This document shows, piece by piece, positions 1 through 64,000 of a stretch of 64,000 nt of DNA. A model generated the notes under the pieces. That model was not told the origin of the DNA and made no database searches. It saw nothing but the letters and a program-made list of their open reading frames with translations. A program made the position numbers and the translations under genes. How positions within the stretch are numbered: the first letter of the stretch is position 1; each line of letters opens with the position of its first letter. The stretch lies in assembly GCA_002763265.1 (NCBI GenBank), contig PEZQ01000010.1:1-64000 (forward strand), given 5' to 3'. Origin of the DNA: an archaeon CG10_big_fil_rev_8_21_14_0_10_43_11. Its GTDB lineage: Archaea > Nanobdellota > Nanobdellia > PEZQ01.

Positions 1-1019
1 GTACTGTTTGTCTCATCAGCATGCAATAACACAAGATTGCCGGTCATGTTAATTTCGTCTTCAGTTGTACCCGTATTGGGAAGCGCGTTTTTTGAACTGC
101 TCCATGAAATGTTTTTCCACTCAGAATTTCCTCCTGCATAAAACACTTGTGAGGTGTACAACCCCTGCGTGCTTGCTCCATTAAGTGTGAGTGCATTGCT
201 TGTTGCGTTGAAGCTCAGATTTACAAGCGCTCCAGTATCATAACTGAACGTAAACGTTTGTGTTCCGTTTGTGAGGTAGGTAAACACGTTTGACACGGAA
301 ATCGTAAGGGGAATACTTACAATTCCCTGCAAGCTGTCAATTACAAGCGCGCCAAAATACGTTCCTGTCTTGCCTCCTGCACTCACATTAATCGTAAGGT
401 TGTAACTTGAATGCCCCCCAATTCCAACAATCGTTGTTACATTATTATTTGCAGCACTTGAGGTATTAACATCAACAAGCCCTCCTAGTGAATGAATACT
501 CACGTTCACGGTTAAGGGCGCGGCATGCGTATTATAAATTGTGACAGTTACGCTTTCATACCTGCTTGTTTGAAGCTCGGAAATAATGCGGTTTGGTGTT
601 GCATAAAATGAGAGCAATGAAAAATCAACACCTCCTGTGGGCGTTGTTGAAACCCGCACGTAAAATGAGCCTTCACCCGTAGGAAGCGTGCCATTCAATA
701 CAAAGGGAAGCTTTCGTACCACATCCACAATACTTCCACTCTGACTGTAGTAGCTGATTTGCACGGTTTCATTGGTTACATATGTTCTGTTTGCAATAAT
801 AGTTTGAGGCATGTTAATGAGCACTACTTCTTCTGCAGGATACCCTCGAGAAAACACGTTTCGCGCAACATTCTCAAGCTTGTCCGCACTTCCTTCAACA
901 TTTACGTCATTTGAGAGTTGTGCAATAGAATTGTGATAAATGTAGACAAGCGGAAGAACCGCAACAAAGAGGAGACCTATAAATAGCATATATTCAAGCG
1001 CAGCTTGTCCCCGCCTCAC
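1..1019 (-). CDS. Secreted or surface protein with type IV pilin-like signal, truncated by window edge
   Basis: The frame is open from a GTG at 1019 to the left edge, so only the N-terminal ~339 residues are visible. The start MRRGQAALEYMLFIG fits an archaeal class III (type IV pilin-like) signal: Arg-Arg-Gly, predicted cleavage before Gln5, Glu at +5, then a hydrophobic stretch. The rest is rich in Ser, Thr, Asn, Val and beta-branched residues with many N-x-S/T sequons, as expected of an extracellular beta-sandwich protein displayed on or anchored in the membrane. The family cannot be named. An ATG six bases upstream is followed at once by a stop in its own frame, so GTG was chosen. Confidence 0.75.
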   Translation of the reverse strand, partial: MRRGQAALEYMLFIGLLFVAVLPLVYIYHNSIAQLSNDVNVEGSADKLENVARNVFSRGYPAEEVVLINMPQTIIANRTYVTNETVQISYYSQSGSIVDVVRKLPFVLNGTLPTGEGSFYVRVSTTPTGGVDFSLLSFYATPNRIISELQTSRYESVTVTIYNTHAAPLTVNVSIHSLGGLVDVNTSSAANNNVTTIVGIGGHSSYNLTINVSAGGKTGTYFGALVIDSLQGIVSIPLTISVSNVFTYLTNGTQTFTFSYDTGALVNLSFNATSNALTLNGASTQGLYTSQVFYAGGNSEWKNISWSSSKNALPNTGTTEDEINMTGNLVLLHADETNS

Positions 1020-1052
1020 AGTACCATACTGAGAAAAATAAGCATATAAGGC

Positions 1053-1853
1053 TTATTGGAATACTGCTTCATCAGGAAACGTTCTAAGTCCATCTTTTGA
1101 AATTTCAAGAGGATGAATTTTTTCGCTGTGTTCTGTTCCTCTCATTTTAAGAACAGCAATCATGCGCACAAACGTGTTTTCAACTTTGCTATGATACAGA
1201 GTAATAACCCCATCTGCCGCGTATTCTTCAATACCATACGCGCTTATGTTACCCCCCTCCACTTGCGTATCGGTGGTAATAAGCGCAGTGCATCCCAATT
1301 TTTTGAGAAGTTCAGCAAGGGCAACCATACCTTTTCGCAGTTCAAGCGTGTTTTCAAAAAACAGGTTCAAAAGCGCCGCAGGGTCGAGAAAGAACCGCTT
1401 TGCATTCATTCTCGTTACTGCATCATCAATTGCGGTGAGCAGGGTACTGAACTTGTACAAGGGAGTTTTAACAATTCTGAGTTTTTTTGCTTTAATAAGA
1501 GGAGCAAGATCAAAGCCAAAATCCTTTGCATGCTCAATTAGGCGTGTGGGAGATTCTTCAAGAGTAATAAAAATGCCCGGCTCATTATACTTTTTTGCGC
1601 CTTCGTACAAGAACTGCAAACCAAATGTGGTCTTTCCAGACCCTGGACCTCCAGTAAGAAGAACAAGGTTTCCTTCAGGAATGCCTCCATTAAGGATTTG
1701 GTCTATTCCCGGAACACCTGTTTTTAGTTTCTCATGTTTTTTATCTGCTTTTTTATCTGCTTTTTTTAGTTCTTTTTGCAGTTGTGAAATACGCTTTGCT
1801 ACTTCTTTATGACGTTTCTTGTTTTTTTTGTCACCAAAGATTGCTTTTTTCAT
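1053..1853 (-). CDS. KaiC/RadA-like RecA-superfamily ATPase, single domain
   Basis: A 266-residue protein with one KaiC-type ATPase domain. A Lys-rich, probably coiled N-terminal segment (1-42) leads to the family signature GVPGIDQILNGGIPEG near residues 46-61. Walker A is GGPGSGKTT (68-76), the glutamates of LEES sit near 98-101, and a Walker B-like strand RFFLDPAAL lies near 153-161. Archaeal single-domain KaiC homologues are widespread and include the FlaH/ArlH family and signalling ATPases; the substrate here is unknown. The start codon directly abuts the stop of the upstream permease gene (1854), so the two are probably cotranscribed. Confidence 0.85.
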   Translation of the reverse strand: MKKAIFGDKKNKKRHKEVAKRISQLQKELKKADKKADKKHEKLKTGVPGIDQILNGGIPEGNLVLLTGGPGSGKTTFGLQFLYEGAKKYNEPGIFITLEESPTRLIEHAKDFGFDLAPLIKAKKLRIVKTPLYKFSTLLTAIDDAVTRMNAKRFFLDPAALLNLFFENTLELRKGMVALAELLKKLGCTALITTDTQVEGGNISAYGIEEYAADGVITLYHSKVENTFVRMIAVLKMRGTEHSEKIHPLEISKDGLRTFPDEAVFQ

Positions 1854-2873
1854 TTATTTCGACCCGTTTGTCACATCAAGTAAAACAGTCAGCGCTCCAA
1901 AAATCATTGGACCCACTACAATACCAATTGGTCCAAAAAGCGAAGGACCTGCAATAATGCCAAATATAAAAAGAAGGGGGTGCAGTTTATACTCTTTTTT
2001 AATGCCGCGCCTGCTTACAAACATGCGAACAAGGTCATCAACAAATGTAAGACCAAACCAAACAATAATCATAAAACCTGCTTTCACGTACGCGCCAGTG
2101 TAGAAAAAATAGATAATTGCAACAATAGATGGGATTGCAGGACCAAACAAGGGAATAACTGAGAAAATAGTTGCTACTAGCGCGAGCACAAATGCTTGTG
2201 GTACGTTAAGAATGAGAAGCACTGCAAGAACAAGCAAGCCAATTACCACTGCTGAGAGCAGGTAGCCGTAGATAATGCTGCGAAACACGTTGTCCAATTT
2301 TTTGAGCGCCTCGCGCAAAGACCCCTCGTTTGATTTTCCCATTTGTTTTATGCCAAGTTCAATAAAATCCCCGCCATCCCTGAGAAAATAAAATGAAAAT
2401 ATGATAATGGCAAATACCTGCAAAATAACGCCGGGAATACTCACAAGCAAGCGTGACAAGTAATTGCCTACAACGCTCAAAAACGCGCGAATATCGATTT
2501 GCGCAATGAGTGTCGAACCAACCGCGTTGTTTTCAAGAAAACTCTGCGCATTTGAAAACAGTGCACTCACTTCAGGGCTTTGGCTCACACTGTATAAATC
2601 AGTTACTGCGCCAAGACCAAGATTGATAAGAAAGACAATAAAATAAATCAGCACTGAAATCCACAACACACTTGTAAGCAAAGTTGCAAGATTATTTGAT
2701 TTAACTACACTGCGAATATAGCGTTTTGAAGGATAGACTGCATAGCTGAAAATAATGCTTGAAAGCACTAATTTGTAAATAGGATAGAGAAGAATCATGC
2801 TTGCACTAAGAATTGCAAGCTTAAGGATGATATCTCGAAAACGCGAAATTGTGTCACGAACCATACAAAACAT
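1854..2873 (-). CDS. AI-2E family (PerM/UPF0118) permease
   Basis: A 339-residue polytopic membrane protein. Two hydrophobic helices open it (about 15-45), another lies near 70-90, a soluble insert follows (about 95-150), and a C-terminal block of at least four helices includes the FDVISVIPLFGP-like stretch (here IFSVIPLFGPAIPSIVAII) and FGPIGIVVGPM close to the C-terminus. This arrangement and the Gly-Pro motif are typical of the AI-2E/PerM exporter family, whose members export varied small molecules or act as Na+(Li+)/H+ antiporters. The substrate cannot be told. It is the first gene of a two-gene unit with the KaiC-like ATPase. Confidence 0.85.
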   Translation of the reverse strand: MFCMVRDTISRFRDIILKLAILSASMILLYPIYKLVLSSIIFSYAVYPSKRYIRSVVKSNNLATLLTSVLWISVLIYFIVFLINLGLGAVTDLYSVSQSPEVSALFSNAQSFLENNAVGSTLIAQIDIRAFLSVVGNYLSRLLVSIPGVILQVFAIIIFSFYFLRDGGDFIELGIKQMGKSNEGSLREALKKLDNVFRSIIYGYLLSAVVIGLLVLAVLLILNVPQAFVLALVATIFSVIPLFGPAIPSIVAIIYFFYTGAYVKAGFMIIVWFGLTFVDDLVRMFVSRRGIKKEYKLHPLLFIFGIIAGPSLFGPIGIVVGPMIFGALTVLLDVTNGSK

Positions 2874-2960
2874 TCATGCAGTTGCAATTTAATAAACTTT
2901 AGTCGCAAAAATGCCACACACTAACGTTTTTAAACAAATGGGCGTGTCTAAGACTCTGAA

Positions 2961-3644
2961 ATGAAACCTGAGCTTCAACTCCTTTCCCATGGCGTGTGCC
3001 TGCCTCGGCATCGTGCTCTTATTTTTTCTGACACGCACCTTGGCTACAGTCAGGTTCTGCAAAATCAAGGACTCAGCTTGCCTTTACACCCATATGCGCA
3101 CCTTAAAGCATGCATTCAAAGGATGATTGATGCGGTTAAACCTGAGCGCATTATTATAGCGGGCGATATTAAGCACGAGTTCTCAAAAAATCTCACACAA
3201 GAATGGAAACATGTGCGCTCTCTCATTGCATTTTTGCAAACTTCTTGCAAAGAACTCGTGCTTATTCGCGGAAACCATGACAATTATGTGCAAACTATTC
3301 TTTCACGTTTCAATCTTGAACTTGTTGACCACTATGCGTATGATGATGTGTTTATCACACATGGTCATAAACCCGTAGAAACAACTAAATTTTTGATTTT
3401 TGGCCATGAACACCCTGCTCTCACCCTTACAGACGAATTTGGCGTTTCACATACCTACAAGTGTCACCTGCTTGGAAAAAATAAACTCGTACTGCCCTCA
3501 CTCAACCCGCTTACCTTTGGTTTTGACGTGCTTTCGGGAAAAAAACCATTAAGCCCACTTCTTTGTGACCTTGATGAGCTCACACCGGTTGTATCAGGAC
3601 TTGTGTTTCCTGCTATTAAACGCATGAGAAAAAACTACGCATGA
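2961..3644 (+). CDS. Calcineurin-like metallophosphoesterase, archaeal ICC-type
   Basis: A 227-residue protein with all the dimetal motifs of the family: SDTHLG (23-28), GDIKHEF (68-74), GNHDNY (104-109), HGHKP (134-138) and GHEHPA (148-153). It matches the small archaeal phosphoesterase group related to Mre11/SbcD (the TIGR00024 type), acting on phosphodiesters or phosphomonoesters in the cytoplasm. A TATA-like GTTTTTAAAC lies at about 2927-2936, some 25-30 bases before the ATG, implying a nearly leaderless transcript divergent from the permease gene. The in vivo substrate is unknown. Confidence 0.85.
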   Translation: MKPELQLLSHGVCLPRHRALIFSDTHLGYSQVLQNQGLSLPLHPYAHLKACIQRMIDAVKPERIIIAGDIKHEFSKNLTQEWKHVRSLIAFLQTSCKELVLIRGNHDNYVQTILSRFNLELVDHYAYDDVFITHGHKPVETTKFLIFGHEHPALTLTDEFGVSHTYKCHLLGKNKLVLPSLNPLTFGFDVLSGKKPLSPLLCDLDELTPVVSGLVFPAIKRMRKNYA

Positions 3645-3701
3645 TGCTCTCATTTTGAACCACAATATTTAAATGCTGTTGCTGAAAACCGTTTCTCAAT
3701 A

Positions 3702-5144
3702 ATGACTACTCTTGAAAACGCTTTTGAAGAATTGTACCATTCGCTTGAAACAAATGACCCTTACGACCGCGTTATTGCGTTTGAGCATGTTAAAAAAGCA
3801 ATACATAGCACACCCCGCGATATGGTTTCAAAATCAGTCTTAGCAATAGACCTTCTTGAATTGTATATTGATGCTAAAAAACAAAACAAAAGCAGAGAAG
3901 AATTCAAAACAAACATAAACACGCTTGAAAGCCTTGATGATACCGTAACTGACTATGACGGATACTTATATGAGCGGACCTATTTTTTTCAAAACAAAAT
4001 GCTCGAACACTTAAAAACTGCGCAGAAACTTATACAGGACGCAAACTCAGAACAACTCTATGACTTTATAGAAGACGGGTATGATACTGATTTTAAAAAA
4101 CTCGGATACCTCTATGAGCTTTGCACTGATTTTCAAAGAAAAGAGCTTTGGAGGCGGAATGTTGCGATTACCAAGGCAAATAATGCTCTTTATGACTACA
4201 TTACGGCTCCAAAAAGAAACCTTGGACTTCTTGAAGACCGGGTTAAACGCAGTGTGAACCGGTTTTTTGATACTATGAATCTTGTGCAGGATTTTATTGA
4301 CGCAGAAATTCATGATGATTTACTCCAGTACCCTTCAGTAAAGCGTGCAATAGAACACCTTGGACAAAGTCATGTAATACATTACGGTAAGAAATTTAGA
4401 AGTCTCAATTCTGAATTGAGCGCAGCACAAAAACGAAAAGAAACAAAATTAGAACAAATTCTTGACAATCCAGCCCTCATACCCTCAAATAATGGTATTA
4501 GCATACTCGTACGCTATAAACAAGACCTTAACTGCCTTCGAAATTTTGAGAACGGGATTGATGTTACAAGCCTTTTTGATTTTTCCAAACGCGAAAAAGA
4601 AGAACTTGCTGCCTATGAGCGGGATTTCAAGAAACATACTGATAAGCCCCTTGTGTTTGAACGGGTTGACCCTATCTTGTCATTGCTCCTGCACGGTTCT
4701 GAATTGATGAAAGAATCAGGCGTGTTTTTTAGCAGCCTGCCTTCAGATTTGAAAGAAGAACTTAATCTTGAGCGCGGTGTGGTTAAAGAAATGCTTGACT
4801 ACGTGCACAAAGAACACAAAACAAAACGCTTAGAAGCTGAAATCAAAGGCAAACATGTAAGCGACGTTGCTGACGCGCAGTACCTTACTGAACTGTGCAA
4901 TACTCTGCGCTCAAAACGAGGCCAATTCTTTGCAAAACAAAAACAAAGAAGAATACACCTAAAAGAACTCTTCAATGATGACTTAGAACTGATTATTGGC
5001 GGAAAACAAAAACAGGACATGACCGTGTGGAAAAACCAATACAATAAGAACTATCTTGATGCCCTCTACCGGTTCAAAGAAGAGTTAGAACATGGCTTAG
5101 TTGCCGCAGAAAAAGCTGCAGAACGCGCTCTTGTGTATCTGTAA
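3702..5144 (+). CDS. Hypothetical helical protein, 480 aa
   Basis: I do not recognise this protein. It is 480 residues, highly charged, predicted largely alpha-helical with heptad-like stretches, and has no signal peptide or membrane segment. Composition and codon use match the neighbours, so it is likely an ordinary chromosomal gene. A TATA-like ATATTTAAATG lies at about 3665-3675, roughly 30 bases before the ATG. It converges on the MBL-fold gene with only 4 bases between stop codons. Confidence 0.7.
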   Translation: MTTLENAFEELYHSLETNDPYDRVIAFEHVKKAIHSTPRDMVSKSVLAIDLLELYIDAKKQNKSREEFKTNINTLESLDDTVTDYDGYLYERTYFFQNKMLEHLKTAQKLIQDANSEQLYDFIEDGYDTDFKKLGYLYELCTDFQRKELWRRNVAITKANNALYDYITAPKRNLGLLEDRVKRSVNRFFDTMNLVQDFIDAEIHDDLLQYPSVKRAIEHLGQSHVIHYGKKFRSLNSELSAAQKRKETKLEQILDNPALIPSNNGISILVRYKQDLNCLRNFENGIDVTSLFDFSKREKEELAAYERDFKKHTDKPLVFERVDPILSLLLHGSELMKESGVFFSSLPSDLKEELNLERGVVKEMLDYVHKEHKTKRLEAEIKGKHVSDVADAQYLTELCNTLRSKRGQFFAKQKQRRIHLKELFNDDLELIIGGKQKQDMTVWKNQYNKNYLDALYRFKEELEHGLVAAEKAAERALVYL

Positions 5145-5148
5145 ATAC

Positions 5149-6078
5149 TTAGTGAAAATTTGCAAGCATGTGCTGATTTTTTTGCAATGCTACCGCGTCA
5201 AAGCCTTCCACTCGCAAAAACGCGGCAAATTCTTCGCTAAACCCATGCCACACAAAGACTTTTTCTGGCGACACTTTCTTAACAGTCTTTACAAGCTCAT
5301 AAAAATCTGCGTGGTCGCTTACCATAAAGGCGTCATTAACACCCCGGCTCATGGCATAATACCCATCAGCAGCCCACCCACTAAAACCAAGAGTCACACT
5401 CTTTTTTTGAGCAAACCGGGGATTTGGAATCACACTTACCTCGCTTTCTCTAGAACCTAAATCAACGTGTTCAGGTAGCATAACCCCCTGTTTTCGATAC
5501 ACATCATTAATTGCACCAATCCCCTTTTCAACGCTCACTGCACCAAACGTGCCTGCAAGCTGCATCAAGTGCTGAGCCTTTCCAAGTGCGTAGCCAATAA
5601 GCGAGACATGCTTACCTTTTTTGAGTTCATCATCAATGCGGTCGCGCGCTTCTCTCATAACCGCATTAAAATCCGGAAACTCATAGTGGGGTTTGCCAAA
5701 AGTTGATTCAATGATGAGCACCTCTGCTTTTGGTGGCCTAAATCCTTTGAGAAAATTCCTGCTTTTGAGCGTGAAATCAGAAGTGTAGAGCACGCGCTTA
5801 TCATGCTTAACGAGAAGCGCTTTAGAACCAAGCACGTGTCCGTTATCTAAAAGCGAGAATCGCGCGTCTTCTTTTTGATAGTGTTCAATAGCAAAACGCT
5901 TGAAGCGCTCAGACGCGAGTGCAAGCGTTTGCTCTGAGCTGAGCACGTTTTTTGCGCGTGCAAACACGTGGTCAGAATGCGCGTGCGACATGAAATTGAT
6001 ATCGCCTTTATTCCCGTCACAATGCACGGTCAAGTCTGGAAACTCGATAAGCGGATTTGAGCGCAAAACAATACGCAT
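5149..6078 (-). CDS. MBL-fold nuclease, archaeal mRNA 3'-processing exonuclease-like
   Basis: A 309-residue metallo-beta-lactamase-fold protein. The zinc motif HAHSDH occurs at 32-37, followed by the NGHVLGSKALL motif (the family's GHxxGS), a late GFSGWA segment and an HADF motif, then a terminal VWHGF strand. This is the layout of the archaeal group annotated as a predicted exonuclease of the beta-lactamase fold involved in RNA processing, a small relative of CPSF/YSH1. It lacks the KH domains of larger archaeal CPSF proteins. Nuclease function is inferred from the family. Confidence 0.8.
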   Translation of the reverse strand: MRIVLRSNPLIEFPDLTVHCDGNKGDINFMSHAHSDHVFARAKNVLSSEQTLALASERFKRFAIEHYQKEDARFSLLDNGHVLGSKALLVKHDKRVLYTSDFTLKSRNFLKGFRPPKAEVLIIESTFGKPHYEFPDFNAVMREARDRIDDELKKGKHVSLIGYALGKAQHLMQLAGTFGAVSVEKGIGAINDVYRKQGVMLPEHVDLGSRESEVSVIPNPRFAQKKSVTLGFSGWAADGYYAMSRGVNDAFMVSDHADFYELVKTVKKVSPEKVFVWHGFSEEFAAFLRVEGFDAVALQKNQHMLANFH

Positions 6079-6168
6079 AGCACCCCAAAAGATGTTTTAG
6101 ACTTAACTAGTTTCGGGTAGAGGTATGTTTAAATACAATCTTTTAGTTAATTCATACTGTGATTTTTA

Positions 6169-6603
6169 ATGACTGACAAGCAGAAAGCAGCAGGAGCAGA
6201 CGAGATTGAAGAAGAAGTTCCAACTGATGTTGAAGCAGACGCTGAGGAAGAGGAAGACCCGGACTTATTCTTCACTAATGCACGTGTTGTACGGCTTATT
6301 CGCGAAGAAAATCAGGGAAAAATCATCAAACGCCGCGTTAAAGTAGAAATGAACAAATTGCTCGAACACATTGGCAGGATTATTGCTAAAGAAATGGCAA
6401 AAAAACCGTACTCAACTATTACGTATGGTGATTTTCTTGATGCAGCACGACCCTATCTTGAGCTTGCTAAAATCAATCAGGAACGCCGTCGCGTGATTGC
6501 CACACTCAACAAGATGGTTGAAGATGCAAAAAGTCTTGCAATGGACTTAGAAGAAAAAACTCAGGAAACTGACTTTTATTTTCTTGGCTCAAAAGAAGAC
6601 TAA
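6169..6603 (+). CDS. Histone-fold protein with acidic N-terminal tail
   Basis: A 144-residue protein in three parts. Residues 1-32 are an acidic tail (many Glu/Asp). Residues about 38-98 read like a histone fold: a short helix (ARVVRLIREE), a long central helix (RRVKVEMNKLLEHIGRIIAKEMA), a PYSTITYGDFLDAARPY loop-plus-helix comparable to the K-T-I-x-x-x-D-I end of histones. Residues 100-135 are a further charged helix. Canonical archaeal histones are ~66-70 residues and lack these extensions. A DUF1931-like or CBF/NF-Y-like DNA-binding role is inferred. TATA-like TGTTTAAATA lies at about 6125-6134, 35-45 bases before ATG. Confidence 0.65.
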   Translation: MTDKQKAAGADEIEEEVPTDVEADAEEEEDPDLFFTNARVVRLIREENQGKIIKRRVKVEMNKLLEHIGRIIAKEMAKKPYSTITYGDFLDAARPYLELAKINQERRRVIATLNKMVEDAKSLAMDLEEKTQETDFYFLGSKED

Positions 6604-6715
6604 GCGCTATTTTTCTCTCAAAAACCCTTGTTTTTCACCCTTATTTTTGGCATATGGTGCGTTAGTTATGCGTGTTACGCTTGCAAAAATTTAAATAATG
6701 AGAAAACATAATATA

Positions 6716-6800
6716 ACTCTACCCGGAGGGAAATGCGGGACGATGTATTGTTGATACATTGACACGACACGCAAATGAATTCCGCATGTCCTTTTTTATT
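6716..6800 (+). ncRNA. Candidate small structured RNA with own promoter and T-run terminator
   Basis: A TATA element (ATTTAAATAATG, 6689-6700) is followed 20-30 bases later by a short region that folds. An outer stem pairs ATGCGG (6733-6738) with CCGCAT (6782-6787), and an inner 7-bp hairpin pairs GATGTAT with ATACATT around a TGTTG loop (6742-6760). A long T-run (6792-6812) follows, as at archaeal terminators. No long reading frame explains it. A Shine-Dalgarno-like GGAGGG stands two bases before an ATG that opens a 9-codon frame (MRDDVLLIH), so it could also be a leader peptide. C/D and H/ACA boxes are not clear. Transcript ends are estimates. Confidence 0.45.
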
Positions 6801-6840
6801 CTTTTTTTTTATTCCACAGAAAAACAGCTTGATTTTTTCT

Positions 6841-7782
6841 TTAGCCTTGTGTGAGGATAATAAACAACAAGTACGCCACGTAGATAAGCAGGAAGAAAAT
6901 TCCTTCCTTTTTTGTAATGTTGCGCTTTGTTCGGGTAAAAAGAACAACAAGTGCGCTCAAGCCAATAAGAATAATCAATGAGGCAATGACCACGCTCACG
7001 TTATTGAGTGTGATGGGATGAATAAGTGCTGCAATACCTCCAATAAGTGTGAGATTAAGGCTATTACTGCCAAACACGTTTCCCAAACTGATTTTTGAAT
7101 GTCCCTTAAGTGAACTTATCACTCCTGCGCTTAATTCAGGAAGTGACGTGCTAAGCGCAAGAATTGTCAAACCAAACACTGAAAGCGGAATACCAATGTC
7201 CTGTGCAAGAGATGCGCCGGTATTCACCACAAGCCATCCGCAAATGATGATAGTAAAAATAGCAATTGGCGTGAGGATGATGTCGGCCTGAATCTCTTTG
7301 AGATACACTTCCTGTTGTGTGCCCAATGACTTCTTGCGCAAATAGAACTGGTAGCCAAAATACACGACAAGCAACAAGACGCCATTCAAACGGGTTATCA
7401 CACCATCATATGCAACAAGCAAATAGAGCACCGCCGCTAAAAACGGGAAGATGGCTTCGCGCGCTTCATTCTTGCCAATGTTTCTAATTGGTTGAATAAT
7501 TGCAGAAACACCCAAAATCAGGGCGATATTCGTAATGTTTGAGCCAATCAAATCCCCAACACCCAATTCCCCAACGCCAATGCTTGCCGCAATTATGTTA
7601 TCAATTAATTCAGGCATACTTGTTCCAAGCGCTAAAATAACGCTTCCAACCAAGAATTCTGAAAGTTTTACTTTTTGCGAGAAATGAATGAGCGCATCAA
7701 CAAGATATTTTGAGAGAAACAACATGATAAACAGGCTAATTGAAAAAATGCCTAGTTTGATAATAAGTTCCTGCGCAACCAT
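6841..7782 (-). CDS. Calcium/sodium:proton exchanger, CaCA superfamily (YrbG type)
   Basis: A 313-residue inner-membrane protein with about ten hydrophobic segments and the two inverted alpha-repeats of the family. The first is ALGTSMPELIDNI near 51-63; the second is ALSTSLPELSAG with GNVFGSNSLNL around 205-240. The acidic residues in both (S-x-P-E-L) are the cation ligands. It matches bacterial/archaeal YrbG and the crystallised archaeal NCX. It likely exports Ca2+ against a Na+ or H+ gradient. Confidence 0.92.
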   Translation of the reverse strand: MVAQELIIKLGIFSISLFIMLFLSKYLVDALIHFSQKVKLSEFLVGSVILALGTSMPELIDNIIAASIGVGELGVGDLIGSNITNIALILGVSAIIQPIRNIGKNEAREAIFPFLAAVLYLLVAYDGVITRLNGVLLLVVYFGYQFYLRKKSLGTQQEVYLKEIQADIILTPIAIFTIIICGWLVVNTGASLAQDIGIPLSVFGLTILALSTSLPELSAGVISSLKGHSKISLGNVFGSNSLNLTLIGGIAALIHPITLNNVSVVIASLIILIGLSALVVLFTRTKRNITKKEGIFFLLIYVAYLLFIILTQG

Positions 7783-7831
7783 TACCCTAGTTCACAGGGT
7801 TTTTAAATTAATAACCGTTATTATTCTTGTA

Positions 7832-8170
7832 ATGAGTGCCATTGGTTTTTACGAACCTACAATCTTTCTCAATATTCTTGAAATTCTCACTGGACTTCTT
7901 ATTATCAGTACGGTTATCAAACGATTTGGTGGCATTGAAAAAATCACGCAAGGAGGGATGCTCATCCTCTTAAGCGGTATTGTCATTATTGGAAGCGCGC
8001 TTTATAGCATCCTTAACGTTCCAGACCCGCTTTTTATTAATTTATTTGACACTCTTATATTTCTTCTGTTCTCAGTAGGACTTCTGTACTTATCAAAAAA
8101 CGTGCGTTTCAAGCCGCGTTTTCGAAAAAAAGGCGTTGAGCAAAAAACCCGTGTGAAAAAGAAAAAATGA
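7832..8170 (+). CDS. Small membrane protein, 112 aa
   Basis: A 112-residue protein with three hydrophobic helices (roughly 5-27, 38-58, 64-84) and a strongly basic C-terminal tail rich in Lys/Arg. The frame is open further upstream to 7688, but that part is antisense to the exchanger gene; the ATG at 7832 follows a TATA-like TTTTTAAATTA (about 7799-7809) by ~25 bases, so it is the likely leaderless start. The family is not recognised. Confidence 0.65.
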   Translation: MSAIGFYEPTIFLNILEILTGLLIISTVIKRFGGIEKITQGGMLILLSGIVIIGSALYSILNVPDPLFINLFDTLIFLLFSVGLLYLSKNVRFKPRFRKKGVEQKTRVKKKK

Positions 8171-8225
8171 TACCTGCCACACACACAAAAACTCTTTTAA
8201 GACCGGTTACCATCCCAAACACATA

Positions 8226-9443
8226 ATGCGTTTTTCTGACGTGGTTAAGTATTATGCAAAAGAAGACATACGCAGTGCAATGCTTGCAAGCGCACTGCAG
8301 CGTGAAGTTGTGCCAAGTTACGGCCTTAAAGGATTTGGCAAACGACCGCATGTAGTATTAAACGAACAAGAATTCTACGACCTTGCCCGGCGGGGAGCAA
8401 CCTCGTTTCACGCAAGCGAAGAACACTGGCTTAACCCGCTTAACCTTGAAAATACCCGCACACGACGTGAACAGGACGAACTGCGCGCGGGCTGGGACCT
8501 GCTTTTTGATATTGACACGAAAAACTTTGTATGGGCAAAAAAAACCGCGCAACTCATCACTGAATACCTGACTGAAATCAACCGCATCAAAAACGTGTAC
8601 ATCAAATTCTCAGGAAATAACGGATTTCACATTGGCGTCCCCTTTGAATCATTTCCAAAAATGTTTGGCAAACAACCCGTATCCCGCCTGTTTCCTGAAC
8701 TGCCACGCATCATTGCTGCACACATCAAAGAAAAAATCACAAAACACTTAGAAAAAGAGATTGGGCCAAAACCATTTTCTCGCGTTGAGATTGACACTAT
8801 TTTCATTGCATCCCGCCACCTTTTTCGCATGCCCTACTCGCTTCATGAAAAATCAGGACTTGCAAGCGTGCCGCTTTTTGTTGATGAAATTTTTGATTTT
8901 GAAAAAAACAAAGCACTCCCGCCCCGTGTTGAGGGTTTGCGTACCTTTCTTACAAAAGGAAGCGAAGGTGAAGCAAAAAACCTGTTTGAAGACGCGTACT
9001 TTTGGAACGCAGAGCAAGAAGCACTGCAAGATAAGACAAAAGTTGAAATCACTAAACCAAAAGAAGCAATCAGCGAAGAACACTTTCCTCCCTGCATCAA
9101 AACCGCTCTTAAGGGTGTCCAAGACGGGCGCAAACGAAGCCTTTTCATACTGCTTAATTTTCTTAAAGCCTGCGGGTGGTCATTTGAACAAATTGAGAAA
9201 CGCATCTTTGAATGGAACAACAAAAATTATGAACCCCTGCGTGAAGGATACGTAATAACACAACTCAATTGGCATAAAAAATTAAAAGCAGAATATCCTC
9301 CACCAAACTGTCCTTTGCAACAAGCAGACACTCAAAACTATTATGTTGCACTGCGCATCTGCGCACCTGACAACTTGTGCAAACGCATCAAAAACCCGGC
9401 AAGCTATCCCTATCAGAGGTTGAAACACACATGGAAGAAATGA
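8226..9443 (+). CDS. priS/priL: Fused DNA primase: PriS catalytic domain plus PriL-type Fe-S domain
   Basis: A 405-residue single-chain archaeo-eukaryotic primase that makes RNA/DNA primers for replication. The catalytic half carries FDIDTK (Asp95, Asp97), the SGNNGFHIGV motif (129-138, His135), the third acidic residue Asp190, and RHLFRMPYSLHEKSGL (197-212). The C-terminal ~120 residues match the large-subunit Fe-S domain: FPPC (Cys290), then PPPNC (Cys362), RIC (Cys379) and NLC (Cys385) could ligate a 4Fe-4S cluster. Most archaea use separate PriS and PriL; Nanoarchaeum equitans has a fused form. No separate PriL is in the window. The stop overlaps the next gene's start region. Confidence 0.85.
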   Translation: MRFSDVVKYYAKEDIRSAMLASALQREVVPSYGLKGFGKRPHVVLNEQEFYDLARRGATSFHASEEHWLNPLNLENTRTRREQDELRAGWDLLFDIDTKNFVWAKKTAQLITEYLTEINRIKNVYIKFSGNNGFHIGVPFESFPKMFGKQPVSRLFPELPRIIAAHIKEKITKHLEKEIGPKPFSRVEIDTIFIASRHLFRMPYSLHEKSGLASVPLFVDEIFDFEKNKALPPRVEGLRTFLTKGSEGEAKNLFEDAYFWNAEQEALQDKTKVEITKPKEAISEEHFPPCIKTALKGVQDGRKRSLFILLNFLKACGWSFEQIEKRIFEWNNKNYEPLREGYVITQLNWHKKLKAEYPPPNCPLQQADTQNYYVALRICAPDNLCKRIKNPASYPYQRLKHTWKK

Positions 9444-10348
9444 ACTACAACAAACTTCGCGAAATACAGCGCATGGTACGCTCAAGTGTAGACATTGTTG
9501 AACTCCCGGTCACGTTCTACAATAGCGTGCAGGAATACCTTAAAACCCTTGAGAAACGCACACGTGAACTCAACCAAACAACAAGCGTATTTGCAGAAGA
9601 TGCGCGTACACAAATAGTTAGCGAACTCAACAACGCGCGAAAAATTGTTATAGACATTTTTGACCGCAGAGAACGAAAAATAGTGCTCAAAGCCCTGTCT
9701 TCAGCGCGAACCCGCTCAACCCAGGTTCCAAAAAACTTGCTTGCATTTGAAGAAGAACGCTACCAGACACTTCTTGCTCATATTCTTGAACCCCGTCAAG
9801 CATTGCTTGAACCCGTGCTCAATGGCAAAACGCATGAGAGTCAGCAACTCTCTGAGCAGCACACACCACAGACACGCGAGCTAGAACCCCCACGCGAACC
9901 TGCTTCTCTTAGAAAAGAAGATACGCAAACACGCGCACAAAACCCTCCAGAACAGAGTGAACAAAAAGGTTTAAAAACACTACCCCTTTTGATTAGTGAA
10001 GATATTCCCACCCCTTTTGTGTGGGAAGACGGGAACACGTACGGTCCATTTGAGAAAAACACGCACGCGGTGTTGCCTTTTGATTTGGCCATGTTCCTCA
10101 TTCAAAACAATAAGGCGAGAAAGCATGAAAGTTCCTCGGTCAATGAAACGGTACTGTCCAACGTGCAAGACACACGAAGAGCAGAAAGTAGTGAGAGTGA
10201 AAGCGCGAGCAAAGAATCCTCTGGGCAGGATAGAACGGATTCGTTCAGCGAGGATTCAGAAGGGGTACGGTTCAACACCCTATCCGCAGCCGCAAAAAAG
10301 CAAACGCCACAAGAAGAAACTTTCCAAGAAACCAGATATTCGTTTTGA
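9431..10348 (+). CDS. GINS subunit Gins51 with extended C-terminal frame overlapping rpl44e
   Basis: A GINS complex subunit that links MCM and Cdc45/GAN in the replicative helicase. Residues 1-130 form the helical A domain (start MEEMNYNKLREIQ). A poorly conserved polar linker follows. Residues ~180-232 are the small B domain (LLISEDIPTPFVW, then GNTYGPFEKNT and LPFDLAMFLIQNNKA), the order typical of Gins51. After the B domain the frame stays open for about 73 more residues, Ser/Glu-rich and low in complexity, running inside rpl44e in another frame. ATG 9431 has GAGGT ten bases upstream; ATG 9440 is an alternative start overlapping the primase stop as ATGA. Confidence 0.75.
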   Translation: MEEMNYNKLREIQRMVRSSVDIVELPVTFYNSVQEYLKTLEKRTRELNQTTSVFAEDARTQIVSELNNARKIVIDIFDRRERKIVLKALSSARTRSTQVPKNLLAFEEERYQTLLAHILEPRQALLEPVLNGKTHESQQLSEQHTPQTRELEPPREPASLRKEDTQTRAQNPPEQSEQKGLKTLPLLISEDIPTPFVWEDGNTYGPFEKNTHAVLPFDLAMFLIQNNKARKHESSSVNETVLSNVQDTRRAESSESESASKESSGQDRTDSFSEDSEGVRFNTLSAAAKKQTPQEETFQETRYSF

Positions 10349-10418
10349 ATGCAAAAATTGCAAAAAACAACATCCCTACCAAAGCTCAAAGCGCACAAAA
10401 AAATTCGAACTGGTGTAA
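10125..10418 (+). CDS. rpl44e: Ribosomal protein eL42 (L44e)
   Basis: A 97-residue zinc-ribbon protein of the large ribosomal subunit near the E site. It has the N-terminal MKVPRSMKRYCPTCKTH motif (Cys11, Cys14) and the second pair CKNCKKQH near 74-81, with the basic middle segment containing PYPQPQKSKRH. ATG 10125 gives the standard length. Its first ~224 bases lie within the C-terminal extension of the Gins51 frame. The following gene order (S27e, aIF2-alpha, Nop10, PAC2) is the conserved archaeal cluster. Confidence 0.95.
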   Translation: MKVPRSMKRYCPTCKTHEEQKVVRVKARAKNPLGRIERIRSARIQKGYGSTPYPQPQKSKRHKKKLSKKPDIRFECKNCKKQHPYQSSKRTKKFELV

Positions 10419-10424
10419 AATACT

Positions 10425-10616
10425 ATGAAAGACGTTATCAAAAACCCATCATCCCAATTTGTCAAAGTTCGCTGCAATAGCTGCAAGAACGAACAAGTCA
10501 TATTTAATAAAGCCTCCACTAAATCCATAACGTGTCTTGTGTGCGGCGAAGAACTCGCACAATCAACAGGCGGAAAAACTAATATTCTCGCACGCGTTTT
10601 GGAGGTTTTAGGATAG
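10425..10616 (+). CDS. rps27e: Ribosomal protein eS27 (S27e)
   Basis: A 63-residue small-subunit zinc-ribbon protein. Four cysteines in two pairs (CNSC at 18-21 and CLVC at 37-40) form the zinc site, and the SSQFVKVRCNSCKNEQVIF segment is diagnostic. It starts 6 bases after the L44e stop and ends one base before aIF2-alpha, so the genes are surely cotranscribed. Confidence 0.95.
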   Translation: MKDVIKNPSSQFVKVRCNSCKNEQVIFNKASTKSITCLVCGEELAQSTGGKTNILARVLEVLG

Positions 10617-10617
10617 A

Positions 10618-11376
10618 ATGCATACCAAAAAAGGACTTCCTAAAAGAAACGAACTTGTGGTGTGCACGCCAACAAAAATTCTTCCCCATGCGGTTTTTGT
10701 AACGCTCAAAGAATACGAAAACGCTGAAGGAATGGTGCACGTGTCCCAAATCTCTTCAAAATGGGTAAAAAATATCAATTCATTTTTTCAAATCGGCAGA
10801 GACATTGTCTGCAAAGTGCTCTTCATAAAAGAAGGAAGCATCGACCTCTCACTCAAAGCAGTCACGCCTGCAGATAAAACGCGAAAATGGAATGAATGGA
10901 AAGCAGAAGTTCGCGCAGAAAATATTCTTACCACCGCTGCAAAAAGCATTGGGAAAACCCAAAAAGACATGTATGCAGAAGTGGGAAACAAAGCGCTTGG
11001 AGAATATGGCGCGCTCTCACACTTTATTGACAACTACCGCGTTGAAGGCGGGCGCGTATTTTCCTCACTTGGCCTTTCAGCACAATGGTCGCGCGCAATC
11101 GCGCAATATGCTGCTGAAAAACAAAAGAACGTGCGCATAAGTGTCACCCTCATTATGAAAACGCTTGCACCAAATGGAGTGAATGCAATAAAAAACGCAT
11201 TCAAACAGGTCACGCAACCTGGCGTTACGGTGAAATACATTTCATCACCAGAATACTTAATAGAAATTGAAGCATCAGACTATAAACGCGCAGAAAAACA
11301 GCTTGCAGACCTACAAAAAACACTTGAAACCTATGCGAGCAAACACGCTATCGAGTTTGCAGCAAAAAAACGATGA
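10618..11376 (+). CDS. Translation initiation factor 2 subunit alpha (aIF2-alpha)
   Basis: A 252-residue subunit of the initiator-tRNA-binding heterotrimer. Residues ~10-82 are an S1/OB domain (NELVVCTPTKILPHAVFVTL, then EGMVHVSQIS and SIDLSLKAV). A helical middle domain (90-170) and a C-terminal alpha/beta domain (about 175-250) that binds the gamma subunit follow, the usual three-domain plan and length. It sits inside the conserved L44e-S27e-aIF2alpha-Nop10-PAC2 cluster, and its stop overlaps the Nop10 ATG by four bases. Confidence 0.93.
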   Translation: MHTKKGLPKRNELVVCTPTKILPHAVFVTLKEYENAEGMVHVSQISSKWVKNINSFFQIGRDIVCKVLFIKEGSIDLSLKAVTPADKTRKWNEWKAEVRAENILTTAAKSIGKTQKDMYAEVGNKALGEYGALSHFIDNYRVEGGRVFSSLGLSAQWSRAIAQYAAEKQKNVRISVTLIMKTLAPNGVNAIKNAFKQVTQPGVTVKYISSPEYLIEIEASDYKRAEKQLADLQKTLETYASKHAIEFAAKKR

Positions 11377-11582
11377 AGCTCCACTACTGCACCAAAAACA
11401 AACACTACACGCTCAAAGAAGAATGCCATGAAGAAAAAACCATTCGAAAAGCGCGTAACTTTAAAGTAGAGGACAAACACTTTCACCTGCGGGAAACACA
11501 ACTGCGCACTGAACTTATGGCGATACCATGTTTGACATTAAAACATTCTCACAACCAACCATCAAAAATCCGGTTCTCATAG
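11373..11582 (+). CDS. nop10: H/ACA RNP protein Nop10, zinc-ligand-poor variant
   Basis: A small protein (69 codons) identified by position between aIF2-alpha and PAC2 and by the pattern Y-x-TLKE-x-C (residues 12-18), ARNFKVEDK and a closing Arg-containing helix. Nop10 binds Cbf5 in the pseudouridylation complex. Archaeal Nop10 usually has four Cys in a zinc ribbon; here only Cys6 and Cys18 remain in that region, as in the zinc-free eukaryotic form. The last ~18 codons overlap the PAC2 gene in another frame. Confidence 0.75.
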   Translation: MKLHYCTKNKHYTLKEECHEEKTIRKARNFKVEDKHFHLRETQLRTELMAIPCLTLKHSHNQPSKIRFS

Positions 11583-12277
11583 AAGGTCTTCCGGGCATAG
11601 CGAATGTTGCGCGCATCAGCGTTGATTTGCTCGTAGAAAAATTGGGCGCGCAAAAAATGTATGAAATCTATTCTCATCACTTTCCTGCATTTGTTATGAT
11701 TGAGGACGATTCAACTATCACACTTCCAAAAATTGACGTGTACCACGTGCGCGCAGGCGAGCGAGACCTCATCCTGGTGGTAGGCGATGTGCAAGCTGCA
11801 GATGAGTACAATTATGCATTGTGCGAAAAAATCATTGAACTCACGCAACCAAAAGAAATCATCACTATTGGCGGCATGGCTTTGCTTGAAGCAAAACCCC
11901 GCGTGCATGGCGTTGTTACCACCCCGGAACTCAAAACAAAACTAGAACCCTATTCGCTTGTGTTTGATGGCAATGACACAGTCTCGCTTGTTGTTGGTGC
12001 TGCAGGCATTTTTTTGGGACTTGCAAAAAATAAAAACATTCCCGGGTTTGGCCTGCTTGTGGAAACTGACGCAAGCCCCACACACTTTGGCATTAAAGCT
12101 GCAAAAGGCGTGCTCGAAATCCTTGCAAAACACTTAGCACTTGACCTTGACTTATCAAACATTGAAAATGATATTGCTCTCTACGAAAAAGAGATTGGCA
12201 AACGCGCCAAGCGCGAAGATGAAATCCGCGATTACATGCTTCAACACTCAGACACAGATAACCGTTATATTGGATAA
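11528..12277 (+). CDS. PAC2 family (proteasome assembly chaperone-like) protein
   Basis: A 249-residue cytoplasmic protein. The N-terminal motif NPVLIEGLPGIANVARIS, the central LILVVGDVQA and TIGGMALL strands and the FGLLVETDASPTH segment mark the PAC2 family (archaeal homologues of proteasome assembly chaperone 2). The C-terminus is a charged helical extension (about 215-245). Its location after Nop10 is conserved in archaea. Biochemical function in archaea is not firmly established. Confidence 0.88.
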   Translation: MFDIKTFSQPTIKNPVLIEGLPGIANVARISVDLLVEKLGAQKMYEIYSHHFPAFVMIEDDSTITLPKIDVYHVRAGERDLILVVGDVQAADEYNYALCEKIIELTQPKEIITIGGMALLEAKPRVHGVVTTPELKTKLEPYSLVFDGNDTVSLVVGAAGIFLGLAKNKNIPGFGLLVETDASPTHFGIKAAKGVLEILAKHLALDLDLSNIENDIALYEKEIGKRAKREDEIRDYMLQHSDTDNRYIG

Positions 12278-12397
12278 GTATTTTTGCAGACGTGCATAAT
12301 CACAGCGACCTTTTCTTTTAAAAAGAAAAGCTCGACTAAAAGAAATGAGGACATGAGAGTCAATGCGTATTTTTGCGGACTTGCATAATCACAGCAA
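12278..12397 (+). repeat. Direct repeat of the endonuclease Q start region, 31 bases with 3 mismatches
   Basis: Bases 12278-12308 match 12367-12397 at 28 of 31 positions with an 89-base offset. The second copy is the 5' end of the endonuclease Q gene (IFADLHNHSK); the first, just after the PAC2 stop, would read IFADVHNHSD before a stop. Between them lies an A/T palindrome (CTTTTCTTTT...AAAAGAAAAG, about 12309-12330). This looks like a relic of a partial tandem duplication of the gene start. Confidence 0.7.
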
Positions 12398-13607
12398 GTA
12401 CTCACGGGCAACCAGTAAAGACATGGACCTAGAACACCAAACCCACTATGGTGTCATTAAAGGATTAACTCTTCTTGGAAGCGGAGACGCCACCCACCCC
12501 GTCTGGCTTCAGGAACTAAAAAACAAGCTAGAAGACCACGGCACCGGCATTTACACGTTCAAAAACATGCATTGGATACTCTCAAGTGAAGTGTCAAACA
12601 TATATGCAACTCCGCAGGGCACAAAAAAAATTCACCACATCCTTCTTTTTCCAAATTTTGACGTTGTTGACCAAGTCAATGAATTGTTAAGCACAAAAGG
12701 AAACCTTGCAGCTGACGGCAGACCTATTTTTGGCAGATACCCTGCTAGCGACCTTGTATACGACCTTAAAGCAATCAGCCAAGACATAGAAATCATACCC
12801 GCGCATGTGTGGACGCCCTGGTTTAGTTTGTTTGGTTCACGCTCAGGCTACAACAGCATAGACGCGTGCTATGAAAAACAGGCAAAACACATTTACTGCC
12901 TTGAAACCGGGCTCTCAAGCGATCCGGGTATGAACTGGAGCGTGTCAAAAACACATGGCAAAACCCTTGTGAGCAACAGTGATTCACATTCGCCCCACCC
13001 ATGGCGTATTGGGCGCGAGTGCAACGTGTTTTCTCTTACTGAGTTTACGTACGCAAACGTTATTAACACACTTCGCCAAAACCACCTTGATTACACTGTT
13101 GAAGTAGCTCCTGACTATGGAAAATACCATTATGATGGACACCGCGCGTGTAATGTGCGCATGCATCCTGCAGAAGCAAAAAAACACCACAACATGTGCC
13201 CTCAATGCGGGCAACCCCTTGTTATTGGCGTTCTCAACAGAGTGCTTGAACTTACTGACACGCCACCACAAAACAAGCCGGCAAGCGCGCGACCCTTTAA
13301 AACCCTGCTTCCGCTTGCAGAAATCATTCGCGTTAAAAATAGGGTTTCCTCTCTTAACTCTAAAAAAGTGCTTCGTCAATACTATGACGCGGTCTCACAC
13401 TTCAAAAACGAATTTGACATTCTTATTGATGCAACCCCAAAAGACCTTGAAGAAAAACTTGGCAAACAATTAGCCTCAATGATTCTTGCTCTAAGAAATA
13501 ATACTGTTTCATACACACCCGGCTACGATGGCGTGTATGGCGAGCCCATTTTTAGCGCTCTTGCTGAACCTGAAAAAAAAGAGAAAAATCTTTGCGACTT
13601 TTTCTAG
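12363..13607 (+). CDS. Endonuclease Q (PHP-domain DNA repair nuclease)
   Basis: A 414-residue protein matching archaeal EndoQ, which nicks DNA 5' of deaminated bases (uracil, hypoxanthine) and abasic sites. The PHP metal motif HNHS lies at 8-11, with SRATSKDMDL after it, HVWTPWFS in the middle, and NSDSHSPHPWRIG toward residue 205-218. A zinc-finger region follows (CNVRMHPAEAKKHHNMCPQC, about 260-280). EndoQ works with the sliding clamp in Thermococcales. The stop overlaps the convergent lipoprotein gene by four bases. Confidence 0.88.
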   Translation: MRIFADLHNHSKYSRATSKDMDLEHQTHYGVIKGLTLLGSGDATHPVWLQELKNKLEDHGTGIYTFKNMHWILSSEVSNIYATPQGTKKIHHILLFPNFDVVDQVNELLSTKGNLAADGRPIFGRYPASDLVYDLKAISQDIEIIPAHVWTPWFSLFGSRSGYNSIDACYEKQAKHIYCLETGLSSDPGMNWSVSKTHGKTLVSNSDSHSPHPWRIGRECNVFSLTEFTYANVINTLRQNHLDYTVEVAPDYGKYHYDGHRACNVRMHPAEAKKHHNMCPQCGQPLVIGVLNRVLELTDTPPQNKPASARPFKTLLPLAEIIRVKNRVSSLNSKKVLRQYYDAVSHFKNEFDILIDATPKDLEEKLGKQLASMILALRNNTVSYTPGYDGVYGEPIFSALAEPEKKEKNLCDFF

Positions 13608-14617
13608 TTTACGCGCTGTGCAAGTAAACTAATCTGAGGTGACTGGATGCAGTAACGGTAATCAAGGGTTGCTTCAAAAAACACGGTGTCCTGCCCGCCT
13701 TGGTTTACCGTGAATTCTATAGGGAGGCGCAATGATTTTCCTGTGCCGGTACTGCCAAAACTGATATCATCAATGTTTGTGCAATATATCGTGTCAGCAC
13801 CGTTTGTTGAGATGCCATACGCCTGTTCATACAGTTCGCTTTGAGCCGTGACTGAGTCAGTTGAGCACGCAAAGACCTGTCCTTCATTTTCAAGTTCGCT
13901 AATTGTTGCTTTTGCATCACTTGTTGCAGTAATGCGCAGGTCAAGCGCGCGTGTTGCAACCCTATTTCGTTCAACTGCATTGCTTACAAACCCGGTTGAG
14001 CCATTAATTACATACCCTGTATCAATGTTAGCAAGTTCAAGTCTGATTGTTCGGTTTCTTCCTTCAATCACGCCCTGTTCTGTTTTTCTAATATTAAGGC
14101 GCGTTCCCGGGTCAACAGTTACTTCAATTGGTCCTAAACTTGATGCGGGCGGAATGTCGGGGATTTGTGTGTCACTTGTGTAAAAGTCATTGTCAATTAC
14201 AAACAAGGCTGCAGAACCGGTTGCAAGATAGTTGTAACACACTTCTGCATAGGGAGTGTAGGTTCGGTCAATATTGAGATTTCGTGCTGCCTGCAAATCA
14301 AATTCAAACACAGTACTGTCTTGGGGAGCAATTTCAAACTCTGATTGCTCCCTGTCGCTTTCGCTTATTTCCATTCCCGCAGGAAAAATGCGCGCGGTTA
14401 CGTCGCGTGCAAATTCATTGTCAAGGTTTGTTACATTAAGCACAATAAGGGCGGTATCCCCTGCTTCAAGACGCGCAATGTCAGTGTAGAATTCAGGAAT
14501 AATAAGCCCATACCCTCCTGCTGATGAGGATGCACCGGTGTCAGTTTCTTGTGCACCCTGACCAGTACATCCACTTATGATAAGAATTCCCATCAAAAAT
14601 AATAACCCCTTATGCAT
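13604..14617 (-). CDS. Secreted lipoprotein, paralogue A of surface-protein operon
   Basis: A 337-residue protein with a lipoprotein signal (MHKGLLFLMGILIISGC, Cys17), so probably lipid-anchored outside the membrane. The body is a beta-rich series of domains resembling CARDB/DUF11-type folds. Segments shared with neighbouring gene products include the opening YGLIIPEFY, a VCYNY strand, a GPIEVTV start of the second domain and a C-terminal DYRYC strand. It is the last gene of a leftward five-gene operon. The function is unknown. Confidence 0.75.
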   Translation of the reverse strand: MHKGLLFLMGILIISGCTGQGAQETDTGASSSAGGYGLIIPEFYTDIARLEAGDTALIVLNVTNLDNEFARDVTARIFPAGMEISESDREQSEFEIAPQDSTVFEFDLQAARNLNIDRTYTPYAEVCYNYLATGSAALFVIDNDFYTSDTQIPDIPPASSLGPIEVTVDPGTRLNIRKTEQGVIEGRNRTIRLELANIDTGYVINGSTGFVSNAVERNRVATRALDLRITATSDAKATISELENEGQVFACSTDSVTAQSELYEQAYGISTNGADTIYCTNIDDISFGSTGTGKSLRLPIEFTVNQGGQDTVFFEATLDYRYCIQSPQISLLAQRVN

Positions 14618-14701
14618 GATACATCACATTACTTATTACTGTGATTCTCAGTTCTTATAAATGTTTAGCGAAAAAGAAGTGTTTAGAAGCCACCCCCCTG
14701 C

Positions 14702-15868
14702 CTACCTGTTGCGAACTTGAATGCGCAAGGGGTCTGTGTTAATGCAGTATTTGTATTTTGCCTGCGCTTCAAAGGTTACCACATCCTCAAAAAACACCTC
14801 GTTTTCAGGCGCCATGAGCGGTATATTGATTCTCATGCGTGCGCGCTCACCATTAATGAATCTGATGCGGTCAGTGTTTGTGCAATCAATCTGATTTGTT
14901 TGTTCATTTACTGAACACTGCCAGTACGAATCAATTTGTCCATCAAAGGTGTAGCCCTCTTTTACGTAACACTGGTCTGTTGACGGACTATACTCCCCAT
15001 ACAAACAATACTTTCGCGTGCTGCACGTCCAATCCCCTTCTTCTGATGGCGTGCACACATCTTGTGAAGAATCATACACGCAACCTGCCTGATTGCACGC
15101 GCGCACGGCTTTTCCAAGGTCGCAGCGCCCATCACCGGTTCGCGAGCCCTTTGCACATGTTGCGGTGCTTCCTTCAATGCGGCTGGTGAGCGCTGAGAAC
15201 GTGATGTTAAAACTGCCTGCATCAAGTGAATTGAGTTCGCCAAAACTCTCAGTGCCTTGCGCGGTTGAAATTTGGCCTTCATCAACATTATTCAAATTAA
15301 TCGTGATTTGCTCAATTTCTCCTCCATCATTGATAACAATTGGGTTATCCACTTGGAATGTGATAGACACCGGACCATCCGTTGAATCACTTAATGTTGC
15401 AAGTTCAACGGTAAACTGGTTGTACACGGCGTTATCAACGGCTTTAACCGTGACATAACCCACACTGGTCATATCATAACACATCTTGACAAGCGGACGA
15501 TAATCAACACCGGCAGTTTGCGGAGCGCGCACAATCCACGTGATTTCCTCATTATCACCATGTTCAATAGTGGGGAATGTTTCAATATTTGCCGGCTTTG
15601 TTGTGGTATCCCCCTCAACGTCAAGCAATCCAGTATTAATAAGTTGCATAACTACATTTGTTGCACTTTGATTTCCCACATTTCTCACGTGCAAGCGCAA
15701 CGCAGTGCTTTGACCTGGCTCAAGAATAGTGTTCTCTGCTGCATATGATGCAATTGCAAGACCATATTTCCCGCGAACAACAGGGGTTTGTGTGTCTCCC
15801 CCGCTGAGTGCTGAACACCCGCTAAGCGCAACAATGCCTACAAGCAGGAGCATAAGAGCCTGCTTCAT
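14702..15868 (-). CDS. Secreted lipoprotein, paralogue B of surface-protein operon
   Basis: A 388-residue lipoprotein (MKQALMLLLVGIVALSGC, Cys18). Domain order parallels the 337-residue neighbour: KYGLAIASY, a KMCYD strand, GPVSITFQV, and C-terminal YKYCINTDPLRIQV. It carries an inserted Cys-rich segment (roughly residues 240-300, about ten Cys) that probably forms several disulphides outside the cell. It starts on the base where the previous gene stops. No known enzyme motif is seen. Confidence 0.75.
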   Translation of the reverse strand: MKQALMLLLVGIVALSGCSALSGGDTQTPVVRGKYGLAIASYAAENTILEPGQSTALRLHVRNVGNQSATNVVMQLINTGLLDVEGDTTTKPANIETFPTIEHGDNEEITWIVRAPQTAGVDYRPLVKMCYDMTSVGYVTVKAVDNAVYNQFTVELATLSDSTDGPVSITFQVDNPIVINDGGEIEQITINLNNVDEGQISTAQGTESFGELNSLDAGSFNITFSALTSRIEGSTATCAKGSRTGDGRCDLGKAVRACNQAGCVYDSSQDVCTPSEEGDWTCSTRKYCLYGEYSPSTDQCYVKEGYTFDGQIDSYWQCSVNEQTNQIDCTNTDRIRFINGERARMRINIPLMAPENEVFFEDVVTFEAQAKYKYCINTDPLRIQVRNR

Positions 15869-17025
15869 TATTGTTCACCTCCAAGCGGGCGGACCTGAAG
15901 TGTTGTGCTTCCTTCAATTGAATAGGTGTAGTTCATATCAACAAAAAACGTGAAGGTTGTGAGCGGGATGTTGTTATCGCGCAACAGGGTGAGTGTTTGC
16001 TCATTTATTTTAAAGGGTACAAAAAATTCAAGACTGCCAAAAAAGTCTTGAGAGGTGATGTCACGATACAATATGTCTTTGTTAGCGCATCCCTCTTCTG
16101 TGCGGTACGTTCCATCCTCGTTTTGCACTAAATGCCCATCCCACCAATTCGCGCACGAGCTTTGCACATCTAATTCGTCGGGAATGCGCGAAACAACCCG
16201 TGCGTCAGTTCCTTCTGAGAGCACGCCGGTTCCCTTGTTTTCAATGGTGAAAATAAAGTTTTGCACAATCTGACTGCCAAGCACGTCAAAAAACACTTGT
16301 TCGTCTTCAAATACAACATCAATTGGTCCTGCGCTGTTTTGCTCATCAATTGGAACGTTCAAGGATTCTCCTACATCCCTCCTGCGCTGGGCTTCTGTGT
16401 TACTCATGGCAATAAGATTGTAAAACCCGTTTACGCCATAATCATATTCAACTATGTAATACAGGTCTTGTTTGTAATAAATGCCTTTGATTGCGCCGAC
16501 TTCTGGTGCTTTAACACCCCAGATAAAATCATACTCATCACCCGTGAAGAGCTCTAAGAGCCCATGCTGGTTGAGTGCAACACGTGAATCATTGTCATAG
16601 AGGAAAAAACCGCAATCTGAATCAAGCGGGTCGCAGCGCCCATATACTTTGTCACACGCTACTTGTTCGTCTTGGTATGAAACAAGATAATCTTGATTAC
16701 TGACGCTGATACTTTCAAGGGGTATTTCACTGCCAGTGCAGTCAAGCAAACTAAATGGGTGGATGTGGTCAAGGGTAATAACAATGTTTTTTGCGACCTG
16801 GCCAAGCGCATTATTCCTGATAGTTAATTCAACATAGGACTGCCCGCCTGGAAGGAGTTGTTCTTGGATTGGGATGAAACTAAGCACGCCAATTCCCTGA
16901 AACGCGCTGAGTTTTGACTCGCTTTGCGTGCTGCTTGTTTGCGCGCCTGCTCCAAGCGCAGAGCAACCGCTTAGAAAAAGGGTTGCTGCAATGAGTACTA
17001 CTATACTTGTTTTCATATGGTTCAA
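15868..17025 (-). CDS. Secreted lipoprotein, paralogue C of surface-protein operon
   Basis: A 385-residue lipoprotein (lipobox LFLSGC, Cys21, or Cys18 if the Met at residue 4 is used). It shares the paralogue landmarks: an early LSFIPIQEQL strand, a YYIVEYDYG strand, GPIDVVFED and a C-terminal MNYTYSI strand. Several Cys near 95-125 (CTGSE, CDKVYGRCDPLDSDCG) suggest disulphides. Its start overlaps the stop of the preceding membrane-anchored gene by 4 bases. Confidence 0.75.
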   Translation of the reverse strand: MNHMKTSIVVLIAATLFLSGCSALGAGAQTSSTQSESKLSAFQGIGVLSFIPIQEQLLPGGQSYVELTIRNNALGQVAKNIVITLDHIHPFSLLDCTGSEIPLESISVSNQDYLVSYQDEQVACDKVYGRCDPLDSDCGFFLYDNDSRVALNQHGLLELFTGDEYDFIWGVKAPEVGAIKGIYYKQDLYYIVEYDYGVNGFYNLIAMSNTEAQRRRDVGESLNVPIDEQNSAGPIDVVFEDEQVFFDVLGSQIVQNFIFTIENKGTGVLSEGTDARVVSRIPDELDVQSSCANWWDGHLVQNEDGTYRTEEGCANKDILYRDITSQDFFGSLEFFVPFKINEQTLTLLRDNNIPLTTFTFFVDMNYTYSIEGSTTLQVRPLGGEQ

Positions 17026-18521
17026 CCTATTATACAGTTATCAGCGTCAAACGTTTCTTTGAACGTTGTGCATGAGCAATCAATAGTAATAGTATTATCC
17101 CTGCTCATTTGTCTTTGGTATGTGTAAATCATGTCTGCACCAATAAGGTAGGTAATTCTTCGCATACCTTTATCAGTTATTTCAAAATCAAATGAGTAAC
17201 GGTCATTAGCCCGCGGATTTGCAAGCCTACAAATCGCATAATCATCAATAATCGCCGTGTACTGCTCTTTGAGCCCGATTGCGCGGTCATTTAACTCAAA
17301 TTCACTTCCCGTCCCTGTTGGAATAATACTATCAAGTTCAATACTGTTTTGCGCGCACGTCCATAATTCAGCATGTATTAAATCAGTGTTGAGCAGTTCC
17401 TTTTCAATTTGAAGCGTGAAAAGGGGTATGTCAATAACGCGGCCATTATCGCTTGGCTCACCAAATGAGAACAAAACTGATTTTACATTATCGCCACTTA
17501 CTGCTTCAGTGAGGATAGGGATTTGACCCACATCCATACCAATTGCAACCGGGTTTTCTGTGTTTACTGCCTTGCTTTGCAAGAAGGTCAGTTTATTTTC
17601 TGAGAGCAGGCTTGTTGCGTACTCACGATTAATAATAGGCACGTCAATGCGCGCACGGGAAATGAAATTTGCACGCCCATACGCTTGGAATTTTGCTTCG
17701 TACAGCCCCATGCTGCCGCCTTCGTCAAGAATGCTCAAACACCATGACATGGGTGTTGCTTCTGTTTTAAGAGGGGTTGTGTCATACACAATTGATTCAT
17801 AACACTGCCTGTTTGCATAACAATCACGCACTCCTTGTGAGCATCCGTCGCATGTTTGATTTTCACCAATTAAAACGGTTCGACACGTTTTAGTTGAAGG
17901 CGTTGTTGGAGGGAGGTCGTTGAAAAAGAGCTTTTCAGGCTCGTTTGTATCAGTATTGCACTGGAAATCAACGCCAACAATATCACAAATGTTTGATGGC
18001 GTTGTTGGATACACACAGGCAAAGTTTGTTTGCACATCCATTGCCACGTTTCCTTTATTTGTTACTTGTAACTGAAAGCTTATGGGTATTTGTTCACGCC
18101 ATCCATTAATGGAATCAAATGGGGTAATAGAAAACGGTCCCATAGAAAAATCAACACTCGTGCTGCGTGTTGATTCCTGGCCTGCAGCGTATTGTGTTTC
18201 CCACACTTGTTTAACCTGAGTTCGCACTGCAAGCACTTCGTCCTCGCTTTTTGCTGAACTGCTTGCTCCAAAGAATCGTGAAAGAATTTCTGACACAGAC
18301 GTTGAACTGCTAAATTGTGCTGAAAGACCGGGCTTTCCTGGAGTTCCTTCCCATAATGGTTTTAAAAAATTGTCCTGAATTGAAGGAAATATGAGCATAA
18401 TAGCAATAAGTGCAATAAGACCCAGGATAAGCAGTTTAAGAATTTTGCTAACACTGCTTCCACCACTTCCTGCTTCTTTGACGGTGATATTTGTTGGTGC
18501 TGTTTGTCCCCGTGTATTCAT
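17022..18521 (-). CDS. Membrane-anchored extracellular protein of surface-protein operon
   Basis: A 499-residue protein with a short N-terminal tail and one transmembrane helix (about 25-47, ILKLLILGLIALIAIMLIF), leaving ~450 residues outside. The ectodomain is beta-rich with a Cys-rich middle (CDGCSQGVRDCYANRQCYE) and the same kind of C-terminal strand as its neighbours (DMIYTYQRQ) followed by CSC. It probably belongs to the same paralogous family, fused to a transmembrane anchor rather than a lipid anchor. Confidence 0.72.
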   Translation of the reverse strand: MNTRGQTAPTNITVKEAGSGGSSVSKILKLLILGLIALIAIMLIFPSIQDNFLKPLWEGTPGKPGLSAQFSSSTSVSEILSRFFGASSSAKSEDEVLAVRTQVKQVWETQYAAGQESTRSTSVDFSMGPFSITPFDSINGWREQIPISFQLQVTNKGNVAMDVQTNFACVYPTTPSNICDIVGVDFQCNTDTNEPEKLFFNDLPPTTPSTKTCRTVLIGENQTCDGCSQGVRDCYANRQCYESIVYDTTPLKTEATPMSWCLSILDEGGSMGLYEAKFQAYGRANFISRARIDVPIINREYATSLLSENKLTFLQSKAVNTENPVAIGMDVGQIPILTEAVSGDNVKSVLFSFGEPSDNGRVIDIPLFTLQIEKELLNTDLIHAELWTCAQNSIELDSIIPTGTGSEFELNDRAIGLKEQYTAIIDDYAICRLANPRANDRYSFDFEITDKGMRRITYLIGADMIYTYQRQMSRDNTITIDCSCTTFKETFDADNCIIG

Positions 18522-18541
18522 CCCCTACGTCCCCACTTTTA

Positions 18542-19723
18542 TTACTCCCAATACATGCGCATAGTTCCAATTCTAAAACGTCCTGTGCTGCTGCTGATGC
18601 GAACACGATTTGCTCCTGCGCTTAAATCCTCACGTTTTACATTCAACCAGTTATCTCCGGTAACCAGTTGTGATGGCGCAAACCAGTATCCTTTGTTATT
18701 GAAAATAACATCAAGACCGCCTGCTTCAGTAATTTCTTCAACAGAAAACACTACGGTAAAATTTCGGGCGCCTGCATAAATAGTGTTTGATAGGTTAAAG
18801 TAGAACGTTATATTGCTCTCTTCACTTTCTTTTTCAAAGGTTTGCAAAGTGATATCCGAGAGCGCGTATGATGCTCCGGGTTCAACAAGAAAGTCAATAA
18901 GATTTTGTCCCTCTGAAAGGTCAACACTGCTGAGCGAACCGCGAATAAAATACTGCTCATCACGTGCAAAAGGCGCTTCCTCATATACAAGCACGCCATT
19001 AACGCTCACCCCCAGATTTGCTGTGTTGTTTGAGCTGTCAATGCTAAAGAGCAATTTGTAGCTTCCTCCCTGGCTTTCTGAGCGCGTGATGGTGACCTCG
19101 CGTGTGTCTTGAGGATTAACTAAAGCATATGACACTTTTATAATTTCAAGGTCAAGCAGTTCGCATTTTTGCTGCTTCCAAAATGCGAGTCCATGCCATT
19201 CACATGAGATTTCAAGCGCGTCACCGCTTATTTTTGATGCGTCAATTGCAAGGTTGATTTCCTGATTTCGTAAGATTTCTGAAGAATAAATGGCTATGTT
19301 GTTGCTGCCAATTTTAAGAACAGGCGTGCCAATCACATCACCAATTCTACCCGTGACACGCACGAACGCGTAATCGCCGGGAATGAGGGTGCTTAGCTCA
19401 CCTTTAAAAAGTATGTTTGCCGTGAGAACGGCAGTTCCCTTTTCCCATATCACTTCTTCAACAGGAGGGTATGCTAAGTCCATTGCTTCAAGTTCGTGTT
19501 CCCGAAGAAGCGAGCCTGTTTTTTTCCCAATATACCCTATTTCACGCGAAAAAATCTGGTTTGTTGACTCACTAATCTGGGGCGGTTGGGTTTGGTTTTT
19601 CTCCTCTTCATTGAGTCCTAATAATGACAAGCGCTCTGTTGGCGTTACAAAAAGCAAGTAAAACATGAATAGCCCTAGTACCACGAATAAAATGACCGCA
19701 ACACCTGCTTGTCCGTGTTTCAT
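18542..19723 (-). CDS. Membrane-anchored extracellular protein, first gene of surface operon
   Basis: A 393-residue protein opening with MKHGQAGVAVILFVVLG and a hydrophobic helix (about 5-27); the H-G-Q-A-G context resembles pilin-like class III signals but lacks the usual Glu. The rest is a series of beta-sandwich domains (for example NIAIYSSEIL and YSLSDITLQTF-like segments), suggestive of carbohydrate-binding or jelly-roll folds. The frame extends 19 codons upstream, but ATG 19723 stands ~29 bases from an AT-box (19742-19752) and gives a proper signal. The stop is 20 bases before the next gene. Confidence 0.7.
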   Translation of the reverse strand: MKHGQAGVAVILFVVLGLFMFYLLFVTPTERLSLLGLNEEEKNQTQPPQISESTNQIFSREIGYIGKKTGSLLREHELEAMDLAYPPVEEVIWEKGTAVLTANILFKGELSTLIPGDYAFVRVTGRIGDVIGTPVLKIGSNNIAIYSSEILRNQEINLAIDASKISGDALEISCEWHGLAFWKQQKCELLDLEIIKVSYALVNPQDTREVTITRSESQGGSYKLLFSIDSSNNTANLGVSVNGVLVYEEAPFARDEQYFIRGSLSSVDLSEGQNLIDFLVEPGASYALSDITLQTFEKESEESNITFYFNLSNTIYAGARNFTVVFSVEEITEAGGLDVIFNNKGYWFAPSQLVTGDNWLNVKREDLSAGANRVRISSSTGRFRIGTMRMYWE

Positions 19724-19741
19724 ACTGGGTAAATAGATATG

Positions 19742-19752
19742 CTTTTTAATTG
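19742..19752. promoter_or_regulatory. Shared divergent AT/TATA box between surface operon and hel308
   Basis: CTTTTTAATTG reads as a TATA-like element on both strands. It lies ~31 bases before the hel308 ATG (19773) and ~29 bases before the ATG of the leftward surface operon (19723). The gap between the two start codons is only 49 bases, leaving no room for two separate promoters. Confidence 0.5.
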
Positions 19753-19772
19753 ATAAAAAGGTTGTGTTGCAC

Positions 19773-21971
19773 ATGCGCATAGAAGCTACGTTAGAGTACG
19801 TTCCAAAGAATGTTCAAAATATTCTTGTAGCGCAAGGAATAACTGAGCTTCGCCCGCCCCAAGCCCGCGCGCTTGAAGCCGGTCTTTTTGAAAAGAATCT
19901 TGTTATTGCTTCACCAACAGCATCAGGAAAGACCCTGATTGCAGAGATGGACATTTTAAACATGGTTCTCAATAAGGACAAGAAAGCGGTGTATCTTGTG
20001 CCCCTTCGTTCACTTGCAAGCGAGAAATATGCTGATTTCAAAAAGAAATACAAAGACATTCTTGACGTGTCTGTGTCCATGGGTGACCTTGATTCAAAAG
20101 ACACGTTTCTCAAACACGCGGATATTATCATTGCAACCAGTGAGAAAATGGACTCCCTGCTTCGCCATGGCGCGCCATGGCTTTCGCAGGTAGGGTTGCT
20201 TGTTGTTGATGAAGTGCACTTGCTTGGTGAAGAAGCAAGAGGACCAACATTAGAAGTATTGCTCACCCGCCTTAAAACAGCTCTTCCAAAACTCAAAATT
20301 CTTGCGCTAAGCGCGACAATCAAAAATGCGCATGAAATAGGTAAATGGCTTTCAGCAGATATTGTTGAGAGCACGTACCGGCCTGTTGAACTCAAAGAAG
20401 GTATCATGTTTGATAATTGCATAGACTTTTTTGACAACAACACGCTTTTTGTGTCTGCAAGACGAAATGAGCCCAGTCTTGATGTAGTGCACCACACCCA
20501 TGAGCAGGGAAAACAATCACTTGTATTCGTGTCTTCGCGAAGAAGCGCAGAAACGTTTGCACAAAAAATTAAGCTCATCCTCTCAGAAGAACAAAGCAAA
20601 AAGCTTGCAGCACTCTCACAACGCGTGCAAAACGTGCTTGAAAAACCAACAAGCCAATGCGAAAAGCTCGCAACCTTTGTAAAAAACGGTGTTGCGTTTC
20701 ACCACGCAGGACTCTTAAATGAGCAGCGAACCCTGCTTGAAAACGCGTTTCGCGACGGCACGCTTAGTGTTATTGTTGCAACGCCCACGCTTGCCATGGG
20801 TGTTGACTTGCCTGCGTTTCGCGTGATTGTCAAAGACTTGAAACGCTACTACGCGCGCGAAGGCTTTATGGACTGGATAAAAGTTTTAGAATACAAACAA
20901 CTTGCCGGGCGCGCAGGACGGCCAAACTATGAAAAATGGGGTGAAGCAATCACGTTTGCCACAACACGCGAAGAAAAAGAACTGATTTGCAGCAAGTTTG
21001 TGCAGGGCGAAGTTGAAGAAGTGTATTCAAAACTTTCTCACCAGCCAACACTGCGCATGCATGCACTCGCGCTTATTGCCCAAGAAGTTATTACTGGCGA
21101 AGAGAGCGCGCAAGCCTTTTTTGAGCAAACCTTTTATGCAACCCAGTATGGAAACCTAGACCAATTGCAGGCAACGCTTCGCATGGTGCTTGATGAGTTA
21201 CAAGGATTTGGATTTATCACGTATCAGGGCAGCACTATTAGCGCCACTCGCCTTGGTCTTCGTGTTGCACAACTCTATCTTGACCCTATCTCAGCGCACA
21301 CGCTCCTGCAGGCAATTGAGGCAACAAAAGGCGCGCGAGAAGTTGAACCAATTGCGCTGCTTCACGCGATTTGCATGACTCTTGAAATGCAACCCTCCTT
21401 GCGACTCTCACGAACCGATTATTCACGCCTTGCAGAAAACTTTGAATACGACCAGAACAAACTGCTCTATCCTGTTCCCCCTCCCACCTCATTTGATTTT
21501 GAAGATTATATTCGCGCCTACAAAACCGCGCTGCTTCTTGAAGACTGGATTGATGAAATTACAGAACAAGGCATTCTCACTAAGTTTCGCGTGCTCCCCG
21601 GCGACCTTCGCTGGCGTGTAAACAACGCTGACTGGATATTATACTCGCTTGCTGAGCTTGCCCGCGTGCAGGGAGCAACATACCTTCTTTCCCCCATACA
21701 GCACGTGCGAATCCGCATCACGTATGGCATTAAAGTCCAACTCCTGCCTCTTGTGCAATACGCAGGTATTGGGCGCGTGCGGGCACGCACACTCTATGAC
21801 GCTGGCATACGAACCGCTGTCCAGATTAAAAGCGTGCCATTACCTGATTTGGAACGCTTACTTGGACCAAAAATCGCCACAAAACTTAAATTGCAAGTAA
21901 GCGAAAAAACTCCCCAAAGGCCCCAAAACGAGCAAGAACCACAATCAGATTTAAATAAGTATGTGGGATGA
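19773..21971 (+). CDS. hel308: Ski2-type DNA helicase Hel308 (Hjm)
   Basis: A 732-residue superfamily 2 helicase acting at stalled forks and recombination intermediates. Motifs: Q-like LRPPQ (27-31), Walker A SPTASGKT (47-54), PLRSLASEK, DEVH (146-149), SAT (180-182), the late TPTLAMGVDLPAF, and QLAGRAGRP (motif VI). A winged-helix and ratchet domain follow, and a helix-hairpin-helix (GIGRVRARTLYDAGI) ends it, as in Hel308. A GTG at 19764 is in frame, but ATG 19773 fits the promoter spacing. A TATA for the next gene lies inside its last codons. Confidence 0.92.
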   Translation: MRIEATLEYVPKNVQNILVAQGITELRPPQARALEAGLFEKNLVIASPTASGKTLIAEMDILNMVLNKDKKAVYLVPLRSLASEKYADFKKKYKDILDVSVSMGDLDSKDTFLKHADIIIATSEKMDSLLRHGAPWLSQVGLLVVDEVHLLGEEARGPTLEVLLTRLKTALPKLKILALSATIKNAHEIGKWLSADIVESTYRPVELKEGIMFDNCIDFFDNNTLFVSARRNEPSLDVVHHTHEQGKQSLVFVSSRRSAETFAQKIKLILSEEQSKKLAALSQRVQNVLEKPTSQCEKLATFVKNGVAFHHAGLLNEQRTLLENAFRDGTLSVIVATPTLAMGVDLPAFRVIVKDLKRYYAREGFMDWIKVLEYKQLAGRAGRPNYEKWGEAITFATTREEKELICSKFVQGEVEEVYSKLSHQPTLRMHALALIAQEVITGEESAQAFFEQTFYATQYGNLDQLQATLRMVLDELQGFGFITYQGSTISATRLGLRVAQLYLDPISAHTLLQAIEATKGAREVEPIALLHAICMTLEMQPSLRLSRTDYSRLAENFEYDQNKLLYPVPPPTSFDFEDYIRAYKTALLLEDWIDEITEQGILTKFRVLPGDLRWRVNNADWILYSLAELARVQGATYLLSPIQHVRIRITYGIKVQLLPLVQYAGIGRVRARTLYDAGIRTAVQIKSVPLPDLERLLGPKIATKLKLQVSEKTPQRPQNEQEPQSDLNKYVG

Positions 21972-21984
21972 GAGGACACGTATA

Positions 21985-22668
21985 ATGAACACGCCAAACC
22001 ATGTTGGATTTATTATTGATGGTAACCGCAGGTGGGCAAAAGCACGCGCAAAAACCGCGATTCAAGGACACAAAGCAGGCTTTGATGTATTTGACCCTAT
22101 CTTGCGCCACGCTGACAAAAAAGGCATCAACCATATCACGTTCTATGTGTGGAGTCTTAAAAACGAGGCAGGAAGAAGCAAAGACGAGCGTTCAAACATT
22201 TTTGGCCTTATTGTTAAAGCACTTCATAATGTGATTAGAGAAGCAAAAAAGAATGAAGTGCGCATCCAATTTTTTGGCAGATGGCAAAACGCGGTTGAAG
22301 TCAAAAAAGAAATTGCGCAAATGATTGACGAAACCAAACATTTTACCAAAAAATCGCTTAACTTTTGCTTTATGTATGACGGACACGCAGAAATTGCTGA
22401 TGCGTGTCAAGCAATAATTGATAACGGTATAACTCAGGTTGATGAAAAAACAGTAAAAGCACACTTGTACAGCAAAGAGGTGCCCCCCCTTGACTTGATT
22501 ATCAGAACCGGCATGAATGATGGTGTACGACTGTCGGGCTTCATGCTCTGGGACGCGTCATATACTGAGCTTATTTTTCATGACATATACTGGCCCGACT
22601 ACACTGCAGAACAACTTGACGCAGACCTTGGCGAGTTTGCACGCCGCAACCGCAGATTTGGCGCATAA
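21985..22668 (+). CDS. uppS: Cis-prenyltransferase (undecaprenyl/polyprenyl diphosphate synthase)
   Basis: A 227-residue enzyme that extends farnesyl or geranylgeranyl diphosphate with cis-isoprene units to make the lipid carrier for glycans. The signature GFIIDGNRRWAKARA near 7-21 holds the catalytic Asp. Later motifs are FYVWSLKNEAGRSKDE, DLIIRTGMNDGVRLSGF and the WPDY segment at the C-terminus. The frame opens 8 codons earlier, but TTTAAATA at 21951-21958 places a transcript start near 21980, so ATG 21985 is the probable leaderless start. Confidence 0.92.
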   Translation: MNTPNHVGFIIDGNRRWAKARAKTAIQGHKAGFDVFDPILRHADKKGINHITFYVWSLKNEAGRSKDERSNIFGLIVKALHNVIREAKKNEVRIQFFGRWQNAVEVKKEIAQMIDETKHFTKKSLNFCFMYDGHAEIADACQAIIDNGITQVDEKTVKAHLYSKEVPPLDLIIRTGMNDGVRLSGFMLWDASYTELIFHDIYWPDYTAEQLDADLGEFARRNRRFGA

Positions 22669-22673
22669 CTAGG

Positions 22674-22734
22674 GTTATTTAGTGTGGGTTTAACATAAAC
22701 TTTAAATAATAGTGTATGCATTACACTAAATAAC
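22674..22734 (+). promoter_or_regulatory. Palindromic operator candidate around pncB TATA box (probable NrtR site)
   Basis: TAGTGTA (22710-22716) and TACACTA (22722-22728) form a perfect 7-base inverted repeat with a TGCAT spacer, directly downstream of the TATA box CTTTAAATA (22700-22708). A second level exists: GTTATTTAGTGT (22674-22685) is a perfect 12-base inverted match to ACACTAAATAAC (22723-22734), so half-sites flank the TATA box. TACACTA also overlaps the nrtR start (25791-25797), and ACACTAAAGAAAC occurs before nadK (24904-24916). Binding here would block the basal factors. The regulator is inferred. Confidence 0.65.
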
Positions 22735-22766
22735 AAAGTGTGGAAAGTACAATAACGTGATATTTG

Positions 22767-24209
22767 ATGACAACAAATAATGATTGCTTACTTACTGACC
22801 ATTACCAGCTTACTATGAGCGCAGCGTATTACACAAAAAAACTCACAGACAAAAATGCAACATTTAGCTTGTTTGTGCGAAAACTTCCAGAAAACAGAAA
22901 TTTTCTTGTTGCAGCAGGACTCGAACAAGCGCTAGACTATCTTGAAAATCTGCATTTTGAAAAAGAACATATTGACTGGCTCTCAAAACGGCCTGAATTT
23001 GCTCACGCTGATAAAACATTTTTTACAGAATACCTGCCAAATTTTAAATTCTCTGGAGCAGTTCGTGCGGTTAGTGAAGGAACACCTATTTTCCCAAACG
23101 AACCGATTCTTGAAGTAACCGCACCTATTATTGAAGCACAACTTGTTGAATCAATGCTGCTCTCAACGTTTGCTGGCCAAACAATGGTTGCGTCAAAAGC
23201 AGCGCGCATTGTGCATGCCGCTCAAAAAAGGCCGGTGACAGATTTTGGCTTGCGTCGTGCACATGAACCCCATGCTGGACTATATGGTGCGCGTGCTGCA
23301 TATCTTGCGGGTTGTGCTGCAACGTCAAATGATCTTGCTGGTTTCTTGTGGGGTATTCCCGTTACGGGTACTATGGCACATTCATACATTCAAACCTATG
23401 GTGACGAAAAAAAAGCATTTGCTGATTATGCAGAAGTGTATCCTGATTTCATGGTTGCACTCATTGACACGTACAATCCAATTGCCGGAGCAATAAACGC
23501 GTCAGAACTAGGTGAGCTCCTTAAAGCGGTGCGTATTGATAGTGGCGACCTTGCAAAAAATGCACGAAATGTTCGAAGAGCTCTTGACAAACATGGTCTA
23601 AAAGACACAAAAATTGTTGCAAGTAGTGACTTAAATGAGTACAAGATTGAAGAGCTTGTGGCAAGCAAATACTCTCAGAACCGCGGGCCAATTGACCTGT
23701 TTGGTGTTGGCACTGAACTGATGGTATCAAAAGACGCGCCAAGCCTAGGTATTGTCTACAAGCTTGTTGAATTTGATAACAAACCGCGCATTAAGCTTAG
23801 CGAAGGCAAAGTCACGTACCCAGGAAGAAAACAAATTTATCGCATTTATGATGGACAAAACAGTCATGATATTCTCGCACTTGAAGATGAAGTACTTGAA
23901 GGAACGCCACTCTTGCATGACGTTATGACTGATGGCAAACGCATTGACACGCAAAAGTCAGTGCATAAAATTCGTGACTATTGTCTTAAACAACAAGAAA
24001 AACTTCCAAGCCATATTCTTTGCCTGAAAAAAACTGAACCCTACAAAGTGCGTGTCAGTCCGCAACTTGAGAAATTAACAAACAAACTTAGTCTAGACTA
24101 TCACGTGAGCGTGTTTAACCCAACTCGATTTAGAGGTATTACACACTATCCCTGCATTGGAGGTCGGTGGCGAACCCGCACACATTGGGATTCGCTCTAT
24201 GAGAGGTAA
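22767..24209 (+). CDS. pncB: Nicotinate phosphoribosyltransferase
   Basis: A 480-residue enzyme joining nicotinate to PRPP for NAD salvage. Recognised by TDHYQLTMSAAYY at the N-terminus (TDxYxLTM), the RRAHEPHAGLYGARAAYLAG region, GIPVTGTMAHS, IRIDSGDL-type VRIDSGDLAKNAR and GVGTELMVSKDAP with the usual order. A TTG at 22764 is in frame but ATG 22767 is preferred. The untranslated leader after the TATA box holds an inverted-repeat operator. pncA follows 7 bases after the stop, so the two are cotranscribed. Confidence 0.93.
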   Translation: MTTNNDCLLTDHYQLTMSAAYYTKKLTDKNATFSLFVRKLPENRNFLVAAGLEQALDYLENLHFEKEHIDWLSKRPEFAHADKTFFTEYLPNFKFSGAVRAVSEGTPIFPNEPILEVTAPIIEAQLVESMLLSTFAGQTMVASKAARIVHAAQKRPVTDFGLRRAHEPHAGLYGARAAYLAGCAATSNDLAGFLWGIPVTGTMAHSYIQTYGDEKKAFADYAEVYPDFMVALIDTYNPIAGAINASELGELLKAVRIDSGDLAKNARNVRRALDKHGLKDTKIVASSDLNEYKIEELVASKYSQNRGPIDLFGVGTELMVSKDAPSLGIVYKLVEFDNKPRIKLSEGKVTYPGRKQIYRIYDGQNSHDILALEDEVLEGTPLLHDVMTDGKRIDTQKSVHKIRDYCLKQQEKLPSHILCLKKTEPYKVRVSPQLEKLTNKLSLDYHVSVFNPTRFRGITHYPCIGGRWRTRTHWDSLYER

Positions 24210-24216
24210 CTTGACA

Positions 24217-24873
24217 ATGAGAATAGGATACATGGTTGACGTACAAAATGACTTTATGAAAACTGGCGGTGCACTCTACATTGAGGACGCCGAAAAACTG
24301 TTTGAAAACATTCAAACACTCAATAAATTATTTGAAGAAAAAGATATACCCGTCTGGGCAAGTGCTGATGCACATGACCCGCACTCAAAAGAACTTGCAC
24401 GAAATGGCGGCGTATGGCCAGACCACTGTATGAAAGGCGCGTATGGCAAGGAGTTGTGTGAAGAATCGGGATACATACCACAACTCACGCTCTCTCCGCT
24501 TGAATCTGATGCGGGATTGCACGTGAGCGGATATCGCGCAAAAGCAGGGTTTTTACACCATAACCTCCTGCTTGAAAAAGATGAAAATGACATTTTCTCC
24601 CATGCTCCATACAACTATCTTTTTGAGGCGCTTGGTTTAATACCACATCCCAATGAGCGTGAACCCGTACAAGCAATTGTATATGGTGTTGCAACAGATT
24701 ACTGCGTAAAAGATGCAGTGCTGGGCATGCGCAAGCGCGGCATTGAGGTATTGCTTGTCACTGACGCAATAAAAGAAGTCACGCCAGAAACTGGAAAAGA
24801 AGCCCTTGCGCTCATGTGTAAAGCAGGTGCAAGAGAAGTGACAACAAATCAGTTGTTGGACTTATTGAAATAA
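24217..24873 (+). CDS. pncA: Nicotinamidase / isochorismatase family hydrolase
   Basis: A 218-residue nicotinamidase that converts nicotinamide to nicotinate, the substrate of the preceding pncB product. It shows MVDVQNDFM (catalytic Asp), SADAHDPHS (metal ligands), the WPDHCMKG motif and VATDYCVKDAVLGM with the nucleophile Cys. The frame extends 20 codons into pncB, but GAGAGGT nine bases before ATG 24217 marks this start. An insertion around 100-135 replaces the usual K-G segment; a Lys is still nearby (LLEKDENDIF). Confidence 0.9.
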   Translation: MRIGYMVDVQNDFMKTGGALYIEDAEKLFENIQTLNKLFEEKDIPVWASADAHDPHSKELARNGGVWPDHCMKGAYGKELCEESGYIPQLTLSPLESDAGLHVSGYRAKAGFLHHNLLLEKDENDIFSHAPYNYLFEALGLIPHPNEREPVQAIVYGVATDYCVKDAVLGMRKRGIEVLLVTDAIKEVTPETGKEALALMCKAGAREVTTNQLLDLLK

Positions 24874-24962
24874 ACGCATGTGCACTACATAATAGGTATA
24901 TGCACACTAAAGAAACATTTGAATAGCAAAAAAACAAAAACAAGATGTAGGGAGCAGTAACA

Positions 24963-25787
24963 ATGCAAAATATAACACTCTTTGATTCAGTGTACATTGT
25001 TGACAATCAAGACAAACGCACAAATCCTGAGCACGAAAAAACCCGAGAAACCGTGCTTGCATGGCTTCGTGCTCACGCAAAAAAAGTCATGCAATTGCAA
25101 AACAAAGAACTTGGAACTGGCGTGTTTGATGATGCAACAATGGTCATCACTGTTGGTGGCGATGGTACGCTTCTTGGCGCAGCACATTACATCCAAAACA
25201 ATGCCGTTGTTCTTGGTATCAGATCAACAAGCACAAGCATTGGCCATGTATGCTCTGCAAACCTTGATACAATAGAAAGCTCGCTTAAAAAGTTAGAACA
25301 GGGTGAATTTGAAATCGCAGCACTCTCGCGCATCAATGCAATTATTACTGCAAATGGAAACACGTTCACGTGCTCGCATCCTGCGCTTAATGAAATATCT
25401 TTTGCAAACAAAAGCACGCCACGACGCATGGTTTACTATGAGCTTGAAACAAATGAGTTCAAAGAATTTCAAGCAGGAGACACACTTATTTTTAGCACGG
25501 GAACTGGTTCAACTGCGTACATTAAAGACTTGATTGAACGGGAAAAATATGATGCTTACAGCGGTGAGAGCGATACTTTGCTGTTTGGACTGTATGCGCG
25601 CTGCCTTGGAAAAAAACGCTTTGGCGAAATCAAAGATGGATTTGCAAAAGTTACCGTAAAAACTGATGAGGGAGCATACCTTGCAATTGACAGCCAAAAA
25701 ACATACTTCCTTCAAATAGGCGATTCGTTTACTCTTGCACCTGCACCAAAACTGAGGACACTACATTTTATAACTAATAATTGTTAA
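24963..25787 (+). CDS. nadK: NAD kinase
   Basis: A 274-residue ATP-NAD kinase making NADP. The diagnostic TVGGDGTLLGAA (about 60-71), HPALNEISFAN with the conserved NE pair, and FSTGTGSTAYIKD are all present. The DPANN-like sequence is divergent between motifs but has normal length. It has its own 90-base upstream gap with an ACACTAAAG half-site resembling the pncB operator, suggesting common regulation. Confidence 0.9.
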   Translation: MQNITLFDSVYIVDNQDKRTNPEHEKTRETVLAWLRAHAKKVMQLQNKELGTGVFDDATMVITVGGDGTLLGAAHYIQNNAVVLGIRSTSTSIGHVCSANLDTIESSLKKLEQGEFEIAALSRINAIITANGNTFTCSHPALNEISFANKSTPRRMVYYELETNEFKEFQAGDTLIFSTGTGSTAYIKDLIEREKYDAYSGESDTLLFGLYARCLGKKRFGEIKDGFAKVTVKTDEGAYLAIDSQKTYFLQIGDSFTLAPAPKLRTLHFITNNC

Positions 25788-25796
25788 TCATACACT

Positions 25797-26453
25797 ATGA
25801 GTAACCGGGAGACGCCATTGGTAACGACTGATATTATTCTGTTTACTATCCAGAATGATGACTTGAAAGTACTTCTTGTTAAACGTCGTTTTGAACCCTT
25901 CCAAGATGAATGGGCAATTCCCGGCGGATTTGTAAAAAAAGATGAAACCCTTGAGCAAACGGCGCTACGCGAACTCAAAGAAGAAACCAATGTTGATGAT
26001 GTTTACTTAGAACAGCTCTACACGTTTGGCAGTCCAAATCGAGACCCGCGCGGACGAGTAATTACCGTGTCATACTTTGCGCTTGCAAATTCAAAGAACA
26101 TGCATGTGCAAGCAAGTAGCGATGCAAAAGAAGTCAAGTGGTTTTCAATGTACCGCCTTCCAAAACTCGCGTTTGACCACAAAGAAATTCTTGAATACGC
26201 GCTCACACGTCTTAGATACAAACTTGAATACACGGCAGTCACCTTCAAACTTTTGTCTGAAAAATTTACTCTTACAGACTTGCAGCGCGTGTATGAAATT
26301 ATTTTGAATAAAGAACTTGACAAGCGCAATTTTAGAAAAAGCATTGCAAACCTTGTTAAAAAAACAAATGAAAAAACAGAAGGAGTCTCACACCGGCCAG
26401 CGTGGTTGTACGAATTCAAGTTTGAAGACGTGTCAATGGTTCACAAAAAATAA
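25797..26453 (+). CDS. nrtR: NrtR-type transcription regulator (Nudix domain plus winged helix)
   Basis: A 218-residue protein whose N-terminal ~135 residues form a Nudix domain with an intact box (GGFVKKDETLEQTALREL then KEETNV) and whose C-terminal ~80 residues (from KLEYTAVTFKLLSEKFTLTD through RPAWLYEF) form the winged helix typical of NrtR. NrtR proteins repress NAD synthesis genes and are released by ADP-ribose. Its place at the end of a pncB-pncA-nadK cluster fits that role. Start ATG 25797 overlaps a TACACTA half-site, suggesting autoregulation. An intact Nudix box means hydrolase activity is possible. Confidence 0.85.
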   Translation: MSNRETPLVTTDIILFTIQNDDLKVLLVKRRFEPFQDEWAIPGGFVKKDETLEQTALRELKEETNVDDVYLEQLYTFGSPNRDPRGRVITVSYFALANSKNMHVQASSDAKEVKWFSMYRLPKLAFDHKEILEYALTRLRYKLEYTAVTFKLLSEKFTLTDLQRVYEIILNKELDKRNFRKSIANLVKKTNEKTEGVSHRPAWLYEFKFEDVSMVHKK

Positions 26454-26454
26454 G

Positions 26455-28365
26455 TTATAGATTTTTTCGCGTTTCTTTTTTGTAACTTTCAACATTTGGC
26501 TGGTCAAACGCATTGACTCCAAGTAATTTTCCAAGATACATGACTTCAAGCATTTTAAACATCAAAAACGCGCCAATATTTTCTTCATCAATCACTTCAA
26601 GTTCAACACTCAAAAACGGCAAATCCTTTTTTTCAAAAGACGTCTCAGTTCCTGCAAGAATCGCGCCAAGCACCGTATGATATCGCTTTGTCTCTAATTC
26701 TTTTACCAGCCCAAAAAGCTTTGGCACGCGCACTCCGCGCGTCACGTATTTGACATTAACAAACGTGGTAATCTTGTCTTTTGGACCGCCAGCAAATAAT
26801 TGAAACATGGAATGATTATCAATTGAGCCAACGCTCACAATTGGCGTAAAACCCCTGCCTTGTTTTCCAAGGCTTTCACTTATAAGCTGGCGCCACCAAT
26901 CACCTACTGATTTGAGGTATCCTGAGAAAAGATAGATATTTGCAATCCTTTTTTTCCTATTATAATAATATGAATGAACAATTGCGCTTACTATCGCAGG
27001 ATTTGATTGCCACTCTTCATGCACACACAAATCTCTCATGGCACGCGCCCCTTCTAGAAGTTTGTCAATATCAATCTCAAGCATGAGTAATGGGAAAAGA
27101 CCTACTGGTGAGAACACAGAAAACCGTCCTCCCGCAGCAAGAGGTATTGCAAGTGTATGATACCCTTGTTTTTTTGCAACGCGCCATAATGGTGAATTTT
27201 TTGTTGTTGTAACAACCACTCGCGATGCGTAAGATGTGTCAAACTCTTTTACGAGTTCAACTACGGCTTGAAAATTTGCTATGGTCTCAGCAGTCAGGCC
27301 ACTTTTACTTATGGTATTAATTACTACTTTTTTTCCACGTTTAATGTTGCGTTTGAGAATTTGAAACACATCATGCGTGTACTCGGAATCAACGGTTTCG
27401 AGAAAAAATACTTTTGGCTTTTTTCTTGATTCATTGTAGAGCGCGCCATTCAATGCTTCATGTATTGCGCGTGTGCCAAGACTGCTACCACCAATACCTA
27501 CAATAACTAAATAATCTGGCGCGTCTTTTTTAAGATGTTGTGCTATGCGCTTGACGTCTGCTAACATTTTTTTGTTATCAATATAATTAAGGCGCGTCTC
27601 TGTTTTTGTCTCTAAATCACGTCTAAACGCTTGTACTGTTTTATGTAATTTTTTTTGACCAGATTCAAACACGCCTGAACTCACCATACTATTGCGATAT
27701 GAAAAACTAAAGCCCGGATACGTAATTTTTCCTTTTGCGTGTTCAATCACATCCTTGAGCGTTTCAATTGCTTTTTTCGTGTTTGTGTTATGCATTACAT
27801 ACGAGCCTGAAACAAAACTATCAGCTCCTGCAAAATATTCATTGACAATTGTGTAGGGTGTAATACCCCCGTCCACCTCAACAGGCACATCGGGATAATG
27901 CGTTTGCAAATAGTTTACTTTGTCAACTGTTTCTTGTAAGAACTCGCTGCCATACCTGCCGGGCTCAACACTCATTACAAGCACGCTCTCAACCGTGTCA
28001 AGCAAGGGTTCAATTGCGCTCACTGGCGTTTTTGGGTTGATAGCAACGCTCACGCACCGGTCAGCGTCCTGAATTTCTTTGATGAGCTTTTTTGGATTCT
28101 TTGTTGATTCAATATGAAAAATAATTGCATCAACTTTGTGCGCGTGCTTTTTAATCCATGCGTGAGGATTTGCAACCATGAGGTGGGCTTCATAGCTTCC
28201 CTTAAAATTGGGCAGAGAAAAATCAAAATCAAGTGATGTTTCTAGCACGAATGCACCATCCATCACATCGAGCTGAATAGCATCAACAAGGTGCATGACT
28301 TTTTTGAGTGCGCCATCAAGCTCTTTTTGGTTTTTTGCAATAATGCCTGGAACAATGCTTACCAT
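26455..28365 (-). CDS. rpe-pgi: Fused ribulose-phosphate 3-epimerase / glucose-6-phosphate isomerase
   Basis: One 636-residue frame with two enzymes. Residues 1-~212 are a ribulose-phosphate-epimerase TIM barrel (LDVMDGAFV 32-40, EAHLMVANPH 59-68, MSVEPGRYGSEF 131-142, VDGGI 164-168). Residues ~215-636 are phosphoglucose isomerase (IVGIGGSSLGTRAI 288-301, TISKSGLTAET, GGRFSVFSPVGLFP, DNHSMFQL, ending in QPNVESYK). The usual metal-binding His two residues before the first Asp (H-x-D) is Gln31, so epimerase activity may be altered. It overlaps rpiB by seven bases as the last gene of the operon. Confidence 0.9.
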   Translation of the reverse strand: MVSIVPGIIAKNQKELDGALKKVMHLVDAIQLDVMDGAFVLETSLDFDFSLPNFKGSYEAHLMVANPHAWIKKHAHKVDAIIFHIESTKNPKKLIKEIQDADRCVSVAINPKTPVSAIEPLLDTVESVLVMSVEPGRYGSEFLQETVDKVNYLQTHYPDVPVEVDGGITPYTIVNEYFAGADSFVSGSYVMHNTNTKKAIETLKDVIEHAKGKITYPGFSFSYRNSMVSSGVFESGQKKLHKTVQAFRRDLETKTETRLNYIDNKKMLADVKRIAQHLKKDAPDYLVIVGIGGSSLGTRAIHEALNGALYNESRKKPKVFFLETVDSEYTHDVFQILKRNIKRGKKVVINTISKSGLTAETIANFQAVVELVKEFDTSYASRVVVTTTKNSPLWRVAKKQGYHTLAIPLAAGGRFSVFSPVGLFPLLMLEIDIDKLLEGARAMRDLCVHEEWQSNPAIVSAIVHSYYYNRKKRIANIYLFSGYLKSVGDWWRQLISESLGKQGRGFTPIVSVGSIDNHSMFQLFAGGPKDKITTFVNVKYVTRGVRVPKLFGLVKELETKRYHTVLGAILAGTETSFEKKDLPFLSVELEVIDEENIGAFLMFKMLEVMYLGKLLGVNAFDQPNVESYKKETRKNL

Positions 28366-28805
28366 GATTCCTCTTGTTTTATGATTTTTTTTACCCTGCG
28401 CACATGGCGTTTGAGCTTGCTGAAGGTTGACTGCATAAACGCGTCAAAAATTTTTTTTGCTGATTTCTCGCTTGTGTTGCCGCTGCCAAGACATAAAACA
28501 TTGGCATTATCGTCCTCAACACTTTTTTTTGCGCTAAACACATCAGTACATAATGCTCCACGAATGCCGCTGACTTTGTTTGCTGCAATACACACACCCG
28601 TTCCGCTGTTGCATATGAGAACGCCCCGTGCGTTTTTCATGCGAGAAACCACGTTTGCCACAGCAAATGAAATGTCAGGATAATCATCACCCTCCTCGTG
28701 CAAAGGGCTTAAGTCAGTACTGTTGTGACCCTGTTTTTTTGCATACGCTTTGAGCACTTCTTTTAGTGCAAATCCTTCATGGTCTGCGCCAAAAATAATA
28801 TTCAT
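28359..28805 (-). CDS. rpiB: Ribose-5-phosphate isomerase B
   Basis: A 148-residue LacA/RpiB-family isomerase interconverting ribose 5-phosphate and ribulose 5-phosphate. GADHEGFALKE at the N-terminus, the VLICNSGTGVCIAANKVSGIRGALC region with the catalytic Cys/Thr, and NVLCLGSGN are typical. Both ends overlap neighbouring genes, so it is translated within the pentose-phosphate operon. Confidence 0.93.
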   Translation of the reverse strand: MNIIFGADHEGFALKEVLKAYAKKQGHNSTDLSPLHEEGDDYPDISFAVANVVSRMKNARGVLICNSGTGVCIAANKVSGIRGALCTDVFSAKKSVEDDNANVLCLGSGNTSEKSAKKIFDAFMQSTFSKLKRHVRRVKKIIKQEESW

Positions 28806-29644
28806 AACACTCCCCCAACAAGGTTTTGCCAGTCTTTTGCAAAGGTGTTAAGGCCTTTTGCAATAAGAGGATGTGAAACCGTCATGGTCTTCCAATCCTT
28901 GCTTGTTGTTTGTTTTTTATACGCTACGGGTTTAAGATTTTTGTCATACACAATTTTTTTTGGCTGTTTTTTATGCCATGCAATAAGCACCTGCTTTGGC
29001 GCGGTAATACAATCCACCCCCACTTCAATGCACGCATGCACGTGTTCTTTGTGCCTGATGCTTGCTCCAAGAATGCTCACATGTCCGTCTCCTTTTGCGT
29101 ATGCTCTTTGAATGTTTCGCACTACGTCCATGCCTGAAACACCGGTATCATCAAGACGGCCAATAAATGGCGAAACAAATACCTGACCTTTTTTTGCGCC
29201 GCGCGTTGCACTATACACAGCGCGTGCCTGTTCTTGGGTGAAAACAAGCGTCATATTAACGCGCAACCCCTCCTTAACTGCGTAGTGCGCTGCTTTTAGT
29301 CCTTCTTTTGTAGCAGGAAATTTGATATGGGCATTACTAATCCACGTGTTCATGAGTCGCGCCTGCCAGAGCATTTCTTTGTACGTGGTTCGCGCATCAG
29401 CATACACTTCTAATGAGATTGAACCTTTTTTGATACGTTGGCTGATTTCTTTTGCAATGCGTTCGTATTCCCCAAATAATGCTGCGGGCGTGATTGACCC
29501 TTCTTTTTGCATGCGCGCTTGCACGCGCGGATTTTTTGCAATAAGTGAGGGATTTGTGGTTTGTCCGTCAAGAAAGCCAAGCGCGCGCTTCACTATTCGC
29601 GTGTCTGTTGGGTTTCCGCTGTCAAGAAAGATGCGCGTTCTCAT
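28802..29644 (-). CDS. tal: Transaldolase
   Basis: A 280-residue TIM-barrel transaldolase. FLDSGNPTD at the start, TTNPSLIAKNP (strand 2), the Schiff-base Lys in IKFPATKEG, VNMTLVFTQEQA, FVSPFIGRLDD and the ILGASIRHKEHV motif identify it. It is longer than FSA-type enzymes (~220) owing to a C-terminal helical extension. It overlaps transketolase and rpiB by 4 bases each. Confidence 0.92.
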   Translation of the reverse strand: MRTRIFLDSGNPTDTRIVKRALGFLDGQTTNPSLIAKNPRVQARMQKEGSITPAALFGEYERIAKEISQRIKKGSISLEVYADARTTYKEMLWQARLMNTWISNAHIKFPATKEGLKAAHYAVKEGLRVNMTLVFTQEQARAVYSATRGAKKGQVFVSPFIGRLDDTGVSGMDVVRNIQRAYAKGDGHVSILGASIRHKEHVHACIEVGVDCITAPKQVLIAWHKKQPKKIVYDKNLKPVAYKKQTTSKDWKTMTVSHPLIAKGLNTFAKDWQNLVGGVL

Positions 29645-31542
29645 ATTGCTTTTTTCACCGCGTTGATAATGCTTTGTTTTGAGATTCCTTCATAATCAAG
29701 TAGCATGCGGGGCGCGCCGCTTTCAGGGATTTTTGTGACAGCAAGGCGGTGCATGTTTGCAAAGGCGTGCATGTCGCTTAGTGCGCTGTCAATTGCGTCA
29801 CCTAATCCGCCCTCAAGAAAATGGTCTTCAACGGTGATAAGTGCTTTAGTCTCTTTTGCTGCGCGAACAATAGTGGGTACGTCAAGGGGTTTTATTGAGT
29901 ACGCATCAATCACGCGCACTATAATGCCTTCTGCTTTAAGCGCTTCATATGCGCCAAGCGCCTCATGAACCGTGATGCCTGCGGCAATAATGGTTGCTTT
30001 ATCCTTGCTGCTCTCTTTTAATATTTTGCTCCCTCCAACATGAAACGCATCCTGTTTTGTGTAGAGCACCGGCGTGTCCATGCGCGTTGTTCGAAGATAG
30101 GCAATTCCTTTATGTTGTGCTGCACGCTCAACAAGCGCACGCATGCTTACTGCATCACAGGGGTAGAGCACTACGCTGCCAAGAATTGAGCGAAACATAG
30201 CAATGTCTCCAAGACCCATTTGAGACGGCCCATCCTGGCCAATGCTCACGCCCGCATGTGAGCCCACGAATTTGATGTTTGCCCGGGCATACTCGCTCAT
30301 GCGAATCTGGTCATGCGCGCGCGCAAGAAACGCAGCAAACGTTGAGACAAACGGGATTTTACCGCGAAGCGATAGTCCAAGCGCGGTGCCAACCATGTTT
30401 TGTTCTGCAATAAACATTTCAAAAAAACGTTCAGGGTAGCATTTTGCAAAATCCTTTGCATAGGTTGAATTACTCACTTCAGCGTCAAGACAAACAATGT
30501 CAGGGTAGCGAAAAAAGATTTCTCCAAGACTTGTGCCATATGCTTTTCGCGTGGCAACCATGTCACCGCGCTTGTACAAAATAGGCTTGACCTTTCGTGC
30601 TCGCGCCTGTTTTGGTTTTTTCTTTTCTGGAACGCGTATGTGTCCCACCACGCTTTTGTCAATGCCGCCAAGTTCAACGAGTGCGCGAATAAACTCATCT
30701 TTGTTAAGCACTTTGCCATGCCATCCTTCTTTGTCTTCGAGAAATGACACGCCCTTTCCTTTGATTGTTTTTGCAATAATCATAACAGGTTTTCCTTTGA
30801 GGCGTAATGCTTTTTCGTATGCAAGACACACTTCCTCAATGCGGTGGCCATCAACTACAATCGTGTGCCAGCCAAACGCTGCAAGCACGCGCTCAAAACG
30901 CGATACGTTATGACCCCACATAGTCTCGCCGCGCTGTCCAAGACGGTTCACATCAATAATGCCTATAAGATTGTCAAGTTTGTAGTGCGCGGCAATTTGT
31001 ACTGCCTCCCACACCGAACCTTCACTCATTTCACTATCTCCTAAGAGGACAAATACGCGGTAGGGGAGTTTGTCAAGATACTTTGCATTCAATGCTTTAC
31101 CCACACCAATACTCAAACCTTGACCCAATGAACCCGTGGGGGCTTCAGCATACGGAAAATCAAGCGAGGGATGTCCTTCAAGACGACTTCCAAAATGACG
31201 CAAAGAAAGCAGTTCTTTTTCGCTTACTTTTCCTGCAACCGCCCACAACGCATAGAGAAGAGGAGATGCGTGTCCCTTTGAAAAAATAATGCGGTCATTA
31301 TTCTCGTATTGGGGATTATTTGCATCATAGCGAAAATATCCATTAAACATAAGACAGGTCATGAGTTCAACTGCTGAGAGAGATGATGTTGGATGACCTG
31401 AGCCTGCGCTTGTTGTTGATTCAAGAATATAGTAGCGAACCAGTTTTGCAAGCTTTGCAAGCGAGAACACGTTACTCACACTATCCTCTCCATACCTATT
31501 TTTGCGCGCTGCCTTGTTAAAAATTCTTTGGACGCTACGCAC
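29641..31542 (-). CDS. tkt: Transketolase, single chain
   Basis: A 633-residue thiamine-diphosphate enzyme in one chain, whereas many archaea split it in two. The N-terminal half has AGSGHPTSSLSAVEL, GSLGQGLSIGVGKA and GDSEMSEGSVWEA (GDG-type cofactor motif), the C-terminal half FIAEQNMVGTALGL and SHAGVSIGQDGPSQMGLGD. It heads the operon tkt-tal-rpiB-rpe/pgi, which supplies ribose and erythrose phosphates without the oxidative branch. GTG 31542 lies ~27 bases from the TATA box; GTG 31479 (after GGAGAGG) is an alternative start closer to the usual N-terminus. Confidence 0.92.
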   Translation of the reverse strand: MRSVQRIFNKAARKNRYGEDSVSNVFSLAKLAKLVRYYILESTTSAGSGHPTSSLSAVELMTCLMFNGYFRYDANNPQYENNDRIIFSKGHASPLLYALWAVAGKVSEKELLSLRHFGSRLEGHPSLDFPYAEAPTGSLGQGLSIGVGKALNAKYLDKLPYRVFVLLGDSEMSEGSVWEAVQIAAHYKLDNLIGIIDVNRLGQRGETMWGHNVSRFERVLAAFGWHTIVVDGHRIEEVCLAYEKALRLKGKPVMIIAKTIKGKGVSFLEDKEGWHGKVLNKDEFIRALVELGGIDKSVVGHIRVPEKKKPKQARARKVKPILYKRGDMVATRKAYGTSLGEIFFRYPDIVCLDAEVSNSTYAKDFAKCYPERFFEMFIAEQNMVGTALGLSLRGKIPFVSTFAAFLARAHDQIRMSEYARANIKFVGSHAGVSIGQDGPSQMGLGDIAMFRSILGSVVLYPCDAVSMRALVERAAQHKGIAYLRTTRMDTPVLYTKQDAFHVGGSKILKESSKDKATIIAAGITVHEALGAYEALKAEGIIVRVIDAYSIKPLDVPTIVRAAKETKALITVEDHFLEGGLGDAIDSALSDMHAFANMHRLAVTKIPESGAPRMLLDYEGISKQSIINAVKKAI

Positions 31543-31557
31543 TGCTTAACCCACAAC

Positions 31558-31569
31558 TTTATTAATAAA
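31558..31569. promoter_or_regulatory. Shared palindromic TATA box between tkt operon and secF
   Basis: TTTATTAATAAA is a perfect 12-base palindrome in a 46-base gap between divergent genes. It lies 31 bases before the secF ATG (31589) and 27 bases before the tkt GTG (31542), the usual archaeal distance for leaderless starts in both directions. Confidence 0.6.
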
Positions 31570-31588
31570 ATACGTTTTTTATGTCCGC

Positions 31589-32494
31589 ATGAAACGCCGT
31601 GTTACGCACGTTCTTGACCGTGTTTGGGAGTTTTATTTTAGAGAATACAAAAAACTCTTTCTCATCCCGCTCATGCTTCTTGTGTTTTTCTCAGCAAGTT
31701 TAGCATACTCAAAAATCACCACTGGCGAGTTCTTCCAAAAAGGCGTATCTCTTAAAGGTGGGTACTCGGTTACAATTGAAACCTCATATCAGTTTGATGC
31801 TGACCTGCTTGCAAAACAACTCACGCAAGCAGGATTTTTTGATGTTGACGTGCGCACGCTAAATGACGCGTTCACAAGCGGGATTAGCGGTTATGATATT
31901 ACGAGCGAGTCGGAACTCACTGCAGAAACAATCAAAACATTCTTCCAAAACACCTATGACCTTGCCCTTGATGATGCGCATCTCTCATTTGGGTTTCAAA
32001 GCGCCACTATTGCAACTACGTTTTTTAGACAAGCCTCAGTTGCGCTTATCATTGCATTTGTGCTTATGGGCGCGGTTGTGTTTTACTATTTTAGACAGCC
32101 TGTTTCTTCGTTTAGCATTATTTTCTCAACGCTCTCAGACATCATTGCAGTGCTTGCCACGCTTAACTTGCTTGGCATAAAACTAAGTGTTGCAAGTCTT
32201 GGTGCGTTGCTTATCATTATTGGTTACTCCGCTGACAGCGACGTGCTTTTAGCAACAAACATTCTCAAACGAAAAGATGCACCACTCAAAGACCGAATCA
32301 AGCGCGCAATCAAAACAGAAATTGTTATGGACGTTGCAGCACTTTCCGTGTACGCTATCATGTTTGTGTTCTCAAACGTGCAAATGATTCGCGAAATTGC
32401 GCTGGTGCTCTTGCTGGGCATTGTGTATGATGTCATAAACACGTGGCTTGGTAACGTGGTGTTTCAGAGAGTAGTAGAGGAGGGACGACAATGA
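31589..32494 (+). CDS. secF: Protein translocase auxiliary subunit SecF
   Basis: A 301-residue membrane protein with an N-terminal helix (about 20-42), a periplasmic-type domain with GVSLKGGYSVTIET (the FxGGxxI-like motif), and five further helices including the conserved region GYSADSDVLLATNI, the counterpart of the SecF GYSINDTVV motif. With SecD it uses the ion gradient to help export. In archaea secF precedes secD as here; the genes overlap by 4 bases (ATGA). Confidence 0.93.
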   Translation: MKRRVTHVLDRVWEFYFREYKKLFLIPLMLLVFFSASLAYSKITTGEFFQKGVSLKGGYSVTIETSYQFDADLLAKQLTQAGFFDVDVRTLNDAFTSGISGYDITSESELTAETIKTFFQNTYDLALDDAHLSFGFQSATIATTFFRQASVALIIAFVLMGAVVFYYFRQPVSSFSIIFSTLSDIIAVLATLNLLGIKLSVASLGALLIIIGYSADSDVLLATNILKRKDAPLKDRIKRAIKTEIVMDVAALSVYAIMFVFSNVQMIREIALVLLLGIVYDVINTWLGNVVFQRVVEEGRQ

Positions 32495-34029
32495 AACGAA
32501 TAGTTACTAATTACAAACTCCTCCTTCTCTTTATTGGCGTTATCTTTGCTATTGCTGCGATTAACCCGCGCATTGATACGAGCGGCGTGTATGTTGTAAG
32601 CTCTGGAGCGCCGCTTGAACAAGACCTTAAAGGTCACACTATTGTTGCAATCAACAATCACACCATTTATTCTCTTGATGATTATCATGACGCGCTTGCA
32701 AACATTGCGCCAGGAGACACAGTACGAATTACCACAACACAACCCACCTATCCATTTATGTATGATACTATTGAAGTCTACCCCTTTCTTGCTGAAGAAA
32801 AAGAAAACCAGACCTGGATTGGCACGTACGTTTCAAAACCACCCTCATCAAATCTCATGTTCGGTCTTGAACTGAGTGGCGGCACAAAACTGATTCTCAA
32901 ACCAGATGAGACACTCTCACCCACTCAATTTGAAAATGTATTAAGCATTCTTCGCGAACGCCTTGACTTGTTTGGCGTTAAGGGAGCGGGTGTTTCTTCA
33001 ATTACTGACTTGAGTGGCGAGAAATTCATCCAAGTTGAGCTTGCAGGCGTGACAAGCCAGGAAGCGCGCGACTTGCTTGAAAAAGAAGGAAAGTTTGAAG
33101 CAAAAATCAGAAACGAAACCGTATTTACCGGCACTGATATTCGCGACGTGTGCATTTCTGGCGTGCAATGCACCATGACCTTGCAAGCGCGCGGACTCAC
33201 GCAACAAGATTTGTACTGGGAGTTTGCATTTGGCATTTCAATCTCGCAACATGCAGCAGACTCTTTTGCAAACATAACAAACCAGATTGAAACCGAGTTT
33301 GAAAACGGACAAGAATACGTGAACGCGACTATTGATTTTTACATTGATGACGAGCTTATTGAAGACGCATCACTGCGCATTCCTGCATCAATTAAGGGGA
33401 TTGCTCTTACTGACCCGGTTATCACGGGCGGTGCGCAAACAAAAGAAGAAGCCCAGCAGGAAATGCGCTATTTACAGTCTATTTTACAATCGCGAAAACT
33501 GCCTGTCAAACTCAACATTTTAAATGTGCAAAGCGTATCGCCAACCCTTGGCAAACAATTTATTGAAAACATTTTCTTCATATTTATTATTGCCATTCTT
33601 GTTGTTGATGTAATTATTGCAGCGCGCTACAAAAATATCAAACTCGTTGGCGTTACCATATTTGTTTCGCTCTCAGAAATTTTTATCACGCTTGGCGTTG
33701 CAGCCCTTATTAACTGGAATCTGGATATTGCATCAATTGCAGGCATTATTGCCAGTGTGGGAACTGGCATTGACGACCAAATCGTGATTCTTGACGAAGT
33801 TAAAAACAAGCATTCAGACGCGCAAATCACGCGGCGAATTAAAAAAGCGTTCTTTATTGTGATTGCTGCCTTTGCCGTGAGTATTGCTTCAATGATACCG
33901 CTTTTATTTGCAGGAGCAGGACTCTTGCGGGGTTTTGCAGTTACAACTATTATTGGTTTGTGCGTTGGCGTGTTTATTACCCGACCTGCGTTTGCAGAAC
34001 TGGTTAAAATGGTTGAAGGAAAAGAGTAA
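32491..34029 (+). CDS. secD: Protein translocase auxiliary subunit SecD
   Basis: A 512-residue protein with an N-terminal helix (8-25), a PDZ-like or beta-rich segment, the FGLELSGGTKLILKPDE motif (DLxGG-like), a large extracytoplasmic domain, and five C-terminal helices including GIIASVGTGIDDQIVILDEV, the hallmark of the archaeal SecD proton/ion path. A GAGGAGGG lies just before its ATG within secF. Confidence 0.93.
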   Translation: MKRIVTNYKLLLLFIGVIFAIAAINPRIDTSGVYVVSSGAPLEQDLKGHTIVAINNHTIYSLDDYHDALANIAPGDTVRITTTQPTYPFMYDTIEVYPFLAEEKENQTWIGTYVSKPPSSNLMFGLELSGGTKLILKPDETLSPTQFENVLSILRERLDLFGVKGAGVSSITDLSGEKFIQVELAGVTSQEARDLLEKEGKFEAKIRNETVFTGTDIRDVCISGVQCTMTLQARGLTQQDLYWEFAFGISISQHAADSFANITNQIETEFENGQEYVNATIDFYIDDELIEDASLRIPASIKGIALTDPVITGGAQTKEEAQQEMRYLQSILQSRKLPVKLNILNVQSVSPTLGKQFIENIFFIFIIAILVVDVIIAARYKNIKLVGVTIFVSLSEIFITLGVAALINWNLDIASIAGIIASVGTGIDDQIVILDEVKNKHSDAQITRRIKKAFFIVIAAFAVSIASMIPLLFAGAGLLRGFAVTTIIGLCVGVFITRPAFAELVKMVEGKE

Positions 34030-34039
34030 GTGTAATCAC

Positions 34040-34360
34040 TTATTTGAGTGATTTAATTGCCTGCATTAAGTCGCCGTTTGTTTCTTCAAGTGCTTCTCTT
34101 GCTTTGGTTTTTGATACGCCTGCTTTTTCAGCTACGAGTGCGATATCATCTGGGGAAATTTCAATTTCTTCTTCAAGTGACTCGTCGTGCTCGTCTCCTT
34201 TAATTTGAAATATGACTTCGCCCATCACGCTCATCTTGGTCACGTCAGGATTGTCAAGAACAATTTTTTTGTCATGCGTAAAGATTTCAACACGCACCGC
34301 GTCAATAGGCTGCATGTTCATTTGCTTCATTAATTTTTTCATCTGGTTTGGATTAAACAT
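34040..34360 (-). CDS. nac: Nascent polypeptide-associated complex protein (archaeal NAC)
   Basis: A 106-residue ribosome-associated chaperone that binds emerging chains. The first ~60 residues form the NAC beta-domain (NPNQMKKLMKQMNMQ, then VRVEIFTHDKKIVLDNPDVTKM); residues ~68-105 are a UBA domain (ISPDDIALVAEKAGVSKTKA, then LEETNGDLMQAI). The length is typical of archaea. It converges with secD (10 bases apart) and diverges from the MFS gene across a shared TATA box. Confidence 0.95.
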   Translation of the reverse strand: MFNPNQMKKLMKQMNMQPIDAVRVEIFTHDKKIVLDNPDVTKMSVMGEVIFQIKGDEHDESLEEEIEISPDDIALVAEKAGVSKTKAREALEETNGDLMQAIKSLK

Positions 34361-34375
34361 GAATCAATCACACGA

Positions 34376-34383
34376 TATTTAAA
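34376..34383. promoter_or_regulatory. Shared palindromic TATA box between nac and MFS transporter
   Basis: TATTTAAA in the 46-base gap reads as TTTAAATA on the other strand. It is ~31 bases before the MFS ATG (34407) and ~23 before the NAC ATG (34360), so one TATA element could serve both leaderless genes. Confidence 0.55.
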
Positions 34384-34406
34384 CCGTAAAACCCCTTATT
34401 AACATT

Positions 34407-35633
34407 ATGCTTCACCGGTTCAACCACATTCTTCGCGAAGAGTACCGCCACATCTCGCCGGTGTTTGTTCCTTCTATTGCGCTTTTCTTGTTTTTTCTTG
34501 GCTGGGGCGTGATTGGGCCGTTTTTTACTATTAATGCAAAACAAATTCTTGTCACCCCGTTTCTTGTGGGCGTGTTCACGTCCTTGTGGGGTGTGATTCG
34601 TTTTGTTACTGATTTTTTTGTCGGCTCGTTTGTTGATATCAGTGATGCAAAAAAGCTGGTGACTATCTCATTTTTTGGCTATGTTCTAGTTGGCTTTGGC
34701 TACTATTTTATTGACACACCCCTGCTTCTTCTTGCGTGGCGCGTTGTGCACTCACTTTTTGGCAGCGTGCTTTGGGTTGGCTTGTGGGGGTATTTGCACA
34801 AGACAATTCCCTCACAATATCGTGATGAGGATTTAACGTTTCAGTCTATTGCTCGAACCATTCCCTCTATTTTTGCGCCATTTCTTGGCGCAATTATCTT
34901 CACGCTCTCAAACCCGAAAAACGTGTTTCTTGTTATGGCTTTGTTTAGCACGTTTGCAGGCATTATCTTTTTGTTTCGGGCAAAACCGGCACGCTCAGTG
35001 CGCGCAGTTACGGTAAACACTATTATACAAAGAAATGTGAGCATGATACGCTCTTTTCGCACGCGTTTTGCTTTTGTTGGTTTAATGCTTCTTGGCGTTT
35101 TTCTCATAAGCGGCGCGTATGGCACGTTTATCCCTATTTTTCTTTTTGACGCGGGCTTTTCTTCAATTATCATTGCGCTTGTTGCTGTTGTGCAGAGCAT
35201 TCCTATCTTTTTTGCGCTGCCCGTAAGCAGGTATGCTGATAAGATTGGCAGAAAACCTGTGCTCTGGTGGGGCATTATTCTTCTTATTACTGCACTTCTT
35301 GCGCTTTCTGCTTCCAGTTCTCTTGCGGGCATTCTTGGTTCAGTACTGTTGCTGGGTTTTGCGTTTGCTATTATCACACCAACAGCAAACGCGCTTGTTG
35401 GCGACATGGCTGTTGATGGTGAGCAAGGAGTGATTGCGGGTATGGGTGAAATGTTCAAAGACCTTGGCGCGCTTTCAGGACCATTTCTTGGCGGACTTAT
35501 TATCAGCCAATTTAATTTCAGTGCACTTCTTATGATTCTTGCGGTGGTTGCAGGACTCTTGCTTGTTATCACTTTCCGCTTTCACGAACAAAAAATTCCT
35601 CTTAATCTTAGCCTTGGTTTAGCAAAGAAATGA
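34407..35633 (+). CDS. Major facilitator superfamily transporter
   Basis: A 408-residue protein with about 12 membrane helices. The between-helix motif DKIGRKPVLWWG in the second half is the MFS loop motif (D-x-x-G-R-K/R), and RFVTDFFVGSFVDI is its degenerate counterpart in the first half. The C-terminal half carries GEMFKDLGALSGPFLGG. It is probably a drug/metabolite exporter by general resemblance, but the substrate is not deducible. Confidence 0.88.
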   Translation: MLHRFNHILREEYRHISPVFVPSIALFLFFLGWGVIGPFFTINAKQILVTPFLVGVFTSLWGVIRFVTDFFVGSFVDISDAKKLVTISFFGYVLVGFGYYFIDTPLLLLAWRVVHSLFGSVLWVGLWGYLHKTIPSQYRDEDLTFQSIARTIPSIFAPFLGAIIFTLSNPKNVFLVMALFSTFAGIIFLFRAKPARSVRAVTVNTIIQRNVSMIRSFRTRFAFVGLMLLGVFLISGAYGTFIPIFLFDAGFSSIIIALVAVVQSIPIFFALPVSRYADKIGRKPVLWWGIILLITALLALSASSSLAGILGSVLLLGFAFAIITPTANALVGDMAVDGEQGVIAGMGEMFKDLGALSGPFLGGLIISQFNFSALLMILAVVAGLLLVITFRFHEQKIPLNLSLGLAKK

Positions 35634-35660
35634 GAAAAAAAGAGAGTTGAGAGAATTGCC

Positions 35661-36182
35661 TTACTTTGTTCTGTTATGTAATTTCTTGCCCTGGCTTGTT
35701 AGGCTTCGAAGCGCACGCTTGCGGCTGTTTGTTGACAAAAGCCATTGTAAATTCTTGTCAGTTATGACTTGCGGATGGTAGGGGTCTACAAGAATGACTT
35801 CAAACCATGTGTAGTGTCCGTCATCGCCAACCCAGTAACTGTTCAAGACTTCCAGATTAGGATGCTTTCGCGAACTGCGTTCTTCAGCAATAAGCTGCAA
35901 ACTCTTTCGTGGCGAGTACTTAACCTGGCCTGTTTTTTTCGGCTTCCTGCCAGAATGCAGTTGTGGTCTTTTTCTTCCGCCTTTCTTGATTTTTACGCGT
36001 GCAAGAACAAAACAATTCTTTGCGCGATACCCAAGACGGCGCGCGCTTGCAATGTTTGACGGTCGCTCAATACGAACAATCGTGCCTTCTTTGCGCCACG
36101 TTTGCAAAAGCTGCTTGTATTCCTCTCGATTGTTTTTAAGAGGGCTTTTCCATATTTCTTTGAGATACTTATAAAATCCCAT
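35661..36182 (-). CDS. rpl15e: Ribosomal protein eL15 (L15e)
   Basis: A 173-residue, very basic large-subunit protein. MGFYKYLKEIWKSP, SARRLGYRAKNCFVLARVKI, the GGRKRPQLHSGRKPKK loop, and LEVLNSYWVGDDGHYTWFEV and VILVDPYHP segments are diagnostic, and the length is slightly short of the ~190 common in archaea. A TATA-like CTTTTAAAAAG about 70-80 bases upstream implies a leader of ~50 bases, unlike most genes here. Confidence 0.95.
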   Translation of the reverse strand: MGFYKYLKEIWKSPLKNNREEYKQLLQTWRKEGTIVRIERPSNIASARRLGYRAKNCFVLARVKIKKGGRKRPQLHSGRKPKKTGQVKYSPRKSLQLIAEERSSRKHPNLEVLNSYWVGDDGHYTWFEVILVDPYHPQVITDKNLQWLLSTNSRKRALRSLTSQGKKLHNRTK

Positions 36183-36368
36183 GTTTTATCACCATTTATG
36201 CTCATCGAACTGAATCGAATCAACGCGCGGTTATCTGCAAACTAATTGCTTAACCCTTTTTAAAAGTTATTATCGTTTTGTAACTGTCCGCAACGTCTAA
36301 ACTATCCAGAAAGTGTCGGGAAATAGCAGTCGGCAAACAGTAACAATTTTCTGTAGAAGGGACTATTA

Positions 36369-36875
36369 CTACTTGCGCAGCTTTGCAAGGTGGTGCTGCA
36401 TTATACCCACCATATCATTGCCCTTGCTCTCGTCAAAAAGAAATGAATCATCATGCCTGAAAAAACGTGCTTCAAGCTCGTCCGCAATTTTTTTAGCGGT
36501 TTCATACAGTTCTTGGCGAATCTTCATCGTGTTTTTTACGACATTATTAATCCGTGTCTGACTTGCAAGATGATGGTTTGGTCCGATAACAACAAGAATC
36601 TTCTTTTTTTTACTACGTGCCATAACCGTTGCATCCATCTCGTAGCCCATATCCTTAAACACTGAGCGTGCGCCCTCATACGTTTTTGACTTTCCTTGTG
36701 ACGTAAACGCGTGGTAATCCCCCCGTGTGATATCAATTACTTCAAGATATCCTGCAATAAGCGAACTTATTTCTTTTAATTTGCCCCCGTGCAATTCTGG
36801 CTCTGAGGCAACTAATAAACCGCTGTTAATAACCATGGTAAGAAAAATGTCTGTTGTAAAACCACGAATTGCCAT
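36369..36875 (-). CDS. Hypothetical protein, 168 aa
   Basis: I do not recognise this protein. It is 168 residues, basic and probably alpha/beta, with a KKILVVIGPNHHLASQTRIN segment near 94-113 followed by a long charged helix (115-140). There is no signal peptide or membrane helix. Composition matches the neighbours. It stands alone between L15e and the Nre gene. Confidence 0.6.
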   Translation of the reverse strand: MAIRGFTTDIFLTMVINSGLLVASEPELHGGKLKEISSLIAGYLEVIDITRGDYHAFTSQGKSKTYEGARSVFKDMGYEMDATVMARSKKKKILVVIGPNHHLASQTRINNVVKNTMKIRQELYETAKKIADELEARFFRHDDSFLFDESKGNDMVGIMQHHLAKLRK

Positions 36876-36983
36876 AGGTTATGTTAAGCGCGCATGCATT
36901 AAAATCTGTTTCTCTACTCCTCTTAATTAGTGGACGCGTACAATACTATTTTTTTTAAAGTATGATTCTTCTTTAAAAGTGAT

Positions 36984-38174
36984 ATGCACATCCCCCAACG
37001 TGGCGGTCTTTGTCCCACCTGTAAATTACAGGCACACCAGGGCAGGCCATGCCCGTTTGTGCACATTCTCTCACGCGACTTATCAGGCATTAAAGATTTT
37101 ATGAGCACGTCACCGCCAACCATTTTTGTTGGCAGATACAACTATCCTGACGTGAACGTTGGTGTTATGTCACCAATTAATTATGAGGGAGATATAGCAA
37201 CTCTTGATAATCACTATACGTGGTTTAAACAAGGGCTTGGCGTGTCAGAAATTGCCGCACTTCGAGGCGAGCTTATTAATTCGCGAATCACGTCAAATGT
37301 GAAACGCGCGCAAAAAACTGTTGGCACATTTCAGGAACTTGCCATGGCAAAAAAGGAAACTGACCTTGAAATACATCTTAAAAAGAGTATTGCTTATCAT
37401 CCCCAAACGTTTGCAAACGCGGCGCCCATGGGGCCAAATGTTGAGCTTAAAACGGTGCGGCTTGCAGAAAACGTGCGCGTTTTAAAACCCATAGAAAAAG
37501 CGTATTATGATATTGACCTTAGAGCAACTGACGCGCTTGGCATGCTCTACAAAAAAGGCATTGATGAGCTTAAACTCGCGCGCATTCTTTCAGGAGGTAT
37601 TCTTGGCGTAAAAACGCAGCGTAAACTTGTGCCAACGCGGTGGAGCATTACTGCTGTTGATGACACTCTTGGAAAGCAAATGATTCACAACATCAAAGCA
37701 TTTCCGGGCATTGATGAGTATCGTGTGTTTTTTGGCTCGCAGCTTGGAAACCACTATGCAATTGTATTGATGCCTGGACCGTGGTCCTACGAATTGTTCG
37801 AGTTTTTTGAAAACCCACACAGGGGTTTTACTACCGACTATGAAAGCCCGTTTGGCAGAACATCCTACGCGTCACAAACTGCTGGAGGCTATTATGCGGC
37901 GCGCCTTGCAATTCTTGATTACCTGCAAAAAAATAAGCGCTGTGCGCGTGCGCTTGTTTTGAGAAAGATTACGCGCGACTACTTCCTGCCGCTTGGCGTA
38001 TGGCAGGTGCGCGAGAACATGCGAAAAGCTTTCAATTTTGAACGCCGATTTGACACACTTGAATCAGGGCTTTTATACGCAAAAACGCTTCTTGGCATTG
38101 ACCCAACACCAGTTCTAAACGCGAGCAAACTCATCGCCGCTCACAAACAACCAACACTTAACACATATTTCTAA
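36984..38174 (+). CDS. Archaeal DNA repair protein Nre (NreA/NreB family) with PCNA-binding tail
   Basis: A 396-residue member of the archaeal Nre family (DUF650/651), linked to repair of DNA damage in haloarchaea. The N-terminus has a zinc-type Cys cluster (CPTC at 10-13, CPF at ~23-25). The body shows PPTIFVGRYNYPDVNVG, PINYEG and the WSITAVDDTLGKQM core. The last residues, QPTLNTYF (389-396), fit the PIP box (Q-x-x-L-x-x-aromatic-aromatic) for sliding-clamp binding. A TATA-like TTTTTTTTAAAG lies about 30 bases upstream. Confidence 0.88.
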   Translation: MHIPQRGGLCPTCKLQAHQGRPCPFVHILSRDLSGIKDFMSTSPPTIFVGRYNYPDVNVGVMSPINYEGDIATLDNHYTWFKQGLGVSEIAALRGELINSRITSNVKRAQKTVGTFQELAMAKKETDLEIHLKKSIAYHPQTFANAAPMGPNVELKTVRLAENVRVLKPIEKAYYDIDLRATDALGMLYKKGIDELKLARILSGGILGVKTQRKLVPTRWSITAVDDTLGKQMIHNIKAFPGIDEYRVFFGSQLGNHYAIVLMPGPWSYELFEFFENPHRGFTTDYESPFGRTSYASQTAGGYYAARLAILDYLQKNKRCARALVLRKITRDYFLPLGVWQVRENMRKAFNFERRFDTLESGLLYAKTLLGIDPTPVLNASKLIAAHKQPTLNTYF

Positions 38175-38181
38175 GAAATGT

Positions 38182-38466
38182 TTATTCTAGTGATTCTTCA
38201 ATCCGTTTTTGGATTTCTTTTCTTCTTCTTGGATTGAGTGCCACTTGCAATCCATAATTCGTTTTCTTTTGAATTAGTAATCCTTCTTTTATGAGTGTTT
38301 TCCCGTTTTGTAGATAATCTCCACTAAGATATGCCGGAACTCCTTTTTTTAAGTGCTCGAAATCAGTGTGTTTTCCGCCCCAGACCCGACGCCGATTGAG
38401 TCTTGTGAGTATATCATCTTGGATTTGTTTGTCTGTTAAGATTATTCTTCGTTTCGAATCGTGCAC
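38182..38466 (-). CDS. Small winged-helix-like protein, 94 aa
   Basis: A 94-residue basic protein starting at a GTG. The pattern of helix (TDKQIQDDILTRL), a short middle helix (DFEHLKKGVPAYL), then NGKTLIKEGLLIQKKTNYGLQVALN, a helix and beta-wing, resembles a winged-helix DNA-binding domain. A charged C-terminal helix follows. It uses many A/T-ending codons (AGA, ATA, TTA) compared with surrounding genes, as does its divergent neighbour, which may reflect acquisition. Confidence 0.55.
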   Translation of the reverse strand: MHDSKRRIILTDKQIQDDILTRLNRRRVWGGKHTDFEHLKKGVPAYLSGDYLQNGKTLIKEGLLIQKKTNYGLQVALNPRRRKEIQKRIEESLE

Positions 38467-38556
38467 GTGTATTTTAAAACATCTACCTATTAAAGGTTTA
38501 TTATACTATACTTTCAAAGGGTAAATTTATATACCTTATAACGATATACCGTTACT

Positions 38557-38877
38557 ATGGAGAAATCTGTTCTCGTTGAATATCTAGGAGATAGTCCTAT
38601 TATTAGAATTGTTGATTTTTTAGTAGAGAACAAATTATTTGACTATTCTAAAAAACAAATTATGGAAGAAATAAACCTATCAAAAGCCACCTTCTTTAAA
38701 TATTTCCCTAAATTGGAAAAGATAGGTATGGTTAAAATTTCTCGGGTGTTTGGTAAGACGAAACTATACAGAATAAATATGAGTAGTGCTGTTGTTAGCA
38801 GCATTATACAGTTGGAATTAGCATTAGCTAAAGAATATGCTGATAACGTTGATGCTCAAATTTTAAGTTTATCTTGA
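38557..38877 (+). CDS. Winged-helix transcription regulator, 106 aa
   Basis: A 106-residue protein with a clear HTH: KKQIMEEINLSKATFFKYFPKL (about 32-53) followed by a wing (MVKISRVFGKTKLYRIN). It resembles small archaeal ArsR/MarR-like regulators. The gene is notably AT-rich, with TTA, ATA, AGA and AGT codons unlike nearby genes, and a strong TATA-like stretch (TTTATATACCTTATAACG) precedes it. With the divergent 94-residue gene it may be a transferred module. Confidence 0.7.
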   Translation: MEKSVLVEYLGDSPIIRIVDFLVENKLFDYSKKQIMEEINLSKATFFKYFPKLEKIGMVKISRVFGKTKLYRINMSSAVVSSIIQLELALAKEYADNVDAQILSLS

Positions 38878-38971
38878 ATAGGTATCAGGGCTGTGGTCAG
38901 TATCTATTAATGTTTAAGCACTTTTTAAACCAACACGTTAATAATTGTTTTTATCCTTTCTAACAACTAGT

Positions 38972-39532
38972 ATGAATCTCACGGACGTTGCGCGCGTTAT
39001 TGTTGCACTCAGCATCACACCCCTTACTGATACGCTTGTGCTTCGCGTGTTTTCTGCAGGCGTGTACGCGCTTGTTGGGCTCTTTGTAGTATCGGTTCTC
39101 AATAAATTTATTCGTTCAATCTTACGTGACAAAGAAGTCGCCTCAATGTTTGCACGCGTTGGCATAACCCCCCACATTCTTGATTTTACTGCAAACATTA
39201 TCCGCTATTACCTTTACTTTATTGTTTTACTCGTTGTGCTCGGACGCCTTGGCGTGTCAAGCGTGCTTATGGACATTCTGGTGTTTGTCCTTATTATTGC
39301 AGTGGTTGTTGCAGCAGCACTTGCACTAAGAAATATTATACCAAACGCAGCAGCAGGAATTTATATCTCATCAACAAACATTATCAAACGAGGAGATTCA
39401 ATAGAAGTTGCAGGCGTGAGCGGCAAAGTTCGTGAAATCGACCTTGTTCACACAGTTCTTGACAAGAACAAAAGTGAAAAAATTATTATCCCAAATACAA
39501 TGCTCATAAAACATAAACTCATCAAGAAGTGA
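38972..39532 (+). CDS. Short MscS-family mechanosensitive channel-like protein
   Basis: A 186-residue protein with three membrane helices (about 20-40, 60-85, 90-115) and the MscS pore/beta region: ALALRNIIPNAAAGIYI then IIKRGDSIEVAGVSGKVREID and a short beta domain with IIIPNTMLI. It lacks the C-terminal alpha/beta cage, so is shorter than E. coli MscS (286). The open frame starts upstream at a TTG but ATG 38972 is preferred. It begins a tight five-gene unit reaching 42255. Confidence 0.82.
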   Translation: MNLTDVARVIVALSITPLTDTLVLRVFSAGVYALVGLFVVSVLNKFIRSILRDKEVASMFARVGITPHILDFTANIIRYYLYFIVLLVVLGRLGVSSVLMDILVFVLIIAVVVAAALALRNIIPNAAAGIYISSTNIIKRGDSIEVAGVSGKVREIDLVHTVLDKNKSEKIIIPNTMLIKHKLIKK

Positions 39533-39538
39533 AGACCT

Positions 39539-39766
39539 ATGGTAAAAGCATACATCCTTGCCACCGTTAAACCGGGAACAGAAAGTTTTGTTGCAGAAAA
39601 ACTCAACCGACTCAAAGAAGTTGAAGATATAGACATTGTGTATGGGGACTATGACATCATCTTCAAAGTGAAGACAAAAACCCTAGAAGACTTGCGCTCA
39701 TTTACTGTTGAAACGCTCAGGCGCATCAAACACATCCAGAACACGACAACGATGATAACAACATAA
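39539..39766 (+). CDS. Stand-alone Lrp/AsnC ligand-binding (RAM) domain protein
   Basis: A 75-residue protein consisting only of the RAM domain of Lrp/AsnC regulators (AYILATVKPGTESFVAEKL, then VYGDYDIIFKVKTKTLEDL and IQNTTTMITT), with no DNA-binding HTH. Stand-alone RAM proteins bind amino acids or partner with full regulators. It lies 6 bases after the channel gene and its stop overlaps the DedA start. Confidence 0.85.
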   Translation: MVKAYILATVKPGTESFVAEKLNRLKEVEDIDIVYGDYDIIFKVKTKTLEDLRSFTVETLRRIKHIQNTTTMITT

Positions 39767-40443
39767 TGATACTTGAACAATACCTTCAACCCGTGTATGA
39801 TGCAGTAATTAGTATCACGCAGCTCTACGGCTTGCCCGGCTTTTTTGTTGCAATGATACTCCAATCAATTATTGCACCAATACCCTCAGAAGCCCTTCTT
39901 ATTCTTGGCGGTGCAAGCTTCGGCTGGTTGTGGGGGGGCATTATTGGCAGCCTTGGCGAAACAGCAGGTGCTGTAATTGGGTTTTATATTGCACGAAAAG
40001 GAGGCAGACCCGTTGCAGAACGCTTTCTTGGCAAAACCGTGTTTGATTTTGCAGACAAATGGTTTGACTTGTATGGCGCAAAAGCAGTTATTATTGGCAG
40101 GCTCATACCAGTAGTCCCTTTTGATGCGGTAAGCTATGGTGCGGGCATGACAAAAATAAAATTCAGCGTTTTTATCATTGCTACTGCAATCACAAGCTTT
40201 CCTCGCGCGTTCTTTTTTACCCTGCTTGGTGATTTTGTTGCAGACACCATCCTGCGCGAAGGATTTATCAGCGGGTTTAACAAAGCATTCATCCTTATTG
40301 GAAGCATTGCCCTCACATTGTTTGTCTTCCAGCACGTGATTTCGAGAAAAATGAAAAAACAACCACTTATCTCATTCTCAAAAATTCGCGGATTTGCTAA
40401 AACATACCTGACAAAAAAGAGCAACAGGGATGAAGAGCAATGA
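39766..40443 (+). CDS. DedA family (VTT domain) membrane protein
   Basis: A 225-residue membrane protein. The order of LQSIIAPIPSEALLILGGASFG, GETAGAVIGFYIARKGGRP, GAKAVIIGRLIPVVPFDAVSYGAG and FPRAFFFTLLGD marks the DedA/VTT (SNARE-associated) family, whose members act as polyprenyl-phosphate or phospholipid translocases. Re-entrant helices and the conserved Arg and Pro are present. The basic tail (about 195-225) is cytoplasmic. Its stop overlaps the PIG-L gene by 4 bases. Confidence 0.88.
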   Translation: MILEQYLQPVYDAVISITQLYGLPGFFVAMILQSIIAPIPSEALLILGGASFGWLWGGIIGSLGETAGAVIGFYIARKGGRPVAERFLGKTVFDFADKWFDLYGAKAVIIGRLIPVVPFDAVSYGAGMTKIKFSVFIIATAITSFPRAFFFTLLGDFVADTILREGFISGFNKAFILIGSIALTLFVFQHVISRKMKKQPLISFSKIRGFAKTYLTKKSNRDEEQ

Positions 40444-41081
40444 ACATACTTGTTTTAAGCGCGCACAGTGATGATGCCATTCTTGGCGTTGGCGCAACTA
40501 TGGCAAAATACGTTGCAGAAGGACATCGCGTGCTTGTTGTGATTTGCTCAGCAGGAGAATCATCACCCGCATGGGCGCGTAACAAAAAAGAGCTGGTCAA
40601 AACACGCATTAATGAGGCAATTGCCGCAGACCACGTGCTTGGCGTTACTGACACTATTTTTCTTGGACAAAAAGACACTAAACTTACCTCGCGCCGCGAT
40701 TATCTGAGTAAAAAAGTTGCATACCTGTTTGAGCGCTACAAACCCCAAAAAGTGTTTGTCCACCACGCAAACGACCTGCACCCGGACCACCGCGCCGTGT
40801 TTCTCGCGTGCAAGCGCGCTCTTGAAAAAACACGGCTTGAAACCGAAGTGTACGGTTTTGAAGTCAACTCGTGGTTCACGCCGTTTGTTCGCGAAAACCA
40901 AATCATGATTGACGTGAGCGCGTACCATCATAAAAAAATGGAAGCACTCAAACACTTCCCCTCACAACAATACCTCATCTACATTCTCAAACCATTTCTC
41001 TACGTCAAATCCCTCTACTATGGTCTCGTGTACGGCTTTAAATATGCAGAACAATTCTACACCTACACAACACCAAACTAA
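40440..41081 (+). CDS. PIG-L/LmbE family N-acetylglucosaminyl deacetylase
   Basis: A 213-residue zinc deacetylase. SAHSDDAILGVGAT (zinc ligands His-x-x-Asp-Asp) opens it and HHANDLHPDHRAVFLAC (about 118-134) supplies the third ligand. Family members remove acetyl groups from GlcNAc-containing lipids or metabolites. Co-location with DedA suggests a role in glycolipid or envelope metabolism (inference). Confidence 0.88.
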   Translation: MNILVLSAHSDDAILGVGATMAKYVAEGHRVLVVICSAGESSPAWARNKKELVKTRINEAIAADHVLGVTDTIFLGQKDTKLTSRRDYLSKKVAYLFERYKPQKVFVHHANDLHPDHRAVFLACKRALEKTRLETEVYGFEVNSWFTPFVRENQIMIDVSAYHHKKMEALKHFPSQQYLIYILKPFLYVKSLYYGLVYGFKYAEQFYTYTTPN

Positions 41082-41091
41082 CGAAGAGTTT

Positions 41092-42255
41092 ATGAGTACA
41101 AACCACCCCCAAAAAAAGGTAATGGGCGGGGACATTGAAGCAGTTGTGCAAAGCGTTTGGAACGCTACCACGTTTGACGTGCTTCTTGTTGAAGATGAAG
41201 CGCTTGAACGGGTTAATCCTGACGGCAGTTACTTCGACTCGTTTTACCTGCGCGATGGGTTTCTTACCAAATCAGTGTATGACGAAATCAAAACAGGACT
41301 AACCGGGTTATTTAAAAAGATTGACGCCGACCTCACTCTATTTGATGAGGATGCGCTTATTGCAAAATACGAGCCGGAAATTCTTGATTTCTGGAACGCG
41401 TATGGCTTTCTTTGTGAACCCAATATGCGCGGCTATCTTGACCCGGGCCAAGGTCACGCGTTTATTATTGATGAAACACATGCAGTACTCCACGCGCTCG
41501 CGCGCACGGGGTTTACTGACTATTTGAAAAACGAACAAGAAAACACGGCTAAGAATCATGCACCAGACCTTGGAGGGAAACTTGAAAACAGCGTTCAAAA
41601 AAAAGAAGAGGACAAAACCTATGAAGACAACGGACCTGAAACACTTGAGCATCTTATCAAAAAAGCAGAAGGCAGTCCGCACAATGATGTGCTGATTGCT
41701 GATTTTGTTGTAGATGACGTGTTTTGCTTTGATGACGACCCTGACGCTGACTTTGTCATACTCAAAAGAGCAGACGAGCCGCAAGAAGAAAAATCATACA
41801 TGATGCTTTGCGCCCACGAAGGCTATCGTGACCGCACACACCAGGTGTTTACTGATTTTATGCAAGCCATGCGCAATGATAAAGCGGACAAGCGCGCATT
41901 TTACTACATTAAAGGATTTGTCGCGCTCAGCGAACTCTTTGATGATCTTGGCGACTTGTTGTACAATTCAAATGACGGGGCCATCAACATGCTCAACTAT
42001 GGCGAAGGTTATGTTGGCAAGCTTATTAATTATTTTGAGCAGGTGGCAAAACACTTTGCTAATCGCACAGACTCTGAAGAAATCGACCTTGTCCACACGG
42101 TTCTTATCAATGCATACTATAGACAGGCCTTAAGCGTAAGCGGCCTTGCGCGCGACCTGCTCTCTTCAAAAGACTTGCGCTACCTTGCAGAACTCAAAGA
42201 CGTGCACGAGCAAGAAGATAAACGCAGAAAAACGCGTGCAAAAAAACTTCTCTAG
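41092..42255 (+). CDS. Hypothetical acidic protein, 387 aa
   Basis: I do not recognise this protein. It is 387 residues, strongly acidic (runs of Asp/Glu), with no signal or membrane helices, and starts MSTNHPQKK. A middle segment (about 150-185) is low-complexity and charged; the C-terminal half (about 240-380) is predicted helical. The frame extends upstream into the PIG-L gene, but ATG 41092, ten bases after that stop, is the likely start. It closes the mscS-RAM-dedA-pigL unit. Confidence 0.65.
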   Translation: MSTNHPQKKVMGGDIEAVVQSVWNATTFDVLLVEDEALERVNPDGSYFDSFYLRDGFLTKSVYDEIKTGLTGLFKKIDADLTLFDEDALIAKYEPEILDFWNAYGFLCEPNMRGYLDPGQGHAFIIDETHAVLHALARTGFTDYLKNEQENTAKNHAPDLGGKLENSVQKKEEDKTYEDNGPETLEHLIKKAEGSPHNDVLIADFVVDDVFCFDDDPDADFVILKRADEPQEEKSYMMLCAHEGYRDRTHQVFTDFMQAMRNDKADKRAFYYIKGFVALSELFDDLGDLLYNSNDGAINMLNYGEGYVGKLINYFEQVAKHFANRTDSEEIDLVHTVLINAYYRQALSVSGLARDLLSSKDLRYLAELKDVHEQEDKRRKTRAKKLL

Positions 42256-42305
42256 TGCAGTATCTATGGTTTTAAATACGATTACGCTGTCTATAGCTAC
42301 TGACC

Positions 42306-43406
42306 ATGCGAAAACTCTTGTTTGTTCCAAGTGGCGTTGGTCTTGGACATGCGACGCGCACTCATGCCATTATTAACAAAATCAAAAAACATGCTGAATA
42401 CAAAATCGCATCATATGGTTCAGCGCTCAAATATTTTGAGAGGCAAGGATTCTCACCTGTTGGGCTTCGCGGTTTTGACTATCATGGCGAGTACTCGTTT
42501 GAACTGCTTAAAACCCTAGTAAAAGAAGCAGACCTTTTTTTCAAGCTTGCAGGCGATTACTTGCGAATCTCAAAACTCCAAAAAGACTACCCGTTTGATA
42601 CCATAGTTTCAGACTCCGACCCTATTGGGCTTATTTCTGCGAACTTTCTTAAAACGCGAAGCGTGCTGATTGAAAACCTGCAAGGCGCGATTCGAGAAGC
42701 AAAATTCGTGCCAAAACGATTTCAAGAAGGCCTTGGCTACCAACTCGCGTTCTTAGAACAGATTGACCACTACGTTGTGCAATACGTTGATGACGTAATT
42801 GTTCCTTCATTTGATAAGACCCCCTTTAAGATGAGTAAAAAACACAATGTTGGACTGGTTATTAACCCAACCTTTGATGAACAAGCTTTGCGAAGCTCAG
42901 CAAAACAGGATTACATATGCGTGCCAATACCGGGCTCAACACTTACGTATGACATTGTCAACCAGTTGCTTCACGTGTTCAAGCGGTTTCCAAAAGAGAA
43001 TTTCTTTCTTTTAAACTTCCCAACAAAAACCATTAAGCGCGTTGGAAACGTGTACTTGTTCCCGCTTCTTGGCGAGGACGAAGTTCTCTCATACCTGCAC
43101 GGGGCTAAAGCAGTTATTAGTTTTGCAGGATTTTCAACACTCACAAACATTGCGTACCTTAAAAAGCCGTCACTCATCTTGCCACTTCCAAACCACATTG
43201 AGCAAGTTGCAAACGCCACGTTCTTCAGGCGAAACAAGCTTGCAGAAGTTGTGTACCCGCGAAAAGGCTATGACAAGGACCTTGTTGAAAAAGCGCTTAC
43301 GCGCGTGCTCAAAGAAGCAAAAACGTACTCAGAAAATATTGAAGCAATGCGTTTTGACTTTAATGGGGCGCAAAGAGCAGCACAACTACTTCTCAAAGAG
43401 CAGTGA
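42306..43406 (+). CDS. Glycosyltransferase, MurG/GT28-like (GT-B fold)
   Basis: A 366-residue cytoplasmic GT-B enzyme. GVGLGHATRTHAIINKI (about 9-25) is the N-terminal glycine loop, SDSDPIG follows near 100, and the C-terminal donor-binding region has AVISFAGFSTLTNIAYLKKPSLILPLPNHIEQ. This matches archaeal MJ1255-type proteins and more distantly MurG and UDP-glucuronosyltransferases. Donor and acceptor are unknown. It is a single gene behind a TATA-like TTTTAAATACG 36 bases upstream. Confidence 0.82.
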   Translation: MRKLLFVPSGVGLGHATRTHAIINKIKKHAEYKIASYGSALKYFERQGFSPVGLRGFDYHGEYSFELLKTLVKEADLFFKLAGDYLRISKLQKDYPFDTIVSDSDPIGLISANFLKTRSVLIENLQGAIREAKFVPKRFQEGLGYQLAFLEQIDHYVVQYVDDVIVPSFDKTPFKMSKKHNVGLVINPTFDEQALRSSAKQDYICVPIPGSTLTYDIVNQLLHVFKRFPKENFFLLNFPTKTIKRVGNVYLFPLLGEDEVLSYLHGAKAVISFAGFSTLTNIAYLKKPSLILPLPNHIEQVANATFFRRNKLAEVVYPRKGYDKDLVEKALTRVLKEAKTYSENIEAMRFDFNGAQRAAQLLLKEQ

Positions 43407-43833
43407 GGCTTGCTTTTTTGGCTACAGAATCGCATAACATTTCAACCCAATCTAAGAATGTTTTGAGCTCAGCTTTTGAGAATGTTTTTGAATTCTTCCA
43501 CGAACTTACGCGCACCCCGTTCTCTATTTTTTCAATTCTGCAACGCGTTATGTGGCGCATAACATAGTACGCGTCGTAGATTTTTCTTTCAATCTCCATG
43601 CGCTCAAACATGTCCTGGTTCAGGTCTTCAAACGTTTCATCACCGCTAACGGGCAGGTCTTTTTCTAAAATAAGTATGACCTTGCTCAAGGCATTCATTG
43701 CTGAAATCAGGTTTTCAATAAACTGTTTTACACTTGTTTCTGAAAGCATGTCAAAGTTGTCAAGCATTTTTCTTGCTTTTTCAACCTCAAGACGAGCCTT
43801 CTTAAGATTATACCTTATTTTCTGTTCTGTCAT
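43393..43833 (-). CDS. HEPN-like helical protein, 146 aa
   Basis: A 146-residue, all-helical protein (start MTEQKIRYNLKKARLEVEKA). The first helical pair (KKARLEVEKARKMLDN, then NLISAMNALSKVILILEKD) resembles HEPN-type or four-helix bundles but no RX4-6H active motif is evident. The frame extends upstream inside the next gene; ATG 43833 is the sensible start and overlaps the end of that gene by 26 bases. It probably forms a complex with the product of the neighbouring gene. Confidence 0.6.
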   Translation of the reverse strand: MTEQKIRYNLKKARLEVEKARKMLDNFDMLSETSVKQFIENLISAMNALSKVILILEKDLPVSGDETFEDLNQDMFERMEIERKIYDAYYVMRHITRCRIEKIENGVRVSSWKNSKTFSKAELKTFLDWVEMLCDSVAKKASLTAL

Positions 43834-44317
43834 TGTGCACGTGTTTCTCCAAATCGGTGATAAGATGCGATGTTTGCTTAATATACGCACGCAATGTTGA
43901 AACATCAATGCGTGCTAGATTAAATCCACCACTCATAACATAAAAATTATTCCCTTTTTGCACGTAATGCGTGGCTTCTGCTCCAATGTTTTGCAGTTCT
44001 GTCAATGCTAAGAGCATACCACTATCCTCTTTTGTCAATCCAAGAGTCTGTGCGTATTCTTTGATAAAAACGCGCACGCGCAAGCCCGTATCTTCTGGAA
44101 TGCTTGTGCGATTCTTGACAAATTGCTCGTACTCCAAAAATGAGTTAATGCCCAAAAATGCTGCTTCGCACACGTGTCTTACTACTGAGATAATGATTTT
44201 GTAGTCTCCAAGAAGTTTATACGTTACGTTAAGCAAGTGGTCTGCAAGATAGATTTCTTTTTTTCCCTGTGCAAAGTCGTCAAAGACCTTCATCTCCACA
44301 CTATTATTCTCGCACAT
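43808..44317 (-). CDS. HEPN-like helical protein, 169 aa
   Basis: A 169-residue helical protein. The segment from LADHLLNVTYKLLGDYKIII to HVCEAAFLGINSFLEY and the C-terminal YIKQTSHLITDLEKHVHND helix fit an all-alpha HEPN-like bundle. The start could be 44317 or the Met nine codons in (44293). It is translationally coupled to the 146-residue helical gene, and a similar pair is common in DPANN genomes only by my impression. Function is unknown. Confidence 0.6.
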   Translation of the reverse strand: MCENNSVEMKVFDDFAQGKKEIYLADHLLNVTYKLLGDYKIIISVVRHVCEAAFLGINSFLEYEQFVKNRTSIPEDTGLRVRVFIKEYAQTLGLTKEDSGMLLALTELQNIGAEATHYVQKGNNFYVMSGGFNLARIDVSTLRAYIKQTSHLITDLEKHVHNDRTENKV

Positions 44318-44327
44318 GAGATTAAAA

Positions 44328-45344
44328 TCATTTTACGTTCTCAAACACAACGACTTCGCGCCCAATTTTTGTTCCTTCATGCTCGTAAGCAACGCGCGCA
44401 CGCTCAAAAAAAGGGTGCTTGAAAGATACGCGCAGCACATCTCCTTCACGTGTCTTAAAATAGGGAAGCACAAACACGATTCGCCCGCCTTTTTTGAGCA
44501 CAATTGCAATTTGCTCAAACACGCGTGCGTACAAATCCTCAAGCCCGCGTGCAATGCGGTGTGCTTGTTTTTTGGTAGGGATTTTGTCAAGAAACTCGCC
44601 CATGTAGGGTTCTGATACTACCACATCACATTCCATCACATGGTCTGCAAGTTGTGTGCTGTTTTGTTCAATGATTTCCCAATTTCCGCGCTTAAGCCAG
44701 TGCAAATTTCTTCGTGCTTTTTTTGCGGTAAGCGAGTCTTTTTCAATACCTATCACGCGCAAGCCCTTAAGCGTTGCTTCCTGCAACACCACACCAACCC
44801 CGCAAAACGGGTCAAGAAGCACGTCTTTTTTCTGTGCGTTACTAATATTAATCATGATGCGTGCAAGCCGTGCTGATGAAGCTATCATAAAATCGTTGAC
44901 TGGCTTTTTTTCTTCGCGCTGCACTACTTCATCAGGGTTATATGCTGCAATTGTTTTTGCTAAAAACCCATCGCATACGACCGCGTCAAGCAAGCGATAT
45001 TTGTTTACCACGCTTGGGCGCTCGCTCTCGCGCTTGTAAATTGCTTTAAGCTTTTGTTTGACAAACTGTTTTTGCAGGGTTTTTCTGAGTGCTTCTCCAT
45101 ATCCATCCTTGTCGTAATCGCTTAGCCCCCAATAAAACGCGTTTTTCTTTCCTTTATAATGGATTTCATCAACAATCTCACAAATCTTAACTATTCCCCC
45201 CAGGGTTGCAATGTCTGGTTTTTTGTCAAGCTCAAGAATCACGCATTTCTCGCTTTTGTGAATCGGTTTTTTCTCATATACTGTTTCTAACTCTAAGTGT
45301 GACAATTGTGGATTTCTTCCTAAAACAAATAAGTATGAGGACAT
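44328..45344 (-). CDS. THUMP-like tRNA guanosine N2-methyltransferase (Trm11/Trm-G10 family)
   Basis: A 338-residue protein. The first ~150 residues contain a divergent THUMP region (LGRNPQLSHLELETVY opens it), followed by an SAM Rossmann domain with LDPFCGVGVVLQEA, VIGIEKDSLTAKKARRNL and the active loop VVSEPYMGEFL in place of the D-P-P-Y motif. It likely methylates G10 or similar sites in tRNA; SEPY instead of DPPY is a variant seen in some archaeal Trm11 relatives (recollection, not checked). Confidence 0.82.
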   Translation of the reverse strand: MSSYLFVLGRNPQLSHLELETVYEKKPIHKSEKCVILELDKKPDIATLGGIVKICEIVDEIHYKGKKNAFYWGLSDYDKDGYGEALRKTLQKQFVKQKLKAIYKRESERPSVVNKYRLLDAVVCDGFLAKTIAAYNPDEVVQREEKKPVNDFMIASSARLARIMINISNAQKKDVLLDPFCGVGVVLQEATLKGLRVIGIEKDSLTAKKARRNLHWLKRGNWEIIEQNSTQLADHVMECDVVVSEPYMGEFLDKIPTKKQAHRIARGLEDLYARVFEQIAIVLKKGGRIVFVLPYFKTREGDVLRVSFKHPFFERARVAYEHEGTKIGREVVVFENVK

Positions 45345-45383
45345 AAAACTATGAGGCGCACCACCTCTTAAAATACCTTATTA

Positions 45384-45776
45384 CTATGAGAGTATGGTGT
45401 CTGCTGCAGGGTCAAACCCATCTTTTGCAATAGCCCAGTGCAATTCAAGCAAAGGATACTCTTTTTTTTGATAGGCAATAATGTCTAGGATAACCTGTGG
45501 GTTGTTAATTGCAGCCCATGACGCATCACCCCACCTCATTTCAAAACCGGTTTCTTCACGAACAAGGGTTGAAAGAACGTTTTTTGGCAGGTATGCTTTG
45601 AACGTCTTGTTCACGTCAGCGCGAAACGCGTCAACAGTTTTGTAGAGCGCATTCAAATCATCGTGCGCGCGCGAATTTTTTACGTCAAAAATCAAAAGAC
45701 ACGCGCCCTGTTCTGTAATGTATTCCTGCGCGCGTTCCACGCACGCTTCAAGGCTCATACCTTTTTCTTTTTTCAT
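45384..45776 (-). CDS. Hypothetical protein, 130 aa
   Basis: I do not recognise this protein with confidence. It is 130 residues with ACLLIFDVKNSRAHDDLNAL in the first half and FEMRWGDASWAAI in the second; the spacing of an Asp-containing first strand and a G-D-x-x-W/F motif recalls SatD or minimal cyclase-like folds, a weak analogy. Its ATG (45776) overlaps the preceding stop as TAATG, so it is coupled to the VOC gene. Confidence 0.55.
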   Translation of the reverse strand: MKKEKGMSLEACVERAQEYITEQGACLLIFDVKNSRAHDDLNALYKTVDAFRADVNKTFKAYLPKNVLSTLVREETGFEMRWGDASWAAINNPQVILDIIAYQKKEYPLLELHWAIAKDGFDPAADTILS

Positions 45777-46294
45777 TAGTTCCACTCTCCAAGCGCATCA
45801 TTTCTAAATTCAAGTTCCACGGTATTCACTATTTTTGTTTTGAAAAACTTGGAATTAGCCATATCAATTGTCTTGTCAATTAACACACCTTTTTTCTTGC
45901 ACTGAACTAAAAATTTGTCATAGTCTTTAACAAAAAACGCAATATGTTCGATGCCGGAACGCAACTGCTCCTTTTTTGCATCCGGTTTTGGCTCAAACAC
46001 TTCAATTTTAGGAATTACAATATCATCCACGATAAATGGTTCATTAAAATAATACACGTTATTTCTCCGTTCATGAATACGTTCTGCATGAATCAATTTC
46101 GCGTATTTGTCTAACAGCTCGTGGGACGCGTCAAATTCCGCAGCACTCATTGCCTGAAAACCAAGATGGTCACATGAAAAACGTGCATCTTTAAGATTCA
46201 CCAAAAACGTTTTTCCAACACGCAGCACTAAGGGTATATATGCGTTGAGAAAATCCTGCATCACATCAGAAGATATAAGCACGTTAGCGCCCAT
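45776..46294 (-). CDS. VOC-superfamily (YecM-like) metal-binding protein
   Basis: A 172-residue protein. A His in CDHLGFQAMS begins the first beta-alpha-beta repeat and IEHIAFFVKDYDKFLVQCKKK the second, with VELEFRND supplying a late Glu: the H...H...E pattern of VOC/glyoxalase-like proteins. It most resembles YecM. The substrate is unknown. It is coupled to the following 130-residue gene. Confidence 0.7.
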   Translation of the reverse strand: MGANVLISSDVMQDFLNAYIPLVLRVGKTFLVNLKDARFSCDHLGFQAMSAAEFDASHELLDKYAKLIHAERIHERRNNVYYFNEPFIVDDIVIPKIEVFEPKPDAKKEQLRSGIEHIAFFVKDYDKFLVQCKKKGVLIDKTIDMANSKFFKTKIVNTVELEFRNDALGEWN

Positions 46295-46391
46295 ATACTG
46301 GCTAAGACCTGCCTGTTTTATAGCTTTTATTGCTATCCACTATGATGAGTAAAAAGCTTTAAAAACCCCTTTTTCTTTTACCACACTACTT

Positions 46392-46919
46392 ATGGCACGA
46401 CTTAGAAGCGGAAGCTGTTATCGAACAATCAAACGCCCGTTTACGCGTAAATCAAAGTATCGCGCGAAATCCTTTGTTCGCGGCGTGCCGAACTCAAAAA
46501 TCGTGAAATTCGAGCTTGGAAACACTAAAGCAAAATTCTCGCACTCAGTGCATCTTGTCTCAAATGATTCAATGCAAGTTCGACACAACGCTCTTGAATC
46601 AGCACGACTTGCAGTCAACAGATATCTCACAAAATATGTGGGCAAAGACAACTACCACTTGATTATCCGCGTCTTTCCACACCACGTGCTTCGCGAGAAC
46701 AAACTCTTAGCAGGGGCCGGAGCAGACCGATTCCAGTCAGGAATGAAAAACCCGTATGGAAAACCAACCGGCATTGCAGCGCAAGTACGCAAAGGCCAAG
46801 AAGTCATCACGGTTCGCCTCAACGAACAACACGTGCAAAAAGCGCGTGAAGGACTTATCCGCGCATCAAAAAAGATGCCCATTACTGCGCGCTGTTCAGT
46901 TGCGCAAAATAATAACTAA
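46392..46919 (+). CDS. rpl10e: Ribosomal protein uL16 (L10e)
   Basis: A 175-residue protein of the large subunit near the A site. MARLRSGSCYRTIKRPFTRKSKY, the VPNSKIVKFELGNTKA stretch, the HHVLRENKLLAGAGADRFQSGM loop and KPTGIAAQVRKGQ are diagnostic of archaeal L10e. A TATA-like GCTTTAAAAAC lies ~40 bases upstream. Confidence 0.96.
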   Translation: MARLRSGSCYRTIKRPFTRKSKYRAKSFVRGVPNSKIVKFELGNTKAKFSHSVHLVSNDSMQVRHNALESARLAVNRYLTKYVGKDNYHLIIRVFPHHVLRENKLLAGAGADRFQSGMKNPYGKPTGIAAQVRKGQEVITVRLNEQHVQKAREGLIRASKKMPITARCSVAQNNN

Positions 46920-46976
46920 CTTTCTTTTATTCACGAAATCATTATAAGCTTTGAGATTTTCTAGTTGTGCGGGGAA

Positions 46977-48692
46977 ATGGCAAAGCTTATTGCATGGTTT
47001 AAAGACATAGACTCGAATAATTCCCACGAAGTTGGTGAGAGCCTTGCAAAACTAGGAGAACTCTACTCATCAAACTTTCCAGTAAACCTTGGCTTTGTTA
47101 TTACCACCAGCGCGTTTGATGAGTTTTCAAATGCAAATGGTCTTTGCAAAAAACTTGCTGACATCACTTCCCAAGCACGCCTTAATGATTCAAACAGTAT
47201 TCTTGAAGCAAGCAAACGCGCAACAGAACTTATTATGAACGCAACGGTTCCCGCATACGTGCAGGACCGCGTGCTCTCAGCATACCACAATCTTGAAACA
47301 GGTGGTGAGCGCTTTGCAGCGCTCAACTCAACCGCGTATGCTATGATTAGTGCGGGGCGCGCGAGAACTCCGCAAGTCCAGATTACCTCCTCACTATGTT
47401 CTGAAGCAACAAGAGGGTACTCATTTGGAGGAACACGAAAAACAATTTCAAATATTCAAGGTGATGAAGCCCTTGTTCACGCGCTCAAACGCGCGTGGAG
47501 TGCGCTCTATGAACCGCAAGCGATTTACTATTTCAAAAAGCATGGCTTTCATGAAGGTTCAATTGCCGTATGCGTGCAAAAAATGGTTGATGAAGAACAA
47601 TCAGGTATTGCATTCTCAACCAACCCTCTTACTCAGGAAAAAGAAGTTGTGGTTGAAGCAATTTGGGGCTGGGCGCGACCTCTTGAAGAGGGAACAATCA
47701 CACCAGACTCGTACACGGTTGGCCCTGAGCATTTACAAGTTGTTGAACGCAAAATAAACCGACAAGAATGGCTTCTCACACGAGACCTTCGCACTATGAA
47801 AGAAACAAAAAAAGAACTCTCAACTGAGCGAAGCAATTCAGCAGTGCTTACTGATGATGTGATAAAGCGTGTTGCACACCTTGCAAAAAAAGTTGAGCGG
47901 CACTTCCTCAAATCCCACTTCATCCGATTTTGTGTTATTTCAAACCGCGTGTACCTCACCGGCGTGCACGAACTTCTCCCGCCCCGTTCGCAAGGAAGTG
48001 CTGAACTTCAATCAGGCATGCAAAAAGTTGCAAGCGGAGTATCCGTATCACAAGGAAGCGCTACTGGTACGCTACGCATTGCAGGAACTGCTGACGCACT
48101 CTTCTCGCTTCCCGCAGACACCGTGCTTGCTGTTAAAACGCTCTCACCAAAACTTATTGCCCACCTTGAAAACATTGTAGGAATTGCAAGCTTGCACGGT
48201 GGGCTTGGGTCTGAACTTGCTATTCTTGCGCGTGAACTTGCAAAACCCATTGTTACCCAATCAACTGATTTTACCAGTCTTGACGAGAATGATACTATTC
48301 TTCTTGATACGCAGAGTGCATCACTTTACAGCGTACAAACACCTGCGCCACCATTAGAATCGCACAACTCATTTGAAAACGCGTTTCCTGCACCGTCATT
48401 TCTTGACACTGAACAAAACATGACACAACCACTACCTGCACAACCAAGCACGGAACCGTCATTTGTGCCAAAACCACTTTCACCACTCTTAGCAACAAAA
48501 CCTACTTCAAGCGCGCTCACGGTTGGATTCAGCTCAGCTGAAGGAATATTTCTCCAAGAACTCATCGCGCTTTGCACGCGCTTTGGTGTGAACATGCATA
48601 TTGCAACCACGAAAAAAGAAGAATCAAAACTAACACCACAACCGCAAGAAGAGCAAGCATCAAAAAACCAGCAGTTCATGCCTTTTTGGTAA
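46977..48692 (+). CDS. PEP synthase-like pseudoenzyme lacking catalytic His and TIM barrel
   Basis: A 571-residue protein with the N-terminal ATP-binding (PPDK_N) region of phosphoenolpyruvate synthase (VQKMVDEEQSGIAFSTNPLT, then VVVEAIWGWARPLEEGTITP) and a mobile phosphohistidine domain (about 352-452). The catalytic motif, normally GGxTSHAAIVARE, here reads GGLGSELAILARE (408-420) with Glu413 where His should be. The Gln-x-Arg-Pro strand is GVHELLP and the first R-S-S is T-S-S. The C-terminal PEP-binding barrel is absent, replaced by a Pro-rich linker and a short tail. It is thus unlikely to make PEP. Start ATG chosen over TTG 46965. Confidence 0.8.
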   Translation: MAKLIAWFKDIDSNNSHEVGESLAKLGELYSSNFPVNLGFVITTSAFDEFSNANGLCKKLADITSQARLNDSNSILEASKRATELIMNATVPAYVQDRVLSAYHNLETGGERFAALNSTAYAMISAGRARTPQVQITSSLCSEATRGYSFGGTRKTISNIQGDEALVHALKRAWSALYEPQAIYYFKKHGFHEGSIAVCVQKMVDEEQSGIAFSTNPLTQEKEVVVEAIWGWARPLEEGTITPDSYTVGPEHLQVVERKINRQEWLLTRDLRTMKETKKELSTERSNSAVLTDDVIKRVAHLAKKVERHFLKSHFIRFCVISNRVYLTGVHELLPPRSQGSAELQSGMQKVASGVSVSQGSATGTLRIAGTADALFSLPADTVLAVKTLSPKLIAHLENIVGIASLHGGLGSELAILARELAKPIVTQSTDFTSLDENDTILLDTQSASLYSVQTPAPPLESHNSFENAFPAPSFLDTEQNMTQPLPAQPSTEPSFVPKPLSPLLATKPTSSALTVGFSSAEGIFLQELIALCTRFGVNMHIATTKKEESKLTPQPQEEQASKNQQFMPFW

Positions 48693-48695
48693 CGT

Positions 48696-49400
48696 TTATA
48701 ATAAGTGGTGAGCATAATCAAGAATTTCGCTCTCACTAATTGCACACCCATTAAGTTTTAGACCCCATAACAGTCCTTCTAACACTTTTGAACGCTTTTC
48801 AGAAATGTTGAGAATTTGCTCTTCTTGCTCATAATCTTTAAAATAGTCATTGTCAAACGCAAGCGCGACAAGTTCAGTGCTTCGAAACACACGCAATCCA
48901 CTGCAGCACTCAGAGAATCTTTGAAGCGCGCTTTTATCAAGGCTTACGGGCGTGTGCAACTTGTTTTTCAAATGTGTTTGCAGGCTTGCAGGATTTTCAA
49001 CAAGCAAGCGCGTTGTGCGCTCGTCAACAAGAATGGTCGCCTCTTTGAGCAGGGTTGCAAGCGCAATTACTTCTGCTTCTCCCCGATGAATAATGTGAAG
49101 CGGATTATTTTTTGCAATCAACACGCGATTTGCCTCTTTAAGCACGCGCTCGGTCATGTCTTGGAGTTCTTTTGGTTGTTTGAGCAGGATATATCCTTTT
49201 TTGAGGAGTTCAAGCAAGCGAAAACCCTCTGTTCGAAACTTTTTTGACGTGATGGCGCGTTCAATACTTTCACTCATCACGCTTGGTCCAATCACAAATT
49301 CAACGTCAAAATCTTCTCTCAAACGCTTAAACAAACTCAGCATACAGTTTGAGGACAGGCTGATAAGGGTTGACGAATCCATAACAAGACTGTGCGTCAT
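48696..49400 (-). CDS. PIN-domain nuclease-like protein
   Basis: A 234-residue protein. MDSSTLISLSS (Asp8) is the first PIN acidic motif, HRGEAEVIALATLLKEA supplies the central Glu, and ILVDERTTRLL the third acidic residue, the order of PIN-domain ribonucleases. A C-terminal extension of ~80 residues with a helical end follows. Its start overlaps the stop of the upstream HTH gene (ATGA), a toxin-antitoxin-like arrangement, although both are large for TA proteins. Confidence 0.8.
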   Translation of the reverse strand: MTHSLVMDSSTLISLSSNCMLSLFKRLREDFDVEFVIGPSVMSESIERAITSKKFRTEGFRLLELLKKGYILLKQPKELQDMTERVLKEANRVLIAKNNPLHIIHRGEAEVIALATLLKEATILVDERTTRLLVENPASLQTHLKNKLHTPVSLDKSALQRFSECCSGLRVFRSTELVALAFDNDYFKDYEQEEQILNISEKRSKVLEGLLWGLKLNGCAISESEILDYAHHLL

Positions 49401-50005
49401 GGTTTCACCTTTCGCGGCTTAAATACGTCCTTGACTTGTTTGAAGCGTTGTTTGATATGTTCACTCACTGCTTCTTTATAGTCGCTTGTGCGCGTTTGCC
49501 CTAAATATTGCATGGCATCCCACTTGCTTACACCCATTAATTCAGCAACGCGCCCAAGACTTACCCCATGTTCGTACACTTTCCACGCCTTTTGCACTTT
49601 TGCCTTTTCTAAGACATGCTGGATGTGTTCTGAAAACTTCTTGTCTGCAGAATTGATTTGGCGCGTGATAAGCCGATACCCTTTGTCAATGTTTTTTTCA
49701 TCATTTGCTTCAAGTGAGCGAACCACAAGACGAATGTCTGTGATGATTTCACTCCAAAAACGCTCCCACATGCGCGCGTTTTTCTCAAACTTGTAGCGCT
49801 CATGTATTTTTGAGAGCGCGTATACAAGAATACCGGTTCTAACTGAGTACTTGTCTTGAAACACGCTTGCATTATGAATGATGTGATTGCTCCACTCCTT
49901 AATCTCAGCAGAATCCTGAGTTTCAATGCCATGCAACACATGTTCAAGAACGTCTTTGATATCAGTAAAGATTTCTGCACGCTTACGATGCACCATACCC
50001 TGCAT
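49397..50005 (-). CDS. Helical protein with C-terminal HTH, paired with PIN gene
   Basis: A 202-residue mostly helical protein. Near the C-terminus, HGVSLGRVAELMGVSKWDAMQYLGQ (about 155-180) matches the ribbon/HTH of UPF0175-like antitoxin families that precede PIN toxins. The N-terminal 130 residues are a helical bundle of unknown type. Gene order (HTH first, 4-base overlap, PIN second) supports a functional pair. Met at residue 4 is an alternative start. Confidence 0.65.
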   Translation of the reverse strand: MQGMVHRKRAEIFTDIKDVLEHVLHGIETQDSAEIKEWSNHIIHNASVFQDKYSVRTGILVYALSKIHERYKFEKNARMWERFWSEIITDIRLVVRSLEANDEKNIDKGYRLITRQINSADKKFSEHIQHVLEKAKVQKAWKVYEHGVSLGRVAELMGVSKWDAMQYLGQTRTSDYKEAVSEHIKQRFKQVKDVFKPRKVKP

Positions 50006-50049
50006 ACGCGCATTATGTGATTTTAAGAATTGCGTTCAACACGTTACCC

Positions 50050-50403
50050 TTATCCGCAGCACCCTGCTCCGCCACCACACGACTCGCAACTGTTTTGAAT
50101 GTCATTTGGATTGTCAATGCTAAACCCTGCGCTCAACTCATCCTCAACATAATCAATTGTTGCGTGTTCAAGAAACGTTGCGATATCTGCGTTGTACACT
50201 ACTTTGAGCTCAGGCACACCCTCATACGCGTGCGTTTCAAGCGTGTCATCATTATGCCGCGTATTTGAAAGCGAAATATTAGTTCTTCCTGTAAAGAGCA
50301 CGCGCACGTATAACGTATCCTCATTCAGTTCCTTTTTCTTGCTTTCAACGATTTCAAGAAGTTTTTCGTGCGCGCTTTTTGTAACATACAGCTTGTTTTT
50401 CAT
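50050..50403 (-). CDS. HesB/IscA-like protein with CGGGAGCCG tail (copy 1)
   Basis: A 117-residue protein matching the A-type Fe-S carrier fold at its end: IDYVEDELSAGFSIDNPN (83-100) equals the family's I-D-Y-x...GF-x-I-x-NPN. It lacks the first conserved Cys; the position after YVRVLF reads TGRTNISL. The family's C-terminal C-x-C is replaced by CESCGGGAGCCG (106-117). It is the second of two tandem paralogues, 7 bases after the other. Start ATG 50403 follows a GGTGA. Confidence 0.7.
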   Translation of the reverse strand: MKNKLYVTKSAHEKLLEIVESKKKELNEDTLYVRVLFTGRTNISLSNTRHNDDTLETHAYEGVPELKVVYNADIATFLEHATIDYVEDELSAGFSIDNPNDIQNSCESCGGGAGCCG

Positions 50404-50410
50404 ATCAGGT

Positions 50411-50794
50411 TCACCCACAGCAACCAGCACCCCCACTGCACCCATTGCAGGCCTTTCCTGCGTATGGACTGGTAAGCGCTAAGCGGTATTGTCCAAGCAT
50501 GTCAGGAAGGTAGTGGAGCTTAATTGCTTTTTCCTGCAATGCTCTTGCAGTTATGTTGTCTGCAATTATTTCAAGACCCCCCACAACAAGTTGCTTGTCA
50601 AGCGCGTCTTTTTCATTATCAACTGCGGTTTTAAAATCTCCACTTGGGCGGTCATAGACAATGCGCAAGTATGCAGTGTCAAGATTTTTGCTCTTTTTAA
50701 TCTTGCGCACTTTTTTTTCAACACCAGACAATGCTTCGAGCGCTTCTTGTGTTATTTCGAGCTCTAAGAGACCTCCTTCAAGAACATCAGCCAT
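50411..50794 (-). CDS. HesB-like protein with CSGGAGCCG tail (copy 2)
   Basis: A 127-residue paralogue of the downstream gene. LEITQEALEALSGVEKKVRK and YLRIVYDRPSGDFKTAV align with the N-terminal half of A-type carriers, but the usual Cys and GF-x-x-NPN motif are lost (LTSPYAGK near the end). The C-terminal ACNGCSGGAGCCG is kept. Keeping only the tail suggests the Cys cluster is the functional part, perhaps binding a metal or cluster. Confidence 0.65.
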   Translation of the reverse strand: MADVLEGGLLELEITQEALEALSGVEKKVRKIKKSKNLDTAYLRIVYDRPSGDFKTAVDNEKDALDKQLVVGGLEIIADNITARALQEKAIKLHYLPDMLGQYRLALTSPYAGKACNGCSGGAGCCG

Positions 50795-50848
50795 ATTAAA
50801 CTATGCACACAATCACTATAAAAACATTTTCACAATTGTTAAGTTCTG

Positions 50849-51139
50849 TTATTCTTTCAGGTGTTTTGCTGGGATGTACATAAGATTTCCGCGTTCATCT
50901 GTTGCACCGCAACGAGTAATCATTATAGCCATGTCATGTTCTTTTGAAAGGTCATAGAGTTTTTGTGAAACAGGACATGAATTGTAGTATGTTGAGTTCG
51001 TGTTAAGACGCTCACAATTTAGGCACATGCATTGCTCGCGCCGCGTTGCATCCATAGTGTTGTTTGCCCACACTTCTTTTGGATGGCCCTCTTTAAAATA
51101 ACGATTTTCAATAAGTTCGATAAGCACAGATTTTGTCAT
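50849..51139 (-). CDS. Small five-Cys protein, 96 aa
   Basis: A 96-residue protein with CMCLNCERLN (Cys37, Cys39, Cys42), Cys55 in NSCPVSQKLYDL and Cys77 in ITRCGATD, a plausible metal or Fe-S site. I cannot name the family. It is just upstream of and codirectional with the two HesB-like genes, so it may share their role in metal handling. Confidence 0.65.
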   Translation of the reverse strand: MTKSVLIELIENRYFKEGHPKEVWANNTMDATRREQCMCLNCERLNTNSTYYNSCPVSQKLYDLSKEHDMAIMITRCGATDERGNLMYIPAKHLKE

Positions 51140-51204
51140 ACTAAAAAATAGTTACATAACAAGTAAAGAATATTTGTATCCTGTATCCGATATGAGAATA
51201 AAAA

Positions 51205-51284
51205 GCCCCGGAAGGGAGTGCACAACACCTTTCTTAGGAAGAAAGCTGTACCAAAGAAACGTAAAAAGAGCCCCGGAAGGGAGT
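51205..51284 (-). repeat. tRNA-Thr 3'-end duplication flanking a conserved hairpin element
   Basis: GCCCCGGAAGGGAGT occurs at 51270-51284 (the tRNA-Thr 3' end, shown as plus strand) and again exactly at 51205-51219, 65 bases downstream in tRNA direction. The ~50 bases between include a perfect 7-bp hairpin (CTTTCTT...AAGAAAG, read on the plus strand 51229-51246) and the block AAAGCTGTACCAAAGAAA. A closely similar block lies after tRNA-Lys (56355-56394). The spacer similarity is about 70 percent by eye. Confidence 0.7.
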
Positions 51285-51340
51285 TGAACCCTTGACCTAC
51301 TGCTTACAAGGCAATCGCTCTACCACTGAGCTACCGAGGC
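51269..51340 (-). tRNA. tRNA-Thr (anticodon UGU)
   Basis: A 72-base cloverleaf on the minus strand: 7-bp acceptor GCCTCGG/CCGGGGC (with U-G pairs), D-arm GCTC/GAGC, anticodon stem ATTGC/GCAGT with loop CTTGTAA (anticodon TGT), T-arm AAGGG/CCCTT with TTCAACT, discriminator U73 as usual for archaeal tRNA-Thr. No intron; CCA is not encoded. A TATA-like TTTTAAAATA stands ~40 bases upstream. Confidence 0.95.
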
Positions 51341-51388
51341 ACTGTTTTGTACTAAAACAATAAAGGGGCATATTTTAAAAGGTTTTAC

Positions 51389-52717
51389 CTATGCCCCGCG
51401 TTCATGCTCTTGTGAAAGCCATGACACAATTCTGCGCACTGCCTTAAGGGTGTCGCCACAATACGTTTCCAAAAAATCGGTTGTTAGCGGCACTTTTTGG
51501 GGTATGTTTCGCACTGCATCAAGTGCGCGTTTGCCATCAAAATTAACAAACGCCAAGCGCGCAGTTAACTCTTCTGGCGAACGCTCAAAATCAGAGCCGG
51601 GCAGAATCGCAACACCTGTTTTATTGAGTATAGACTCGCATAATTCCACATCATCAAATATGCCTTTTTTATCAATGATATCGTTGAGCTCGGAAAAATC
51701 GCAAAACACGTAAAAACCGCCCTGGGGATTGTGCACGCGAACACCCGCATTTCGAAGCGTAAGGGCACACCATTCGCCAAGCGCGTGGAGTATGCGAACC
51801 GAATCAGCAACGTACGCATCAATTGCTGAATTCTCTTTAAACGCGGTTATGGCGGCATGCTGTATTGGTGCGCTCACGCTCGTGTATGTTTCACTTGCAA
51901 TTGTTGCCATAGCCTCTTTGAGCGCGTACAATGTGTTTGGAAAACTAAACGTTCCAAGACGCCAACCACCAGCTCCGCACCACTTACTAAGCCCTGAACT
52001 AATAATTGTTCCTTCAGGATAATACGTTGCAATACTCGTGTGCGTTTTGTTAAACGTGAGACGTCCATAAATCTCATCGCTTAAAATGATGATATTATAT
52101 TTTCGCGCAACCCTGCTAATTTCTTCCAATTCCTGCGCGCTATATATCTGACCTGTTGGGTTTGAAGGATAATTGAGTATGAAAAGTTTTGGCGTGTACG
52201 GGTTTGCCTGCAAAAGACTGAGGTCTTTTAAGTCTTTTGCACTAATTTTCCACGTATTTTCAAAACGCGTTTTGATTGTTTTAATTGAATGGCCAAGAAT
52301 ACGCGCTTGCGGACGGTACGAAACCCAGCAGGGAGAGGGAAGAATAATTGCCCCCTCAAACACAAGCTGCAATAAAAACAATAATTCTTTACTTCCCGGG
52401 CCAACAAGCACGCCCTCAGGCATGATGCTAACCCCATTCATGCGGGTATGATGTTCTGCAACAGCGCTTCTAAGGGCAAAAAGACCTTCTACAGGAAGAT
52501 AATCTTTTTCATGCGCGTGCTCCTTGAGCGCTTCAACAACGCTTGTTGGAACGGGAAATGGTGACTGACCAAGACCAAGTTTGAATACGTCCCTGCCTTG
52601 CGCTTTTAGTGCGTTACATTGCTCATTTATTACAAGTGTTGCGCTTTTTTTAAGACCGCGAACTGTTTTTCGAAGCAGATTTTTCCGCTCAATAACACCA
52701 TACCTTGTGTTAGACAT
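51389..52717 (-). CDS. Class I/II PLP-dependent aminotransferase
   Basis: A 442-residue fold-type I aminotransferase. NYPSNPTGQ (182-190), ILSDEIYGRL (211-220, the PLP Asp and Tyr) and SSGLSKWCGAGGWRLG (240-255, Schiff-base Lys245) are clear. The N-terminal ~50 residues and VFKLGLGQSPFPVP are typical of the aspartate/alanine aminotransferase subgroup. The substrate cannot be fixed from sequence alone. A TATA-like ACATTTAAAGG precedes it. Confidence 0.88.
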   Translation of the reverse strand: MSNTRYGVIERKNLLRKTVRGLKKSATLVINEQCNALKAQGRDVFKLGLGQSPFPVPTSVVEALKEHAHEKDYLPVEGLFALRSAVAEHHTRMNGVSIMPEGVLVGPGSKELLFLLQLVFEGAIILPSPCWVSYRPQARILGHSIKTIKTRFENTWKISAKDLKDLSLLQANPYTPKLFILNYPSNPTGQIYSAQELEEISRVARKYNIIILSDEIYGRLTFNKTHTSIATYYPEGTIISSGLSKWCGAGGWRLGTFSFPNTLYALKEAMATIASETYTSVSAPIQHAAITAFKENSAIDAYVADSVRILHALGEWCALTLRNAGVRVHNPQGGFYVFCDFSELNDIIDKKGIFDDVELCESILNKTGVAILPGSDFERSPEELTARLAFVNFDGKRALDAVRNIPQKVPLTTDFLETYCGDTLKAVRRIVSWLSQEHERGA

Positions 52718-52831
52718 TGTCGTCCCATTAGGTATTGCAATCCTTTAAATGTGCTTTGGTAGGTAACACGCGTTATATAATGATTTTATGCAACTAATTT
52801 TAAAAAGAGCGCGCTTTCATAAACACATACT

Positions 52832-53341
52832 ATGAGTAACGCTGAGAACGCATTTGATTTTGATGTGTATGTGCACGCATGCCAAGACAAAAAAGGAACT
52901 ATTGAAATATCATACTTTATTGGCACCAAAGAAATCTCATGCCCTGACTTCTTTTATGCAACCAACCTATCGCACGAGGCTCTTGAAACACTTTCCCAGG
53001 AATTATCAAAAAAAACAGGCATTGCACAAGACACACTGCTTATGAAACTGCATAGCGGAACACCCAATAAGCCTGCGCTGTTTGAAATGCACTCACAAGT
53101 GCACCCTTCCTACTTTACCCTGCTCTTTCCAGACATTAATCCACAATGGCGCGCTATGATTAAAACAAGAACACCAAAAAATAATCCCCGCAAACAATAC
53201 CACTACCTTGTTTTAGAAACACCTAAAGGAACATTCTATCAAAATTTGGAAACGTGGTCTAAAAACATGCCCGTCAATCCGCTTGTTTCTGCACACTACA
53301 AGAATGGGGACTTAGAAATAATCCTTGCCCGAAGCGTTTAA
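52832..53341 (+). CDS. Hypothetical protein, 169 aa
   Basis: I do not recognise this protein. It is 169 residues, soluble, mixed alpha/beta, starting MSNAENAFDFDVYVHA. No catalytic motif is visible. A TATA-like element (TAATTTTAAAAAG) lies about 35 bases upstream. Its stop overlaps that of the Cys-rich peptide gene on the opposite strand by 3 bases. Confidence 0.6.
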   Translation: MSNAENAFDFDVYVHACQDKKGTIEISYFIGTKEISCPDFFYATNLSHEALETLSQELSKKTGIAQDTLLMKLHSGTPNKPALFEMHSQVHPSYFTLLFPDINPQWRAMIKTRTPKNNPRKQYHYLVLETPKGTFYQNLETWSKNMPVNPLVSAHYKNGDLEIILARSV

Positions 53342-53439
53342 CAACAATTACCGCAACCACAACCGTGTGATTCTTGCTTTGCGTCTTGTTTGCATGCACA
53401 GTCCTGTCTGGCGCAATTGCATTCTTTTTTATCTGTCAT
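53338..53439 (-). CDS. Metallothionein-like Cys-rich mini-protein, 33 aa
   Basis: A 33-residue frame starting MTDKKECNCARQDCAC and ending HGCGCGNCC: eight Cys in C-x-C, C-x-C, C-x-C and C-C arrangement, resembling small metallothioneins or copper/zinc scavengers. The start may be 9 bases further up (MTSMTDKK). An AT-rich TATA-like region (ATAAAAGATAAAAAG) precedes it on the minus strand. It was found by reading, since it is too short for a normal gene call; coding status is inferred from the Cys pattern. Confidence 0.6.
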   Translation of the reverse strand: MTDKKECNCARQDCACKQDAKQESHGCGCGNCC

Positions 53440-53538
53440 ACTAGTCATGCATGTTACCTTGCTTTTTATCTTTTATGTATTCTAACAACGTGAAGTTTTG
53501 TAATCAATACATATGATACAAACCTCAAGCTCAATCTT

Positions 53539-53619
53539 ATGCGTGCAAAAGACGTAACCACCTTTGAAGACGAACAAAAACGACTTGCTTATGCGTTTTT
53601 AGGACTCAAACAAGTATAA
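53539..53619 (+). CDS. Possible 26-aa small protein
   Basis: An ATG frame of 26 codons (MRAKDVTTFEDEQKRLAYAF opening) with normal codon bias for this genome, in the 218-base gap between the Cys-rich peptide and the 137-residue gene. There is no recognisable homology and no clear ribosome binding site. It may be a gene fragment. Confidence 0.25.
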   Translation: MRAKDVTTFEDEQKRLAYAFLGLKQV

Positions 53620-53657
53620 CTATCTAATTTTAATATTTGAACTGTATCTAGAACCGT

Positions 53658-54071
53658 GTGAGTAGTGAGTTCTCAACAAACTGGTACTATCTTATGTATG
53701 CATTAGAAACCCTACCCCTTGACAGAATTGAGAAAATAAGCTGCCTTCTTTTTTCCACTAATTACGAATCTCTTCAAGCATACGGAAAAAAACTCTTTGA
53801 TTATCAATTCATAAAGTCTGAGGATGGCATTTTCTCACGCGCACTTCTTACTGATTTGGAATCACTTATTCGCCACCAAATAATTGGTTTTACATCAGGG
53901 TTGGAATACAAAACAACAACCTTTGGAAAAAAAATTCTCAAATCTGCTTTACACGATTTTTCTCAGTTAGAAGACATTCTCTGCACGCTTCGTGAGATAG
54001 ATTTTACTGCTCGAGTTAAAGATTTTGTTCTTGTAAGATACGCAAAAGAAGGCAACTCCGTGGATATTTAA
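53658..54071 (+). CDS. Hypothetical protein, 137 aa
   Basis: I do not recognise this protein. It is 137 residues from a GTG start. The pattern of helices around YLMYALETLPLDRIEKISCL, FDYQFIKSEDGIFSRALLTD and a TTTFGKKILK segment resembles winged-helix or Panacea-like (DUF4065) proteins, weakly. The gene uses relatively many AT-rich codons. It stands alone. Confidence 0.55.
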   Translation: MSSEFSTNWYYLMYALETLPLDRIEKISCLLFSTNYESLQAYGKKLFDYQFIKSEDGIFSRALLTDLESLIRHQIIGFTSGLEYKTTTFGKKILKSALHDFSQLEDILCTLREIDFTARVKDFVLVRYAKEGNSVDI

Positions 54072-54113
54072 AATCCAAAAGTATTAAAAATTATTCCTCA
54101 CATTTCAATTAGC

Positions 54114-54797
54114 ATGGAATACACGCACATTGACCTTCACACGCACTGCGTGCTCTCAACGGAAGGCAGAAGAAAACAAAAACGCGGGTTCGCTCACATA
54201 CCGCCAACATATGCTCCGCTCTCACTTCTCACACGAGCACGCCAGGTAGGTCTTGATTTCATCGCGCTCACAGACCATAACATGATGCCCTCAATTACTC
54301 ACAATCACATCATTCCCGGCGTTGAACTCACCTGCAAACCAGCATCACGCCTTGAACGCGTACTTGGCGAAACACATCTTATCATCCTCAACCCAAAACA
54401 GGACTTTTTTAATACTGAAGCATTTCCTGACCTCTACGAAACAATTGAGAGTGCGCACGCAGACGGTTCAGTCCTCATCCTGCCGCACCCCTTTTATTTT
54501 GACCGCTCAAAAAAGAACTATTACAAAATGCTCTCAGGCGTTGAAACATATTACTCCTACAAAAACCCGCTCACACCCCTCTTGCGAAAAAACGCGCTAC
54601 GAATAAATGCACTTGGTCCTGCGTGCGTTGCAGGAAGTGATGCGCACACGCTTGACATGCTTGGGTGTGCACAAAACGTTGTTGAATACTGCCCCACTGT
54701 TGACCATTTGCTGACTGAAATTGAAAATCGCGCAATTCTTCATGCACAAACCAAGCCATCTGTTCTTAACTCGCTTCGCACGCTTATTGCTAATTAA
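54114..54797 (+). CDS. PHP-domain phosphoesterase
   Basis: A 227-residue PHP-family hydrolase with HIDLHTHCVLS (metal-binding His pair near 5-15), FIALTDHNMMPS, IIPGVELTCK, ILPHPFYFD and VAGSDAHTLD near the end. This is the complete set of PHP metal motifs. Family members hydrolyse nucleotides or histidinol phosphate; the substrate is not known. The TATA-like AGTATTAAAAATT lies about 30 bases upstream. Confidence 0.85.
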   Translation: MEYTHIDLHTHCVLSTEGRRKQKRGFAHIPPTYAPLSLLTRARQVGLDFIALTDHNMMPSITHNHIIPGVELTCKPASRLERVLGETHLIILNPKQDFFNTEAFPDLYETIESAHADGSVLILPHPFYFDRSKKNYYKMLSGVETYYSYKNPLTPLLRKNALRINALGPACVAGSDAHTLDMLGCAQNVVEYCPTVDHLLTEIENRAILHAQTKPSVLNSLRTLIAN

Positions 54798-54840
54798 GAA
54801 ATAACAACCTATATTAATTTCACAATACCCTAATTACTCT

Positions 54841-55611
54841 ATGTTCTTATTTACCGCGTTCAACCTCAACAAGAGAATGCAAAAAGATGTTGCCTACAAA
54901 TTTTTCACAGAAGTGAGCAAACACCTTAAACAAGGAATTGACGTAAATAAGAGTCTTGCACAAACGCGCGAATCCCTTCAACGAGCATACCCTGAAAACA
55001 AACCGGTGCAAGCGTGGATTGATTTTCTCGTTAACTACTCGCAAACTAAGGGAAAATTCTTTGTTCGCGGATTTGGAACGTACCCGCAAAAAACAATACT
55101 CTCATTTATTGATGACACCCTGCTTGATGAAGAACACCTTGCAAGCGAAAGACGCAAAGCCCTGCAATCACCCCTGCGACAGCACAAGATTCTTGTTGCA
55201 AACTACACGCGCGACCGACACGTTATTGCACAACTGTTTAGTGAAGGAATGAAGATAGATAACGTCATGGGCTACACAAATTATCTTGTTGGAAAAAACA
55301 AACGCGTTCTTATCTGGAACCAGAAAAAAATTATGGGTGCAGAACCAATACACCTTGCAGAACTCTACAACAACACAGGCGTTATTGTGGTTGTTACTGA
55401 CCACGAAAAAGACATTGTTGCAAACATTGAAAAACACTTGAAAAACATGCATGAAGTGGGAAGCCGCGCGCACATGTACCTGTTGCAACTTGCAGGAAAC
55501 ACCGCTATTCTGTATCGCATCATGCTCAAAAACCGCAAAGAACCACAAATTATATCACTTCTCACTGTTGAGCGAAAAAACCTCTCAACCATTTTTGAAG
55601 TACTCAAATAA
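54841..55611 (+). CDS. Hypothetical protein, 256 aa
   Basis: A 256-residue soluble protein. The N-terminal part (KFFTEVSKHLKQGIDVNKSLAQTR, about 20-43) faintly resembles the first domain of type II secretion F/pilus assembly TadC proteins, but no membrane helices follow. The C-terminal half is alpha/beta (ELYNNTGVIVVVTDHE). I cannot assign a function. Confidence 0.6.
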   Translation: MFLFTAFNLNKRMQKDVAYKFFTEVSKHLKQGIDVNKSLAQTRESLQRAYPENKPVQAWIDFLVNYSQTKGKFFVRGFGTYPQKTILSFIDDTLLDEEHLASERRKALQSPLRQHKILVANYTRDRHVIAQLFSEGMKIDNVMGYTNYLVGKNKRVLIWNQKKIMGAEPIHLAELYNNTGVIVVVTDHEKDIVANIEKHLKNMHEVGSRAHMYLLQLAGNTAILYRIMLKNRKEPQIISLLTVERKNLSTIFEVLK

Positions 55612-55621
55612 AAACAACGAG

Positions 55622-56269
55622 TTATATTTCAAGTGCGCTGAGAGTACGCTCATGTATTTGGTGAATGTCGCCAACCCCATTAATTTTGAAAAAATGTGTT
55701 CTACTCTGTTTTTGTTTTTCTTGGTAAAAATCTACCAACCGCGCTGTTTGCTGATGATATATTGCAAGACGCTCACGCACGATTTGTTCTCTGTCATCAT
55801 CACGCAAAATTAATGGCTCTCCGGTCACATCATCATAGTCTGCAACCCGCGGCGGGTTGAACACAGCATGATACACGCGCCCCGATGCAGCATGCACACG
55901 CCGCCCACTCATGCGCAGTAATATTTCACTATCTGGAACATCAAGTTCAATAACACTATCAATGGTGATTCCTTGCGTGTCAAGCGCTTCTGCTTGCGTG
56001 ATTGTTCGCGGAAAGCCGTCAAAGAGAAACCCGCTTACACAGTCTGGTTTTGCAATACGCTCCTTTACGAGTTCTATGATAATACTATCCAAAACAAGAC
56101 CGCCTGCGTCAAGCAGGTTTTTGATGTTATACCCTACTGTAGACCCCTCGTGCACGGCAGCGCGCAACATGTCGCCTGTTGAAATGTGGGGAATGCAAAG
56201 GTAGTCGCAGAGTAATTGCGCTTGCGTTCCTTTTCCCGCACCAGGAGGTCCAAGCAAAATGATATTCAT
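55622..56269 (-). CDS. adk: Adenylate kinase, long-LID type
   Basis: A 215-residue enzyme balancing ATP, ADP and AMP. The P-loop LGPPGAGKGTQ (6-16), ISTGDMLRAA, GFPRTITQAEAL and a full-length LID (from RMSGRRVHAASGRVYHAVFN) are present, so it belongs to the bacterial/eukaryotic-type family, not the short archaeal Adk. The frame opens nine codons upstream, but ATG 56269 begins the conserved MNIILLG. LID Cys are absent, so it is not zinc-binding. Confidence 0.93.
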   Translation of the reverse strand: MNIILLGPPGAGKGTQAQLLCDYLCIPHISTGDMLRAAVHEGSTVGYNIKNLLDAGGLVLDSIIIELVKERIAKPDCVSGFLFDGFPRTITQAEALDTQGITIDSVIELDVPDSEILLRMSGRRVHAASGRVYHAVFNPPRVADYDDVTGEPLILRDDDREQIVRERLAIYHQQTARLVDFYQEKQKQSRTHFFKINGVGDIHQIHERTLSALEI

Positions 56270-56333
56270 TACTCTTTTATGCGTGCGTTTCAATTAAAAA
56301 AAATTTCTTATGTTTTACTGCACTAAAAAAGTA

Positions 56334-56415
56334 GTGAGTGGGCCCAGAGGGATTCTACCGCACCTTTTTAGAAAAAAGCTGCACCAAAAAAAATGTGAGT
56401 GGGCCCAGAGGGATT
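56334..56415 (-). repeat. tRNA-Lys 3'-end duplication flanking the same hairpin element
   Basis: A 21-base sequence beginning GTGAGTGGGCCCAGAGG occurs exactly at 56334-56354 and at 56395-56415; the second copy is the tRNA-Lys 3' end plus 5 bases of trailer. The 40 bases between contain CACCTTTTTAGAAAAAAGC and GCTGCACCAAAAAAAA, matching the element after tRNA-Thr (CACCTTTCTT...AAGAAAGC and GCTGTACCAAAGAAA). In tRNA direction the order is tRNA, T-run, hairpin, tRNA 3'-end copy. Confidence 0.7.
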
Positions 56416-56474
56416 TGAACCCCCGACCTACCGGTTAAGAGCCGGTCGCTCTAGCCAGGCTGAGCTATGAGCCC
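56400..56474 (-). tRNA. tRNA-Lys (anticodon CUU)
   Basis: A 75-base cloverleaf: acceptor GGGCTCA/TGGGCCC, D-arm GCTC/GAGC with a 10-base loop, anticodon stem ACCGG/CCGGT and loop CTCTTAA (anticodon CTT), T-arm GGGGG/CCCTC with TTCAAAT, discriminator A. No intron and no encoded CCA. Confidence 0.95.
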
Positions 56475-56531
56475 ATTATAATAGGTACTAGAACAGGAAT
56501 GAAAGAGTGTTTATAAAAATTTGGGTAAACC

Positions 56532-57092
56532 CTACCAAAGTGGTGGAAGCAACTTCCACGTCTTTTTTACATATTGTTTATACCCGCGCACGTGTTTGGA
56601 CAAAACTTCCTCTTCCTTTTCAATACGCATAAACAAGCCAAGCAAAAACGTTGCTGAAAACGCCAAGCTTACAAACGAATTGAGAATGAGCGGAGCTGAA
56701 AACACGGCAAGAAGATACGCAAGATACACCGGATGCCTGACATACTTATATAAACCTGAACTAATAAGTGCGTGCTTCTTTTTAATGCGAATATGAGGGT
56801 ATGCAAGCTCGCGAAGCTCTTTGTACGCAAAATACCGTATTACAACTGCGCCAAGAAATACAAACACCGCAGGAACACTAATCCAATAATTAAGGGTAAA
56901 CGGCACGTACACGTAAAGCACAAGGGGCATTAAGAATGCAGAATATGCAGGAACGTAAAATGAAAACATAGTCCATTCATGAAACACTTCACCCTTGACG
57001 CGCTGACCGCGAAATGCTACAATTTCTGCAAGCTTGAAAAGCAATAGAAGTAATAAATAGAAAATGAGGGTGTAGCCAACCTCTGAAATCAC
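56532..57092 (-). CDS. Isoprenylcysteine/phospholipid methyltransferase-family membrane protein
   Basis: A 186-residue membrane protein with about five helices. The C-terminal block LISSGLYKYVRHPVYLAYLL (about 108-127) with the later EKEEEVLSKHVRGYKQYVKKTWKLLPP is the signature of ICMT/PEMT-like methyltransferases (R-H-P-x-Y and the E-E pair). The N-terminal helices form the membrane core. The lipid or protein target is unknown. Confidence 0.85.
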   Translation of the reverse strand: MISEVGYTLIFYLLLLLLFKLAEIVAFRGQRVKGEVFHEWTMFSFYVPAYSAFLMPLVLYVYVPFTLNYWISVPAVFVFLGAVVIRYFAYKELRELAYPHIRIKKKHALISSGLYKYVRHPVYLAYLLAVFSAPLILNSFVSLAFSATFLLGLFMRIEKEEEVLSKHVRGYKQYVKKTWKLLPPLW

Positions 57093-57137
57093 AATACTAC
57101 GTACTAGCGCGTTTTGTTAAATTAAAGCTTATGCTTT

Positions 57138-58334
57138 CTAACGATGCCTGCTTAGCAATGCTTCAAGACGCGGTTTTAACTTCTTAAACGTTAACGGCGT
57201 GCCCTCCCACGTGTATGAATCAAAACCCTTGTTTACCACTACTTCAATACCCTGATGAACCGTATTTACCTGTCCTAGTTTGAGAAGCGCCCACACTGCT
57301 TTTGAAATAGTGTCAATCTTTTCTTGCGGCGTGAACCCTCGCAGCCTTAGCTCTGTATCAGAGTACGGCACGAGTTGCACGGTTGGTAGGGTGACGCGTC
57401 CTTCGTAAATGCCCTGGCTTTTGAGCATTTCATCATAATAATTCATGTCAAGCGTGGCATCCTTGTCAACAAGCACGCACACAGGATTTGCGTGAAATGC
57501 TTCAACAATGTCATCAAATGAGCGCAAATATGATTCTTTGAATGTGAGTGTGTAATCATTAACGTGCGCAATCTCCCAGGGGTTTGTTGTTGCACTAATA
57601 CGCACATCCCAGTTTTTGGTGCCTGGAACCGATTTTTTTAGATGCGAAACATATTTTGTCTCACCTCTGTCTGCAGGCGCAGTCACGCCCATGCCAAGGG
57701 GTTTGTGTTTTTCTGAAACATCACGGCTTCGCCGGTCAATTTTTCCGCGAAGCATCTTGACCTCTGATACATCAATTGCCTGTGACACGCCCGCAATCAC
57801 GGTTGTCAAAAACGTTGCATTACAACTGTTATTCACTAAATACTGCTTGGTAAGATAGTCTGCAACACGAGATTCAGGCTGCGTGTCATCACAAAAGCTA
57901 CCTGGAACAGCGCACCAATGGTGTTCAAACAGTCCTGATGCGCCACCGCTAAACAACACACTTTCTAGCGCGTGGGTATCATAATATTGTTCTTTTTGTG
58001 CGCGCGCAGTTTCTTTGCTTGGTGTTGCGTCAATAACCAGTTTGGCATCATTGTCAGAGAAGAGTTCATCAACCGTGCCTTTTGGTTCAAAGTCATAGTA
58101 CTCTTTTATGCGCTCAACTTCCTGAACACCGCGTGCAATGTACAAATCAATACCGCTTGCTCCAAGAAATTCTATTGAATGCTGTTTTTTTCCTTTATCC
58201 CACACATTTTTCCCGCTTCCCCCAAGCGTTGCGGCAGCTTCACCCTTTCCAAATGAGCCCGTACGATACAAGAGTCGTGCAAGCGGGTCGTTTACGGTTC
58301 CAAAACCCTGAAAAATTATTTTATAAGAACTCAT
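57138..58334 (-). CDS. Archaeal-type II glyceraldehyde-3-phosphate dehydrogenase-like protein
   Basis: A 398-residue protein related to archaeal GAPDH. The nucleotide-binding start is IIFQGFGTVNDPLARLL (6-22); the active-site-like VNNSCNATFLTTVIA (168-181, Cys171) corresponds to the archaeal V-V-S-C-N-T-T-G-L-x-R. It is longer than the usual ~340 residues, with an insertion of ~30 between the first strand and IDLYIARG. The first glycine loop is GFGTVN, not GYGTIG. It likely catalyses or once catalysed the glycolytic step; divergence leaves some doubt. Confidence 0.8.
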   Translation of the reverse strand: MSSYKIIFQGFGTVNDPLARLLYRTGSFGKGEAAATLGGSGKNVWDKGKKQHSIEFLGASGIDLYIARGVQEVERIKEYYDFEPKGTVDELFSDNDAKLVIDATPSKETARAQKEQYYDTHALESVLFSGGASGLFEHHWCAVPGSFCDDTQPESRVADYLTKQYLVNNSCNATFLTTVIAGVSQAIDVSEVKMLRGKIDRRSRDVSEKHKPLGMGVTAPADRGETKYVSHLKKSVPGTKNWDVRISATTNPWEIAHVNDYTLTFKESYLRSFDDIVEAFHANPVCVLVDKDATLDMNYYDEMLKSQGIYEGRVTLPTVQLVPYSDTELRLRGFTPQEKIDTISKAVWALLKLGQVNTVHQGIEVVVNKGFDSYTWEGTPLTFKKLKPRLEALLSRHR

Positions 58335-58389
58335 AGCCTACTTAGTTTTGAAGTACTATTTATTAATTGTGAACAAAAGGTCTAGAAAC

Positions 58390-58551
58390 TTATGCTTTAC
58401 TCCACACAAAGTTTCTTCGTTTTGGGCTTGCTCCAAACCCGCATGAACTGCACACTTTCTTTCGCACATGATAACTTGAGTTACCGCAGCGTCTGCACGG
58501 GATGTGTACAACTTTTTTACTGTGTTTTCCGCGTGAGGGAGTGCCTTTCAT
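58390..58551 (-). CDS. rpl37e: Ribosomal protein eL37 (L37e)
   Basis: A 53-residue zinc-ribbon protein read from the minus strand: [20 protein letters not shown] at the start, CRRC (19-22) and [13 protein letters not shown] (34-46), ending NFVWSKA. The four Cys and the GTPS start are diagnostic of L37e. It has been recovered by direct reading because it is short. Its promoter TATA box appears shared with the divergent KsgA gene, 34 bases from each start. Confidence 0.92.
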
Positions 58552-58576
58552 TACTCTCTACACAAATCGCGAAAGA

Positions 58577-58586
58577 CTATTTAAAG
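58577..58586. promoter_or_regulatory. Shared palindromic TATA box between rpl37e and ksgA
   Basis: CTATTTAAAG (TATTTAAA at 58578-58585) reads CTTTAAATAG on the minus strand. It lies 34 bases before the ksgA ATG (58612) and 34 bases before the rpl37e ATG (58551): the spacing is symmetric. Confidence 0.6.
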
Positions 58587-58611
58587 CTTTCTTGCCCAAT
58601 GCTTTTTGCAC

Positions 58612-59217
58612 ATGAACAAAAAAATAGACTACCTGTTTGAAACATATCACATCACGCCGTCAACAGACCTTGACCAGCACTTTTTTACAGACTTTACTAT
58701 TGCACAAAAAATCATTTCTTATGCAAAACTTTCACGAAAAGACACGGTTCTTGAAATCGGGTCGGGTCTTGGATTTCTTACCAAACAACTCGCAAAAAAA
58801 GCAGGGCGCGTGATTGCCATTGAAAAAGACACGCAATTTGAAGAAGTCTTGCATGATGAATTAAAAAATTATGAACACGTTGAAATCATATTTGCAAACG
58901 CACTAGACTATTTACCAAAAGAAGCAAATAAGATTGTTTCAAACCTGCCCTACAACCTGTGCGAACCCCTCTTGCACAAGCTTAAAATACACCCTTTTGA
59001 GATTGCGGTACTTATGATGCCAAAAAAATTCGCATACCGCATGACAAGCACAGGACCAATTGGCAGAATCTCCAGAAAATGGGTGGTTGAACTGCTTGAC
59101 GACATTCCAAAAGATGCGTTTTACCCGCAACCAAAAATAAATTCAAAAATTGTGAGGTTAACAAAAAAACAAGAGATACCTCTTGCTTTGCAACAACGTT
59201 CGCGCAGCTCGGTTTAG
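58612..59217 (+). CDS. ksgA: 16S rRNA adenine dimethyltransferase KsgA/Dim1, short form
   Basis: A 201-residue enzyme that dimethylates two adenines near the 3' end of 16S rRNA. DLDQHFFTD, VLEIGSGLGFLTKQLA, IAIEKD and IVSNLPYN (the N-L-P-Y active loop) are present. It ends shortly after the catalytic domain, whereas most KsgA are 260-280 residues with a helical C-terminal domain, so that domain is missing. ATG 58612 follows the shared TATA box; an upstream ATG two codons earlier is possible. Confidence 0.88.
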   Translation: MNKKIDYLFETYHITPSTDLDQHFFTDFTIAQKIISYAKLSRKDTVLEIGSGLGFLTKQLAKKAGRVIAIEKDTQFEEVLHDELKNYEHVEIIFANALDYLPKEANKIVSNLPYNLCEPLLHKLKIHPFEIAVLMMPKKFAYRMTSTGPIGRISRKWVVELLDDIPKDAFYPQPKINSKIVRLTKKQEIPLALQQRSRSSV

Positions 59218-59274
59218 AGCAGGATAACCAAAAACATTAAAATAGGATGCCAAGTTTAGTTTTCTCACAATTCC

Positions 59275-59359
59275 CCCGTCGTAGCTCAACGGTAGAGCGC
59301 ACGGCTGTAGAAGACTTGTAGTAACCGTGAGGTTGGGAGTTCGATTCTCCCCGACGGGA
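59275..59359 (+). tRNA. tRNA-Tyr (anticodon GUA) with 13-base intron
   Basis: Acceptor CCCGTCG/CGACGGG with C1-G72 and discriminator A73, the archaeal tRNA-Tyr identity. D-arm GCTC/GAGC, anticodon stem CACGG/CCGTG, T-arm GGGAG/CTCCC. The anticodon loop has 20 bases; removing 59311-59323 leaves CTGTAGA with anticodon GTA at 59307-59309. A relaxed bulge-helix-bulge can form (CUGU with GUAG, 3-base bulges AGA and UAA), placing the cuts after position 37. CCA is not encoded. Confidence 0.9.
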
Positions 59360-59410
59360 CTTGTGAATATTACACATTTATTTAAGCGTGCACATCCCTT
59401 ACTGTATAGC

Positions 59411-60109
59411 ATGGTGCTTTCTTTAGATGCATATGATTATGATTCTGATGACATTGAAATTGATGACCTTATTGAAGCAACAAATGTTGAAATCTCTGAG
59501 CGCCAAAAATCATGGCACTTTGTCAAAGACCCAAAAAAACTCGTGCCAAACAACAATTCACTCAAACGGATTGCAATCAAGCTTGCAACCGGAACCGCAA
59601 CACTGCTTAAATCATTTCTTCTTGACTCAGTAATTGTCTTGGTGCGCCCTGAACTTGCAGCAGCAAAAGGTCTGCGAGGCATTGCAAAAGACGCGAAAGG
59701 TATTGCTGATGACATACACCACGCGCTCTCAAAAGTTGACTTGTCAGAAAAAGCAATTGACAACCTTGTTGTGTACTTCTATCTTTCTCACTACTATTTT
59801 TACTCGTTTTTTAGAGGCGTTTCCCCTACTGCTTCAATTGTAGGACAAGCGCTAACTGATGATGATAATGACTGCTATCTTAATGTTCTTGACGAATTAG
59901 AAAATAACTACAAGAACAGCACATTCTACTCAAACCATGTTCTCTTCAGTTTTGGCAGACTCATAAAAGACTTTAAGAAAAAAGACATGATTGACAAACT
60001 TGAACTGTTTGAACAAAATGCGATTCAAACCATACGCACGCTTCTTCAACAATACAATCAAGGTTCTGCACCCGTAATTGACCGCCTTGAAAAAATGGAT
60101 ATGATTTGA
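59411..60109 (+). CDS. Hypothetical protein, upstream part of a TGA-interrupted frame
   Basis: A 232-residue product of unknown function, helical and charged with an acidic N-terminus (DAYDYDSDDIEIDDL). ATG 59411 is the likely start; the open frame reaches back into the tRNA-Tyr, which is an artefact. It ends at TGA (60107-60109), and the frame then continues open for another 167 codons with no internal start for 43 codons. See the downstream entry. Confidence 0.6.
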   Translation: MVLSLDAYDYDSDDIEIDDLIEATNVEISERQKSWHFVKDPKKLVPNNNSLKRIAIKLATGTATLLKSFLLDSVIVLVRPELAAAKGLRGIAKDAKGIADDIHHALSKVDLSEKAIDNLVVYFYLSHYYFYSFFRGVSPTASIVGQALTDDDNDCYLNVLDELENNYKNSTFYSNHVLFSFGRLIKDFKKKDMIDKLELFEQNAIQTIRTLLQQYNQGSAPVIDRLEKMDMI

Positions 60110-60610
60110 GAGTGGGATAATATTATTGAACGACCGCTTAGTGAAGATGAGAAGAAAAAAATTAGTTCATTTCAAGAAAAACAAAACGCAGGCGACATAA
60201 AAAACCTTATTGAGCATAACAAAAAGCTCATCACTGATTTGAGCAAATACCTCTATACTGCAAAAAAGTTGCGCACCATGATTGAATACCATATTTATGA
60301 CATGATGCCCCTTGTTGAGAAACGAAACAGTATTGCATCACGAAAGAAAGGAAAAGAACACTATCGAAAAAGACGCGAACTTGTTGAACGTATGGTTGAG
60401 CGAGAATTAGGAGAAGACAAACTCCTGCTCACTGTTGTGACTTGGTATAATCAGATTGCTGAACTATACTTGTATCTTACAGAAATCGATAAAACCCTTT
60501 TGCAAGACATTAAAATACAAAACAAGTTTGACAAGATTTCTCGAAAAATTATGATAAAAGAAAATCCGTTGCGACTTCTTGACCTCACCCTTATGAGGCT
60601 TGCAAAATGA
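60110..60610 (+). pseudogene. Downstream part of the TGA-interrupted frame
   Basis: Directly after the TGA at 60107 the same reading frame stays open to 60610 (167 codons), helical and charged in the same style as the 232 residues before it, ending in PLRLLDLTLMRLAK. A start codon is lacking near the TGA (first TTG at 60239, first ATG at 60278). A single base change (TGA to TGG, Trp) would restore one ~400-residue protein. Either the gene is broken, the base is a sequencing error, or the second part is translated from an internal start. Confidence 0.5.
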
Positions 60611-60613
60611 GTG

Positions 60614-61633
60614 CTATGCATTAGGGTATGCTTTTTCTACTAAGCTTTGTCGTGTTGCAAAACGTTTTCTGACTGGTTTGACAAGCACATCAATTTCTTT
60701 TGCAACCCCTGCTTTTAAATCAGCAGGATGCAGTGCACCTGACACAAAGTCTTTTTTTACCTCATCAAACGTGTTAAACGTCTTGTTGCCGCCAAACTTG
60801 TCAGGACGAACCACACTAAACTCGCCTCGAAGCGGGAGAATAACGTGCTCAACAAAAGTAGTAATACCATTACCTTCTAAAACTTTTGCAGGACAATACG
60901 CTTTGCTCACCTTGTGTGTAATGTCTTGAGTTGAGTCAAGCACGTCAATTTTTGATGCATCATTTGATGCACTCATCTTATCACCAGTGAGTCCAGGGAG
61001 CATTGGATTGAACACGCTCACATATTTTTTGAAGCCAAGCTCGGGCATTAATTCCCTTCCAAGCATGTAAATGCCGCGCTGGTCAATCCCTCCAAAGGCA
61101 ACATCAGCATTCAAAAAATGCACATCAAGCACTTGCATTAATGGATAGACAAAGCCTCCCAGCTTTGGGTCTTCTTTAAAGCGCACCACTTCTGATGCTG
61201 CTCTTCTTGCACGCTTAAGCGTGACATTTGCGGCAACGCGAAGCATATTCATTGTGTAGTCCTCTTTAAGCTGAAAACTACTGCCGGTCACAAATTCAAT
61301 ACTACTTGTTTTGACCCCCGCACTCTTTAACATGCCAAGCAAGACCTGTTTGTAATACTCGCTACGATATTTGAGCAAATCCCATGGCGATTTTTGGTCA
61401 TCAAGGTGTGCGTGCAAATCTGCAAGCAATATTTTGAATGTGAAACCCGCATCAATAAAATCCTTGAACTTCATGACGGGAATAAAATAACCAGTATGAA
61501 CGCGACCCGTTGGAGCAGTACCCCAATACGCAACAGGATTCTTCTTAGTTTTTAACAAATCCACGAGCTCATCATGCGTCACCACTTCTTGTGTTCGTGC
61601 TTCAACCAACTTTGCACGCTTGTCAAGGTCCAT
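60614..61633 (-). CDS. tyrS: Tyrosyl-tRNA synthetase
   Basis: A 339-residue class I synthetase of archaeal/eukaryal type. WGTAPTGRVHTGYF (37-50) is the HIGH-like motif, ADLHAHLDD follows, and KMSAS (219-223) is present, as are GGIDQRGIYMLG and the C-terminal VRPDKFGGNKTF. The length matches the catalytic core plus anticodon domain of archaeal TyrRS. The frame extends upstream into the tRNA-Tyr, so ATG 61633 was chosen. It lies 42 bases after that tRNA gene, in the same direction. Confidence 0.92.
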   Translation of the reverse strand: MDLDKRAKLVEARTQEVVTHDELVDLLKTKKNPVAYWGTAPTGRVHTGYFIPVMKFKDFIDAGFTFKILLADLHAHLDDQKSPWDLLKYRSEYYKQVLLGMLKSAGVKTSSIEFVTGSSFQLKEDYTMNMLRVAANVTLKRARRAASEVVRFKEDPKLGGFVYPLMQVLDVHFLNADVAFGGIDQRGIYMLGRELMPELGFKKYVSVFNPMLPGLTGDKMSASNDASKIDVLDSTQDITHKVSKAYCPAKVLEGNGITTFVEHVILPLRGEFSVVRPDKFGGNKTFNTFDEVKKDFVSGALHPADLKAGVAKEIDVLVKPVRKRFATRQSLVEKAYPNA

Positions 61634-61646
61634 ACTGTAATCACTC

Positions 61647-61964
61647 TCATTTGTTGTTTTTAATGTTATCTTTAGTCCCACAGGCAGGAGTTGAACCTGC
61701 AACCCCGCGGTCTACAGCCGCGTGCTCTACCATTGAGCTACTGTGGGAAAACAATAATCCTTGTTTAGTCAAACCACGCTCATCTAGAAATCCATCTTTT
61801 CGCAACGAACGCACCGCATGCCACACCGTAGATTTTGGCATATTCTGCTTTTTTGAAAACCACACAACGCTTTGTGTCAAACTACCGCGCCACGCAAGAT
61901 TGTCAAACACAAACAACACGGTCGGATGAAGTTTAGTTCGAAGAAGAGAGATAAAGACACTCAC
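61647..61964 (-). CDS. Winged-helix protein whose frame runs through the tRNA-Tyr gene
   Basis: The first ~75 residues look like a real winged-helix domain: LTQSVVWFSKKQNMPKSTVW (HTH) and VRSLRKDGFLDERGLTKQGL (wing). The frame has no stop before the tRNA gene, so its last ~30 residues (MVEHAAVDRGVAGS) are the tRNA read as codons, and it ends at 61647 between tRNA and tyrS. GTG 61964 or TTG 61973 would start it. It may be a true overlapping gene or a regulator whose stop was lost. Confidence 0.45.
   Translation of the reverse strand: MSVFISLLRTKLHPTVLFVFDNLAWRGSLTQSVVWFSKKQNMPKSTVWHAVRSLRKDGFLDERGLTKQGLLFSHSSSMVEHAAVDRGVAGSTPACGTKDNIKNNK
61676..61747 (-). tRNA. tRNA-Tyr (anticodon GUA), intronless
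   Basis: A 72-base cloverleaf: acceptor CCCACAG/CTGTGGG (C1-G72), D-arm GCTC/GAGC, anticodon stem CGCGG/CCGCG with loop CTGTAGA (anticodon GTA), T-arm GCAGG/CCTGC with TTCAACT, discriminator A73. This has the same identity as the intron-containing tRNA-Tyr at 59275 but a quite different body. It lies directly before tyrS and inside the end of the winged-helix frame. Confidence 0.92.
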
Positions 61965-62077
61965 CCATAACAAGGTCTGCCATTAGTGGCGCATTACATA
62001 CCGGCGTGTATCACGTCTCATGCTCTTTTTGGTGCGTTCAAACACTTTTAAGCTTTGTGTGCAATAAAAATGAAACA

Positions 62078-62530
62078 TTACTCACTTACTTTTGCAACTT
62101 GTGCATGCGTGACGCGTAAAATTTCTTGTGGCGCGATTTTAAGCCCTGCAAATTTTGAACCAGCACTACTCATCACAACATTTTTTTGCATCACGCACGC
62201 GTCAAGAAAAAAGGGCACGCTCTCTGGAATCTCTAGCGGGCACACTTCTCCCGGCTCTTTGTCAAGCAATTCTTTTAATTCTTCAGGCCGTGCAAGACGG
62301 GCCCCGCGAAAACCAGGAATTAATTTATTATTCACGCGAATAGGGCCTAATGTCATTACTGCAGCAAACTTCTTATTTTTCGTAAAAATAATGGTTTTTG
62401 CAATCATAGCAAGGGGAATGCCCATTGCAATCGCTGCCATGTCACTTGTCTTACCGCTTGCTGAGTGCTCAACAACTTCAGCATTAACGCTGCCTTCAGC
62501 AATGAGTTTTTTAACATCATCTGGTCGCAT
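62078..62530 (-). CDS. YbaK/ProX-family aminoacyl-tRNA deacylase
   Basis: A 150-residue editing-domain protein. HSASGKTSDMAAIAMGIPLAMIAKTIIF (about 22-49) and GFRGARLARPEELKEL, then GEVCPLEIPESVPFFLDACV, are the pattern of the YbaK/EbsC family, which hydrolyses mischarged tRNAs (Cys-tRNA-Pro, Ala-tRNA-Pro and similar). The conserved Lys (K47) is present. The specificity is not deducible. Confidence 0.85.
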   Translation of the reverse strand: MRPDDVKKLIAEGSVNAEVVEHSASGKTSDMAAIAMGIPLAMIAKTIIFTKNKKFAAVMTLGPIRVNNKLIPGFRGARLARPEELKELLDKEPGEVCPLEIPESVPFFLDACVMQKNVVMSSAGSKFAGLKIAPQEILRVTHAQVAKVSE

Positions 62531-62595
62531 GAACTCATTTGAGAACAGTCTGATTTTTAATAATTTCCTAAACTATTTAACCCACAAACTACGTA

Positions 62596-62991
62596 ATGGG
62601 TAGTATGAAGCGCTCAGAGGCGGAATGGAAGAAAGAACTTACACCAGAACAATACCGCGTACTTCGCAAAAAAGAAACTGAAGCACCATTCTCAGGAAAA
62701 CTGCTCTACAATAAGGAAAAAGGAACATACACGTGCGCAGCATGTGGTGAACCTCTGTTTAGCTCGCAAACAAAATATGATAGTCATTGCGGGTGGCCAA
62801 GCTTTTATGATGTGCTTGACAAGACCAAAATCAAAACGCGAACAGACACCAGTGCGGGCATGGTGCGCACAGAGATACTGTGTAAAAAATGCGGAAGCCA
62901 TCTAGGACACGTATTTGATGATGGACCAAAGCCAACTGGAAAACGATTTTGCGTAAACTCCGTATCACTCGAGTTCAAGAAAAGTGACTAA
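62596..62991 (+). CDS. msrB: Peptide methionine-R-sulfoxide reductase MsrB
   Basis: A 131-residue repair enzyme for oxidised methionine. Two zinc pairs CAAC and CKKC (as CAACGEPLF and [17 protein letters not shown]), the HCGWPSF motif and the catalytic Cys in RFCVNSVSL are all present. The length is typical. The start could be ATG 62596 or the fourth codon (62605). Confidence 0.95.
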
Positions 62992-63125
62992 CACTGTTAA
63001 ATGTGGGTGAATAATAGAAATCTTCAAAAACATCAGCGCAGTATCACAGTGTAGGATGAGGGAAAAGTCTTATACGCATTTTTCTAAAAAACTCACCTTC
63101 TGTGCATGTACTATTGGTATATGGG

Positions 63126-64000
63126 GTGAAAACCTTGCCTAAGACCCTTGAACACATTGTTGGAGATTACATTCATGCACCAATACCATTCTTTGACAAC
63201 CTTAACATGGATATTAGCACATACTCGCCTCGCCGTTTTTATCGTGCAAAACGAATTACTGAAGAGTTAGAAGCAGAACTTGCTGTTTTTGCAGGAAATT
63301 TTGCAACAAGTATTGGAGACCACGACACGTTTGCGCGAAACCGTGACTGGGTGGGAACTCATTTTAAACGACCACTTAATCGCACACGATATGAACCCCA
63401 AAAAATTAATGGACAAAAAATTGGAACAGAAATCAAAGAGCTTAATGAACTTGACGACAAAATTGATTATTTTGCACACCAAGTCAAAGACTGGAAAATA
63501 AAACGACTTATCTACACCCTTGGCAGTCACGACCAAATTGAGATGGTTGTACGAACGGTTGGAGAACTTAACGAAAAAGTCAATCGCTATGAGCTCAACA
63601 CACTTCGCTCGCTTGGAAACCAACCAGAACAAGTTGATTACATGCTTTCGCTCTCGCAATGGGCAGCACAAAACGGAAAAACCGTTGATGTGCCTGACGC
63701 AGGATTAGAGGAATCAAATCCTGAAGAGTACCAAAAACAAGTTGATGAATATCGAAAAAAAACGAGAAAACTGGTCAAAGAACATGACAAAGACTTTTTT
63801 GGTGAAAAGCCCGTTAAGAAAATGAAGAGTAAAAGTGACCTTGACCAGCACACTATTCATGAGGCATTCCGTGGACAGCGCCAAATGTATATTGACCTTC
63901 TTAATTCAAAAATACCAAAGATTGAGGTTGCAGGCTTTAAGTTTAATGATGATATCTATGGTCATTCATTTGAAATCGCAGCAAACCTTACTAGTGCTCG
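63126..64000 (+). CDS. Hypothetical helical protein, truncated by window edge
   Basis: An open frame from GTG 63126 to the right edge (about 291 codons visible). The opening is VKTLPKTLEHIVGDYIHAPI. The product is charged and mostly helical (HQVKDWKIKRLIYTLGSHDQ, then VGELNEKVNRYEL), with no recognised motif, signal or membrane helix. An upstream GTG (63102) is also possible. The minus-strand frames over the region are shadows. It is not recognised. Confidence 0.6.
   Translation, partial: MKTLPKTLEHIVGDYIHAPIPFFDNLNMDISTYSPRRFYRAKRITEELEAELAVFAGNFATSIGDHDTFARNRDWVGTHFKRPLNRTRYEPQKINGQKIGTEIKELNELDDKIDYFAHQVKDWKIKRLIYTLGSHDQIEMVVRTVGELNEKVNRYELNTLRSLGNQPEQVDYMLSLSQWAAQNGKTVDVPDAGLEESNPEEYQKQVDEYRKKTRKLVKEHDKDFFGEKPVKKMKSKSDLDQHTIHEAFRGQRQMYIDLLNSKIPKIEVAGFKFNDDIYGHSFEIAANLTSA

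Follow-up and report, generated by a model that had tools for sequence, protein, structure and literature searches.

NrtR, a regulator in which a Nudix domain is fused to a winged-helix domain, has so far been described in bacteria, and here a gene of this type lies beside the NAD-recycling genes of an archaeon. Does an NrtR repressor-operator system govern NAD salvage and NADP formation in this organism? From comparison with other genomes, we consider it likely, and with considerable confidence, that it does. The assignment to the family, the predicted operator, the target genes, the placement next to the TATA box and the tandem sites were computed by such comparison and are supported, and we infer binding, repression, the ligand and the order of events. 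No archaeal NrtR regulon was found in the literature searched, and the regulation of NAD supply in archaea appears to be little described.

Results

An NAD gene cluster with a Nudix-winged-helix protein

The stretch of DNA analysed here (64 kb, hereafter the window) belongs to an archaeal host, the archaeal model being the best match to its SSU rRNA (1428.9 bits), and the host genome of 1,006,051 bases (1.0 Mb) carries a pncB-pncA-nadK-nrtR cluster. The contiguity of pncB, pncA, nadK and an NrtR-like Nudix-winged-helix gene, as claimed in the original prediction, is borne out by open reading frames and domain matches. All four genes lie on the forward strand: pncB, nicotinate phosphoribosyltransferase (22767-24209; NF006696, 3.7e-164; PF17767, 1.2e-32); pncA, a nicotinamidase of the isochorismatase family (24217-24873; PF00857, 3.4e-19; NF008623, 9.1e-17, under its cut-off); a divergent nadK, NAD kinase (24963-25787; PF01513, 1.2e-6, over cut-off), which several NAD kinase models match up to 5e-17, under their cut-offs; and nrtR, the predicted repressor (25797-26453). 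Linkage of nrtR to NAD metabolism genes of the pncB/pncA/nadK type recurs in many related archaeal loci. A canonical nadE was looked for in the host genome and none was found.

The product of nrtR joins an N-terminal Nudix domain (PF00293, 4e-23) to an NrtR winged-helix domain (PF21906, 2.4e-24), both over cut-off. The NCBIfam equivalog NF050029 matches it at 5.4e-55, yet with 186.5 of 400 bits and thus under its cut-off. Its AlphaFold model (pLDDT 88.7) was matched by Foldseek to AraR (5bs6, 1.1e-21) and to the SoNrtR-DNA complex (3gz6, 3.3e-19). The recognition helix DKRNFRK (residues 175-181) is invariant in 26 aligned sequences, and in the BtAraR-DNA crystal residues identical to these contact GTGT-N7-ACAC (PMC4666351).

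A predicted palindromic operator in the pncB promoter

The TATA box of the pncB promoter, TTTAAATA, can be read directly from the sequence (22701-22708, forward strand), and beside it stands the predicted main operator, TAGTGTA-TGCAT-TACACTA (22710-22728; for this and all sites below no strand is assigned). The perfect 7-5-7 palindrome expected at this promoter is therefore real and does lie beside the TATA box, but it does not touch it as had been stated, one base separating the two. The perfect 12-nt inverted arms (22674-22685 and 22723-22734) were likewise confirmed. When the 98-nt intergenic region was shuffled under a first-order Markov model, an arm this long arose with p=0.0015 and at least one perfect 7-5-7 palindrome with p=0.025. 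Given these values and the six perfect 7-5-7 palindromes in the window, the palindrome by itself is only modestly unusual, and its significance comes from comparison with other genomes. The site at 22710-22728 is the sole perfect operator match in the whole genome; the genome's second-best site (C10:87476, two mismatches) has no NAD gene nearby and was dropped.

An operator matrix trained on other genomes, with the window left out, was scanned across the 64 kb, and its three highest-ranking sites all fall within the NAD locus. The main operator ranks first with a score of 24.8. Second is a predicted operator, AATTGTT-AATCA-TACACTA (25779-25797; score 15.3, 0.08 expected), which runs into the nrtR start codon by one base and has a near-identical counterpart, AATTGTT-TATCA-TACACTA, before nrtR in locus L020; nrtR is thus likely to be autoregulated through a separate site over its start codon. 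Third is a predicted tandem operator, AAGTGTG-GAAAG-TACAATA (22736-22754; score 11.3, 0.25 expected per 64 kb), 26 bp downstream of the main one. TACACTA half-sites had been reported both at the nrtR start and before nadK; the former is present (25791-25797), but the latter (TGCACACTA, 24903-24911) is an inexact TACACTA that the operator matrix does not detect, and it was rejected as an operator.

The motif tracks the regulator across genomes

Full-length NrtR was found in about 46 of the 371 genomes of the phylum. Sites with at most one mismatch to the operator occur in 33 of 46 NrtR-positive genomes (57 sites) and in 3 of 46 NrtR-negative genomes (3 sites; Fisher p=7e-11, a value that overstates independence because the compared genomes are related), and all three sites in the latter fall inside or across ORFs. 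The 13 of 46 NrtR-positive genomes that have no site at this threshold perhaps carry weaker ones. Target promoters are those of pncB/NAMPT/NAPRT (21), nrtR (5), nadA (4), nadE (3), nadK (2) and pnuC (1). Conservation before orthologous NAD genes had been named as the test on which the original prediction could fail, and in related archaea the motif indeed recurs there, in step with the occurrence of NrtR. This conservation is seen at the level of the class and not close by, because the only other genome of the window's family and order (83% complete) has no NrtR. A Chloroflexota NrtR, 62% identical, has the same perfect operator before its own nrtR; the bacterial evidence comprises ten loci, three of which have the motif near nrtR. 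Bacterial NrtRs are placed among the archaeal ones in the tree, in a poorly supported polytomy.

These comparisons bear on whether the protein might chiefly serve as an ADP-ribose pyrophosphatase whose DNA-binding domain is vestigial, the palindrome being a chance occurrence or the site of another factor. Such a reading could appeal to the frequency of perfect palindromes in the window and to the intact Nudix box, but it is barely credible given that motif and NrtR co-occur across genomes, that bacterial nrtR loci share the operator, that the recognition helix matches that of BtAraR, that a matrix trained elsewhere ranks the window's sites highest, and that operators persist in a branch whose Nudix box is degenerate.

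Predicted operators adjoin the TATA box and are often paired

The TATA box adjoins the operator in 29 of 31 NrtR-target promoters, beginning 5-14 bases upstream of it, versus 3.2% of control windows. The TATA-adjacent operator is a general feature and not a curiosity of this locus. Nearly every promoter has its operator just downstream of that box, where transcription is expected to start, and it is from there that archaeal regulators such as LrpA and MDR1 repress (PMC2995911). For this reason we think it very improbable that NrtR is an activator or a regulator of mixed effects instead of a simple repressor, even though some bacterial-type archaeal regulators can activate and in a few promoters (L147, L150, L152, L153) operators lie on the upstream side of the TATA box.

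Two dimers possibly flanking and clamping the TATA box had originally been proposed. The perfect inverted arms on either side of the box are consistent with a clamp, as is a weak element on its far side, TAGTGTG-GGTTT-AACATAA (22680-22698; score 4.0, rank 8 of 64 kb), which contains most of the arm 22674-22685, and in L147, L150, L152 and L153 true operators do flank the TATA box. However, most promoters have nothing upstream, and second operators are mostly downstream, at 22-26 or 43-54 bp (24 downstream versus 8 upstream), with tandem sites spaced 22-26 bp in about ten other loci. The position of the window's far-side element is not conserved, and its score is far below those of the main operator and of the downstream tandem site. 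A clamp is not the general arrangement, and for the window it is distinctly unlikely. The full-length tandem site at 22736-22754 was absent from the original prediction.

The ligand pocket and the Nudix box

Pocket residues Arg30, Arg82, Arg85 and His128 are invariant, and the position of SoNrtR Asn43 is held by Phe32, as in AraR. In SoNrtR, Arg98 and Asn43 contact ADP-ribose (PMC4666351); Arg85 aligns with Arg98, a contact that is missing from AraR (PMC4666351). Judging from the pocket residues, ADP-ribose is a plausible candidate effector. NrtR might instead bind the operator and sense another ligand such as NAD(H), NMN or some other nucleotide, and this we take seriously while thinking it somewhat improbable. 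Ligands do vary in this family, NdnR responding to NAD and AraR to L-arabinose (PMC4666351), AraR is the closest solved structure by both sequence and fold, and Phe32 replaces the asparagine of SoNrtR. On the other hand, the targets are NAD genes throughout, Arg85, the counterpart of the arginine by which NrtR contacts ADP-ribose, is invariant here and a glycine in AraR (PMC4666351), and the next matches of the Nudix domain after NrtR itself are bifunctional NMN adenylyltransferase/ADP-ribose pyrophosphatases.

The residues of the Nudix box (GX5EX7REUXEE) are complete in the window's NrtR and in most archaeal homologues, so that NrtR may itself be able to hydrolyse the ligand that releases it; operators are retained in the branch whose box is degenerate. 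An impaired Nudix signature is usual in characterised NAD repressors, though no requirement, and the window's protein does not have one.

Discussion

Since the TATA-adjacent site is conserved across dozens of related genomes, NrtR very probably controls NAD supply across an archaeal class. We envisage that a Nudix-winged-helix dimer would read GTGT-N7-ACAC within TAGTGTA-N5-TACACTA at the main operator, immediately after the TATA box, where the transcription start is to be expected, and that a second dimer probably occupies the tandem site 26 bp further downstream. Bound NrtR would keep the pre-initiation complex from being completed, most likely by preventing recruitment of RNA polymerase, as LrpA and MDR1 do. 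Whenever NAD turnover gave rise to ADP-ribose, or a close relative, this ligand would enter the Nudix pocket and shift the winged helices out of register with the DNA; upon release, pncB-pncA, and probably nadK-nrtR too, would be transcribed.

A further elaboration is offered tentatively, as we hold it to be rather doubtful: NrtR would form a self-resetting switch, in which one protein represses the NAD genes, comes off the DNA when ADP-ribose binds and, with its intact Nudix site, hydrolyses that ADP-ribose, while two dimers on paired operators would hold the archaeal pre-initiation complex locked. If true, such an NrtR would report the rate of NAD breakdown and not its steady level. The analysis supplies a concrete predicted operator, regulator and target list for an archaeal class whose genomes measure about 1 Mb, and one regulator-operator pair appears to be common to Bacteria and Archaea, where it would face promoter machineries that differ greatly between the two domains.

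The NrtRs of Shewanella oneidensis and Synechocystis, repressors of NAD genes that are released by ADP-ribose, share with the archaeal protein the Nudix and winged-helix architecture, the NAD-gene targets, the fold (3gz5/3gz6/3gz8) and arginines at the positions that in NrtR contact ADP-ribose. In contrast to them, the host here is archaeal, the operators adjoin TATA boxes, and the Nudix box is intact where theirs is impaired; the recognition helix DKRNFRK also differs in sequence from that of Shewanella NrtR. Mycobacterium smegmatis NrtR, of the same family, is likewise a repressor of NAD genes and of itself that ADP-ribose releases, but its operator is GTTTTCGA-N7-TCGAAAAC, its Nudix domain is inactive and it controls de novo genes only (PMC6800001). 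The closest solved structure, Bacteroides thetaiotaomicron AraR of the NrtR family, has the same DNA-reading residues for GTGT-N7-ACAC and tandem sites as well, 3 or 42 bp apart (PMC4666351). AraR acts on arabinose genes with L-arabinose as ligand (PMC4666351), whereas NAD genes are targeted here, and its sugar-type pocket (Gly89, Leu67, Phe36) is replaced by Arg85, Glu63 and Phe, which sets the archaeal protein outside the AraR subfamily. The proteobacterial NAD regulator NadQ also targets NAD genes and is homologous in its C-terminal DNA-binding domain, but its N-terminal domain is not a Nudix domain and its operator is ttATRCTCannntGAGYATaa (PMC5343134). In its predicted mode of action, the archaeal NrtR resembles LrpA of Pyrococcus furiosus, whose repressing site adjoins the TATA box on its downstream flank; LrpA and MDR1 of Archaeoglobus fulgidus both block recruitment of RNA polymerase (PMC2995911). 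The likeness is one of operator position, whereas the protein families and ligands of LrpA and MDR1 are unrelated to those of NrtR.

Results

The pncB, pncA, nadK and NrtR-type regulator genes are consecutive in that order on the forward strand (22767-26453), confirming the contiguous cluster of the original prediction. The candidate main NrtR operator, read from the sequence as TAGTGTATGCATTACACTA (22710-22728), lies between uppS and pncB, and the TATA box TTTAAATA (22701-22708) ends one base upstream of it. The 12-nt inverted arms proposed for this promoter are present (p=0.0015 in shuffles); the TACACTA proposed before nadK is absent, the element there reading TGCACACTA. Given that a perfect 7-5-7 palindrome alone is not rare, with six in the 64-kb window and a chance of p=0.025 in the shuffled uppS-pncB intergenic region, the case for an operator must rest on comparison. 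A scoring matrix trained without the window ranked 22710 first in the 64 kb, followed by predicted operators at 25779, over the nrtR start codon, and at 22736. Beyond the cluster, a 636-aa ORF on the reverse strand (26455-28365) begins with a stretch matching ribulose-phosphate 3-epimerase, and the rest of it matches phosphoglucose isomerase; two sugar-phosphate enzymes appear to be fused here.

Full-length NrtR-like proteins were found by search in roughly 50 of 371 genomes of the host's phylum. The best 46 NrtR-bearing genomes were compared with 46 in which full-length NrtR is absent, scanning each for TAGTGTA-N5-TACACTA with at most one mismatch. The operator was found in 33 of the former (57 sites, 14 perfect) versus 3 of the latter (3 sites, none perfect, located within or across ORFs); the Fisher p=7e-11 overstates the independent cases, as the genomes are related. 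Operator sites are distributed over many families. The reversed pattern gave 14 and 6 matches in the two sets, so the excess is not a matter of base composition. No operator sites were found near the genes of one distinct branch of NrtR-like proteins (L092-L097).

Of 31 promoters, 29 have a TATA box that begins 5-14 bases before the operator, versus 3.2% of control windows from the same promoters. The operator both tracks NrtR and adjoins the TATA box, and these comparisons support the predicted NrtR control of NAD genes in an archaeon. Within 150 bp of strong sites, 45 second operators were counted, some pairs from both sides, versus 1.4 expected from block shuffles; relative to the gene they lie mainly downstream, at 22-26 or 43-54 bp. 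Tandem sites of Bacteroides AraR are 3 or 42 bp apart (PMC4666351). The suggested clamping of the TATA box by two dimers may hold as an exception, since operators flank the box on both sides in four of the compared loci (L147, L150, L152, L153), but not as a rule, given the downstream bias and the weak matrix score (4.0) of the element at 22680-22698 to which the proposed outer arm corresponds.

The first gene downstream encodes PncB or another nicotinate/nicotinamide phosphoribosyltransferase in 21 promoters; nadA (4), nadE (3), nadK (2), pnuC (1) and, in 5 archaeal cases, nrtR itself also directly follow sites. These targets take in salvage and uptake as well as de novo synthesis and the final steps. 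Operons with an NrtR operator also repeatedly encode MoaA-like radical SAM proteins (L052:5885-6718; L133:3621-4436, immediately ahead of nadE and a nadM-Nudix fusion), possibly representing an unrecognised NAD-related enzyme. SPFH/Band_7 proteins are also encoded downstream of operators (L053:8183-9049, consecutive with nadK and nrtR; L141:861-1739). The first genes behind two TATA-abutting operators encode proteins of 215 aa (L054:4990-5637) and 281 aa (L055:3586-4431) with no Pfam match.

The host genome (1,006,051 bases, 99.6% complete; its SSU rRNA matches the archaeal model best) encodes an archaeal NMN adenylyltransferase (L159), and canonical NAD synthetase (nadE) was not found in it (L158, L159, L162, L164). 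Matches to the NadE model were GMP synthase and tRNA-thiolation or asparagine-synthase-like proteins. The salvage route would end at nicotinate adenine dinucleotide unless nadE has been left out of the assembly or has a replacement.

Discussion

On these comparisons the regulatory system is real: a known regulator family in archaea, whose wiring to the archaeal promoter is well conserved. Since the operator adjoins the TATA box on its downstream side, NrtR would be expected to repress like Pyrococcus furiosus LrpA, which binds in this position and prevents the recruitment of polymerase without displacing TBP and TFB; Archaeoglobus fulgidus MDR1 acts similarly (PMC2995911). A tandem dimer would strengthen repression, and a ligand, by analogy with the NrtR family, would release it. 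Invariant Arg85 in the aligned NrtRs, equivalent to Arg98 of Shewanella oneidensis NrtR (SoNrtR) and lacking in AraR, speaks in favour of ADP-ribose; Arg30, Arg82 and His128 are likewise invariant. Counting against this ligand, Phe occupies the position of SoNrtR Asn43.

Of the relatives found that carry names, the closest are bacterial, sharing 62-63% identity with the window's NrtR; the best archaeal one shares 69%. A perfect TAGTGTA-ATGAT-TACACTA lies upstream of nrtR in Thermosporothrix (Chloroflexota), and TAGTGTA-AAAAA-TACGCTA or a close variant immediately precedes two Cytophagales nrtR genes. A regulator and operator common to both domains suggest transfer between Bacteria and Archaea; a tree of NrtRs gives no direction for it.

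The archaeal operator agrees with the solved DNA complex of Bacteroides thetaiotaomicron AraR, in which Asp178 to Lys184 contact the GTGT of each half-site, with GTGT and ACAC seven bases apart (PMC4666351). The matching residues, D-K-R-N-F-R-K at 175-181, occur in 26/26 aligned operator-type NrtRs and in the predicted structure map to the recognition helix, and GTGT-N7-ACAC forms the best-conserved columns of the archaeal operator.

In one family the NrtR proteins are longer, about 400 aa (L057:2113-3327, with two Nudix-type stretches N-terminal to the winged helix; L062:6285-7520; L063:1661-2869). Another branch (L087-L091) has a degenerate Nudix box (GRFVRY...) that has lost the catalytic glutamates, and retains operators upstream of nadE and of a gene for nicotinamide phosphoribosyltransferase, indicating that catalysis is dispensable for regulation. 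Archaeal NrtR sequences were counted earlier (PMC6800001); our literature search found no description of an archaeal NrtR regulon. While characterised NAD repressors have an impaired Nudix motif (PMC4666351; PMC6800001), most archaeal NrtRs retain the catalytic glutamates and thus may hydrolyse their own inducer, a self-resetting chemistry that, if true, would be the new part.
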